From: Leeuwenhoekiella sp.
GTDB lineage: Bacteria; Bacteroidota; Bacteroidia; Flavobacteriales; Flavobacteriaceae
Length of the DNA: 44,617 bases
NCBI GenBank assembly: GCA_011050015.1
Contig: DRGP01000062.1
Coordinates: forward strand, 1 to 44,617
Direction of reading: 5' to 3'
Numbering within the stretch: position 1 is the stretch's first letter; every line of letters begins with the position of its first letter. The notes beneath the pieces are model-generated. The model was not told where the DNA came from. It worked only from the letters and a program-made list of their open reading frames with translations, and made no database searches. Made by a program: the position numbers and the translations under genes. Below, in pieces: positions 1 to 44,617 of this stretch.

Positions 1-27
1 ATACAGGATGAACACATTTAGGCCTGC
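1..27. repeat. 27-bp direct repeat, copy 1 (at window edge)
   Basis: These 27 bases are identical to 2104-2130 in the same orientation. Identity stops at base 28 (a versus t at 2131); on the left it runs to the window edge, so the true length is unknown. It supplies the stop codon that cuts off grpE. Confidence 0.9.
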
Positions 28-293
28 ATCACATCTTGACCCGCTGTCTTGAACAATTCACCTCGTTCTTTTGCGGTTCGGCGTTTGTAATTTTCAAATT
101 CTGCAAATAGTCTAAGAAATTTATCTTTTTCTTTTACTAAATCTGCTTTGTAGGATTCGAGAACATCATCTTGCTCATCCTCCACACCTTCCTGTGGCTC
201 TACCTGTATAGCTTCTTGATCTAGATTACCTTCCTGTTCTTCTGACGGAACCTTTTTTTCTTCTTCCTGTTCTTTTATATTATCTGTGCTCAT
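18..293 (-). CDS. grpE: Truncated GrpE, nucleotide exchange factor for DnaK (N-terminal part only)
   Basis: GrpE is the nucleotide exchange factor that releases ADP from the chaperone DnaK. The visible 91 residues have the usual layout of the start of the family: a disordered acidic, Glu/Gln-rich tail (about residues 1-45) followed by the beginning of the long coiled helix, including 'RLFAEFENYKRRTAKER', which is highly typical of GrpE. Family members are about 180-200 residues; the second half of the helix and the beta domain that contacts DnaK are missing. The reading frame ends with a TAA inside the 27-bp repeat shared with 2104-2130. grpE is normally followed by dnaJ, which would lie beyond the window edge. 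I infer that the stop is a sequence or assembly break, not a functional short GrpE. A Bacteroidota-type promoter precedes the gene. Confidence 0.9.
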   Translation of the reverse strand: MSTDNIKEQEEEKKVPSEEQEGNLDQEAIQVEPQEGVEDEQDDVLESYKADLVKEKDKFLRLFAEFENYKRRTAKERGELFKTAGQDVMQA

Positions 294-320
294 TGATCTC
301 GTTGTTTTCTACTCAATTGG

Positions 321-353
321 CAAAAGTACTGCCATTTCCCCATAAATGTCAAA
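321..353 (-). promoter_or_regulatory. Putative Bacteroidota-type promoter for grpE
   Basis: Read on the minus strand, 328-321 gives TACTTTTG, an exact match to the Bacteroidota -7 element TAnnTTTG. TTTG at 353-350 lies 21 bases upstream, a suitable place for the -33 element. The -7 box is 28 bases before the grpE start. This is a motif match only. Confidence 0.5.
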
Positions 354-406
354 ATGTCACTAAACTAATTTATCATAAATTTAAGAGGTGGAGTGGGTTT
401 AAATCT

Positions 407-414
407 TATTTTTG
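407..414 (+). promoter_or_regulatory. Putative -7 element for the YceI-family gene
   Basis: TATTTTTG matches the Bacteroidota -7 consensus TAnnTTTG and ends 33 bases before the ATG at 448. No convincing TTTG is seen at the -33 position, so the call is weak. Confidence 0.35.
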
Positions 415-447
415 ACCTCTTAGTCAACACTTAAATAACTCATTTTT

Positions 448-1116
448 ATGAAAATTAAATTAATACCCGTATTGAGCCTTGCCGTTGTTTTAATGGGCAT
501 GGTCTCTTGTAAAGAAAGTAAGAACAAAACCGAGACCGGCGAAGCTGAAATGGCAGCTGAATCAAGCATGCAGGCTACCAAATATATGGTTGATGCTGAA
601 GCTTCTGTCATTAACTGGGAGGGAAATAAGCCAACTGGAACGCATACCGGAACCGTAAAACTGGAGTCTGGTGTCGTAAAAGTAGATGGCGATAGCCTAA
701 GCGGAAGCTTTCTTATTGATATGACAACCATTACCGATACAGATCTTGAGGGCGAGCAAAAGACCAATCTTGAGCAACATCTTAAAGGTACCGTGGAAGG
801 CAAAGAAGGAGATTTCTTTAATGTTCAGAAATATCCTACAGCGGCTTTTGAAATCACTGACGTGATGGAAGAAAATGGTAAAAAAATGCTTGAAGGTAAT
901 CTTACCATTAAAGATGCTAAAAACAACCTCTCTTTTCCTGTAACATATACCGTAGAAGGAGACATGATGACCTTAAAAAGTGAATCGTTTACCATAGATC
1001 GCACCAAGTGGAATGTAAATTACGGTTCTAAATCTGTGTTTGATAATCTTGGTGATAAGTTCATCAGTGACGATATTAAACTTACTATAGACATAGTTGC
1101 CAAAAGGCAGATGTAA
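448..1116 (+). CDS. YceI-family lipoprotein
   Basis: This is a 222-residue exported lipoprotein of the YceI family. A signal peptide (residues 1-20) ends in a lipobox with Cys21 ('GMVSC'), followed by a charged, low-complexity linker to about residue 45. The YceI domain fills the rest, with the characteristic 'WEGNKPTGTHTGTVKL' start and the late 'FTIDRTKWNVNYGS' segment. YceI proteins are lipocalin-like barrels that bind isoprenoid or amide lipids in the periplasm; the ligand here cannot be read from sequence. The gene stands alone, divergent from grpE and convergent with the epimerase gene, and ends just before a strong hairpin terminator. Confidence 0.9.
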   Translation: MKIKLIPVLSLAVVLMGMVSCKESKNKTETGEAEMAAESSMQATKYMVDAEASVINWEGNKPTGTHTGTVKLESGVVKVDGDSLSGSFLIDMTTITDTDLEGEQKTNLEQHLKGTVEGKEGDFFNVQKYPTAAFEITDVMEENGKKMLEGNLTIKDAKNNLSFPVTYTVEGDMMTLKSESFTIDRTKWNVNYGSKSVFDNLGDKFISDDIKLTIDIVAKRQM

Positions 1117-1137
1117 AAGATGTAGATTATATTCTGT

Positions 1138-1165
1138 AAAAAGCCCGTTTTTCAACGGGCTTTTT
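1138..1165. terminator. Bidirectional intrinsic terminator
   Basis: A 12-bp perfect stem (1138-1149 with 1154-1165, core AAGCCCGTT/AACGGGCTT) with a 4-base loop is flanked by A-runs on the left and T-runs on the right. It lies 21 bases after the YceI-family gene and touches the stop codon of the convergent epimerase gene, so it can serve both. Confidence 0.9.
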
Positions 1166-2070
1166 TATTGTAATAATTCATCCAAAGCTTTCTCAATACG
1201 CTCATAGCGGAAGGCATAACCAGCTTCTTGTATTTTTGCAGCGCTTACTTTTTGACTTTCCAGAACAACCGCGGCCATCTCACCCAGAACAAGCTTAAGA
1301 GCAAAAGCGGGAACATGGGGCAGCCAGAGTGGTTTATCCAAAACTTCTGCCGCTGTCTTGGTCAAGGTAGCATTAGTCACCGGATGCGGTGCCACGGCAT
1401 TAAAAATCCCTGTGCATTTCTGCTGCAAGGAGTATACAAAAATCGCTGCCAGATCTTCAAGATGAATCCAAGATTGCCATTGTTTACCAGAACTTAATGA
1501 AGCACCTACATAATTTTTAATTGGCTTTACCACTTCTGGCAAAGCTCCGCCATTTTCTGCCAGTACGATACCTATGCGCACTTTTGTCACTGCCAGGTTC
1601 AGTTCTTTAAAATTATCTGCGGCCTCTTCCCAAGCTTTGATCACTTCTCCTAAAAACCCAGGATTGTATTCCGGATAGTCTTCGGTGTATAGGGTTTCAT
1701 AGGAAGAAGGATATGCTCCTACAGCACTGGCTGATATAAAATGCCCCACTTCATTCTTGTTTTTACGTAGCGTGTTCAAAAGTAGATTTGCAGTATTTAT
1801 TCGGCTTTCCAAAACAGCCTTTTTATGCTCCTCGGTCCACCGTTGCGCAATGCTTGCACCAGCGAGATGTATAATAGCCGTCACCCCCTCAAGGCAGGCC
1901 ACATCAATCTCCTTTTTTTTGGCATTCCACAGAAACCCCTTATAATTGAATTTATCTTCCAGACTTTCTGGGCTCGTGGTCAAATAGTAAACTTCAATAT
2001 TTTTACGGTGGCATTCTTTTACGATTTGCTGACCAATAAGCCCTGTAGCTCCGGTAATTAATACGCGCAT
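1165..2070 (-). CDS. TIGR01777-family NAD(P)-dependent epimerase (SDR, YfcH-like)
   Basis: This is a short-chain dehydrogenase/reductase-fold protein of the TIGR01777 (YfcH/SulA-like) family, about 301 residues. The N-terminus carries the dinucleotide-binding motif 'ITGATGLIGQQI' right after the start; 'IIHLAGASIAQRWTEEHK' and the later 'GIVLAENGGALPEVVKPIK' segment are typical of the family, as is the C-terminal DUF1731-type region. The substrate is unknown. I chose the ATG at 2070 because translation from it begins directly at the Rossmann beta strand; the ATG at 2118 would add 16 poorly matching residues and lies in the 27-bp repeat. It is divergent from lnt. Confidence 0.88.
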   Translation of the reverse strand: MRVLITGATGLIGQQIVKECHRKNIEVYYLTTSPESLEDKFNYKGFLWNAKKKEIDVACLEGVTAIIHLAGASIAQRWTEEHKKAVLESRINTANLLLNTLRKNKNEVGHFISASAVGAYPSSYETLYTEDYPEYNPGFLGEVIKAWEEAADNFKELNLAVTKVRIGIVLAENGGALPEVVKPIKNYVGASLSSGKQWQSWIHLEDLAAIFVYSLQQKCTGIFNAVAPHPVTNATLTKTAAEVLDKPLWLPHVPAFALKLVLGEMAAVVLESQKVSAAKIQEAGYAFRYERIEKALDELLQ

Positions 2071-2103
2071 AACCTTATTTTTTATAAAGTTAAGCACTAC
2101 ACG

Positions 2104-2130
2104 ATACAGGATGAACACATTTAGGCCTGC
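2104..2130. repeat. 27-bp direct repeat, copy 2 (epimerase/lnt intergenic region)
   Basis: Exact copy of bases 1-27. It lies in the non-coding stretch between the divergent epimerase and lnt genes. Apart from it, 2071-2241 shows no recognisable element. Confidence 0.9.
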
Positions 2131-2241
2131 TTTAACAGCAAGATTTATTTACTTAGGGTTTAAGATATTTTTAAAAAAAAATCCTGTTCGCTCTCGGTAA
2201 AACCGTCAGACACCATTAAATTGCATAACAACGTTTTTTAC

Positions 2242-3870
2242 ATGAAAAACCTGCTTTTAGCTTTATTTTCGGGCATTTTGCTTGCGCTTGCATGGCCTAC
2301 ATACGGCTTTCCGTTACTCCTATTTGGCGCTTTTGTACCGCTTCTTTTTGCGACCCGTAGGATCAAGACCACTTCGAAGGGCAAAAAAGGCCTTAAGGTA
2401 TTTGGTTTAGCTTATGTAACTTTTTTTATATTCAATATCACCACCACGTACTGGCTCTACTTTTCTACTGGTTTCGGAATGTGGTTTGCGGTGCTGGCCA
2501 ACTCCATGCTGATGGCATTGGTGTGGCGCATCTACTTTTTTGTGAGTCAACGTTTATCAAACCAGCTCAGCCTGGCTTTCCTGGCCTGCCTCTGGATGCT
2601 TTTTGAATGGTTACACTTGCAGTGGGAGTTCTCGTGGCCCTGGCTTAACCTGGGCAATGGTTTTGCCACCTTTACCGGGTGGATTCAGTGGTATGAATAT
2701 ACGGGCACCTTTGGCGGAACCCTTTGGGTATGGACCAGCAACATCTTATTATTTTTAAGTTTGCAGCGGTTTTTCCTGAGGAAAAATAAAAAGAAATTCT
2801 ATATAGATGTCTTGAGTTGGGCGACCGTTATCGCTGTACCAATTATCATTTCCCAGCTCATCTTGATCAATTATTCCGAAAAAGAAGATCCCGAGGAAAT
2901 TATAGTGCTACAGCCTAATATAGATCCTTACACCGAAAAATATAACAGTACCAATGAACGCATTGCCAACCTGCTTTTTGAAGATGCGGCAAAAGTGCTT
3001 GACAGTACCACCAGCTACCTTATCGCCCCAGAAACGGTACTCGCGGAAGGTTTTGGCACAAAGTTGAGCAATTTTGAATACTCGCGCGAGAAAGAAAAGG
3101 CCCAGTTGTTTCTTAAAAAATATCCCAACCTGAACTACCTTACCGGTATTCAGTTCTATAATTTTCATAAAGATAAAAGTGAACTGTTACCTACCAGTAA
3201 TTTTCTGGGCAAAGACCGCGTGAGTGATAGTGTATGGGGCGATTTTTATAATTCGGCGGTGTTGCTTAATAAAAGCGATTCCAGCCAGATTTATCATAAA
3301 AGCAAGCTTGTGGTAGGTGTTGAGAATTTTCCCTATCAAAGCACCTTAAAACCCTTGCTGGGTGATATTATGATAGATCTGGGTGGCACCGTATCTATGA
3401 AAACCAAACAGCAAACGCGCACCGTTTTTAAAGCAACCGATGCTTCTCGCGTGGCACCGGTAATTTGTTATGAATCTGTTTATGGGGAGTTTGTGACCGG
3501 TTATGTGCGCAATGGTGCCCAGTTTCTGGCCATAATCACAAATGATGCGTGGTGGGGCGATACGCAGGGCCATAAACAACATCTTAATTATGCACGCCTT
3601 AGAGCCATAGAAAACCGCCGCAGCGTGGCCAGAAGTGCAAACACCGGTATTTCAGCATTTATAGATCAGACCGGGATAATCACCAAACAATTGGGTTATG
3701 GAAAACACGGCACCTTAAAGGGAACATTGAATAAAAATGACACCTTGACATTCTATACAAAATATGGCAATTATATACCAAAAATAGCCCTTATACCCGC
3801 AATTTTAATACTTCTATTTTCCTTTTTTAAAAGAAAAAAAAGTCCAAATATATTTGGAAAAACGCCTTAA
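2242..3870 (+). CDS. lnt: Apolipoprotein N-acyltransferase
   Basis: Lnt adds the third, amide-linked acyl chain to the N-terminal cysteine of lipoproteins in the inner membrane. The 542-residue protein has about six hydrophobic helices in the first 210 residues, then a periplasmic nitrilase-type (C-N hydrolase) domain and a final C-terminal helix. The catalytic triad is visible: Glu264 in 'IAPETVLAEG', Lys353 in 'YHKSKLVVGVE' and Cys409 in 'APVICYESVYGEF'. Length is normal for the family. The start was set at the ATG at 2242, where a hydrophobic N-terminus begins; an in-frame TTG at 2221 is less likely. Downstream, in the same direction, is the DUF2254 gene after 138 bases. Confidence 0.95.
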   Translation: MKNLLLALFSGILLALAWPTYGFPLLLFGAFVPLLFATRRIKTTSKGKKGLKVFGLAYVTFFIFNITTTYWLYFSTGFGMWFAVLANSMLMALVWRIYFFVSQRLSNQLSLAFLACLWMLFEWLHLQWEFSWPWLNLGNGFATFTGWIQWYEYTGTFGGTLWVWTSNILLFLSLQRFFLRKNKKKFYIDVLSWATVIAVPIIISQLILINYSEKEDPEEIIVLQPNIDPYTEKYNSTNERIANLLFEDAAKVLDSTTSYLIAPETVLAEGFGTKLSNFEYSREKEKAQLFLKKYPNLNYLTGIQFYNFHKDKSELLPTSNFLGKDRVSDSVWGDFYNSAVLLNKSDSSQIYHKSKLVVGVENFPYQSTLKPLLGDIMIDLGGTVSMKTKQQTRTVFKATDASRVAPVICYESVYGEFVTGYVRNGAQFLAIITNDAWWGDTQGHKQHLNYARLRAIENRRSVARSANTGISAFIDQTGIITKQLGYGKHGTLKGTLNKNDTLTFYTKYGNYIPKIALIPAILILLFSFFKRKKSPNIFGKTP

Positions 3871-4008
3871 ATGGTTGAAAACCTACCTCTTTTGATCTAA
3901 AAATCGCTCATTTGAAATGGTTATTCTTTTTTTGTACATGCAGATTAAAACGTATTATTAGCCTGCTGTTCACATTTGCCCTTAAAACCAGCATGATCAA
4001 AACCTGCT

Positions 4009-5304
4009 ATGAAAAAGATTATAAAATTTATAAAAAACACCTATGCCAAAGTACTGCAAAGTATAGCCTTCTACCCCGTTCTTATTAGTACGTTGTTTTT
4101 ATTTATAGCATTTGGAGGGCTTGAGGCAGAAAATTTGGAACTGGTTCAGAATATAAAAAAGGAGCTCCCTTATCTGTTTATTCAGGATTATGAGACCGCG
4201 CGTTCCATTCTTTCTACCTTTATTGGCGGCATACTTTCACTCACTGTATTCAGTTTTACCATGGTAATGTCTGTACTGAGCCAGGCTTCGTCCAATTTCT
4301 CCCCGCGCTTGCTGCCCGATCTTATTTCAAACAAGCGGCACCAGATCATTCTGGGTGTTTATATAGGCACACTTTCCTATTGTATCATTATTTTGATTTC
4401 GCTGGGTGCAGCTGGGGTAGATTCTAGTTCACTGGGCCTTAGCACCATGTTTGCCGCCTTACTGGGCGTTATTTGTATAGGGCTGTTTGTCTATTTTATC
4501 CATAATATTTCGCGGGCGATACAAATTCAAAATATTGTGGATAGTATTTCAAAGTCAAGTTCAAAATATTTTGACAGTAAACTGGCCATTCAGGAAAAAT
4601 CAAAACAATCGTTAGAAACTATAGATACATCTAATTGGGCGCTTATCAAGAGTTCGAAATCAGGCTATTTTAGGAGTTTTGATCCAGCCCTTCTAAAAGA
4701 TTCTATAAAAAGCAATGAAAATGATATTTTTGTCATCCCCTACATCAACCAGCATATCTGGGAAGGAGCGCCGCTCCTCAAAATAAAAAAACAGCCCAAT
4801 GAAGAGGAGCGGGAAAACCTGGATTTTTGCGTAACCCTTTCGCCAGATCGATTGGAGGGCGAAAAAGGCATCGGTGGAATGATCAAACTTATGGAGATTG
4901 CCGTTAAAGCGATGTCTCCAGGAGTGAATGACCCGGGTACGGCCATAGATGCCATTGTGAAGCTCACCCAGCTGCTTAGATATATGCTACAACTGCCTCA
5001 AATTTCTGCCGAAAAATTCAACAATGAAAAACTCACCATAATCAAGAAAATAATCGATGCAGATGAAGCCATGCGGGTCTTGATTCAACCTATTCGCCAA
5101 TATTCCAAACAAGACAGTGCGGTGTGTTATGTACTTATTGAAGCTTTGCAGTTTATCACACAGGAGCCTGATATTTCCCCTGATAAGAAGGCGGTTATTG
5201 AAGCTGAACTTAGGGCGCTGAGGAAGGATATTGAACATTCTATAGAAAATGAAACCGATAAACAGCGTGTGATACGCCTATTTGATCATCCCAAAATGCT
5301 TTAA
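4009..5304 (+). CDS. DUF2254 domain membrane protein
   Basis: This 431-residue protein fits the DUF2254 family, predicted inner-membrane proteins of unknown function. It has four hydrophobic segments in the first 170 residues (around 20-35, 70-90, 112-135 and 145-165), with the family-type stretch 'TVFSFTMVMSVLSQASSNFSPR', then a soluble C-terminal half containing 'AMSPGVNDPGTAIDAI', which is a strongly conserved part of the family. A molecular role cannot be assigned. It converges on the polysaccharide cluster; a 6-bp inverted repeat (5310-5315 with 5333-5338) lies between the two ends but is too weak to call a terminator. Confidence 0.85.
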   Translation: MKKIIKFIKNTYAKVLQSIAFYPVLISTLFLFIAFGGLEAENLELVQNIKKELPYLFIQDYETARSILSTFIGGILSLTVFSFTMVMSVLSQASSNFSPRLLPDLISNKRHQIILGVYIGTLSYCIIILISLGAAGVDSSSLGLSTMFAALLGVICIGLFVYFIHNISRAIQIQNIVDSISKSSSKYFDSKLAIQEKSKQSLETIDTSNWALIKSSKSGYFRSFDPALLKDSIKSNENDIFVIPYINQHIWEGAPLLKIKKQPNEEERENLDFCVTLSPDRLEGEKGIGGMIKLMEIAVKAMSPGVNDPGTAIDAIVKLTQLLRYMLQLPQISAEKFNNEKLTIIKKIIDADEAMRVLIQPIRQYSKQDSAVCYVLIEALQFITQEPDISPDKKAVIEAELRALRKDIEHSIENETDKQRVIRLFDHPKML

Positions 5305-5367
5305 AATCGGATTATTTGCCCTAAAAATGCCCATAATCAGGTGAATTTTGAGTTAATAACAAGCATC

Positions 5368-6813
5368 TTATTGCCCACGGTAATAAATCATGGTACTACA
5401 GGTTTTTAGTAGAATATTGAGATCAAGAAATAGATTTCTGTGTTTAATATAGTAGAGATCGTACTGCAACTTTTCAAGCGCATCGTCTTCAGATTTTGCA
5501 TACCTGCCCCGTACCTGCGCCCAACCGGTAAGCCCAGGTTTTATAACATGCCTGGTCTCGTAAAAAGGTATTTTTTCTGAAAGTGCCTTTATAAATTCCG
5601 GACGTTCTGGTCGCGGCCCTATAAAACTCATGTCACCCCGTAAAATGTTAAGGCATTGTGGCAGTTCATCCAACCTCGTTTTTCTTAATATTTTACCGAA
5701 GCTCGTGATCCTACGATCTCCTTTTTGTGACCACTGGGCGCCATTGGCCTCAGCATTTTTTACCATGGTCCTGAATTTTATGATCCTGAAAATTTTCCCA
5801 TTTAATCCCACGCGATCCTGTTTATAAAACAGGGGGCCAGCATTAGCGACAACATTACCTACAAAGATTAAAGGAAGCATTAGAAAAGTTACCAATGCGC
5901 AGGATAAAGCAAATACGATATTAAAGACTTGGTTAAAGAAAAGATATAACCTGTTTTTGTTGCTTCGGCTGAAAGGAAAATACTTGTAAAAATCAAGTTC
6001 CATATGCTCTACCGGAACCTTATGGGTAATTTCTTCATATACCTGGGTATATTCCCTGATGAGAAAGCCTTTTTCGAGCAGACTAATGAGCTGGGAATAC
6101 AACTCAAAGCTAACCCCTTGCCCTGCGCTTGAAACCACAATTTCAGAGACTGAGTACCGCCGTACCGCTTTTTCTACATCTTCCAGTTCCACCGCTTTAA
6201 GTTTAGCGTTTTCCTCACTTTTTAATGCTTTACCGATGTTAACGTAGCCTATTACACGGTAATTGGGATCTGCCGCATGCAGGTTTTTAACGATAAGCGC
6301 TATATCAAAAGCGTTGCCCACTACCAGAACGCGCTTATTAAACCTGGGGGTCGAAAATAAATGGATGTACAAATACCGCCATACAATTAAAGCGAGCACC
6401 ATGGCCGAGAAGAAAAATAAAATCTGAATACGGTTATCTGGCAATACGGGCGTAAAATAGGGTGTAAGAAGGTAAAACAGAATAGTAACCGAAACGGTAA
6501 GTAATATGTTTTTTAAGGTTACCTGAAAACCAGCAGCCTTTTGCAGGTCGTAAAGTTCAAAAATAGTCCCAAAAACTATGAGGTATACGCCCAGCGTTAT
6601 GGCCCACGACCACCGGGATTCGGTCAAGGTCAAATAGCCAAAATTAAAGGTATAGCCCACTAGCGTTAAGAACAGAAATACAAAAAAAAGATCCATGATA
6701 CGCAGCAGGATTTTGCGTTCTGAAATATCAAAATGGAAATTCTTTGAAAATGGCACTAAGGGGAAGTATTTTACCGTAAATATATGGCTTTTTATCGAAG
6801 TATATTTTCCCAC
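5368..6813 (-). CDS. Polyprenyl-phosphate sugar phosphotransferase (priming enzyme, WcaJ/WbaP type)
   Basis: This enzyme moves a hexose-1-phosphate (or N-acetylhexosamine-1-phosphate) from a nucleotide sugar to undecaprenyl phosphate, the first step in assembling a repeat unit. The 481 residues have the full polytopic layout: four membrane helices (about 40-150), a Rossmann-like CoA-binding-type domain (160-260), a fifth helix near 285-310 and the C-terminal catalytic domain. The last contains the conserved 'KIIKFRTM'-like stretch (here 'RIIKFRTMV'), 'KTRLDELPQ', 'SFIGPRPERPEF' and 'KPGLTGWAQVRGRY'. The sugar is not predictable. The gene is the last of the cluster, and its start overlaps the end of the upstream glycosyltransferase by 22 bases. 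Confidence 0.93.
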   Translation of the reverse strand: MGKYTSIKSHIFTVKYFPLVPFSKNFHFDISERKILLRIMDLFFVFLFLTLVGYTFNFGYLTLTESRWSWAITLGVYLIVFGTIFELYDLQKAAGFQVTLKNILLTVSVTILFYLLTPYFTPVLPDNRIQILFFFSAMVLALIVWRYLYIHLFSTPRFNKRVLVVGNAFDIALIVKNLHAADPNYRVIGYVNIGKALKSEENAKLKAVELEDVEKAVRRYSVSEIVVSSAGQGVSFELYSQLISLLEKGFLIREYTQVYEEITHKVPVEHMELDFYKYFPFSRSNKNRLYLFFNQVFNIVFALSCALVTFLMLPLIFVGNVVANAGPLFYKQDRVGLNGKIFRIIKFRTMVKNAEANGAQWSQKGDRRITSFGKILRKTRLDELPQCLNILRGDMSFIGPRPERPEFIKALSEKIPFYETRHVIKPGLTGWAQVRGRYAKSEDDALEKLQYDLYYIKHRNLFLDLNILLKTCSTMIYYRGQ

Positions 6814-7805
6814 AAAATTTTAACCGATTCCCAATCGAAATTTTCGACCATTTTTCGGGCATTTTTAGCCATTTTCACTGCCTTTTCAGGTTCTTTTAAG
6901 AGACTATTGATCGCCTCAATAAAACCTTCACAATCATCGTTGTGAACCAATAGCGCATCTACACCATCATGCAGTAGATACGGCATGCCCCCCACATTTG
7001 TGGAAACAACAGGAAGCCCCAGCGCCATAGCTTCAATCACACTCACAGGCGTATTATCGTAATGTGTGGTATTGATAAAAATATCAAAATCTGAAGCGCG
7101 CTCAATCCATTCCTCTTTGGTCAATTTTCCAGTAAATTCTACTGGAAGTTGATATTTTTCAGCATAATCCCTACAGGTTTGGAGGCTTTCATCTTTATCT
7201 GCGCCCACCATGCACAGCTGGGCGTCTGGGTAGTTTTTTAAAAGCTTTTTGAAAATTTTAATCGCCAGCAGCGGATTATAAATTTCGGCGAATGCCCTTA
7301 CCCATAATAACCTAGGACGTAATGGAAAGCGCTTTTTAAAAGAATATCGATCCAGCGGAATACTATTGGGGATTAGCTGCACATTCTCAAACCCGTGTTG
7401 CTGAAAACTTTCCATTAAATATGCTGAAGGAGCGATATTTATATAGGCATTTTTAAAGAGTTTTTTACAGATTTTAGGTGATTTGGCGAGCCGTTCTGGC
7501 AACCTCCCACCGCGCAGCAATGGCAAATAATGCAGCCTCATTATTTTACATAAATACCCCACCATCACTGCATACCAGAAATTGGCCGTACTGTAGGTGT
7601 CTATAAGTACATAATCTATAGTATTTCGGTTTTTGAAGACCGTAAAAACCATATCGAGCAGCCTTAAAAGCTTATTTTGTCTCGATGAGGCGTAGTAAAG
7701 TTTGTAACCTTCATGCTCCAGGAGTGGCCCCAGGATATCAATGCTTGTAGGCGAACTTCCCTTGTGCGCTAATTTGTTCCCTATGTAGAGTAGCTTTTTT
7801 TTCAT
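6792..7805 (-). CDS. Glycosyltransferase, GT4-like (GT-B fold)
   Basis: A retaining GT-B glycosyltransferase of about 337 residues. The C-terminal nucleotide-sugar binding half is clear: 'RLLWVRAFAEIYNPLLAIK' starts the second Rossmann domain and 'TPVSVIEAMALGLPVVST' holds the GT4 E-x7-E-type region. The donor and acceptor are unknown. The start at 7805 was chosen because 'MKKKLLYIGNKLAHKG' is the expected first strand and glycine loop; a start at 7853 would lengthen the overlap with the upstream ligase-like gene, which is already 68 bases. The first domain is compact compared with typical GT4 proteins. Confidence 0.85.
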   Translation of the reverse strand: MKKKLLYIGNKLAHKGSSPTSIDILGPLLEHEGYKLYYASSRQNKLLRLLDMVFTVFKNRNTIDYVLIDTYSTANFWYAVMVGYLCKIMRLHYLPLLRGGRLPERLAKSPKICKKLFKNAYINIAPSAYLMESFQQHGFENVQLIPNSIPLDRYSFKKRFPLRPRLLWVRAFAEIYNPLLAIKIFKKLLKNYPDAQLCMVGADKDESLQTCRDYAEKYQLPVEFTGKLTKEEWIERASDFDIFINTTHYDNTPVSVIEAMALGLPVVSTNVGGMPYLLHDGVDALLVHNDDCEGFIEAINSLLKEPEKAVKMAKNARKMVENFDWESVKILWENILR

Positions 7806-9129
7806 GTATAATATTAATGAGCGATAGAGCGTATAAAAATGCCGGGGCGGCAATACGCATCGATGAGTGGTTTATGGTCAAAAACCAAAACCCCAGAAAA
7901 GAGTAGAACAGGTAGTTTTTCCGGTTGCTAAACCGAAAAGACAAAGGTACAAGTATGAGTAAAATAAGGGCAGCCAGACCAAAAATGCCGTGCTCTGAGA
8001 GCAACCTGCTCAGCTCATTGTGCGACGCGGCAAGAATACCGTATTTTTTCTCGCGGTATTCCCTTGTTTTACCAACCCCGATGCCCATAATAGGGTTTTC
8101 CTTAAAAAAGACCAGTTCAGAACTGATGAGTTCCGTGCGGCCTGTTGAGATATTTTCTTTAACCCTTCCTGTTGCATCCTTATTTGCATAACGCAAATCT
8201 ATAAGGCCCATAGTCCGTATTGAAGTAATAAACCAGACCAATAAAACGGCACCCGCTACCACCGTTATGTACACCATTATCGTAGATTTCTTAGTTTTTG
8301 AAATACCCTGAAAGTAGCTGAACAAAAAAACCACGCATATAATAAGGGCCGTCAATACCCCGCCTCTTGAAAAGGTTAGTATTGCCCTATAGGTCAACAA
8401 CATAAGCAATAGAAGATTGATGCTAAAGATCCATTTGTTCCTCGTGTTGATAAACACCTGTACAAAAAGGGCAAACATTCCCAGACCCAGGATTGTGGCC
8501 ACTTGATTAGGCCCAAATCCACCAGACAGTGCAAAGTTGGAAGCCGTTCCATTAAGTACTTCCTGAGTGCCAGGGGTGTAAAAATAAAGATAAGTTGCCA
8601 TCGTAACAGTTGGCATAATTATCGCCCAGAGTACCTGCTGTAACTGTATTTTTGTAATCCTTCTATCGTAACAGTACAGGGCTGCTATCCCAAGGCAAAC
8701 GGGACCGCTCAGGTTAAAAGCAATTGCTTTGCGTACATCTGTGTCAAAGTTAAGAGTTGTAGCTGCATAGATGACGCCAGGAAGTAACAATACAAGATAA
8801 AGCCAATAAGGAGCCGATTTCCGCGAGGTTCCGCTAAGAAATAGACCGATCAAGAGAAAGGAAATCACCGAATATTTACCGGTTTCCCAAGGTATTATCG
8901 TGCTGGTCATCCTAAAAACCACTTCACCTCCGGTCATGTAAGCAGCAGCGACAAGGGCTTGATTTTGACGGTTTCCATTTTTAAAAATGAAATAGATAAA
9001 ATAAGCGACCGAGGCCATAAAATAAACTGTTCCCAAAAACCGGAATAGATAAATCCCAAAGCCGATGCCTATATGAAGCAGTACTAACCGTACGTATAAG
9101 GAATTATATTTCTTTAAGCGCTTCTTCAT
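7738..9129 (-). CDS. O-antigen ligase / Wzy-type polymerase family membrane protein
   Basis: A 463-residue polytopic inner-membrane protein with about eleven hydrophobic segments. The large periplasmic loop carries 'NPIMGIGVGKTREYREKKYG' followed by 'ASHNELSRLLSEHG', the Wzy_C/WaaL-type signature in which the His after a conserved Ser is thought to be functional. Such proteins either polymerise repeat units or attach finished glycans to lipid A core or to proteins; sequence alone does not tell which. It is the only ligase/polymerase candidate in the cluster. It overlaps both neighbours (26 bases upstream, 68 downstream), consistent with translational coupling. Confidence 0.85.
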   Translation of the reverse strand: MKKRLKKYNSLYVRLVLLHIGIGFGIYLFRFLGTVYFMASVAYFIYFIFKNGNRQNQALVAAAYMTGGEVVFRMTSTIIPWETGKYSVISFLLIGLFLSGTSRKSAPYWLYLVLLLPGVIYAATTLNFDTDVRKAIAFNLSGPVCLGIAALYCYDRRITKIQLQQVLWAIIMPTVTMATYLYFYTPGTQEVLNGTASNFALSGGFGPNQVATILGLGMFALFVQVFINTRNKWIFSINLLLLMLLTYRAILTFSRGGVLTALIICVVFLFSYFQGISKTKKSTIMVYITVVAGAVLLVWFITSIRTMGLIDLRYANKDATGRVKENISTGRTELISSELVFFKENPIMGIGVGKTREYREKKYGILAASHNELSRLLSEHGIFGLAALILLILVPLSFRFSNRKNYLFYSFLGFWFLTINHSSMRIAAPAFLYALSLINIIHEKKATLHREQISAQGKFAYKH

Positions 9130-10177
9130 AAATCTTCATCACTTGCGGCAATATAGTATCCCTACCATAAAAATCAAGAATTTCCCGTTGAAAGGCACGA
9201 CCTATTTTTTTGCCTTCTTTGGGATTTTTTAGGTAGTGATACATTTCTTTGGCCAAGGACTTCGCGTTCCCGACCTCAACACAGCTTCCGTAGCCGCCCA
9301 AAACTTCCCTGCACTGCCCCACATCGGTAACCACAACGGGGAGGCCAGCCTGGCCATATTCTAGAAGTGCGAGAGGCAATCCTTCAGAATCTGAACTCAA
9401 AACACCCACATCAAAAAGAGGTAAAACTGAACTTAAAGCTGGGTGCATACCGTGATAATAAACGCTGGGAACATTAAATTTTACAATCTCAAGAATACTC
9501 TGTGCATATATATCGTTAAAATGTGAACCAAATAGGTGCAGTGTAGCTTCCGGATCTTTTTTTACGACCTGGGCAAAAGCGTCAAGTAACAGACCATGAT
9601 TTTTTACCGGTCTGAAATTGGCCACACAGACAATTCGTTTTCCCGCGACACCTTTAAAAGTTTTAGGACAGAGACAATGATCATTTGAAACCACAAAATT
9701 CTTAATATAATACGCTTTTTTATGGCCTAAAATCTGTCTGGACCATTTTTGAAGCGGCTCGTTGACACAAAGAATCACATCAAAAAAATGCGAACACAAG
9801 CGAAGACCAATCCTTTCGGTAAATGGTAACGAAGTAGTATAGAAAGAATGATTGTGCCAAATAATAACAATTGAACCCTTAAAAATCTTTAAGAGCGAAG
9901 CGATGAAAAAACTGGTGCCATGGGCGTGGATAATATTAATTTTATGATCCTTCACAAAAGCTCTCATTGTATTCAAAGCCTTAACATCCAGTGTTTTTAA
10001 ACGGTTCAAAAAAAGATAATCTACTTGTTTATCAACCACATCCAGAAGCGGTCCTTCTTCCCGGGTTGCACATAAAAATGATTTTTCAACATGCGACACC
10101 AGTGCATTGGCATAATTTACCGCCATACGCTCTGCGCCACCTGCCTGTAAACTATCTATAAGTTGAAGCACCCTCAT
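9104..10177 (-). CDS. Glycosyltransferase, GT4-like
   Basis: A 357-residue GT-B glycosyltransferase. The N-terminus has the classic GT4 start 'LIDSLQAGGAERMAVNYANA', and the C-terminal half has 'IVCVANFRPVKNHGLLLDAF' and 'DSEGLPLALLEYGQAGLPVV', matching the donor-binding region with the E-x7-E pair. The protein acts at the cytoplasmic face of the membrane in extending a lipid-linked glycan. The start codon touches the stop of the upstream gene (TAATG), and its own 3' end overlaps the ligase-like gene. Donor and linkage are unknown. Confidence 0.9.
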   Translation of the reverse strand: MRVLQLIDSLQAGGAERMAVNYANALVSHVEKSFLCATREEGPLLDVVDKQVDYLFLNRLKTLDVKALNTMRAFVKDHKINIIHAHGTSFFIASLLKIFKGSIVIIWHNHSFYTTSLPFTERIGLRLCSHFFDVILCVNEPLQKWSRQILGHKKAYYIKNFVVSNDHCLCPKTFKGVAGKRIVCVANFRPVKNHGLLLDAFAQVVKKDPEATLHLFGSHFNDIYAQSILEIVKFNVPSVYYHGMHPALSSVLPLFDVGVLSSDSEGLPLALLEYGQAGLPVVVTDVGQCREVLGGYGSCVEVGNAKSLAKEMYHYLKNPKEGKKIGRAFQREILDFYGRDTILPQVMKIYEEALKEI

Positions 10178-11286
10178 TACAGTAATTTTTTAACTTCCGC
10201 CTCAAAGAATTCGGTAGTGTATTTTTGAGACCACAGTTGGGCTTTATGAGATTTGGTACGCAGGGCAATTTTATTACTAAGTTCCTTATTTAGTTTTTTG
10301 GCATCCTTCTTAAGATTTCCTTTAATTAAGATTCCGCGAGAACCTTCTGCCAGCATCCACGGTACGCATGAAATACGTGTAACAACGGGCACCACACCCC
10401 ACCACATGGCTTCCGTAACAACTTTGGGCCATCCTTCAGATTTTGATGGAAGGATTAAAAAATGACTTTTTCGGTAGGCCTGCTCAATAGTTGTGAAATC
10501 TTTATTTCCATAAAGATAGATGAATTTATCCAGATCATTTTCCTGAATATACCGCTGCATTTCCACAAATAAAGGTCCGTCGCCATATACGTGAAGTTCT
10601 GAAGGGATTTCGTTTTTGATCAATTCCCTGACCAGTTTTAAAGCATACAGTGGTCGCTTTCCCTTTACCAGTGATCCCACAAACAAAAAACGGAGCGGTA
10701 GATCATATTTTCGCTGTTTTAGCTTGACTTTTTTTTCTTCAGAATAGCTGGCCGTAAAAAAAGATTTGCAGTTTTTAGACAGTGACGGCCAGTCGCCATA
10801 GACTAGCACGGTCATATTTTTAGTCAATTTTTCATGGCTTAAAATATATTTCTGTAAGCGGTAACTCCAGGGTTGCGAAGCGCTAGGATCCCAATTTCCC
10901 GCATACTTCGCTGTTTTTTTATTCTTCGGAAAAAATAACTGGGCTAGGCATCCCAAAAGTCCAATATTTCCCGGACAGCGCAGGTGAATATGATCTGCCC
11001 TGCTCATGGCCATGCAGATCTTATAAAATAGATAAGGAGCCAGTAAAATCGCCCGAATCACCTGAAAAATAGACACCAGAGAAATCGCCGGAATCGGACT
11101 AAAAATGAGGTTTTTATGGTCATAATCTAAAGGAAGTCCTAATTTATTTTTCGCTTTTGGCGCAATCACTTCCACCTCATCAATATGCTTTATCCACAGG
11201 TTTATTTCCTTTACATATGGGGCGTAAGCGGCCAAGCCTTTTTGTGTGATCTGGTGCGGGGTATGGCTTATAATAAGAAATCTCAT
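10177..11286 (-). CDS. Glycosyltransferase, GT4-like
   Basis: A GT-B protein of about 369 residues. Recognisable segments are 'LRFLFVGSLVKGKRPLYAL' at the start of the second domain, 'HVYGDGPLFVEMQRYI' and 'LPSKSEGWPKVVTEAMWWG', the family's donor-phosphate and E-x7-E region. The first domain contains 'HIHLRCPGNIGLLGCL', as seen in several capsule transferases. I chose the ATG at 11286 because it overlaps the upstream stop by four bases (ATGA) and begins at the first predicted beta strand; starts further upstream add residues without similarity. Substrate unknown. Confidence 0.88.
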   Translation of the reverse strand: MRFLIISHTPHQITQKGLAAYAPYVKEINLWIKHIDEVEVIAPKAKNKLGLPLDYDHKNLIFSPIPAISLVSIFQVIRAILLAPYLFYKICMAMSRADHIHLRCPGNIGLLGCLAQLFFPKNKKTAKYAGNWDPSASQPWSYRLQKYILSHEKLTKNMTVLVYGDWPSLSKNCKSFFTASYSEEKKVKLKQRKYDLPLRFLFVGSLVKGKRPLYALKLVRELIKNEIPSELHVYGDGPLFVEMQRYIQENDLDKFIYLYGNKDFTTIEQAYRKSHFLILPSKSEGWPKVVTEAMWWGVVPVVTRISCVPWMLAEGSRGILIKGNLKKDAKKLNKELSNKIALRTKSHKAQLWSQKYTTEFFEAEVKKLL

Positions 11287-12272
11287 GATGGTTTTGGGGT
11301 GTTGAACCATAAACTGAACCAACCCGCCGTTCTGCCCAGCGCCTCTTGCAATGCCTGCTTTTTATTCGATGTACTAACTACATTGCCATAACGTATCAAG
11401 GTCAACAAAAAGGAGGTAGCATGCCATTTTAATTGTGCTTTGAAAGACGGACTTGGGTATTTTACACGCCAGACATACCACCCATTTCTTACTACCATTT
11501 TACCATATTTATAGGTGTCCGGCCTGCCGGATGCATCGTGGTGGTGTTCTACTTGTGCTCCGGTATGGACATAAAGTTTACCCATCTGGGAAAGACGCAG
11601 CGTAAAATCGGCATCTTCATACAGACCGTAGCCTTCAAAATAGGTTGAAAAATGTATCTGGTCAAAAACCGTTTTCCGGTAACTCGCCACGCCGCCCATA
11701 AACTGCTCCACTTCATATACTTTTCCGCTGGGCGGCAGAAAACTCACCGAACGCCCATGACTGAATTCCGGCAAATATGCTGGAGGTCGATCTGGCGCGA
11801 GCCCTATTTTTTTACGTAGTAAAAAGCGGCTGCCGTCTTTACGGTAGTAGCCATCATATTCAAAAAAGTCAGCATTTGGTGCATGGCCGCTCTTCCACGG
11901 CACTCCATTCTTAATATAGCCACCTACGCCCAGCGCTGCCGGAAAACGCACATACGTATGTAGTATTTTTTCAAAATAATCTGCTGCAAGCACGATATCA
12001 TCGTCCATAAAGGCAATTATCTCTATGTATTTGTCAATTTTTGAAACTCCAAAATTGCGCTGTTTGGTCAAGCCTTTATCTGTTTTGGAAACGTGAAAAT
12101 AGTCGAGATTTCTGAACTTGTTTTCCCTGCATACCGCTTGCGTAAGTTCATCTTCAGAGGCATCTACCACAAGGATCTGCTCAGGATAACTGGTCTGTTT
12201 TTCAACCGACTTCAACAATTGCAAAATCGCTTCGGGCCTTTTATAAGTACAAATGATTAGGGCAAGGTTCAT
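11283..12272 (-). CDS. Glycosyltransferase family 2 (GT-A)
   Basis: An inverting GT-A glycosyltransferase of about 329 residues. 'LALIICTYKRPEAILQLL' is the GT2 N-terminal strand and 'IIAFMDDDIVLAADYFEK' carries the metal-binding D-x-D. 'YGLYEDADFTLRLSQMGK' is the ED motif with the presumed catalytic Asp. The start at 12272 gives a four-base ATGA overlap with the upstream gene and begins directly at the first strand; the ATG at 12320 would add 16 unrelated residues. Family members include rhamnosyl and galactosyl transferases, but the sugar cannot be told here. Confidence 0.88.
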   Translation of the reverse strand: MNLALIICTYKRPEAILQLLKSVEKQTSYPEQILVVDASEDELTQAVCRENKFRNLDYFHVSKTDKGLTKQRNFGVSKIDKYIEIIAFMDDDIVLAADYFEKILHTYVRFPAALGVGGYIKNGVPWKSGHAPNADFFEYDGYYRKDGSRFLLRKKIGLAPDRPPAYLPEFSHGRSVSFLPPSGKVYEVEQFMGGVASYRKTVFDQIHFSTYFEGYGLYEDADFTLRLSQMGKLYVHTGAQVEHHHDASGRPDTYKYGKMVVRNGWYVWRVKYPSPSFKAQLKWHATSFLLTLIRYGNVVSTSNKKQALQEALGRTAGWFSLWFNTPKPS

Positions 12273-13816
12273 CGATTCTGATCTATAAGGGTTTTTGCCC
12301 ATTTTTTGCTGGCTTCCCACCGTTTTTGCATGTTGCGAAAATAAGAAAACGGATTTTTGTTGGCCTGCCGGCGGAAGAATTTCAGAAATAAAATAGTTTT
12401 AAATCCACATCTTTGGAGTTGCGTAGTGTGTTTTAACTGATAAACCATAACCGTAGGAGCAGGTTTTGGCAGAAACTCTTCATCATCCCAAACTTGTTTC
12501 ACCTTATGCCTAAAACCCCCCACTGGGGCTTTTAGGTGCGTCAGCTTTAAAAATGGATTATACAGGATATCAAAGCCCTTGTTACGCAGCTGCATCCCAA
12601 AATCGGCATCTTCGCCAAAGCCGCCCTCAAAGGCAAGATCAAACCGAACATCCTCTAGACATGAAACCTTCACAAAGCTACAGCCTGAACCAAACGCACG
12701 CCACTGCACAATCAGTTTTAAAGGTTCTGGCTCGCCTTTCCGCAGGCAGCTCACCGTAAACGCATCTGACTCACTGGCTGCTATAAAATCATCCGTGTTG
12801 GCAATAAAATTCACGGGGATACGGATGTCGTCATCTGCAAAAAACACCCATTCTGCAGTCACTTTTTCAAGCCCTATATTCCTAGCATTACACGCCCCGG
12901 TTTTATGAATAAACGTGTGGTCTATTTCAAAAGGCCATTTTTCAGCGGTTAAATAATCCAGTTGCGTTGTGGAATCCTGCTCTGGATTTTGCTCTATAAT
13001 AATGACTTTTTTTGGCAGAACGGTCTGCTCCCGAAGATCTGTAAGTACATCATAAAGATATTTTCCTCTTCCAGTAGTGGGGATCAGGACATCCAGTGTA
13101 TTGCTATTCTTATTACTGAAACTGTCACAGTGAGTGGGAATTGTTAGTGAAAATGACTGAAAATATGGCTTTTTAGGCTTAAAAATAGCCGTAATTAAGT
13201 CTAAAACAGCTACTTTTTTCTGGTAAATGAGTTGCTGAAAAAAAAGTAGAACGAGCCATCTGTTCTTATAATGCGCCTTGACAAAATCGTATAATAGTGC
13301 ATTATCACTGCTATACTTAATTACATTTGGCTGGGAAGCATCAGCTAGCTTTGGGTCGCTGTAAGCTAGTAAACCCTGGGGCATTCCCCGTTTTGCGATG
13401 GAGCTCAAAAAATAATCAAAATGATCTACACCAATTTCAATTCCCTTAAAGACCAATAATGTTTTCGCATATATCCCGCCACGGTCACCGCTCATGAGCC
13501 AAGTGGGATAGCGTACATCCCTGTTTATTTTAGTAAAAACCGAAGTATCGATAAGACCAATAGCTTCCGGTAGAAAAACCCTGCCAGAGCACGAATAACT
13601 GACCAAGAAGAGCCGATTCTGCAAGATGTTCTGCCATTTTAATTCGTTTACTCCTTCTTCAAAGCGTTCTTCACACCAGACAATCAATTCTTCTGGATAA
13701 TTTTCGGCCAACTCCAATAAGGCCAACGCGGGAATGTGATTTATACAAGATATCTGATCGCCATTGCTGTAAACCCGTTGTACACGCTTTCCCCGATGAT
13801 GTACCAATAGGATCAT
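12269..13816 (-). CDS. Two-domain protein: unrecognised N-terminal domain plus GT2 glycosyltransferase
   Basis: This 515-residue protein is longer than a usual GT2 enzyme. Residues from about 240 on form a GT2 domain: 'LDVLIPTTGRGKYLYDVL', then 'GACNARNIGLEKVTAEWVFF' with the D-x-D-like 'ADDDIR', and 'FEGGFGEDADFGMQLRNKG' with the acidic ED motif. The first ~235 residues are not a family I recognise; they contain 'YPTWLMSGDRGGIYAKTL' and have a mixed alpha/beta look without membrane segments, and could hold a second catalytic or acceptor-binding function. Both flanking junctions are four-base overlaps, so the length appears real and not a misread start. Confidence 0.82.
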   Translation of the reverse strand: MILLVHHRGKRVQRVYSNGDQISCINHIPALALLELAENYPEELIVWCEERFEEGVNELKWQNILQNRLFLVSYSCSGRVFLPEAIGLIDTSVFTKINRDVRYPTWLMSGDRGGIYAKTLLVFKGIEIGVDHFDYFLSSIAKRGMPQGLLAYSDPKLADASQPNVIKYSSDNALLYDFVKAHYKNRWLVLLFFQQLIYQKKVAVLDLITAIFKPKKPYFQSFSLTIPTHCDSFSNKNSNTLDVLIPTTGRGKYLYDVLTDLREQTVLPKKVIIIEQNPEQDSTTQLDYLTAEKWPFEIDHTFIHKTGACNARNIGLEKVTAEWVFFADDDIRIPVNFIANTDDFIAASESDAFTVSCLRKGEPEPLKLIVQWRAFGSGCSFVKVSCLEDVRFDLAFEGGFGEDADFGMQLRNKGFDILYNPFLKLTHLKAPVGGFRHKVKQVWDDEEFLPKPAPTVMVYQLKHTTQLQRCGFKTILFLKFFRRQANKNPFSYFRNMQKRWEASKKWAKTLIDQNR

Positions 13817-14952
13817 AAATCACAAATATGTTTATAAAAATCGAGGTTTTTTAGAGCTATTTCTTTCGAGGAAAAATGAGTTGTAATACGTTTTCGGGAA
13901 GCTTCACCCATAGTTTGTCTCAGGTTTTTATCTCGTAAAAGTTGGAGTATTTTGTCTGCATATAATTCATGGTTTCTAGGCTCAACCGTAAAACCGGTTA
14001 CACCATTTATCATAACTTCCTTTGCCCAGCCAATGTCTGATGTAACGAGTGCCTTTTCCATCGCCATCGCTTCAAGCCAGGTCATGGGCAGCGCTTCGGC
14101 GTAACTGGGAAGCATAATCACCGTGGCTTTTGCGATTTCCTCTTGCACTTGATCGTAATTCACCTTGCCTAGAAAACGGATGTTTTTCTTTGCCTGCGGC
14201 GAAAGGATTTCTTCCATCAAGTACCGGGTAGATTTTCCCGTTTTCAGATCAATAACGTCGTTTCCTGCCAGAAAAAGGGTCGTTTTTGGTGCTTTTTCGA
14301 CGATTTTATTGAAGATTTCCGCTAGGTCAAGCATTCCTTTTTTCCTTATCAACGTACCAAAATACAGTAACCTATGCTCTTTTTCCATTTCTGGCCGGGA
14401 CGTAAACTGGCTAACATCAATGCTGTTCGGGATGATGGTGATTTCTTTTTTTAGCTGAAATAATTTTTGGGTTCGCGCTGCCGTAAACTGACTTACCGAA
14501 ATAAAATGATCTGCACTTCGCAAAGCCATTTTCTCCAACCAAAAATTTTTGCGTTTTTGTTTTCGCCCTTCCAAGTCACAAAAATAGGCATCGCTACCGT
14601 TAAAACGGATGACAACGGGGCAGTTAAAACTCATAAACGCACTGATCCCGCTCCAGTCCGGCGCTTCCAGAATATCGATATTCTCTTTTTTGATTTGATC
14701 ATTGATATAACGCTGTACATATTTCTTATAAAAAAACCAACTTAAAAACCGGTATTTCCGTTGGGCGATAAGGTAAATTGTTATTCCGTTTTCCTCAATT
14801 ATTGAGGGTTCTTTCTGACTGATCACAAAAACACTCGCCCTAGATCCAGCGGCCACAAGCGCTTCTGCAGCATTTTTTATGCTCGTGCCTATCCCTCCAT
14901 AACGGCCGGTTTTCTGGTGAGGATATTCTGTGGTGAGGAAGGCGATGTGCAT
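13813..14952 (-). CDS. Glycosyltransferase, GT4-like
   Basis: A 379-residue GT-B glycosyltransferase with all standard marks: an N-terminal 'TEYPHQKTGRYGGIGTSIKN' glycine-rich acceptor loop, 'HRLLYFGTLIRKKGMLDLAE' at the domain junction, and 'PSYAEALPMTWLEAMAMEKA' with the two glutamates of the E-x7-E motif. A final C-terminal helix folds back on the first domain in this family. It overlaps the next gene by four bases and begins three bases after the SGNH-like gene, so it is part of the same transcription unit. Substrate unknown. Confidence 0.9.
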   Translation of the reverse strand: MHIAFLTTEYPHQKTGRYGGIGTSIKNAAEALVAAGSRASVFVISQKEPSIIEENGITIYLIAQRKYRFLSWFFYKKYVQRYINDQIKKENIDILEAPDWSGISAFMSFNCPVVIRFNGSDAYFCDLEGRKQKRKNFWLEKMALRSADHFISVSQFTAARTQKLFQLKKEITIIPNSIDVSQFTSRPEMEKEHRLLYFGTLIRKKGMLDLAEIFNKIVEKAPKTTLFLAGNDVIDLKTGKSTRYLMEEILSPQAKKNIRFLGKVNYDQVQEEIAKATVIMLPSYAEALPMTWLEAMAMEKALVTSDIGWAKEVMINGVTGFTVEPRNHELYADKILQLLRDKNLRQTMGEASRKRITTHFSSKEIALKNLDFYKHICDL

Positions 14953-14955
14953 AAA

Positions 14956-15846
14956 TTAATTTTGATATTTAGAAACTATATCTTCTGCGATACGTTTAGA
15001 AAAAACTTGAGCCCCTTTGTTATTAAGATGCGTACAATTATAGAAATACTGATCATCATGGGCGAAAATTTCAGCGTAGTTCATGAGCGGACTTATTTTT
15101 TCTTGTAGGCTATCTATAAAAAATAAGTTTTTGGTATGGCCGCAATAGGGGGAAGTGAAGAAAATCAATTGTGTATTGTTTTTTTTGGCAAAGCTTCGCA
15201 TGGCTTTTACCACATCATTCTTAGAGGCAATCTGTTTAGGCAGTTTAGCCTTTAAATCCTCAACAGTTCCATATTTAGGGGCATACCCGTTACTCAAATC
15301 TACCCTGGGTTTTTTTTGAATCAGATTACTAAAAAATTCGCGGAAGCCCAGCTTATAATCATATACCATATACCTGTAGAAAGGAAGATGTTTCAATTTC
15401 CAGAAATCGCTATCTCTTTCCCTTACATACCTCGCAATAAGCGAATCTTGAATATAGGGCATTAAAGAACTTTTCACCAGGTCTGAAGAGCCCCGCATAT
15501 TAAAAACATCATCTATTTGAACGAAAATCAAATCTGTATTGATACGCTGTTTTTTCAGTAATTGGAGCATGAGGTAATAATCATCCATTTTTGCACCCTG
15601 AATACCCAGATTTAAGGCTTTTTTACCTGTTATTTCAGTAATGATTTTTGAATCTATAAAATTGTTTGTTCGAGAAGATCCTAAAAATACATAGTCAATT
15701 TTCTCCTCCTGAATAGATAAGAGGTAAGATACTTTAGTTCTGGGCAACGCATTCTTATAGACCCAAGTATATAATGCATCCAACACATACAGCAAGACCA
15801 GAAGAATTAAGAACCACCGCAGTATGTACATTAAAAATCTCTTCAT
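14956..15846 (-). CDS. SGNH/AlgX-like periplasmic protein, partner of the MBOAT acyltransferase
   Basis: This 296-residue protein has one N-terminal membrane anchor (residues 5-28) and a soluble domain that I take to be periplasmic. 'VFLGSSRTNNF' (Ser58) resembles block I of SGNH hydrolases and 'THLNNKGAQVFS' (His273) resembles block V, as in DltD, AlgJ and AlgX. In the active enzymes block V is Asp-x-x-His; here residue 270 is Asn (codon AAT), so the triad looks incomplete. The start overlaps the stop of the MBOAT gene by one base. MBOAT and SGNH pairs O-acetylate or O-acylate surface polymers, which I infer here. Without the Asp the protein could work weakly, bind only, or use another residue. 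Confidence 0.75.
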   Translation of the reverse strand: MKRFLMYILRWFLILLVLLYVLDALYTWVYKNALPRTKVSYLLSIQEEKIDYVFLGSSRTNNFIDSKIITEITGKKALNLGIQGAKMDDYYLMLQLLKKQRINTDLIFVQIDDVFNMRGSSDLVKSSLMPYIQDSLIARYVRERDSDFWKLKHLPFYRYMVYDYKLGFREFFSNLIQKKPRVDLSNGYAPKYGTVEDLKAKLPKQIASKNDVVKAMRSFAKKNNTQLIFFTSPYCGHTKNLFFIDSLQEKISPLMNYAEIFAHDDQYFYNCTHLNNKGAQVFSKRIAEDIVSKYQN

Positions 15847-17279
15847 TAAAACTGAAAGTAGATAAAGGATTGATGATCTGAAAACACACCGAAAAGCATT
15901 AAAAGCACTAATGCAGCCATAACTTTGACCTCGCGATATTTACCTATGAATGGATGTTCAAACCGCCGGTGAACCCATTCTATTATTATAAAAAAAAGAA
16001 TCAACGGCATCATTTCAATACTATACCGCTCTACATTTAAATATTCAGTATGCAACTCAAAATGTGTAAATAGACGCTCCACATAAGCCAAGCCTTCCCC
16101 AATACTATTTGACCTGAAAAAAATCCATGCCAGCGCACTTAAAAAAAAGGTTGTGCTCATCTGCAAAAATTCTTTTAGAGATGGAAAAGAGCGGTTTTCT
16201 TCAGCATCATTTAAATACTTCCTGTTTTTATTACCTATTAAAAGTGGGATAAAATAAAGTGCGTTAAGCCCTCCCCAGAATAAAAACGTCCAGTTGGCAC
16301 CATGCCAAAATCCACTTACTATAAAAATGATCGCAATATTCCTGATCTTTAGGTAGCTATTGCCCCTAGAGCCACCCAGCGGAATATAAACATAATCCCT
16401 GAACCAAGTACTTAGAGAAATATGCCATCGTCTCCAGAATTCAGCAATATTTCTTGAAAAGTAAGGATAATTAAAGTTACGCATCAAATCAAAGCCAAAA
16501 AGCCTTGCCGTACCTATCGCTATATTAGAATATCCCGCAAAATCACCATAGATCTGAAAGGCAAAATATATAGCACCCAAAAGAAGACTGGCACCGTTAA
16601 GATGCGCGTAATTGTCAAAGATGGCTTTTACATAGGTGGCGCAGCTGTCTGCAATGACCATTTTTTGAAAAAGCCCCCATAAGATAAGATACAATCCACT
16701 TTTTGCCATATTAAAATCAAAACTGCGCTGCTTGCCAAACTGAGGTAATAAATGGGAAGCGCGCTCTATAGGCCCGGCCACAAGCTGTGGGAAAAAGGAT
16801 ACATAAGCGGCAAAATTGATGAAATATGAAGCAGGTTCAATTTTCTTTTTATATACATCTATGGTATAACTCAGGGTTTGAAACGTATAAAAGGAAATTC
16901 CGACTGGAAGTATAATCTGCATTGTAGTGCTATCCATATGCACGCCCCATTGCGCCCATCCCTCAATCCAACTTTCCACAAAAAAATTATAGTACTTAAA
17001 AAACCCAAGCAGTACTAAATTAGTTACCAAACTAACCCAAAGCAGCATTTTTCTAAACTGTGGTTTTTTAGTTGATTTGAGCCTTTGACCAACCGCATAA
17101 TCCACCAGTGTACTGAAGAGAATAAGTACCAGAAACCGATAATCCCACCACCCGTAAAAAATATAACTGGAGATCAATAAAAAAATATTCTGAGCCTTTA
17201 GTGATCTCTGCATTAAAGACCAGTAGATCATAAAAACCGCAGGCAGGAATATTAGAAAAGCTACAGAATTAAATAACAA
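15846..17279 (-). CDS. MBOAT-family O-acyltransferase (AlgI/DltB-like)
   Basis: A 477-residue polytopic membrane protein of the membrane-bound O-acyltransferase family. 'SSYIFYGWWDYRFLVLI' near the start and 'PQLVAGPIERASHLLPQF' are near-diagnostic of the AlgI group, as are 'RNIAEFWRRWHISLSTWFRD' and 'FIVSGFWHGANWTFLFWG', which contains the invariant catalytic His near residue 325. Such proteins move an acyl group from a cytoplasmic donor across the membrane to a periplasmic partner or glycan. The gene directly precedes and touches its SGNH-like partner. It probably decorates the polysaccharide made by the surrounding genes. Confidence 0.92.
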   Translation of the reverse strand: MLFNSVAFLIFLPAVFMIYWSLMQRSLKAQNIFLLISSYIFYGWWDYRFLVLILFSTLVDYAVGQRLKSTKKPQFRKMLLWVSLVTNLVLLGFFKYYNFFVESWIEGWAQWGVHMDSTTMQIILPVGISFYTFQTLSYTIDVYKKKIEPASYFINFAAYVSFFPQLVAGPIERASHLLPQFGKQRSFDFNMAKSGLYLILWGLFQKMVIADSCATYVKAIFDNYAHLNGASLLLGAIYFAFQIYGDFAGYSNIAIGTARLFGFDLMRNFNYPYFSRNIAEFWRRWHISLSTWFRDYVYIPLGGSRGNSYLKIRNIAIIFIVSGFWHGANWTFLFWGGLNALYFIPLLIGNKNRKYLNDAEENRSFPSLKEFLQMSTTFFLSALAWIFFRSNSIGEGLAYVERLFTHFELHTEYLNVERYSIEMMPLILFFIIIEWVHRRFEHPFIGKYREVKVMAALVLLMLFGVFSDHQSFIYFQF

Positions 17280-17297
17280 GTCGCTGGATTTGGAAAG

Positions 17298-18386
17298 TTA
17301 ATAATTGGCATGAAGCAATGCTAAATGTTTTTCAATCATCTGAATGATGCCAAATTCAGATTCGATTTTTGCTCTTGTATTAACAGTAATCTTTTTTTGT
17401 CCTTCAAAGATTCGCGTCATGCAATCGGCAAGCTGCTGCGGACGTTCAACGGGCACGATGAATCCATTAGCACCATCTTTAACAATTTCCAAATTACCGC
17501 CCACCGGTGTTGTAATCACGGGAACATTAGCGGCCAGACTTTCTAAAAGCGTCAAACTGAAACATTCCATATGTGTGGGATGCAATAAATAATCATACTG
17601 ACAAAAAACAGTTGAAATATGTGAGGAACTCCCTTTGAAAACAAAGTTTTCAACTACTTCTTTGTTTCTAGCAAGCTGCATTAAAATTGCTTCATAAGGA
17701 CCTTCTCCATAAACGTCAATTTTTAAGTCTTTTTTAATGCTTACCGGCAAAAGATGCACGGCTTCAATGAGATCTTGGATGCCCTTAGATTTCCGCAGAT
17801 GGGAAACTACGATAAAGTGCGGCGGTTGGTTAGATGATGTGCGTTCTGCAATATCTTCAGTCACAATTCCATTGTGAATAACACGGCATTTAGATTCTAT
17901 ATGACTGCCAAAATCCCGCAATAACTCACGCACAGTATATGCGGAAACGCCCACAAAAACATCAATATATTGGGAATAAATGGCTCCTTTTAGCCGTTTT
18001 TTGACCTTCTTTTTAAAGGAATATCCTCCCAACGGTCGTGGGTTGTGATCTACAGCAATGATCGCTGCCCCAGTTTTTTGCTTTATTTTTTTAAAGAACG
18101 GTGTGCAGAGCTCCAGAAAATGGGTGATAATATGTGAAAATCGATCATTTTTGGCCTGAAAATAGCTGATAAATGACCGTTCTATAGATTTTTCTCCCGC
18201 AGGAATGATCGTAAGTTTTTCATATTCGCCATGCACTGCGGTATTTGGGAAAAACCACTCTACTACAATTCCGTGTATTTTACATTCGGCATCATAGCGC
18301 CAGAAAAAATGATCCATGCCGCCCACACGTTCGGGCAAAAGGCGATAATCGCATAAAATTGCTATTTTTTGCCCGTTTATGCCCAT
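17298..18386 (-). CDS. Glycosyltransferase, GT4-like
   Basis: A 362-residue GT-B glycosyltransferase. The second domain shows 'FIVVSHLRKSKGIQDLIEAV', then 'DVYGEGPYEAILMQLAR', 'MECFSLTLLESLAANVPVI' (E-x7-E region) and 'TPVGGNLEIVKDGANGFIV', all standard GT4 landmarks. The first domain is short and lacks a canonical GGxE loop, but has 'ERVGGMDHFFWRY' in its place. It overlaps the upstream gene by ten bases and is followed by a short gap before the MBOAT gene. Donor and acceptor unknown. Confidence 0.87.
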   Translation of the reverse strand: MGINGQKIAILCDYRLLPERVGGMDHFFWRYDAECKIHGIVVEWFFPNTAVHGEYEKLTIIPAGEKSIERSFISYFQAKNDRFSHIITHFLELCTPFFKKIKQKTGAAIIAVDHNPRPLGGYSFKKKVKKRLKGAIYSQYIDVFVGVSAYTVRELLRDFGSHIESKCRVIHNGIVTEDIAERTSSNQPPHFIVVSHLRKSKGIQDLIEAVHLLPVSIKKDLKIDVYGEGPYEAILMQLARNKEVVENFVFKGSSSHISTVFCQYDYLLHPTHMECFSLTLLESLAANVPVITTPVGGNLEIVKDGANGFIVPVERPQQLADCMTRIFEGQKKITVNTRAKIESEFGIIQMIEKHLALLHANY

Positions 18387-19786
18387 TTTTTAAGGGTTTT
18401 TGCAATTTTTTTGCTCGTTCCGCTTAACGGATTTCCTATCTGCAGATCGAGCAGTTTTTTTTGTTGCATTAAACGCGCGAGCGGATTTTCAAGACTGTAA
18501 TTTATCGCATCTATAAGTTCGTCTTCATCTTTGACAACGGCTACAGCACCGCTTTCCACTACGCGTTCATAATGGCCGTAGCGCAGGTATTTTTGATCAT
18601 CATACAATCCATTTTCAGCATTTCCAAACACAGGATTGATCACCGGTTTGTCAAAAAGCATAAAATCAAGTCCCATTGTGGAGCACATATTTAGATTGAG
18701 ATCACAATATTCTAGAAGCGCTCGCAGATCGATAAGATCTTCCACCAGCGGGACACGTTGCGACCAAGGTTCTGGATGATTTTCCCTGGTAAGATGCCAC
18801 TTTGGGAAATTCCATTTTATAAATGGAAAATCGGTATTTATTGCTGAAAAACGGCTGCCATCTTCTGCGGGAGAAGTTCGCACCACAAAATTTAAATCTG
18901 GTAATTTACCGTTTTTCAGGGCTTCAGCGATGGTTTTGATATAGAGACCGTCGTTTTTACTGGTGGAAACATCGCCGCAGCTGTAGCAAATGGTTTTCAA
19001 ATTGGGATTCAAAGAAAACCGCTCATAAAAAGATTTTTTTGAAGAAGCATAGCGCTCCAATACGTATGGCTCAAATTGGGGAGTTCCCACGACCTCAACT
19101 TCTTGATTTTTCGTTTGGGGATAGAAAAAATGAAGTTCGTCTTTCATCAATTGGCTCCATACCAGAAACGAATCGAAGGGCGCTGCCATACGGCCTTTAG
19201 AAGGCAAATTATCCCAACTAAAAATAAACGAGCTGGTTTTTATACCTAGTTTCTTTGCGGCATAATCAAGCGGTGCAAGATAAGGCGGTCGCTGGTGGGT
19301 AAAGAATAAAACATCTGGCTCATCTTCTTTCAATAATTGAAGATACATTCTTGTCACCTCATTTTCAGCAAAACTCTTTTGCTGCCACTTATAAAATAGC
19401 TCAGTATTACGCTCTGAGTGAAAAACGCTCGTAATTTTAAAAACAAGACGCGTAAGCCATGCTCTTTTAGAATTAGAAGCCGGTTTATTCTTGGCTAAAT
19501 TGGCTTTAATACCATAGAAATCAGCTTTATGTTGCTGTAAATGGGCGACTTCTTTCAGTTTTCTGAAAAACCATGTTTTACCCGATTCTTTAAAAACGGG
19601 CAGTTCTTTAATGGTTACTCGTTCAATAGCTAAGTCATTATAAATCGCTGCTGGGAGGCCAAAATAAATAGTTACTTTGTCAAAATTTTTTATCGCTTCG
19701 ACACAAAAATCACTCAGCACAAAATTGCGGTATCCCACGCCATCTGCTATCACGATCCCTAAGTGCTTTTCTGCTTTTAATGTCAA
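18377..19786 (-). CDS. Uncharacterised GT-B-like surface-glycan transferase next to the sialic-acid genes
   Basis: A 469-residue soluble protein whose second half resembles CDP-glycerol/UDP-glycosyltransferase GT-B domains: 'TICYSCGDVSTSKNDGLYIK' opens a Rossmann half, and 'CSTMGLDFMLFDKPVINPVF' resembles the donor-pocket loop of capsule transferases. The N-terminal half contains 'DVLFFTHQRPPYLAPLDYAA' and 'SSFIFSWDNLPSKGRM'. I do not recognise a named CAZy family. Its position, two bases after neuA in the same direction, makes it a candidate for the transferase that uses the CMP-activated acid, but this is inference from context only. Confidence 0.65.
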   Translation of the reverse strand: MTLKAEKHLGIVIADGVGYRNFVLSDFCVEAIKNFDKVTIYFGLPAAIYNDLAIERVTIKELPVFKESGKTWFFRKLKEVAHLQQHKADFYGIKANLAKNKPASNSKRAWLTRLVFKITSVFHSERNTELFYKWQQKSFAENEVTRMYLQLLKEDEPDVLFFTHQRPPYLAPLDYAAKKLGIKTSSFIFSWDNLPSKGRMAAPFDSFLVWSQLMKDELHFFYPQTKNQEVEVVGTPQFEPYVLERYASSKKSFYERFSLNPNLKTICYSCGDVSTSKNDGLYIKTIAEALKNGKLPDLNFVVRTSPAEDGSRFSAINTDFPFIKWNFPKWHLTRENHPEPWSQRVPLVEDLIDLRALLEYCDLNLNMCSTMGLDFMLFDKPVINPVFGNAENGLYDDQKYLRYGHYERVVESGAVAVVKDEDELIDAINYSLENPLARLMQQKKLLDLQIGNPLSGTSKKIAKTLKKWA

Positions 19787-19788
19787 CG

Positions 19789-20481
19789 CTACTGTTTTTT
19801 GATCCTAATTTCCGCTTTTTTCCAATCGTCCAAGGTATCAATATTTACATGCTCCGAATCATTTGAAACGATATAGTCTATCTTTTTTCCAAATAAGGAT
19901 TTGTCAGCCTTAATAACTTTTGCTTTTGTCAAATAAATACTCCCATCTCTGTAAAACGCTTCTGGCAGTTCTTGTCTTCTTTTTATGATAGAAGCCCCGT
20001 TTTTACTCCTTTCAAGTAGATTATCGTTCTTTTTTTCAAAAACCCAATAAGGATTAAACTGATGTGGCACTACCCGTACAGATATTAAACAGTCTGTATC
20101 TTTAGATTCAAACTGTTGTATCGCAGCATCTATAAATTCAGCTTTTCTAAACGGAACGGTAGGCTGCAGTAAACACACTGCATCAAAAAAAATATTCTTG
20201 GCTTCAAAGAAATCAAGCGCGTGAATGACAAAGTCTATGGAAGAAGAATCATCTTGAGCGAGTTTTTCAGGACGCATAAAAGGCACTTTTGCTCCGGCTT
20301 TTTTGCTTATTTCGGCTATTTCAGGATCATTTGTTGAAACAATTAAACGATCCAGATCATTGCTTTTCAACCCTTCTTCAATCGAATAAACAATCAGGGG
20401 TTTCCCTCCCAGAAGTTTCTTGTTTTTGCCGGGAACGCCCTTGCTCCCTCCTCGCGCCGGTATGATTCCCAGGATTCTCAT
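19789..20481 (-). CDS. neuA: CMP-N-acylneuraminate (nonulosonate) cytidylyltransferase
   Basis: This 230-residue enzyme activates a sialic or related nonulosonic acid with CTP to give the CMP-sugar donor. 'IIPARGGSKGVPGKNKKLL' is the CTP-binding signature of the family, followed by 'VSTNDPEIAEI' and 'CLLQPTVPFRKAEFID', a variant of the usual LQPTSPLR motif. 'EAFYRDGSIYLTK' and the terminal 'VNIDTLDDWKKAE' are also typical. It is the third of three adjacent enzymes (neuB, neuC, neuA) and its start overlaps the neuC stop by one base. The family covers Neu5Ac, legionaminate and pseudaminate versions; context favours Neu5Ac but does not prove it. Confidence 0.9.
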   Translation of the reverse strand: MRILGIIPARGGSKGVPGKNKKLLGGKPLIVYSIEEGLKSNDLDRLIVSTNDPEIAEISKKAGAKVPFMRPEKLAQDDSSSIDFVIHALDFFEAKNIFFDAVCLLQPTVPFRKAEFIDAAIQQFESKDTDCLISVRVVPHQFNPYWVFEKKNDNLLERSKNGASIIKRRQELPEAFYRDGSIYLTKAKVIKADKSLFGKKIDYIVSNDSEHVNIDTLDDWKKAEIRIKKQ

Positions 20482-21635
20482 CAGTAGGTGATGGTTTTGT
20501 GGTAACGCAGTTCGGCCGTAGCCAAAACTTCTGCGATCTTTTTACCGGAGCCGCCATTGCCAAAATGAAACGCGCGTTCTTTTTTACCGCCGCTCACAGA
20601 TGCATCAATCGCGCGTGCAATTGCATTTTTATCATAATCAACGTCAAGTACATTATGTCCTCGCTGCCTATTGTGTTGCCGCGTACCTATATTTACTACG
20701 GGAATACCAAGATAACCGCACTCGCGAATTCCCACGCTGGAATTTCCCACTAAAGCTGCCGAATGATCGAGCAGGCTCAGGAAATCCTGAGGTTCCATAT
20801 TCTTAAAAAAGCGAATGTTTGTAGGGTTTTGCAATTCCCGAAAAGTACGGATGCCCTTGGACGTTCCATCGGCACCCGAATCTACATTTGGCCAGAACCA
20901 GAATGTGGGCAGACCGCTTTCTGCAACAACCTCCAGCGTTTTGGTAACATCATCCTTAGCTTGCTCATATTCATTGGTCACCGGATGCTGCATAACCACA
21001 AGATATTTGCCCTGCGGCGAAATTTTTGCCCCCACGCCACCATATTTCTCAATAGGATCGAAGGATATGGGTTGGCTGGAAACTTCTTCAGCCAAGTCTA
21101 TCGACGGGCAACCGGTATTGATCACAAATTCTGGATCTTCACCCAAACGAATCACGCGTTCACGGGCCTCGTCGGAAGCAACCAAGTGCAGGTCTGCCAA
21201 CTTGGTATTGGCATGGCGCACCTTTTCATCAATACTTCCGGTCACTTCACCACCTTGAATATGAACCAGCGGAATATTCTGATAGGCAGCGGCGATGGAA
21301 GTCGCAATAGTTTCAAAACGATCTGCAATGGTAATCACGGCATCAGGGCGCAGGTTGTAAAAAACATTGGCGAGTTCCATCACGCCGAGGCCGGTGGTTT
21401 TGGCCATTGCTGTGGGATTTTCGCCCTCAAGTACCATAAAAACTTTCTCGTCAATTTTAAAACCATCCCGCACGATAAAATCTGCTGCATTCCCATAGCG
21501 GTCCAATAAAGCGGAACCTGCAATTACCAGTTGCAATTCTAAATTGGGATGCTCTTGTATTGCCGCAAGCGCTGTCTTGATCCTGCTATAAGACGGGCGT
21601 GCAGTAATGACCACACATATTTTTCGTTTACTCAT
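20481..21635 (-). CDS. neuC: UDP-N-acetylglucosamine 2-epimerase, hydrolysing (NeuC/LegG type)
   Basis: NeuC-type enzymes convert UDP-GlcNAc to ManNAc and UDP, the first step to Neu5Ac (LegG does the same on a diacetamido sugar). The 384 residues show 'VVITARPSYSRIKTALAA' at the start, 'ADRFETIATSIAAAYQNIP', 'HIQGGEVTGSIDEKVRHA' and the strongly conserved 'GNSSVGIRECGYLGIPVV' near the C-terminus. The start overlaps the neuB stop by eight bases. No LegB-, LegC- or LegH-like genes are present, which leans towards ManNAc as product, though such genes could sit elsewhere. Confidence 0.9.
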   Translation of the reverse strand: MSKRKICVVITARPSYSRIKTALAAIQEHPNLELQLVIAGSALLDRYGNAADFIVRDGFKIDEKVFMVLEGENPTAMAKTTGLGVMELANVFYNLRPDAVITIADRFETIATSIAAAYQNIPLVHIQGGEVTGSIDEKVRHANTKLADLHLVASDEARERVIRLGEDPEFVINTGCPSIDLAEEVSSQPISFDPIEKYGGVGAKISPQGKYLVVMQHPVTNEYEQAKDDVTKTLEVVAESGLPTFWFWPNVDSGADGTSKGIRTFRELQNPTNIRFFKNMEPQDFLSLLDHSAALVGNSSVGIRECGYLGIPVVNIGTRQHNRQRGHNVLDVDYDKNAIARAIDASVSGGKKERAFHFGNGGSGKKIAEVLATAELRYHKTITY

Positions 21636-22638
21636 CCATCAGCTCATTTTCATTCAAAAAATCCCATTTTTTCATGCTTTTATTCAATTTTCTACCAATG
21701 ATCTGTTCAAACTGTGAAGCATTAATACCATGATTTTTTGGCTTTTTGGCCTCAAGATCGGCAAATTGCAAAGCGTACCCTTTTGGCAGATCCTTGTTTA
21801 TGGCAAGGGATTTTTCAAAAATACCTTTTAATTCGGTAAAACGCGAATTATCCCGTTTATCTACGAGATGTTGCTGCGCTTTATAAATGGTTTTTACCTG
21901 TTTTACTAGCTGGGTAATTTCTTCCATTTCTAAGGAAGAAGAAGCATCGGGACCAGGATCATTTTTACGATCAAAAATGGCGTGAAACTCCAAAATTTCT
22001 GCACCTAGTGCTACTGCTGCAATACCTGTTTCCACTTTTGCAGAATGGTCTGAAAAGCCTACGGTAACTGCGTAGCGTTCTTTGAGTTCTTGGATCACAT
22101 TCAAGCCAAATTGCTTTGGTAGCGTGGGATAACTGGTTGTACATTGCAATATGGAAAACTCAACGTTTTGCCGATGAAGAAAAGCTACGGTTTCGTCCAA
22201 TTCTGCAAACGAACTCATACCCGATGACAGAATAAGAGGTTTACCGGTATTTGCCACTTTTTGCAATAAAAGGAAATTATTGACCTCCCCAGAGCCTATT
22301 TTATAGCGTTTTATGCCAATTTTTTCCAACAAATCTACCGCAGCATTACTGAATGGCGAACTCATAAATTCTAAACCGCGCGCTTCACAGCTTTGTTTTA
22401 ATTCTTGCCATTGCTCCAAAGAAAATTCCATGCGCTTCCAGTAATCAAAACGGGTTTTATCGTCCGAAAAACGAACACGAAACGGCTCAAATATGCTGCT
22501 TTCCGCTTCAGCAATATGGGTTTGAAATTTTACTGCACTGACCCCGGTTTTGGCTAAGGCTTCAACATAATCCAGAGCTTTTTGAAAATCGCCGTGATGG
22601 GCTTGGGCAATTTCAGCAATAATAAAGGGCTTTTTCAT
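21628..22638 (-). CDS. neuB: N-acetylneuraminate (nonulosonate) synthase
   Basis: NeuB condenses phosphoenolpyruvate with an N-acyl mannosamine to form a nine-carbon acid. The 336-residue protein has the TIM-barrel NeuB domain with 'IIAEIAQAHHGDFQKALDY', 'FMSSPFSNAAVDLLEKIG', 'YKIGSGEVNNFLLLQ' and 'VTVGFSDHSAKVETGIAA', followed by a C-terminal SAF (antifreeze-like) domain from about residue 275 ('NKDLPKGYALQFADLEAKKP'). I chose the ATG at 22638 since translation from it begins with the first barrel strand. The 94 bases before it form the largest gap in the cluster, so a separate promoter is possible although no consensus is seen. Confidence 0.92.
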   Translation of the reverse strand: MKKPFIIAEIAQAHHGDFQKALDYVEALAKTGVSAVKFQTHIAEAESSIFEPFRVRFSDDKTRFDYWKRMEFSLEQWQELKQSCEARGLEFMSSPFSNAAVDLLEKIGIKRYKIGSGEVNNFLLLQKVANTGKPLILSSGMSSFAELDETVAFLHRQNVEFSILQCTTSYPTLPKQFGLNVIQELKERYAVTVGFSDHSAKVETGIAAVALGAEILEFHAIFDRKNDPGPDASSSLEMEEITQLVKQVKTIYKAQQHLVDKRDNSRFTELKGIFEKSLAINKDLPKGYALQFADLEAKKPKNHGINASQFEQIIGRKLNKSMKKWDFLNENELMDE

Positions 22639-22732
22639 GAGGTTTAAAATAGTGAAAATGTATAGTTTCAGCACACCTTAAAATACATTTTGAATCGCAC
22701 TACGGCTCTAAAATAGTTAGAGTCCATAGGCT

Positions 22733-23623
22733 TTATCCGTACTTGGGATGCGGTAACTCATTCATTTTTTTTACCGTTGCTTTAGATACCGGTTTTCTAA
22801 AGGAAAGTACTGTAAAAAATTTCAGTAGAAACCCCGCCAAACCTTTAAAATAAGCAATTAAGAATTTAGGGTCTTTTAATGCGTATTTTTTTAAATTATG
22901 CCAAAAGAGTTTGCTCCACTTCCGTGGAAGTAAATGCGCAGGATAAAATACCAAAAAATAAAGTGCCATATGGCAAAGTTGCCGCTCAAACCGAAAAACA
23001 TTACGGCCTCCCGTTTTACGCTGCTGGCGATCAACACGATGGTTTACCGAAATTTCGGAAGTGAATAAAATATCATAGCCCAAATCTATCACTTGTATAG
23101 CAATGCAACCTTCTTCCCCATAAATATCCATCCACTCGGGAAAACCGGCAGTCTGTTCATAAATAGTTCGGCGAATGGCGAAACCACAACCTACAAAAGA
23201 ATTGCAGAGATATTTTTGTTTGGGAACGTGAGATTCAAGAACCGCTTGATCGTTGGGATAAATGCCTTTGATCTCTTCAAAAGTCAGTACGCCAACCTGT
23301 GGGTTTTTAGAAAAAACCTGCTTTGTCTTATCTATGAAATCCATTTGCAACGGGTGCGCATCATCATCAAAACCCAGAATAAAAGTGCCCTGAGCGGCAG
23401 CAAATAACACACGCCTAGCTGGTGAAGCACCAATACATTTTGAGGATTCTAACCATTTAAAATCCGGGAACTCCATTAGCAATTCATTAGAATCATCTTC
23501 ACAACCGTCCAAAAAAACTAATACTTCACTTTTTTCATGATCAATAGCCGCCTGAAGTACTGTTAGGGTTTTATGAAGTACTGCCTTACGGTTTTTGGAA
23601 ACGATACAAATTGAAATGTCCAT
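22733..23623 (-). CDS. Glycosyltransferase family 2 (GT-A)
   Basis: A 296-residue GT2 enzyme. 'ISICIVSKNRKAVLHKTL' is the first strand, 'GTFILGFDDDAHPLQMDF' contains the D-x-D metal site and 'YGEEGCIAIQVIDLGYDI' the acidic catalytic segment. The tail after about residue 220 is rich in aromatic and basic residues and may lie on the membrane. Its start codon overlaps the stop of the glycosyltransferase remnant upstream (TGATG). It precedes neuB by 94 bases. Sugar specificity unknown. Confidence 0.87.
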   Translation of the reverse strand: MDISICIVSKNRKAVLHKTLTVLQAAIDHEKSEVLVFLDGCEDDSNELLMEFPDFKWLESSKCIGASPARRVLFAAAQGTFILGFDDDAHPLQMDFIDKTKQVFSKNPQVGVLTFEEIKGIYPNDQAVLESHVPKQKYLCNSFVGCGFAIRRTIYEQTAGFPEWMDIYGEEGCIAIQVIDLGYDILFTSEISVNHRVDRQQRKTGGRNVFRFERQLCHMALYFLVFYPAHLLPRKWSKLFWHNLKKYALKDPKFLIAYFKGLAGFLLKFFTVLSFRKPVSKATVKKMNELPHPKYG

Positions 23624-23928
23624 CAGGTGGTTCTACTTTTAAGGAGCTTTTTAATTTGCTTTCTCAATGCTTCCGGCGAAAAATATATTTCGAGATCGGT
23701 TCTGCCTAAGTTCAACTGGGCTGGATTTTCCTTCCACATGTTGAAAAGTGTCGTGAGAAGTTCAGCAATTTTCTCTACATCATCAGCTTCTGTTGAAAAA
23801 CGGTAATTTTTACCTAATAATCGCCTTGATTCGCTGTTTTTTGGCCCTAAATGAAGGATTTTTTGGCTGCAGTCACGAGAATAATATTTATTTATATGAT
23901 CTACCAAAAAAATTCTTTTTAAAAGTGT
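23623..23928 (-). pseudogene. Remnant: C-terminal end of a GT4-like glycosyltransferase
   Basis: An open stretch of about 100 codons with no ATG near its beginning; translation could start only at a TTG (23907) or another weak codon. The sequence reads like the last quarter of a GT-B enzyme: 'QKILHLGPKNSESRRLLG' resembles the donor-side loop, then two C-terminal helices. An in-frame stop (23929-23931) closes it off upstream, inside the end of the A+T-rich gene next door. The stop codon is coupled to the following GT2 start (TGATG), as expected of an old operon member. I infer that the front was lost when the A+T-rich block came in. Confidence 0.7.
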
Positions 23929-24932
23929 TTAATAAATTGAATTGGCAACCCTTTCTTTTTTAATAGAAATCTATATATATAAGGATTTTTTAGAATTTTC
24001 CTAAAAATTCGATATTTAAAAAAATAGGCTAACTTTTTTCTTTCCAATTTGTAAACATAGTTTACTTTCAGAGTGTCTTTAGAACTTGTATTTAAATTCC
24101 GAATTTCTTTATGCATCCAAACTTCTTTAGTATTGCCCATATGATAAGCATAATTATCTTCAGTGGTTAATCGCCATGTATCGAATTTTAAAGAAGACTG
24201 ATCAAGCTCTATTTCTCCTCCCAGTTTATAATCATTTGTTTTAAAATTTATTTTTTTAAATATTTCGAAACGATAAGTGCTTACTGCATGTCCTGTTCCA
24301 AGTAATGCCCTAAATCCATTTTTGGATTCAATAATAAGATGTTTTTTCAGATAATTCTTATTATAACTATCATCCCAGCCAATACTTCTACAGAAATGTT
24401 TTATCCCCTTTGGATTCAGGACATTTACAAATTTAAGATGATTTGACCAGAATTTATCAAAAAGGATATTTTCACAACAATAAGAAAACATTTTGAGCTG
24501 GGGAATAATTCCAACCACTCCTGTCTTCGGAAATTCATTAAATACTTTAACTGTTTCTTTTTGCCAATTATTTTGAAAAAATATATCCGCATCACTAATC
24601 GTTACTAAATCGAAATCATGTCCCGCCAGTCCTTTAATAATTGAATTTATCTTACCTATATTAAAAGTATGAATAGCTTCATGAATGAGCTTATCGTTAA
24701 GAAGGTTATTGAGATATTGGATTACTTCTGTACAACTACCATTATTTACAACAGCTATAAAGGTTTTTGAATGAATGGTTTTTATTAATGATTCTAAACA
24801 ATATTGTAATATCTCAAAGCTCTCTAAATAATAACCTTTATTATGCGGTATATAAATAGGGATGAGGATTAAATGATTGTATTTATTCTCTTTTACAAAT
24901 TGAAACTTCTGGGGATTTTTACCTATCCGCAT
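23919..24932 (-). CDS. GT-A (GT2-like) glycosyltransferase, A+T-rich
   Basis: A 337-residue protein whose first half fits a GT-A nucleotide-sugar fold: 'HLILIPIYIPHNKGYYLES' at the start, 'TFIAVVNNGSCTEVIQYL' and the metal-site segment 'DLVTISDADIFFQNNWQK'. The second half does not show the usual GT2 ED motif clearly; 'EIELDQSSLKFDTWRL' and 'LGTGHAVSTYRFEIFKK' are candidates. Its codons are much richer in A and T than those of the neighbouring polysaccharide genes. It overlaps the upstream gene by 14 bases and, at its end, the glycosyltransferase remnant. Confidence 0.75.
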   Translation of the reverse strand: MRIGKNPQKFQFVKENKYNHLILIPIYIPHNKGYYLESFEILQYCLESLIKTIHSKTFIAVVNNGSCTEVIQYLNNLLNDKLIHEAIHTFNIGKINSIIKGLAGHDFDLVTISDADIFFQNNWQKETVKVFNEFPKTGVVGIIPQLKMFSYCCENILFDKFWSNHLKFVNVLNPKGIKHFCRSIGWDDSYNKNYLKKHLIIESKNGFRALLGTGHAVSTYRFEIFKKINFKTNDYKLGGEIELDQSSLKFDTWRLTTEDNYAYHMGNTKEVWMHKEIRNLNTSSKDTLKVNYVYKLERKKLAYFFKYRIFRKILKNPYIYRFLLKKKGLPIQFIKHF

Positions 24933-26064
24933 TTAATACATCTTGATAAAAGTGATTTATTTTTTTTTTAATAAACTTTTTGTCGAATCTATTGGAATAA
25001 TAGCGATTCCTAATAATAGCTTGTTCTCTTTGAATCTTATTATCTAGCGCCCAACTAATCTGATTAGCTATATCGGAAATATTTAAGGGATCATTAATTA
25101 AACAACCATTAATTTTATCTGAGATTATCTCTTCTGTCACACCTCCAGGGTTTGATTGTATGGGATATGCACCCGTCAAAAATGCCTCAAGTAATGTATT
25201 TGGAATACCATCAGATATACTATTACCTATATAAATAATAGATTTATTCATTAACTCAATAATCGCTTTATGGCTTAAATCACCTTTCATATAAATCTCA
25301 AAATTAATCGATGACTTAAAAGCATAAGAGGATATTTCTGAATGAGCGCCAAAAATAACAAGGCGGAGATTGAAAAGTTTACTTTCTATCCTTTCTAATG
25401 CTTGCAAAATATTTAAAGCTCTTCCAAATTTATGTTGATAACCCTTGATTAGAATTATATTTCTTCTATTGTAGGGTGTAACATGTTTTTTATACTTTTC
25501 TATATCATATCCTCCTCCTCCAGGTAAAATTATTTGAAGTCTAGACTTAAATCCCAATTTTTTGGCTAAGTTAATGTCTCTAATATTGTCTGTTTGCAAA
25601 GCAGTAATATTTCCCAATATTTTTTTTAAACTTTTCCGATGATTTGAAAAATTTCTATAGAAAAAAATATCACTCCCCCAACATGAATATATCCAAGGTT
25701 TTTTTGATCGCATTAATACTTTTTCTAACGGATAAGTACAACTTTGCATTTCAAATGAATGAATTATATCAATATTATTTTCTTCTATAAATTTTGATAT
25801 ATATTCTCTAGCATTTACTCTTAGAAAAAAATCAACCTTCGAGAAGATATAAGGGAAATTTTTCTCCACGAAATACTCTCCTTTAATATAAGGAATCTTT
25901 CTTGACTCCCAATCTACTAATTGAGTAATATCCTTACTAAAAGATTGCTTCCCCCTCTTTAAAATATCAAACCAATAAACTTCAAATTTAGATTGATCTA
26001 TATTATTAAGCCATCTCTTAAAATGAATAGAAGGCATCGATATTAGAAGTATTTTTATTTTCAA
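24919..26064 (-). CDS. Glycosyltransferase, GT4-like, A+T-rich
   Basis: A 381-residue GT-B enzyme. 'NIDIIHSFEMQSCTYPLEK' and 'WIYSCWGSDIFFYRNFSNH' form the acceptor-side domain, and 'ISDGIPNTLLEAFLTGAYPI' followed by 'SNPGGVTEEIISDKINGCLI' is the GT4 donor region with its glutamate pair. The base composition is extreme for this window: 25201-25260 has 13 G or C in 60, against 31 in 60 at 20881-20940 in neuC. It starts ten bases after the upstream GT2 stop and overlaps the next gene. Substrate unknown. Confidence 0.87.
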   Translation of the reverse strand: MKIKILLISMPSIHFKRWLNNIDQSKFEVYWFDILKRGKQSFSKDITQLVDWESRKIPYIKGEYFVEKNFPYIFSKVDFFLRVNAREYISKFIEENNIDIIHSFEMQSCTYPLEKVLMRSKKPWIYSCWGSDIFFYRNFSNHRKSLKKILGNITALQTDNIRDINLAKKLGFKSRLQIILPGGGGYDIEKYKKHVTPYNRRNIILIKGYQHKFGRALNILQALERIESKLFNLRLVIFGAHSEISSYAFKSSINFEIYMKGDLSHKAIIELMNKSIIYIGNSISDGIPNTLLEAFLTGAYPIQSNPGGVTEEIISDKINGCLINDPLNISDIANQISWALDNKIQREQAIIRNRYYSNRFDKKFIKKKINHFYQDVLNADR

Positions 26065-26074
26065 AAACTAAATG

Positions 26075-27016
26075 TTATTTAAAAAAAATATATCCTTTTT
26101 TAAATAATAAAAAGGAAAATAAGCCCATGAAGGACTTAACAACACACTTCCCATTGCTTGTTAAGAAACTCTGTTTCACAAGCGCGGCAAAGGCCGAATA
26201 GGGAATTCTTTGTTTTTCACTTATAAATATTCTAATAAAGAATTTTGTTCTATAAATTATATAATTTCTCAATTTTGCGATTTCCGCTTGTTTGTTAATG
26301 GCCAATAATTTCAAATGTTTGTTTCTGGCATAAATCTCAGAATAAAATTCCTTAACATTCAACTTTTCAATTTCTTTAGACAAAGAAAGAGAATGTTTTC
26401 TGTATAATATAAGTTCCTCATCGATAAATACTATTATTGGTTTTTTATATAGCATTCTTAGATTGAAGTCCCAATCCTCTATATTAATTATATTTTCGTC
26501 AAACATTTCCATCTGATTTTCTAAAAAAAATCGATTCCAAGTGGGAGTGAAAGTGTAATATGAAATTTTATTTGTGATATAATCCTCAATCAAATTATCA
26601 CTTATATATTTATGCTTTTTATCTAAAGGTTTAAGTTTTTCATCTACATATTTAAGGGATGATATGACGACATCAATATCTTTTTTGAATTTTTGAGTAA
26701 TAACCTCTAATGCATAAGATATTAGAATATCATCACTATCAAAAAACTTTATCCAGTTACCATCGCATTTTTTCAATCCAAAATTTCTACATGCACTTGG
26801 CCCTTTAGGTATTGTGCTCGGTCTCTGATATCCTTTTATTCTATGATCATTTTTCTCGTAGTACTTAATTATGGGCCAAGTATCATCTGTACTACCATCA
26901 TCTATAAGTATGCATTCCCATATTTCATAAGTTTGTGAAATTATAGAATTCAACGTTTCTTTGAGATAATTAGAGCTATTGAAACAAGGTATTATGATGG
27001 AAATTTTATTCTCCAA
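26075..27016 (-). CDS. Glycosyltransferase family 2 (GT-A), A+T-rich
   Basis: A 313-residue GT2 enzyme with the family landmarks 'ISIIIPCFNSSNYLKETL', 'WECILIDDGSTDDTWPII' and 'GNWIKFFDSDDILISYAL' (D-x-D). It is clearly related to the gene directly upstream (27006-27980): both share the spacing and wording of the first 110 residues, including an 'ACRN.G' segment and 'FDSDD'. The two overlap by 11 bases, which looks like a tandem duplication that later diverged. Substrate unknown. Confidence 0.9.
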   Translation of the reverse strand: MENKISIIIPCFNSSNYLKETLNSIISQTYEIWECILIDDGSTDDTWPIIKYYEKNDHRIKGYQRPSTIPKGPSACRNFGLKKCDGNWIKFFDSDDILISYALEVITQKFKKDIDVVISSLKYVDEKLKPLDKKHKYISDNLIEDYITNKISYYTFTPTWNRFFLENQMEMFDENIINIEDWDFNLRMLYKKPIIVFIDEELILYRKHSLSLSKEIEKLNVKEFYSEIYARNKHLKLLAINKQAEIAKLRNYIIYRTKFFIRIFISEKQRIPYSAFAALVKQSFLTSNGKCVVKSFMGLFSFLLFKKGYIFFK

Positions 27017-27980
27017 TCGCTTTACTTAAAAAATTAGCGATTCTGAAGTAACCTTTTCTATCATACCAATTTCTTTTGCATAAAATAATCAATATTAAAA
27101 TCACGACTTTTCTAGAACTCAGTTTTAATTCCCTTTTAAAATAAAATATTAGATTCATACCTAGTTTAATCGGGGTATCTTTTTTATAATATGCTTTTAT
27201 AAATTGAAAAAGTTTAACAGCAAGTTGCTGCTTTAAGTTTTGTTTAGTTGTTTTATCTAATGTTGCAAAAATAGACTGATAAAAAATATATAAGTTATAA
27301 AACATATTATTTACAAAAACAGAATTATGGTACTTAGATTTATTAAGCCTATAATAACAGTCTAGTATATCTACAAACTTAAATGTAGGATTTTGATTGA
27401 TTAATAACTTAAGGTTAAAATCTACATCCTGAAATCTTTGAAGGAATTCATTGAAAGATATCTGCTGAACTACACTTCTTTTGTATAATGTTCTACTAAC
27501 GTTATAAGGCAAATAGGCTCCTACTAAAAACATCTTTATAATATAACCATTTTCAGATATTTCAGGATTCTTTTTATGGTCGATTATTCTATTAATCCCA
27601 TCCAATAATCCCATGGAAGATACTACAAAGTCAATTTTGCTATATTTGACTAATTGACTAGTTCGAGATTCTAACATAGAATTTAACATCAAATCATCAC
27701 TATCAAACCACTGGATATACGCTCCCTTACTCAGCTCAAACCCATAATTCCTGCAGGCATTTGCACCCTTGAGACGATCTGCCGGTCTGTGATGGTACTT
27801 GATACGAGAATCCCTTTCCGTATATAACTCCAGCAACTCATCAGTATAATCATTAGAGCCATCATCTACAACAATACATTCCCAGTGCGTGTAGGTTTGG
27901 TCCAATACAGAATCCAATGTCTGCCCAATCAAATGTGCACGGTTGTAGGTAGGGATGATTATGGAAACCAGTTCTTGCAT
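27006..27980 (-). CDS. Glycosyltransferase family 2 (GT-A), paralogue of the next gene
   Basis: A 324-residue GT2 enzyme starting 'VSIIIPTYNRAHLIGQTL', with 'WECIVVDDGSNDYTDELL' and 'GAYIQWFDSDDLMLNSML' (D-x-D metal site). The tail is basic and hydrophobic. The base composition changes within the gene: 27841-27900, in the 5' part, has 24 G or C in 60, whereas 27301-27360, in the 3' part, has 13 in 60. That pattern suggests a recombination point inside the conserved catalytic region. It begins two bases after the upstream rhamnosyltransferase-like gene. Confidence 0.88.
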   Translation of the reverse strand: MQELVSIIIPTYNRAHLIGQTLDSVLDQTYTHWECIVVDDGSNDYTDELLELYTERDSRIKYHHRPADRLKGANACRNYGFELSKGAYIQWFDSDDLMLNSMLESRTSQLVKYSKIDFVVSSMGLLDGINRIIDHKKNPEISENGYIIKMFLVGAYLPYNVSRTLYKRSVVQQISFNEFLQRFQDVDFNLKLLINQNPTFKFVDILDCYYRLNKSKYHNSVFVNNMFYNLYIFYQSIFATLDKTTKQNLKQQLAVKLFQFIKAYYKKDTPIKLGMNLIFYFKRELKLSSRKVVILILIILCKRNWYDRKGYFRIANFLSKAIGE

Positions 27981-27982
27981 AT

Positions 27983-28903
27983 TTAAATATAATGTGCCCC
28001 ATTCTTCCTGTTTATCGACTTACTTATTAATACCTCTTTCAACCACTTTTTCTGGAATTTATACAATTTTAATTGTTTTTTGGCCACACTGAATTTCCCT
28101 CTAAGAAAAAACAGAATTGTCTTTAAAAATTGACGCTGCAATGGATAATGCACTTCTTTTTCACTCGTTTCCTTCGAAATATCGGCCCAGACTTTTTTAA
28201 ATATGTGCTCAGATTTCTTAAAATAATCAGTTGGGGTCAACGATAAATTATTTTTTATCTTATATTCACGGTCATGACGCACCCATGTTTTGGCCAAAAC
28301 ACCAATTTTCCGTTTATGATAAATTAAGCGCTGGCAATAGTTATCATCTTCTCCATAATGATGGAATATCGGGTCAAAGCCACCTATATCCTCTAGGCTT
28401 TTTCTGGGTAAAAACCAAGCTGCAGCATTTACAAAGGGGACATCGTAACAGCCCTCAACATCCCTTAAAAGGGCATCGCTGTAAAAATTATGGTTATGAT
28501 CATACTCTAAATAGTGCGAGAAATTACGGTCTAGCCTCTTCCCCGATCCATCAAGATGAATAGGCGATAACAGCCCATATTCTTGATTCGCAACATAAAA
28601 ATCATATAGATTAGAGATCGTATCTGGCTCAAGATAAGCATCTTGATTTAATAAGAAAACCCCATGACAGTCCTGTTCTAAAGCATATTTTATACCTATA
28701 TTGTTTGATTTTCCAAATCCTAAATTTTCATGTTGTTTCAATAAAATTAATTCGGGATAGTGCTGCTCAATAAAATGAACAGTATCGTCTGTAGAATTAT
28801 TATCAATTACCACTACTGGGTAAGGCTTTGTAGTTGATAGGCATTCTTCAAGCCATCGCATGCCATTATACGTGACAATTATAATGTAAATTTTCTCTTT
28901 CAT
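27983..28903 (-). CDS. Glycosyltransferase family 2, rhamnosyltransferase-like
   Basis: A 306-residue GT2 enzyme of the group often annotated as rhamnosyltransferase (WbbL-like). 'IIIVTYNGMRWLEECLST' starts the fold; 'VVIDNNSTDDTVHFIEQH', 'HENLGFGKSNNIGIKYAL' and 'HGVFLLNQDAYLEPDTIS' are typical of this group, which often has N-Q-D instead of D-x-D. 'HYGEDDNYCQRLIYHKRK' carries the catalytic acidic pair. The rhamnose assignment is by family resemblance only; no dTDP-rhamnose genes are present in the window. Confidence 0.85.
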   Translation of the reverse strand: MKEKIYIIIVTYNGMRWLEECLSTTKPYPVVVIDNNSTDDTVHFIEQHYPELILLKQHENLGFGKSNNIGIKYALEQDCHGVFLLNQDAYLEPDTISNLYDFYVANQEYGLLSPIHLDGSGKRLDRNFSHYLEYDHNHNFYSDALLRDVEGCYDVPFVNAAAWFLPRKSLEDIGGFDPIFHHYGEDDNYCQRLIYHKRKIGVLAKTWVRHDREYKIKNNLSLTPTDYFKKSEHIFKKVWADISKETSEKEVHYPLQRQFLKTILFFLRGKFSVAKKQLKLYKFQKKWLKEVLISKSINRKNGAHYI

Positions 28904-28910
28904 GAATGGT

Positions 28911-30074
28911 TTAATATATGTTGGAGGTTATTTCGAACCATTCCTTTTTGCAAGTGGGTTTTTTATTTATTTTTTCTGTATCCCATTGGTTAAAAGTGTT
29001 GATAATATATTCATCATCAATAAAATCTGCAGCCCGCAATGAATCATCTATCCAGGTTTGTAAATAGGAAGCTGCTTTACTTATTTTTTTATTAAGAGGG
29101 AGGTGAGGTACGTTAAAACTTTGAGCGGTGATAAGACCATGCAGGCTTGTTCCCAAATAGAATTTAGATAAGGCAATAAGCAGCATGATATCGGTTATCG
29201 ATTTTGGCATGACAAATTCATAATCTGGATTTAGTAATGCTAATTCCTTTAAAATAATATCATCCTCATGACCTGGAGCAATGCCTATAGGGCAAAGAAT
29301 TATCTTTAAACATAGACTTCTGCTTACAATATCTAATTTTTTACTGAATAATTTTAAATTTTCTGGACCTTTAAAACGTCCCAGTTGGACAAAAATATAA
29401 TCGCCTTCATAAACTTTTGGTTCAATAGCAGTTTCTTTTCTTAAGGATTCAATCGAGAAATAATCAGACATGATCAGAGCAGAATCTGGTACTAATTCAG
29501 CACTTAAACCTGCAGCATTCATGGCATCTTTAGACCGTTGATCCCTTACCGAAACGTAAGTTGCCCCATTCATCGCTTTAAGAGCCTGTTTATTTTTTTT
29601 ACTGCTCAGATCACCATAAAACTGGCCGCCTACAGAACTGTAATAAACTTGCATATCTGGCCTTTTTAATTCCTTAGGATGTGGACTGAATGGTAGCGCC
29701 ACATTTTTACCTCCCAGTAATTTTCTTGCTATTTGCAGACGGCGCTCTACTTTTGAAAAAAAATCTACGCTATTGAGCCTAGCATAAATACTGCTTATAA
29801 AGCTGAAAAGTGTTTCCCATTCCGGAAAAAGAACTTCCCCTCCCCCTATCACTAATTTTCCTGAGTATTGTTTTATATCAGCTAGCATTTCCGCGTAAGA
29901 TTGTGTGGGTAAGGCACCAAAATCAGTTAGATTTGAGGAAATTATCCCATAATTGTGGAAAATATAACCACTCTCCTGCAGCACTTTCTTAAAAATTATG
30001 GGAAATAACAGATCCCCGTAATTCAGTCTATCGGAAGCAGATAGAAAGAAAATATGTTTTTTGTTAGTTGTCAT
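28911..30074 (-). CDS. Polysaccharide pyruvyl transferase family protein
   Basis: A 387-residue GT-B-like protein of the polysaccharide pyruvyl transferase family (CsaB/WcaK-like). Members add a pyruvate ketal from phosphoenolpyruvate to glycan sugars, though some act as glycosyltransferases. Visible landmarks are 'RLNYGDLLFPIIFKKVL' near the start, 'KLVIGGGEVLFPEWETL', 'ATYVSVRDQRSKDAMNAAG' followed by 'LVPDSAL', and 'FYLGTSLHGLITAQSFNVP' with the conserved His-Gly. This is one of two such genes in the cluster; the other is at 31157-32020. The substrate sugar is unknown. Confidence 0.85.
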   Translation of the reverse strand: MTTNKKHIFFLSASDRLNYGDLLFPIIFKKVLQESGYIFHNYGIISSNLTDFGALPTQSYAEMLADIKQYSGKLVIGGGEVLFPEWETLFSFISSIYARLNSVDFFSKVERRLQIARKLLGGKNVALPFSPHPKELKRPDMQVYYSSVGGQFYGDLSSKKNKQALKAMNGATYVSVRDQRSKDAMNAAGLSAELVPDSALIMSDYFSIESLRKETAIEPKVYEGDYIFVQLGRFKGPENLKLFSKKLDIVSRSLCLKIILCPIGIAPGHEDDIILKELALLNPDYEFVMPKSITDIMLLIALSKFYLGTSLHGLITAQSFNVPHLPLNKKISKAASYLQTWIDDSLRAADFIDDEYIINTFNQWDTEKINKKPTCKKEWFEITSNIY

Positions 30075-30092
30075 TTTATATTGATAAGTACT

Positions 30093-31160
30093 TCAGTGAA
30101 TAGAAAATCCATTTTTTACTGAATTTTCTATTAATATATCCCATTTTCGAGCCACGTTTTCCGGTTGATAGGTGATTAAGCGTTCTTCATCAATCTTGTT
30201 ATTTTCCCTAAAGAGTGTAAAAGCTTCTTGTAAAGCATCTGCTGCGCTATTTGGGAACTGGGGATCAAACCCTGGCATTCCCAACTGTTTTAACACCTCA
30301 GACAAATTACCGGTTTTAGGGCCTGCTACTATTTTTTTGTAGGTAAGCGCCAAAAAAAGCGTACCGGCATTTAAAAGTTCCAGCCGGGGTAACAGGACCA
30401 CATCTGCAGCACACATATACAAGGCCAGATCATCTGGACTTAGATACTTGTAATTAAAATATAAACCCTTCTTTTTTTCTCGCCGCTCCTTAAATTGCCT
30501 AATCCATTTATTAATGTCAAAAATTCTTTTTAAGCGGTAGCGCCCTGGGAAATTTAAAACTTCTTTTTGAATCCTTAGCATTTTGGGTACGAGTAAAAGC
30601 TTATTGGGTTGATTTAGTCTTTTAAAGGCCTGAAGTATCATGTTCCTTTCCGCCGTGCTGCGTATGCTTCCCGGCGCGATTAATACCGCTGCCACTTCCG
30701 GAATATGAAGTTGGCGTCTTGCTATAGTTTTATCATAGGTTTTGTAAAAATCTAAATATAAAGGGTGGGGTATAACACGATGCTCACAATCAGGGAAACG
30801 TGTACGGAAAAAATCCCGACTATACTGTCCAAAATGAACCATCACATTAGCCATGCCCTCTACAATATCATAGAGTTTTTTAAACTGTAGGGTGGGTCGC
30901 TGATGAGGGTGCAGATTATGCACTACATAGAGTAAGTTTACTTGTTGCTTCCATTTTTTAAAAGTTGTTTTTAGACTGTCGAGTTCTTGATCCGTGGGCT
31001 CCTGCCAGTTAAAAAGTTGTTCTGGCCAGTGTATCACAACCGCAGTATATGATGAAATATCTTCCTTTAAACCCCCAAAAACAAACGTATGTTTTGAATG
31101 AAGCATAACTTGATCAAAAAATGGATTTTCGTCTTTTTTTGCGGGTATTAAAACTCTCAT
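30093..31160 (-). CDS. GT-B fold glycosyltransferase (family not certain)
   Basis: A 355-residue protein with a GT-B appearance. 'AVVIHWPEQLFNWQEPTD' and 'LLYVVHNLHPHQRP' lie in the first domain; 'VLIAPGSIRSTAERNMIL' resembles the beginning of the donor domain, and 'YMCAADVVLLPRLELLNAG' with 'KIVAGPKTGNLSEVLKQLG' resembles the donor pocket of GT4 and GumK-like transferases. A clear E-x7-E motif is missing (Leu-rich 'LELLNAGTLFLAL' sits there), so I leave the family open. It overlaps the upstream pyruvyl-transferase-family gene by four bases. Confidence 0.75.
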   Translation of the reverse strand: MRVLIPAKKDENPFFDQVMLHSKHTFVFGGLKEDISSYTAVVIHWPEQLFNWQEPTDQELDSLKTTFKKWKQQVNLLYVVHNLHPHQRPTLQFKKLYDIVEGMANVMVHFGQYSRDFFRTRFPDCEHRVIPHPLYLDFYKTYDKTIARRQLHIPEVAAVLIAPGSIRSTAERNMILQAFKRLNQPNKLLLVPKMLRIQKEVLNFPGRYRLKRIFDINKWIRQFKERREKKKGLYFNYKYLSPDDLALYMCAADVVLLPRLELLNAGTLFLALTYKKIVAGPKTGNLSEVLKQLGMPGFDPQFPNSAADALQEAFTLFRENNKIDEERLITYQPENVARKWDILIENSVKNGFSIH

Positions 31161-32020
31161 AACGCATAATCATTTTTCAGAGAAGCTAACGCAACTTCAA
31201 GCTTTTCGACTTTTTCATTCAATACACTCTCTTTAGAAAGGTGATACCGGCCTTTCTGTTGCAGCTGCTTATAAAAAGAGCCATAAAACTTCACTTTATT
31301 CCATGCATAAACACTTTTTAATCCATTGATTTTTTGTTGTGGAATGTCAATAAAGGGCACATGCTCCATTTGCATAGATAACTGCCAGTCGTTCCATTTT
31401 AACGTCGACGTTTTTTCGGTCTCATATCCGTGCACTCCAAAACGCAGTCGCATCCAAGGTACCCGTAATATATCTGCTGCGATTGCGCCATGCATGGCCC
31501 CACAAATAATCCTTTCACTAGCAGCTATTTCCTCTAAAACCTGAGAAACAGGAGCGGAAACATCTATAAAATGTATCCCGGTAAACTGTTCAAATCGCGT
31601 CCAATTAAATGTGTTTTTATGCCTAAAATAAGGGATTATAGACTTTTTATACCGTTTTTTGGGAGCAGGCAGCATATCAGGAAGTAATTTTAAACAATAT
31701 GCGCTATCAGTTATATACGGAACCTCGCCCAGCGCCTTAGCTGATAAGGGACCCCTTACAAATCTAAAATCACAATGGGTTTTCTCAAGTTCTGGTTTGA
31801 CCTCGCGCACGCCACCGCCAAAGATTATTTTTTTGCAACCCATGTTCAACCGCTCATCAAGTACAGAACCTATTCCCACAAAAGTATATTCCGGATTATA
31901 CCGCGATAGATCACCCAAGAGTTTGGGCCATAAAATAGGATTCAGGTCATCCCCAAAATTCCCTATCGCCGCTTTATAATAAAATAGTTCCAAAATTTTT
32001 ACAGTTAGGCCTGCCTCCAT
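31157..32020 (-). CDS. Polysaccharide pyruvyl transferase family protein (ExoV-like)
   Basis: A 287-residue member of the pyruvyl transferase family, shorter than its relative at 28911-30074. 'AAIGNFGDDLNPILWPKL' is the N-terminal loop, 'KIIFGGGVREVKPELEK' the middle strand and 'RIICGAMHGAIAADILRVPW' the conserved His-Gly region. It is closest in layout to the ExoV-like branch, which adds pyruvate ketals to exopolysaccharide sugars, but the acceptor cannot be deduced. The assigned start at 32020 overlaps the end of wzt by 16 bases; an internal GTG shortly after would reduce this. A short basic C-terminal extension (about residues 240-287) is coiled-coil-like. Confidence 0.82.
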   Translation of the reverse strand: MEAGLTVKILELFYYKAAIGNFGDDLNPILWPKLLGDLSRYNPEYTFVGIGSVLDERLNMGCKKIIFGGGVREVKPELEKTHCDFRFVRGPLSAKALGEVPYITDSAYCLKLLPDMLPAPKKRYKKSIIPYFRHKNTFNWTRFEQFTGIHFIDVSAPVSQVLEEIAASERIICGAMHGAIAADILRVPWMRLRFGVHGYETEKTSTLKWNDWQLSMQMEHVPFIDIPQQKINGLKSVYAWNKVKFYGSFYKQLQQKGRYHLSKESVLNEKVEKLEVALASLKNDYAL

Positions 32021-33255
32021 GCCTGTTCTACCAGCACCTTAGACGAGAAATTATCGATCAGTTTTCCCACATCATAATAATCACCGTTGAGCACGGTAAA
32101 AGAGAGGCAATATCTCACGTGTTCTACTTGTTCCTTTTCCAGTTGAACAGCAATGTTAACATAATAAGAACCTGTAGGCAACGGATTTTTTTCCAACTCA
32201 CAGGTATATAAGGACTTATTTTTCATTAAAAAACCATGCGCTGAATAAGCACTGCTTAAGTGAATTACTTTAGTTTCAGACTGATCGTAGATACCGATTT
32301 TAATATTAAAACGTTCTGTATTTTTTTTAGAGATTTTAAAATTGAAAGCTAGTCTTTTACCCGTAACAATCAGTCCCGAGTTATTAGGGGTTTCCACATA
32401 AACCTCCTGTAATAAATTATTTTCTGATAAACTTCTGTAAATTAAAGTGTTGTGGTTTTCTTTTTTCTGGTCTAGATAATAACGCACCGCGGCGGTCGTT
32501 GTACCTTCAAAGGCAGTATTCCCATTGTCGAGCACTATAGCCCGTGTGCATAACTGCTGCACACTCCCCATGTTATGGCTTACAAAAAGAACAGTTCTTC
32601 CCGCCCCACTGGAAATATCCTGCATTTTACCGATCGCTTTTTTCTGAAATTCGGCATCCCCTACCGCCAGCACCTCATCCACTACAAGAATTTCCGGTTC
32701 CAGATGTGCGGCCACCGCAAAAGCCAGCCGAACGGTCATTCCTGAAGAGTAGCGCTTGGTAGGAGTATCAATATATCGCTCACAGCCCGAAAAATCGATG
32801 ATTTCATCCAGTTTTGAAGTGATTTCTGCACGGGTCATGCCTAAAATTGCACCATTCAGGTAAATATTCTCACGCCCGGTAAGTTCAGGATTAAAGCCTG
32901 TGCCCACTTCAAGTAACGAGGCGATGCGCCCCTTGCTTTTTATGGTTCCCGTGGTAGGTGCCGTGACCCGAGACAAGATCTTGAGCAATGTAGATTTACC
33001 GGCACCATTTTTACCTATAATACCCAAAACTTCGCCACGCTTCACTTCAAAATTGATATCCTGTAAAGCCCACACATAATCGCTATCTGATCGCATGCTT
33101 CGGTCGTTAACAGATCCCACCTTGAGAAAGGGATCTTCCTTACCTCGTACCCTGGCCACGAAACGTTTAAAATCATCACGCAATGTTCCGCTGCCCACAA
33201 GGCCCAGACGGTACTGCTTAGAGATGTTGTCAACCTTGAGGATAATACCGCTCAT
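32005..33255 (-). CDS. wzt: Polysaccharide ABC exporter ATP-binding protein (Wzt)
   Basis: The ATPase half of an ABC exporter that moves a lipid-linked polysaccharide to the periplasm. The 416 residues comprise a nucleotide-binding domain with Walker A 'GKNGAGKST' (81-89), signature 'YSSGMTVRLAF' (169-179), Walker B 'ILVVDE' (189-194) and switch His227. A C-terminal beta-rich domain from about residue 265 matches Wzt proteins that recognise the modified non-reducing end of their glycan. The partner permease Wzm, usually adjacent, is not in the window. It is the first gene of the cluster in transcription order; 152 bases separate it from the copper genes and show no clear promoter consensus. 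Confidence 0.92.
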   Translation of the reverse strand: MSGIILKVDNISKQYRLGLVGSGTLRDDFKRFVARVRGKEDPFLKVGSVNDRSMRSDSDYVWALQDINFEVKRGEVLGIIGKNGAGKSTLLKILSRVTAPTTGTIKSKGRIASLLEVGTGFNPELTGRENIYLNGAILGMTRAEITSKLDEIIDFSGCERYIDTPTKRYSSGMTVRLAFAVAAHLEPEILVVDEVLAVGDAEFQKKAIGKMQDISSGAGRTVLFVSHNMGSVQQLCTRAIVLDNGNTAFEGTTTAAVRYYLDQKKENHNTLIYRSLSENNLLQEVYVETPNNSGLIVTGKRLAFNFKISKKNTERFNIKIGIYDQSETKVIHLSSAYSAHGFLMKNKSLYTCELEKNPLPTGSYYVNIAVQLEKEQVEHVRYCLSFTVLNGDYYDVGKLIDNFSSKVLVEQAWRQA

Positions 33256-33407
33256 TTTTGAAAATCGTCAATTTTACTCGTAAAAATAAAAAAGAAGAAG
33301 GCTACCCACCCGTTAATTGTGAAAATTTTCATAAAATACATACTCCCAGCCCTATTAATCCCTATATATTACAGTTAAAAGCTTGAAATTCCCGGTTCAA
33401 AATTCTT

Positions 33408-35126
33408 TTATTTAATACTATCTATTACGCTCCCGCAGTTTATCATCACTTCTCCATAATATGGGTTTTTAATTATTTTTTTATCGCTCAACCATAGTGC
33501 TCCTTTATTATTCGCAGCCATAGGGCATTTTTGAATATAAATTTCTTGTGACAGGCCTTTTAGCGCTTTTGTAATTGGTACAAAATTTTCATTGAGTATA
33601 GCAAAAGCTTTGCGCTGTTCCTCTAATTTATTCTCTGTTTCTATGTCTTGAAGGGTTTTGATAATTGTATTTACATGTGACTGTACCATATTTTTTAAGG
33701 AAGCGATATTTATTTTCTTCATAGCGGTCACCATTTTTTTTGCCACAGCGGAAATTTGAGCATCGTTACTACTTACAAAAGCTTCCTTGAGCACCATATA
33801 ATCGGGTAAAATAAGCTGAAAATCGAGCTGAAAATTTTTGGATAATTCCATAGGCATCCCCTTCATCGCTGAAGCTTCACCAACTTGGTTCATCATTGAT
33901 TTTTTATCCTGCAACTGGGCAGCGGCGTCTATGGTAAAAGTACCGTTGGTCACCACTTCCTCCCCAGCTGTAAGTCCGCTCGCAATATTGTAATTTTCAC
34001 CACTCCTATTTCCCAAAGTCACTTCGCGCATTTCAAAAAGGGGCGTGTTTTTGTCGGTTTTCACATACACAAGCGAGCGCTCTCCCGTCCATAATACCGC
34101 ACTAGCCGGAATGATCAAACCTGCCGAAGAAGACCCATCTTTTTGACTCACATTGCCCGTCACAAACATTCCTGGTTTTAAAAGACCTTCAGGGTTATTT
34201 AATGTGGCGCGTACGCGCACTGTACGACTTTGTGTATCCAGCATGGGCTCGATAAATGAGATCTGTGCTTTAAAGTTTTTATTGGAATAGGAGTTTGCAA
34301 TGATCGCGATGGTATCTCCTTTTTTAAGTTGGGCAATCTGGTTTTCATAAGCGTCAAACTCTGCCCAGACCGTGTTTAGGTTACTCACCTTTAAAAGCGG
34401 CTGACCGCGTTTTACATAATCCCCCGCAGCGCTCATCACTTGAGAAACCGTGCCTGAAACAGTGGCATACACTGGAAAATTTTCTAATACTCGTCCTGAT
34501 TTTTCGATGGAATTGATCTGATTTTCGCTCAGTTTCCACAGTTTTAATTTATTGCGCACGGCATTGTAAAGACTGGGCTGATCTTTTTTTAAGGTTCCTG
34601 CGGTAAGCAGTTCCTGTTGTGCCGCAACCAGATCTGGTGCATAAATCGTGGCGAGCAGCTGCCCTTTTTGAATGTTTTGCCCTTCGTAGGTGACATTTAA
34701 TTTTTCGATCCTACCGTCAAAATAACTGGCCTGGACGGAGATTTTCTCCTCATTTTGGGCGATTTTCCCCGAAAGGCTAAGCCCATTGGTACCTCCTTCT
34801 CCTTCTCCATCTCCCACTACACTGGTCTGAATGTTGGCGAGCGCCATCGCGTTTTTAGTCATCCGTATCTCATTGGGATCAAGGCTCTGATCACCAGCTG
34901 CCGCCGGAATAAGATCCATTCCACAAATGGGACAATCCCCAGGTTCGGTTTTCATGACTTGAGGATGCATAGAGCAGGTCCAGAATTCTTCCATGCTTTC
35001 ATGCTCATGGGTATCAGAAACGTCCTTAACTGCACTATCTTTTTTGATTGTCCTCCCAAAAATCAAATAACCCGATAACAGTCCCACGCTGACCGCTATT
35101 ACAATATATAGAATGTTTTTTTTCAT
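33408..35126 (-). CDS. cusB: CusB-like RND efflux periplasmic adaptor with metal-binding and DUF3347 domains
   Basis: A membrane-fusion protein for a heavy-metal RND efflux pump, 572 residues. It has an N-terminal membrane anchor (5-23) and a heavy-metal-binding domain at about 48-74 ('WTCSMHPQV...CPICGM'). Adaptor domains follow (barrel-sandwich, helical hairpin, beta-barrel; 'VYATVSGTVSQVMSAAGDYV', 'LNTVWAEFDAYENQI'). The C-terminal DUF3347 domain spans about 425-572 and contains 'KNPYYGEVMINCG'. The same last domain occurs alone at 40238-40816. The usual inner-membrane pump (CusA) is not in the window, and the likely outer-membrane channel lies about 9 kb upstream, so this is a dispersed pump set. 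Copper or silver is inferred from the neighbours. Confidence 0.9.
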   Translation of the reverse strand: MKKNILYIVIAVSVGLLSGYLIFGRTIKKDSAVKDVSDTHEHESMEEFWTCSMHPQVMKTEPGDCPICGMDLIPAAAGDQSLDPNEIRMTKNAMALANIQTSVVGDGEGEGGTNGLSLSGKIAQNEEKISVQASYFDGRIEKLNVTYEGQNIQKGQLLATIYAPDLVAAQQELLTAGTLKKDQPSLYNAVRNKLKLWKLSENQINSIEKSGRVLENFPVYATVSGTVSQVMSAAGDYVKRGQPLLKVSNLNTVWAEFDAYENQIAQLKKGDTIAIIANSYSNKNFKAQISFIEPMLDTQSRTVRVRATLNNPEGLLKPGMFVTGNVSQKDGSSSAGLIIPASAVLWTGERSLVYVKTDKNTPLFEMREVTLGNRSGENYNIASGLTAGEEVVTNGTFTIDAAAQLQDKKSMMNQVGEASAMKGMPMELSKNFQLDFQLILPDYMVLKEAFVSSNDAQISAVAKKMVTAMKKINIASLKNMVQSHVNTIIKTLQDIETENKLEEQRKAFAILNENFVPITKALKGLSQEIYIQKCPMAANNKGALWLSDKKIIKNPYYGEVMINCGSVIDSIK

Positions 35127-35183
35127 AACCTGTTTTTGCTTTCGCCTTTATAATAAATCACTACTAAATGAAAATAACATCAC

Positions 35184-35660
35184 TTATTTATTCTCCAATC
35201 TCTTTATCATCGCCTTCATTTCACCAATTTCCTTTTTTTGCGCCTTTATGATTTCTTCGGCCAGCTTTTTTACTTCTGGATCTTTGATATCTGCACGCTC
35301 ACTAGTCAATATAGCAATGGAATGATGGGGTATCATGGCTTTCATCCACAGGACGTCCCCTATAATGGGGCTTTGTGCCCGTACCAGACCTAACGCACTA
35401 ACAAACAACACAAGACTGCCTGTATAAATCGCTATGTTTTTCTTCTTGTTTTTATACATATGGAGCATGAGCGAAAGCATTATCACAGCCATTACGGCAA
35501 TACCCAAACAGCTCATATAAAATCGTGTAAGACTAAAATATACGTGATCTAACTTGTACGTATTCAGGTACATTGTGATATACATTGCCACAAAAGATAG
35601 CCCAAGCATAAGTAGAAATCGTGTATAGTTATTTTTCTTCATTCGGTCGTTATGTTCCAT
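35184..35660 (-). CDS. DUF305-domain membrane protein of the copper operon
   Basis: A 158-residue protein with three to four hydrophobic helices in the first 100 residues, followed by a soluble helical tail. The tail matches the DUF305 (ferritin-like, CopM-type) family: 'WMKAMIPHHSIAILTSERA' with the conserved His-His, then 'IKDPEVKKLAEEIIKAQKKE'. DUF305 proteins such as CopM bind copper in the periplasm. An alternative start is the second Met (residue 7). It lies between the copper ATPase and cusB in the same direction, with 20- and 57-base gaps, so it is probably co-transcribed. It is only a plausible copper-binding protein; its activity is not known. Confidence 0.85.
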   Translation of the reverse strand: MEHNDRMKKNNYTRFLLMLGLSFVAMYITMYLNTYKLDHVYFSLTRFYMSCLGIAVMAVIMLSLMLHMYKNKKKNIAIYTGSLVLFVSALGLVRAQSPIIGDVLWMKAMIPHHSIAILTSERADIKDPEVKKLAEEIIKAQKKEIGEMKAMIKRLENK

Positions 35661-35680
35661 CTTCTTCCTAATTTAATATT

Positions 35681-38239
35681 TCATTTAATTGATTGAGTTC
35701 TTAACCGCAGCGCATTGGCAATCACCGAAACCGAACTAAAACTCATCGCCAGCGCTGCGATCATGGGCGATAGTAACAGCCCAAAAAATGGATACAGAAT
35801 CCCAGCAGCGATCGGGATGCCCAACGTATTGTAAATAAGCGCAAAAAACAGGTTTTCCTTGATGTTTTTCATCACTTGTTCACTCAGTTGGCGCGCTTTT
35901 ACAATACCGTGCAGATCACCTTCCACCAGTGTTATCGCAGCGCTTTCTATCGCTACATCGGTGCCGGTGCCCATGGCAATGCCCACGTTGCTTTTGGCAA
36001 GTGCCGGAGCGTCGTTGATACCGTCACCGGCCATAGCTACTTTTTTACCTTCTTGTTGCAGGCGCTCTACTTCGGCCAACTTGTCTTGCGGAAGCATTTC
36101 TGCCTTAAAATGAATAATACCCACTGCTGCCGCAACGGCTTCTGCAGTGGCGGCATTGTCACCGGTGAGCATGATCACTTCAATTCCTTTTTCCTGCAAT
36201 CTGCCAATCGCCTTTTTGCTTGTTTCCTTTATTTTATCGCCTATTACCACAAATCCGCAAACCTGACCGTTTATGGCCAAAAAAGAGACTGTTTTGCCCG
36301 TTTTTTGCTCTTTTGAAGCATTTTCCTGTAAATTTTCTGGTATTTTGGCGCTTTCTTGTTTCATCAGAGCAATGTTGCCCAGGGCAATTTTTTTGCCTTC
36401 CACAGTTCCGGTAACTCCTTTTCCGGTAACGGCTTTAAAATCGCTTGTTTCGGCCGCTTGCACCTCTTTTTCTTTGGCATAATCTACCGTGGCCTGGGCC
36501 AGCGGGTGCTCACTTAAGGTATTTAAGGAAACAATATATTTTAAAATTTCGCTTTCTCGGAAACGATCGCCCTGCACCTCAATTTTTTCGACGGAAGGTT
36601 TTCCTTCGGTGATCGTACCTGTTTTATCAATGATCAAGGTGTCTATTTTATCCAATTTCTCCAGCGCTTCTGCATTCTTGATAAGCACGCCATTCTGCGC
36701 GCCTTTGCCCACACCCACCATGACCGACATGGGCGTGGCGAGACCCAGCGCACAGGGACAGGCGATGATGAGCACCGCAATAGCATTGACCAAAGCGTAC
36801 ACATAAACCGGAGATGGCCCCCAAACGGCCCAAATCACAAAGGTCGCCACCGCGATAAGCACCACGATGGGCACAAAATAACCAGAGATTTTGTCAGCCA
36901 GTTTCTGAATGGGCGCCTGGCTGCGGCTGGCTTTGTTCACCATGTCTATAATCTGCGAAAGCAGGGTTTCAGAACCTACTTTTTGGGCTTCCATAAGAAA
37001 GGATTGGTTCCCATTTATGGTTCCACTGCGCACGGCGTCGCCTTCGTTTTTGCTCACGGGAAGTGGTTCACCGGTGATCATCGATTCATCTACCGAGGTG
37101 TTCCCCTTTGTAATCTTTCCGTCTACGGGAATTTTGTCACCCGGTTTTACGCGCAAGATATCACCAGATTCAATTTTATCAATAGCCACTTCCTGTTCCT
37201 CGCCATCCACTACTTTAACGGCTATATTGGGCGCCAATTTCAGCAATGCTTTCACCGAGGCATTCGTTTTACTGTGCGCCCGTGCCTCAAGCACTTGCCC
37301 CATCAGGACAAGGGTTAAAATCACAGTAGCCGACTCAAAATAGACATGTACATTACCGGATTCGGTCTTGAACTGGGGTGGAAAGAAATCAGGAAAAAAC
37401 AGTGCAAAAACGCTAAAAATCCATGCCACACCCGCACCGATCCCTATAAGCGTAAACATATTGAGATTCCAGGTTTTAATACTGCGGTACGCCCGTTCAA
37501 AAAACATCCATGCGGCGTAAAAAACCACGGGAATTGACAACGCCAGTTGCACCCAGTTCCAAGAATTTACCGATATCAAATCATACAACGGATTGTTGCT
37601 GATCATATCACTCATTGCGATCAAAAAAACAGGAAGTGTAAAACCCAGCGCTATCCAGAATTTTCTCAGTAGTTTTTTATAGGTTTTTTCTTCCGCGCTC
37701 AGATCAGGTGCTTTGGGGACAAGGTCCATTCCGCAAATGGGGCAGTCGCCGGGCTCGTCTTTAACCACTTCGGGATGCATGGGGCAAGTGTATTTTCCCC
37801 CGGAACTGCTGCCAGCAACAGATTTCTCTTCTACCAAATCCATTCCGCAGACGGGGCAATCGCCGGGCTGGTCGTAGGTTTTGTCGCCCTCACAGTGCAT
37901 GGGGCAATAGAATACCGCCACAGATCCCCCCTGCCCTACTTCGACAGGCTCAGCACGTCGCCGAAGGGGGAGTTTATCATCAGACTTATCACGCGCTGTG
38001 CTCCTCCCCTTGGGGGAGGCCTGGAGGGGGTTTTCATGTATGGAATATCCGCCGCCATTTTTCTGCAAAGCCTGCTGAAAAGTATTCAGGGGAATATGCT
38101 TGTCCATAGTAATTACCGCTTCTTCCGCTTCTAGATTTACCAAAACCTCTTTCACGCCTTCTACCTCAGTCAGCGTTTTTTCAACATGACCGCGGCAGCC
38201 CTGGCAGCTCATTCCGTGTATATGATATGTATGTTTCAT
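35681..38239 (-). CDS. copA: Cu+-exporting P1B-type ATPase with repeat insertion near the N-terminus
   Basis: An 852-residue copper-transporting P-type ATPase that pumps Cu+ out of the cytoplasm. An HMA domain with 'MSCQGC' (9-14) is followed by two heavy-metal-binding modules ('[12 protein letters not shown]...CPVCGM' at about 109-132 and '[10 protein letters not shown]...CPICGM' at 149-170). The catalytic core follows: 'TGE' (388-390), membrane 'CPC' (493-495), phosphorylation 'DKTGT' (537-541), 'HP' (577-578), 'LTGDN' and '[11 protein letters not shown]'. Residues about 71-104 are low-complexity and basic (with '[20 protein letters not shown]'). They are encoded by an insertion resembling the intergenic repeats just upstream; the frame stays open through it. 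Confidence 0.93.
37925..38030. repeat. Palindromic repeat inserted in the copA coding sequence
   Basis: About 106 bases, inside copA between its HMA and first CPxCGM module. It contains a 7-bp hairpin with a 3-base loop (38003-38009 with 38013-38019, CCTCCCC/GGGGAGG), C- and G-runs at both ends, and a 24-base segment (37939-37962) that matches 38421-38444 at 22 positions in the same orientation. Confidence 0.7.
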
Positions 38240-38271
38240 TTAATATTTTCTTTTATCATTCTTCCTTAACC

Positions 38272-38351
38272 CTTCTCGATACACGCTCCTGCCGTCGCGC
38301 ACTCGAAGTGACTTGGAGTGTCACGATTTTTCATCGGGATGTATCGAGAAG
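38272..38351. repeat. Intergenic palindromic element with 12-bp perfect inverted arms
   Basis: In the 258-base gap between copA and the permease gene, 38272-38283 (CTTCTCGATACA) and 38340-38351 (TGTATCGAGAAG) are exact inverted copies, with further partial symmetry between (ACTCGAAGTGA). It looks like a small non-coding repeat of the kind scattered in Flavobacteriia genomes. Confidence 0.7.
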
Positions 38352-38420
38352 CATTGTTCTCTGAAAAACCCAAATTCCATCTTAAACCTACAAGGAGTTC
38401 TTCAATCTTCAAGTAACACA

Positions 38421-38444
38421 CTTCGACAAGCTCAGCACATCGCC
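38421..38444. repeat. Second copy of the repeat segment found inside copA
   Basis: The 24 bases match 37939-37962 at 22 positions, differing at the tenth (A/G) and twentieth (A/G) bases. The rest of the copA insertion is not repeated here. The copy is non-coding. Confidence 0.75.
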
Positions 38445-38457
38445 TTGCAGGGTCAAA

Positions 38458-38496
38458 AATTTTTTATTTTTTATTTTTCATTTTTCATTCATCATT
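38458..38496. repeat. Low-complexity T-rich tract between copA and the permease gene
   Basis: A degenerate ATTTTT/ATTTTTC run that then becomes ATTCATCATTG. It reaches the stop codon of the permease gene (38498-38500). No function is visible. Confidence 0.6.
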
Positions 38497-38497
38497 G

Positions 38498-39727
38498 TCA
38501 ACCGTTCATTGTAAACTTTACAATAAGTCCCCCTGCAAGCCAGACATAGCAAATAAGCGCGGCATATTTCAAAATGTTCTCCAGCAACTTACTTTTTGGT
38601 GCCATTTCTTTCATGTGCATAATATCTTTCCGTTTAAAAAAGCCCAGATAAATTAAATATCCCGAAATCAACAGAAAGGCTATGTTTAAAAAGAAAGTAT
38701 AGTTGATCTCAAAATAGTTGTTTTCTGAAATGGTAACCTGCGATGGATCGGGTAAAATACTCAGAAGATCAAAGGAATAATGTAAAATCAATGAAGCGCC
38801 TATCAGTGATGTAAAAAGTAGAAAAAGGATGAAAAGCGACATTTTCCACCCGTAATATTTTGCATTGATACGCAAAATGGGAAAAACGACCAGGTCACTA
38901 AAGATAAATGCCATAACGCCGGCAAAACTCACGCCCTTGCCAAAAAGTAGCGCCGCAAGCGGAATATTACCCATAGAACCAATAAAAGTCACAAAAGCAG
39001 CCACCGGCCCTACAATAATATGCTCAAGAATCTCAAAAAAAGTAAAGTCGGTATTGCCCTGACCGCTATTTATAAAAAGCGTCTGGAAAAAAGAATCGGG
39101 AACAAAGGCCGCGACAATCCCAGCAATGGTAAAGCCCACGGTCACATCTTTCCAGACCATCTTCCACTCCATACCGTACTGCTGAGAGACTTTCGCCCAA
39201 CTTGTTTCTGACTTCATTTTCTTTTTCCAGGATTTGCTATCGTCAGTATCTTCATCTTCATCATTCTCCTTGAGGTTATTGCGTGCTTTTTCGATCAGTT
39301 TTTTGGGATTGATGAGCCGGATCAACATCCAACTGATCCCTATCAATAAAATCCCCCCGGCATATTCGCCCACTACAAACTGCCACCCTAAAAAGATCGA
39401 GATAATGATCCCCAGTTCAATCACCAGGTTTGTCGATGCCAGCAAAAAAGCTATTGACGAAATGAAACTTGCCCCTTTTTTAAAGAGTGATTTAGTAGAG
39501 GCCAAGGCCGCAAAACTGCAGGAACTACTTATAAACCCAAAAAATGTACCCAAAAGCACGCCTTTGGATTCATTTTGCCCCATGGTTTCCTGCATCTTTT
39601 TTTCGGTCACAAAAATCTGGATCATGCTGCTTATCACATAGCCCAAGGCAAAGGCCCAGAGTGCCATCCAGAAAAATCCCACTGTAGTAAACGCCGCTTT
39701 TCCCCAATGTTGTAAAAAATCGTTCAT
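38498..39727 (-). CDS. ArsP/DUF318-type permease of the copper gene set
   Basis: A 409-residue inner-membrane protein with about ten hydrophobic segments. 'GTFFGFISSSCSFAALASTK' with its SSCS signature and 'SMGNIPLAALLFGKGVSFAG' are characteristic of the permease (DUF318/ArsP, SO_0444-like) family, whose members export arsenic compounds, copper or zinc. A charged central loop (about residues 145-175, rich in Asp, Glu, Lys) divides the two halves. Its substrate is inferred from its place among copper genes; ArsP-type organoarsenical export is the alternative. It ends in a T-rich low-complexity tract shared with the following non-coding region. Confidence 0.83.
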   Translation of the reverse strand: MNDFLQHWGKAAFTTVGFFWMALWAFALGYVISSMIQIFVTEKKMQETMGQNESKGVLLGTFFGFISSSCSFAALASTKSLFKKGASFISSIAFLLASTNLVIELGIIISIFLGWQFVVGEYAGGILLIGISWMLIRLINPKKLIEKARNNLKENDEDEDTDDSKSWKKKMKSETSWAKVSQQYGMEWKMVWKDVTVGFTIAGIVAAFVPDSFFQTLFINSGQGNTDFTFFEILEHIIVGPVAAFVTFIGSMGNIPLAALLFGKGVSFAGVMAFIFSDLVVFPILRINAKYYGWKMSLFILFLLFTSLIGASLILHYSFDLLSILPDPSQVTISENNYFEINYTFFLNIAFLLISGYLIYLGFFKRKDIMHMKEMAPKSKLLENILKYAALICYVWLAGGLIVKFTMNG

Positions 39728-39780
39728 GCTTATATCATTTATTTATGCTTATTTCCAATATTTTTTCGGCATTAAAAACT

Positions 39781-40237
39781 TTAATCCAAATTATCTTTGA
39801 GTCTCATCATATAATCAATGAAATCCGATTTTCTATCCTTTGACAAAATCGCATCTTTATGAATCCAAGTATAAGAATCCAAGGGCATGTCGCCATCCTT
39901 AATTTGATTAATTATTGACCTTAACTTGCTTTTTCTTTCGCCTATCGGAAAAGGTTGACCAAATATTAAAATTAAGTTCTGACTTTCCCTCTTCAATGTG
40001 GTTCTCCAAAAACCAAGCTACGGGCTGCACCTTATTGTACCATGGATAATGGGTAGTGTTACTATGGCAATCGTAGCAAGACATCTTAATACTTTCTTCA
40101 ACAGACAGCGGCACATCATTGACCACCATAAAATCTGTTTTAGGAACAGTATTGCTGTAATTGCGCTTTGTGGGTACAAATTGAATACCCAATAATGCGA
40201 TCAACAGAACAATGCCTATGATTTTTAAAGTTTTCAC
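39781..40237 (-). pseudogene. Haem-binding domain (CxxCH) protein, frameshifted
   Basis: Family members (haem_bd, about 150 residues) have an N-terminal membrane anchor and one c-type haem. The first frame (GTG at 40237, right after the preceding stop codon) gives the anchor (3-21) and 'MSCYDCHSN' with Cys54, Cys57 and His58, then 'PWYNKVQPVAWFLENHIEEG'. It ends early after 'FSDRRKKK'. The rest of the domain continues in another frame from about 39930 ('LRSIINQIKDGDMPLDSY', 'SYTWIHKDAILSKDRKSDFI') to a stop at 39781. Removing one A from the A5 run (T5 at 39930-39934 on the plus strand) joins them exactly. A sequencing error or a recent mutation are both possible. It may pass electrons to or from the copper enzymes. 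Confidence 0.82.
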
Positions 40238-40816
40238 TTAGTTGATCTCTTGCTGCACTTTACCACAGCTTAACATCTTACTGCCATAATACGGATTCTT
40301 GACTTCATCGCTGGCACTTAACCACGTACTCCCATTGTCATACATGGGGCAAAACTGCTCGTAAAGTTTTTTATCTGTTCCTGTTATGGCCACCATATCT
40401 GTAATGTCGTTGCTCAATGTTTTAAAGTGCTCCCGCTGGTGCTCCATTGGGCTTTTAGATATATGTTCTGCCTGTTCTTTAGCGTCAACAACAATGTCCT
40501 TTAATTCGGTCTGCTCAGCACTTGAATAACTGAAGACATCAAAACCGTCAAATAGGGCAACGAGCTTACCACCAGCTTCTGCAGCGGCTTCACTATTGTC
40601 TGCAACAAGTGCGTTTTTGACAGATAAATACATAGCTACAATGGCCGTAGCTTTAGAATCCTGGGTATCATTTTTAACATCCATGCTCTTTTGAGAGGTT
40701 GGACTTTGCATAGGTGTTTTTGTGTCTTCATCTTTATTACCTTCTTTGCAGGAAATAGATAGTATTGCGGTTACGGCCAGGGCACTTGCCCATAGCATTA
40801 CTTTAACTTTTTTCAT
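40238..40816 (-). CDS. DUF3347 lipoprotein, probable copper-binding
   Basis: A 192-residue lipoprotein. The signal peptide ends at Cys23 in 'ILSISCKE', followed by a disordered linker to about residue 50 and the DUF3347 domain. The domain has helices plus a terminal metal-site-like segment with '[17 protein letters not shown]' and '[13 protein letters not shown]', whose Cys, Met and Trp positions recur in the tail of the CusB-like protein at 33408-35126. Copper binding is inferred from that shared feature and the neighbours. It directly precedes the haem-binding gene (TAA then GTG, no gap) and follows the multicopper oxidase after 36 bases. Confidence 0.87.
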
Positions 40817-40852
40817 TTTAAATTACTTTATTAATTAATGTAAACTCAAATT

Positions 40853-43312
40853 TTAAAATCTCAACGAAAGTCCACCACCCGCGCCAAAGCGGTTATCATA
40901 GCTTCCGGTGAGCGATAGGTTTCTTCCCAGAATATATTCCAGCCCCACTTGCCAGGTCGTTTCTTCGTCATACTCTTGATCTGTGGGGAGTTTTCCATCC
41001 CAGCCAAAATCCATTTGGTATTCATATTCCCCATAAAGTAAAATATGCGGAAAGATCATCGTTGCCTTAGAAAAACTGATCTGCGGGCGCAGTTTGGTAT
41101 CCATCCTAACATCGGCATTGATGAGCAGGGGCATTAAATAACGCACCCCGGCAATACCGGTCGTCGTAAGTTCATCAAGGCTATCCTCGATCTCGATCTC
41201 GTTCTCTACATTTACCCCGCCAAAAACCCTAAAATAATCATTGAGATAGCGCTCATAAGTAAACTCGCCCTCCAGATTTTTATTCCAGCCATACTCGCCA
41301 CGAAAGGTAAACTGGTTCCTGATATTGGTGGCGGTGGCATAGAGTTCTGTCATGTGACTTGCGGCGGTAACTTCACCCCAAGTGAATATCTGGTTGGCCT
41401 CTGAGGTCATCGTAGATAGCGGGTACATTTTTAAACGTTTGTCACGTGGCCCCTCATAACTAAAAACCCTTGCCATACCTGCATTAAGGTGGTACAGGAT
41501 GTGGCAGTGAAAAAACCAGTCTCCAGTTTCATTAGCATCAAACTCGATGACCACTTTTTGCATGGGCGCCACATCTACCGTGTGTTTAAGCGGGGAATAA
41601 TCACCGTTTTTATTGAGTACCCTAAAAAAGTGTCCGTGCAGGTGCATGGGGTGATGCATCATGGTCAAGTTGTTAAGCGTGATACGCACGACCTCGCCTT
41701 GCTTGATCTTGATCTTATCGGTTTCTGAAAGAGGAACACCATTGATGCTCCACACGTAGCGATTCATATTTCCCGTTAAGTTAAAAAGCAGCTCCTTGAC
41801 CGGTTTATCGCCCGAAAACGAAGTTTTTACCGGAGATTTTAGAAAATCGTAATTGAATTCAGGATTCCCGCCCGTTTTCATATTGTTTCCCACTACCTTA
41901 TCCTGCGGTACGATGTAACCCATTTTCATCGTGCTCATTCCCTTTTTATACTTTCCCATTTTCTTGCCTGGCATCTTATTGCCAGTACCCATTCTTTCCA
42001 TTGCCATTGTTGTGGAATCCCCCTTCATATTCATTTTATCCTGATTCATTCCGTTCATGGACATTTGTGTGGTATCTTCCGTTTTCATTTGAGAAGCATT
42101 CATTTCCATGCCTTTCATCTCGCCATTCTTATTCTTCTCCTTCATTTTATCCATGCCCATGTTATCCATGTTCATGCTATATTTTTCCATATACTTGATC
42201 GAGTCGTTTTTAGAAGGGTTGAATTTTGATGCCGGCGCACCCATTTTCATATCCATGGCCATCATTTTTTTCATCTGTTTGATAAGGTCTGGTTTTGGTA
42301 CCTTGGGCGCTTGTAGAATATCCCCCTTGCCCAAATAGGCTGTGGCTTCTCCATAACCATCTTGAGGGGTCACGCGTAGTTGAAGTTTTCCGCTTTGCGG
42401 AACGGTAACAATAAAATCATAGGTTTCGGCAACGGCTATAAGCGTTTTGTTATGCTTAACGGGCACCACATCCTGTCCATCTGCCGAAATGAGCATCGGG
42501 TCTTCCCCGCCGAAGGTTAACCAATAATATGTTGCCGCCGATGCGTTAACAAAACGTAAGCGAACCTTCTCTCCCGGTTTAAAATCCGGGTATTCCTGGG
42601 TGTTTGCCCCATTTATAAAAAACGTATCGTATAGATTGTCAGAAATAGCCATATCTGGCATACGCTGCCAGATCATTTTAAGCTTTGCACCTACAGCTTT
42701 TTGCTTGATGATCTTGTCCCAGCTCTGTATTTGGCCTTTTTTGATTAAATACCATTCATTACCCCGTTTTAAGTTTTTTAATTGAGATTTGGGGTTTTCA
42801 TCCATCCAGTCAGAAAGGGTAAGCACGAGATCTTTATCATAATCAAGTGTTTTTTCTTTGGGATTGATCTGTATCGCTCCATAAACTCCGCGTTGTTCCT
42901 GCAAACCAGCGTGGGAGTGATACCAGTAGGTGCCCGCTTGCTTAATGGCAAATTTATAAGTAAACGTCTCCCCGGGTGCTATGGGCGGAGTGGTGACATA
43001 CGGTACCCCATCATAATAATTGGGAAGGATAAGGCCGTGCCAGTGTATGGAAGTTGCTACATCCATAGTATTGGTCACATTGATAATGGCATATTCACCT
43101 TCCTCAAAAACGAGGTTTGGCCCTGGGATGCCCCCATTAATAGTCATGGCCTTTACCGCTTTACCCGTATAATTTACGGTCTGATAATCTACCGTTAAAT
43201 TGTAAGTATGCTCTGGCCAGTTGTCTTTGTTTTCTTCGTAGGTATTTGCAGTTTGTGCCTGCAGGTTAATGATACCCAATAAAAAAACAACGAGTAGTAT
43301 CAATTTTCTCAT
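40853..43312 (-). CDS. Multicopper oxidase (CopA/PcoA-like) fused to a CopB-like C-terminal domain
   Basis: An 819-residue exported protein. A signal peptide (1-19) is followed by cupredoxin domains with all four copper-site motifs: 'SIHWHGLILPNYYDGVP', 'YWYHSHAGLQEQRG', 'HHPMHLHGHFF' and 'FHCHILYHLNAGMARVF' (about 600-615). A Met-rich insert at about 347-465 ('MGMDKMKEKNKNGEMKGMEM' and similar) should bind Cu+. From about 635 to the end the sequence changes to short amphipathic strands ('QFTFRGEYGWNKNLEGEFTY', 'LTGSYDNRFGAGGGLSLRF') ending in Phe, as in outer-membrane barrel proteins, and similar to CopB. The expected role is oxidation of Cu+ to Cu2+ in the periplasm. Confidence 0.9.
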   Translation of the reverse strand: MRKLILLVVFLLGIINLQAQTANTYEENKDNWPEHTYNLTVDYQTVNYTGKAVKAMTINGGIPGPNLVFEEGEYAIINVTNTMDVATSIHWHGLILPNYYDGVPYVTTPPIAPGETFTYKFAIKQAGTYWYHSHAGLQEQRGVYGAIQINPKEKTLDYDKDLVLTLSDWMDENPKSQLKNLKRGNEWYLIKKGQIQSWDKIIKQKAVGAKLKMIWQRMPDMAISDNLYDTFFINGANTQEYPDFKPGEKVRLRFVNASAATYYWLTFGGEDPMLISADGQDVVPVKHNKTLIAVAETYDFIVTVPQSGKLQLRVTPQDGYGEATAYLGKGDILQAPKVPKPDLIKQMKKMMAMDMKMGAPASKFNPSKNDSIKYMEKYSMNMDNMGMDKMKEKNKNGEMKGMEMNASQMKTEDTTQMSMNGMNQDKMNMKGDSTTMAMERMGTGNKMPGKKMGKYKKGMSTMKMGYIVPQDKVVGNNMKTGGNPEFNYDFLKSPVKTSFSGDKPVKELLFNLTGNMNRYVWSINGVPLSETDKIKIKQGEVVRITLNNLTMMHHPMHLHGHFFRVLNKNGDYSPLKHTVDVAPMQKVVIEFDANETGDWFFHCHILYHLNAGMARVFSYEGPRDKRLKMYPLSTMTSEANQIFTWGEVTAASHMTELYATATNIRNQFTFRGEYGWNKNLEGEFTYERYLNDYFRVFGGVNVENEIEIEDSLDELTTTGIAGVRYLMPLLINADVRMDTKLRPQISFSKATMIFPHILLYGEYEYQMDFGWDGKLPTDQEYDEETTWQVGLEYILGRNLSLTGSYDNRFGAGGGLSLRF

Positions 43313-43327
43313 TTGATTTTTTTTATA

Positions 43328-43349
43328 GCCCTCTCCCTAAGGAAAGGGC
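43328..43349. repeat. Hairpin between the Csp-like and oxidase genes
   Basis: A 9-bp stem with one G-T pair and a 4-base loop. It resembles the C- and G-rich palindromes seen in copA. It lacks a T-run on the coding (minus) strand, so I do not call it a terminator. Confidence 0.5.
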
Positions 43350-43366
43350 ATTAAAAACAGTATGGT

Positions 43367-43687
43367 TTACGCTAAATACTCCGCACAGGCTTTTGCACAG
43401 GCTGCACAAGCTTCTGCGCAGTCTTTGCAATGCTGGTGGTCGTGCTTACCACATTCTTCGGCGCATTTCTCACAGGTAGACTGGCAATAGGCAACAAGCG
43501 CATTTACATGTCCATAATTACCGGCCAGTAATTTTGCTGTGGTGTCGCATACCTCTGCACAGGCGCGGTCTGTCCTGATGCAGTTTACCATCATTTTAAT
43601 ATTGTCTTCAGATAGGCAGGCATCTGCGCAATAATTGCAATGCATAACACAGTTTAACATTGTTTCGATCAACTTTGAATTCTTCAT
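43367..43687 (-). CDS. Cysteine-rich four-helix copper storage protein (Csp-like)
   Basis: A 106-residue protein with 16 cysteines spaced along helices ('LNCVMHCNYCADACL', 'CQSTCEKCAEECG', 'HCKDCAEACAACAKACAEYL'). This matches the Csp/DUF326 family, tetrameric four-helix bundles whose cysteines point inward and hold many Cu+ ions. There is no signal peptide, so it is probably the cytosolic (Csp3-like) type. I chose the ATG at 43687, since the start at 43741 adds 18 residues unlike the family. A possible promoter lies about 100 bases upstream. It is the most upstream gene of the copper run that has its own leader. Confidence 0.93.
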   Translation of the reverse strand: MKNSKLIETMLNCVMHCNYCADACLSEDNIKMMVNCIRTDRACAEVCDTTAKLLAGNYGHVNALVAYCQSTCEKCAEECGKHDHQHCKDCAEACAACAKACAEYLA

Positions 43688-43783
43688 GATTTTTGGTTTA
43701 TAATTATTAAAAAATGGTTGATAAAAATACTTCTGGACCAAACCTACAAGGAAAATTATTTAAGGTAATACTTGCAAGCTGCC

Positions 43784-43791
43784 CAAAACTA
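43784..43791 (-). promoter_or_regulatory. Putative -7 element before the copper storage gene
   Basis: The minus strand reads TAGTTTTG, matching TAnnTTTG. The -33 region is poor. An 8-bp palindrome CTTGCAAG (43771-43778) lies six bases downstream and could be a regulator site, but one copy is not strong evidence. Confidence 0.35.
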
Positions 43792-43848
43792 TTTGTTATA
43801 AAATTAGGCCTATCCCCTGAAAATCATTACTATAATTATGGCGCATAT

Positions 43849-44412
43849 CTACACAATTTGGTCTAACGCGTTTCTGGAATTTGCCTGTTGGGTTTTATAG
43901 GTCGAAAGGCTCATACCGGTTTCATTTTTAAACTGCCGGCTTAAATGATTGCTGTTGCTATAATCGAGCAGCTGACTTATTTCTGTGAAATTATATTGCT
44001 GCAGCTGAATAAGCTCCTTTACCTTTTCAATCTTTAATTTGATAAAATACTTTTCGACCGTGATTTTTTCAGTAACCGAAAAAACCTTGCTTACTTTAGA
44101 ATAGTCCTGGTTCAGCTTCCGCGAAAGGAATACCGAAAGTTTCTCGTTGCGCACCAGTGGAAGTTCTTCCAGTAGTTGAATGAGCACGATTTTAGTTTGC
44201 TCAACGATTTTTAAAGGTGTTGCTTCTATGATCGAAAAGCCATTTCTATTAATTACCCGGGCCAGTTCTTCCTCGTCGCCGGCTTTCAAATTCACTGTGA
44301 TCTCCCCCAGTTTTATATTCAAAACCTTCACCGGGATGCGTGACAACTCCTCGTTGAGCACCTTAATGCAACGGTCGCAGACCATGTTTTTTATGTACAG
44401 CGTTTTTTTCAT
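43849..44412 (-). CDS. HMA-domain/AraC-type fusion regulator
   Basis: A 187-residue protein joining a metal-binding domain to a DNA-binding domain. Residues 1-70 are HMA-like ('LYIKNMVCDRCIKVLNEEL', Cys12 and Cys15) and residues about 95-185 form an AraC-type helix-turn-helix pair ('IQLQQYNFTEISQLLDYSNS', 'HLSRQFKNETGMSLSTYK'). The obvious reading is a copper-responsive regulator of the adjacent genes. It has no AraC-type ligand cupin domain. Its start overlaps the tolC-like stop (TGATG), so it is probably co-transcribed with the pump's channel gene. Metal specificity and sign of control are inferred. Confidence 0.88.
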   Translation of the reverse strand: MKKTLYIKNMVCDRCIKVLNEELSRIPVKVLNIKLGEITVNLKAGDEEELARVINRNGFSIIEATPLKIVEQTKIVLIQLLEELPLVRNEKLSVFLSRKLNQDYSKVSKVFSVTEKITVEKYFIKLKIEKVKELIQLQQYNFTEISQLLDYSNSNHLSRQFKNETGMSLSTYKTQQANSRNALDQIV

Positions 44413-44617
44413 CAGGATTGGGTTAAGTAATTTATGACTGCGGCTTGGGTAAAATAATGCTGCACCGCTTCTATACGATCCAGCTGGAATTCTAATTGCA
44501 ACTCTTGAATATCCAGCACATCATTAAAATCTATGGTACCGGTCTCATAGTTTTTAAGCAGGATTTCTTCGGCGTTTTTAGCTTGTTTGAGGTTATTTTC
44601 TTGGGTAAAATAGCTGA
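44412..44617 (-). CDS. C-terminal end of a TolC/CusC-like outer-membrane channel (truncated by the window)
   Basis: The last 68 residues of an outer-membrane efflux protein: 'QAKNAEEILLKNYETGTIDF', 'NDVLDIQELQLEFQLDRIEA' and a final helix ending with '...NYLTQS'. The 'NYETGTIDF' and helix pattern is characteristic of TolC-type proteins. Most of the gene lies beyond 44617. It sits just ahead of the HMA-AraC regulator and probably forms, with the CusB-like adaptor and an unseen pump, a copper efflux system. Confidence 0.85.
   Translation of the reverse strand, partial: SYFTQENNLKQAKNAEEILLKNYETGTIDFNDVLDIQELQLEFQLDRIEAVQHYFTQAAVINYLTQS

Follow-up and report, generated by a model that had tools for sequence, protein, structure and literature searches.

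The window, a stretch of 44,617 nucleotides from Leeuwenhoekiella sp., belongs to a genome assembly of 3.69 Mb in 261 contigs that is 82% complete. Four genomes of the same genus (G411, G409, G407 and G410) have CopA linker peptides identical to those of L. parthenopeia, L. nanhaiensis, L. blandensis and L. palythoae, respectively. On its minus strand it carries copA, in whose product Pfam identifies an HMA domain, two HMBD stretches and the E1-E2_ATPase and Hydrolase domains. Between the HMA domain (residues 4–60) and the HMBD stretches lies an insert made of two repeats: a member of a family that we call F1 and, nested in it, a short core resembling a family that we call F4 (the names F1 to F4 were coined in the present analysis). 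The features are the following.

35681–38239, minus strand: copA, intact frame for a CopA-type copper P-type ATPase of 852 aa (frame and Pfam)
38060–38230, minus strand: HMA domain, residues 4–60 (Pfam PF00403)
37926–38030, minus strand: entire insert of 105 bases, F1 with nested F4-like core, residues 70–105
38000–38030, minus strand: left terminal repeat of F1, with a 7-bp hairpin inside (38003–38019)
37975–37999, minus strand: F1 spacer, with the two ends on either side (by its position between the mapped ends)
37961–37974, minus strand: right terminal repeat of F1, part 1 (by inspection against other copies)
37937–37960, minus strand: nested F4-like core, 24 bases or 8 codons, residues 94–101
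37926–37936, minus strand: right terminal repeat of F1, part 2 (by inspection against other copies)
37712–37795, minus strand: HMBD heavy-metal-binding stretch, the better one of two, residues 149–176 (Pfam PF19335)
38273–38347, plus strand: additional repeat DNA upstream of copA, with sub-blocks at about 38273–38312 and 38316–38347, both matched elsewhere in the genome
38420–38444, plus strand: non-coding copy of the F4-like core upstream of copA (pattern match; similar stretches at three other genome places)

At the contig start an exact 27-base direct repeat (window 1–27 and 2104–2130) is possibly an assembly-end repeat.

A preliminary description of this DNA had placed a C/G-rich palindromic segment of about 106 bases at 37925–38030, in frame between the HMA domain and the metal-binding modules. 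The in-frame position is borne out by the intact 852-aa frame and the Pfam matches, and the segment, 105 bases from 37926 to 38030, does have palindromic ends; it consists of two elements, however, and as a whole folds no better than its own shuffles (DNA, 121 bases, z −0.38). The left end of F1 reads CCCCnCCnnnCCTCCCCnAAGGGGAGG and contains a perfect 7-bp hairpin at 38003–38019, for which 0.01 matches were expected. Set beside copies from elsewhere the right end is approximately the reverse complement of the left, and in the window it is interrupted by the F4-like core at 37937–37960, the borders of which are uncertain by 1–2 bases. A match of 22 of 24 positions between part of the segment and 38421–38444 had been noticed before; we found 25 bases (37938–37962) again at 38420–38444 with two differences. 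The core pattern, with two ambiguous positions and up to three mismatches, occurs at two places only in the window, compared with 0.00 expected from 100 shuffles. Since the window core lacks one base relative to the F4 pattern of other CopA linkers, its link to F4 is one of resemblance and we call it F4-like.

RNA folding of the window copy (105 bases) gave no excess over shuffles either, with z −0.86. This bears on an explanation in which the palindrome acts within the gene at the RNA or DNA level, serving as an attenuator or as a pause site for translation, with the peptide as a by-product. Among four copies folded, an F3 copy from another species (L160) forms a very stable hairpin with z −7.1 and two further copies (L068, L283) reach z of about −2.3, but the window copy is no more structured than shuffles, and sequences as well as structures vary among species. 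We consider a role of this kind very improbable.

The linker of the window CopA comprises 41 residues compared to a median of 24 (range 21–30) in 159 distinct repeat-free linkers, so that the net gain is about 17 residues instead of the 34 or so first proposed. The window CopA lacks most of the native linker, which is often rich in His, and the insert is therefore not a clean addition. In an AlphaFold model residues 74–108 have a pLDDT <50 and the linker appears as coil, in keeping with the earlier suggestion that it tolerates the insert. The model is weak overall (mean pLDDT 63.6, pTM 0.40, 31 sequences) and many conserved stretches, e.g. 474–527 and 757–819, likewise fall below 50, so the low score of the linker lends mild support.

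F1 is repeated within the window genome. Its left end gave seven matches at up to one mismatch, the copA copy included, and the reversed-pattern control gave none. The six other left ends comprise two in a leucyl-tRNA synthetase (LeuRS) frame, three outside long frames and one on contig C151. A DNA search with 121 bases returned 13 places at E ≤10, itself included, the best other one at 3e-5, and for the region upstream of copA ten other matching genome places were found at E ≤0.01. Searching the genome for the repeat, as the preliminary description had proposed, thus returned the F1 left end at six other places and the 24-base core upstream of copA. Among the same-genus CopA compared, the closest one (L362, 81% identical) has a plain linker with neither of the two repeats. 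Given these genome copies and the repeat-free linker, the data best support the reading of a mobile intergenic repeat that turned into coding sequence in a linker able to tolerate it. What had been missed is that two repeats are nested, that most of the ordinary linker is lost and that several families occupy the same joint elsewhere.

The loop letter of the copA F1 copy is C, as in four of the five other exact left ends of the window genome, compared to one of 19 exact left ends of other genomes (p 0.002, the copies being non-independent). We searched 18 chosen genomes: that of the window, a genus mate, carriers of linker repeats and suspected cases. Matches were present in 12 genomes for F1, 16 for F2, 9 for F3 and 15 for F4, with no control matches for all four families. 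Seven full intergenic F1 elements of 71–99 bases have ends that by inspection are approximate inverted copies of each other. At the mismatch allowed, F1 left ends are confined to the two copA genes of a Psychroflexus genome (G398) and to copA in Bizionia argentinensis (G399). In G189 the F4 pattern has no match outside copA, and G010 has one other F2. G220 has 20 F3 places, and a stretch of 2 kb holds four of these, the copA linker included. Three repeats were also seen in frame in other proteins, whose names rest on reading of the sequence: an F3 palindrome in a CusA-like efflux-pump protein near copA (L058 287–317), F2 within a ketoacid-dehydrogenase-like frame (L264 1501–1520) and F1 within a mutase-like frame (L252 1501–1517).

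We compared 210 CopA N-termini, consisting of the window, 80 named loci (best 80 of 533) and 129 further ones among the matches listed, the latter including the second CopA of the window genome; some genomes occur in both sets. For the named set the ranking followed similarity over the whole of CopA, and its six peptide patterns avoid the insert. At least 176 distinct linker DNAs were obtained. A clear in-frame repeat, assigned by eye and pattern, is present in 15 of 176, a fraction that may favour carriers since the 129 further CopA were ranked by an insert-containing query. Eight of these linkers have F1 (the window, L020 Gelidibacter, L054 Psychroflexus, L056 Bizionia, L068 Formosa, L101, L102 and L131), one has half an F1 (L019), two have F2 (L066, L077), one has F3 (L160) and three have F4 (L064, L099, L124). 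The patterns did not catch the Gelidibacter copy. One more F1-bearing CopA of Psychroflexus (L245), located via the repeat itself, was left out of the count, and two linkers outside the 15 (L067, L156) carry by reading an apparently decayed F2. In the CopA of Winogradskyella thalassocola (L077 3237–3779) we observed three tandem HMA-linker units, 261 bases apart, with an F2 palindrome in each.

The segment had been said to resemble no known part of the family. Most orthologues indeed lack it, but a repeat of the same family is found in seven other distinct CopA linkers and half of one in an eighth. The proposed alignment of orthologues for uniqueness of the segment likewise gave a divided answer: most have no such linker, but 15 of 176 linkers carry repeats. 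The cleanest case of insertion is the difference between L. nanhaiensis and L. parthenopeia (L360/L361), whose CopA proteins are 96.3% identical and of which only one has half an F1 in the linker. In the alignment of this one pair no target-site duplication was seen by eye.

F1 linkers are 26–41 residues long compared to the repeat-free median of 24. Two or more His are found in one of the eight F1 linkers compared to 115 of 159 repeat-free ones (p 0.001, the eight being non-independent), and this shortage of His could affect metal handling. The full genes of carriers that were examined are open frames of 839–1013 codons, among them that of L020 with 840 aa. The second CopA of the window genome carries F4, and its HMA-plus-linker DNA of 309 bases is identical in 8 genomes of two genus codes (L282, L124, L140, L339–L342, L345). 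This identity indicates that copA genes do travel and suggests a recent horizontal spread of the F4-bearing second CopA. From the open frames and the wide occurrence of the identical second CopA, repeat-bearing CopA proteins seem to be functional.

The distribution of repeats within and around copA was analyzed in the window and the 80 named loci (best 80 of 533), which amount to 743 kb with 6.2 kb of linkers. Repeat patterns matched the linkers of 9 of 81 CopA, and 10 more matches lie elsewhere in the loci. Within CopA but outside the called linker there are two pattern matches, which fall in the additional tandem HMA-linker units of L077. An even spread would give 0.17 linker loci compared to the 9 observed (p 5e-14), and comparison of the linker with the rest of CopA, its length taken as 2,500 bases, gave p 1e-12; both values are optimistic because the loci are non-independent (the linker DNA of L056 and that of L060 are identical). 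The CopA linker thus looks like a sink for repeats. As the comparison was made within CopA loci, the term sink is meant in relation to the rest of CopA and the DNA around it.

How often the repeats landed in the linker was approached with CopA trees. When 99 CopA proteins were placed in a quick tree without their linkers, F1 required 9 changes for 9 rows, at least five of them forced by starred branches. For 51 selected CopA rows (8 changes) AU tests rejected a single F1 clade (p 8e-11), each of the F1 junction groups as a clade (p 5e-4 and 1e-3) and F4 as a single clade (p 4e-3); the linkers and the first tree had already been inspected when these groups were named, and linker-only transfer would escape the test. 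F1 is therefore phylogenetically scattered, and one vertically inherited F1 insertion is rejected by the test of the F1 clade. It has to be weighed, however, whether the linker insertion happened once, or very few times, long ago, was kept in some descendants and reached others as copA was transferred and recombined, almost without further landings. All eight F1 linkers share strand and frame, the interiors of four F1 linkers (L020, L054, L056, L245) are alike by inspection, the Psychroflexus and Bizionia argentinensis genomes have no F1 left end outside copA, and the second CopA with its identical DNA in 8 genomes documents that such genes travel. Between L054 and L056, furthermore, synonymous differences amount to 3 of 20.5 sites in the insert compared to 23 of 36 in the HMA domain. 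In view of the shared interior, the lack of further copies in the two genomes and this low synonymous difference, some F1 cases are probably transferred linkers rather than fresh landings. On the other hand four different repeat families in the linker are impossible from one event, the F1 junctions are of two types (HKNPL and GEKP), two orthologues that are 96% identical differ by half an F1, and both the F1 clade and the two junction groups are rejected. We therefore judge a single old insertion, or very few, unlikely. Counting each family and both F1 junction types once, the sequences suggest at least five insertion events.

An explanation by selection was also considered, according to which the insert tunes the HMA-to-ATPase linker through its length, charge or loss of His and hence copper transfer. 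It would agree with the greater length and lower His content of F1 linkers, with the wide spread of the F4-bearing second CopA and with the pair L054–L056, in which the non-synonymous difference is lower in the insert (0.11) than in the HMA domain (0.16). In the other two F1 pairs it is higher in the insert (0.19 compared to 0.03 and 0.20 compared to 0.12 in the HMA domain), so that the non-synonymous comparison, lower in one of three pairs and higher in two, settles nothing about selection. The linker accepts repeats of differing sequence and length, and the F2 copies of L067 and L156 appear decayed. A selected role thus seems improbable to us, and the insert may well be near-neutral for copper transport.

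We consider it highly probable that the window insert as a whole goes back to in-frame insertion of F1 in a CopA linker that acts as a sink for repeats, with the F4-like core nested in it. According to this explanation F1, a short non-autonomous repeat with palindromic ends, would have moved, possibly by transposition, in frame into the unstructured HMA-HMBD linker in this Leeuwenhoekiella lineage. The 24-base F4-like core would then have entered the right end of F1, again in frame, and most of the original linker would have been lost after insertion. The insertion may owe its survival to a length divisible by three, a frame free of stops and the hydrophilic peptide that it encodes, in a linker with little sequence constraint. 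In other Flavobacteriaceae the same linker captured four families, aided presumably by transfer of copA or its linker between species, and this is why it appears as a sink. An assembly error was not accepted as a full explanation although the window genome consists of 261 contigs and is 82% complete, because the same repeats are in frame in the CopA of named isolates.

A possible origin of F1 is indicated by its association with the DUF559 domain. In the window genome a DUF559 domain lies inside the LeuRS frame, with an F1 copy on each side, all in frame (L358 2–2962 on contig C53, minus strand, by Pfam), and RecG of genome G314 shows a similar layout of DUF559 and F1 ends. At about 695–709 of the same LeuRS locus an odd stretch, VSNAMLKQVQHDEKERHSELDSESH, resembles a second repeat family; we take repeats like it to occur in Bacteroidetes. 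Matches to its core were found in 6 of 362 loci, all overlapping the same place, and the stretch was not found to be multi-copy among these 362 loci.

The 18 genomes contain 43 DUF559 matches, 17 of which are in open frames of at least 300 aa. The 15 of these 17 frames on which Pfam was run come from several Flavobacteriaceae and were assigned as follows: LeuRS (5), MetH (3; L305, L307, L308), RecG (3; L318, L319, L359), HemD (2; L306, L313), HisD (1; L309) and a PLP-dependent enzyme (1; L328). The domain is internal in LeuRS, MetH and RecG, N-terminal in HemD and the PLP enzyme and C-terminal in HisD; at the terminal positions read-through or a wrong start is therefore possible. A profile of the F1 left end, constructed from 26 copies, had matches no more than 400 bases away from 9 of 14 DUF559 loci in long frames, compared to none of 16 others (30 of the 43 matches covered), one of the nine, L312, overlapping with training copies. 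The profile gave 16 matches in about 24 kb near DUF559 compared to 3 in about 60 kb far from it, with 0.33 expected from shuffles. When the surroundings of DUF559 genes were scanned strictly for GC hairpins, little was seen in either of the two groups compared.

F3 shows a different association. F3 palindromes lie on both sides of RAYT-like Y1_Tnp matches in G398 (L293, C20:21000–28500; 20.5 bits, below the family cut-off) and in G399 (C42:14676–15337; 31.4 bits), the former within 1 kb upstream of an F1-bearing copA. F1 ends were found near none of the eight Y1_Tnp loci examined. A RAYT (Y1 transposase) might accordingly move F3, and from the association of F1 ends with DUF559 we infer that a DUF559-type nuclease may move F1. 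As F1 ends flank in-frame DUF559 domains, F1 may be a short form of such a DUF559-bearing element. A wider proposal is that selfish elements of Flavobacteriaceae, a DUF559 Vsr-like nuclease between C/G palindromic ends, insert in frame in LeuRS, MetH and RecG and are translated unspliced, that F1 is their non-autonomous short form and that the CopA linker is a sink for F1 and three other families. We put this forward tentatively, with somewhat less than even confidence.

Descriptions of in-frame repeat capture have so far come mainly from Rickettsia and certain genomes rich in REP (PMC10969869, PMC3733652). Rickettsia palindromic elements (RPE; Ogata and others 2000 and 2002, as described in PMC10969869) are presented as mobile palindromic repeats of several families that lie in frame in protein genes, the survivors at tolerated sites. 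The repeats of the CopA linker resemble RPE, as far as these are described there, in being palindromic, of several families, in frame and at a tolerated site. RPE are spread over many genes in that account, whereas here several families return to one CopA linker; the CopA repeats moreover come from a different phylum, and the C/G family F1 is associated with a DUF559 domain. In sequence RPE presumably differ from the CopA-linker repeats. For intragenic REP elements of the GTAG and CGTC families, one study suggests neutrality in flexible linkers, and it reports different REPs at about the same site in recB of two Xanthomonas species (PMC3733652). F3 may be similar to REP/REPtron systems in flanking RAYT-like Y1 transposase matches, the one in G398 being below the cut-off, whereas F1 differs from intragenic REP in being two-ended, about 70–100 bases long and absent near the eight Y1_Tnp loci examined. 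Miniature elements of the MITE type are characterized as short and multi-copy, with terminal inverted repeats and without an enzyme of their own (PMC10969869). F1 agrees with this description, so far as it goes, in all four respects; unlike MITEs its presumed parent bears DUF559 and no standard transposase, and no target-site duplication was noticed by eye in L360/L361.

Our literature search, mostly without subscription papers, recognised nothing on palindromic repeats in CopA linkers nor on in-frame DUF559 in LeuRS, RecG or MetH. In-frame palindromic repeats as such are known already from Rickettsia RPE and intragenic REP; what looks new is their return to one joint and the link to DUF559. 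The interest of the window insert lies in this recurrence, in the nesting of two repeats and in the DUF559 connection. With four families at one joint and a before/after pair of orthologues, selfish DNA as raw material for protein linkers becomes testable, and the link of F1 to DUF559 in LeuRS, MetH and RecG might represent a non-splicing counterpart of intein-borne nucleases.
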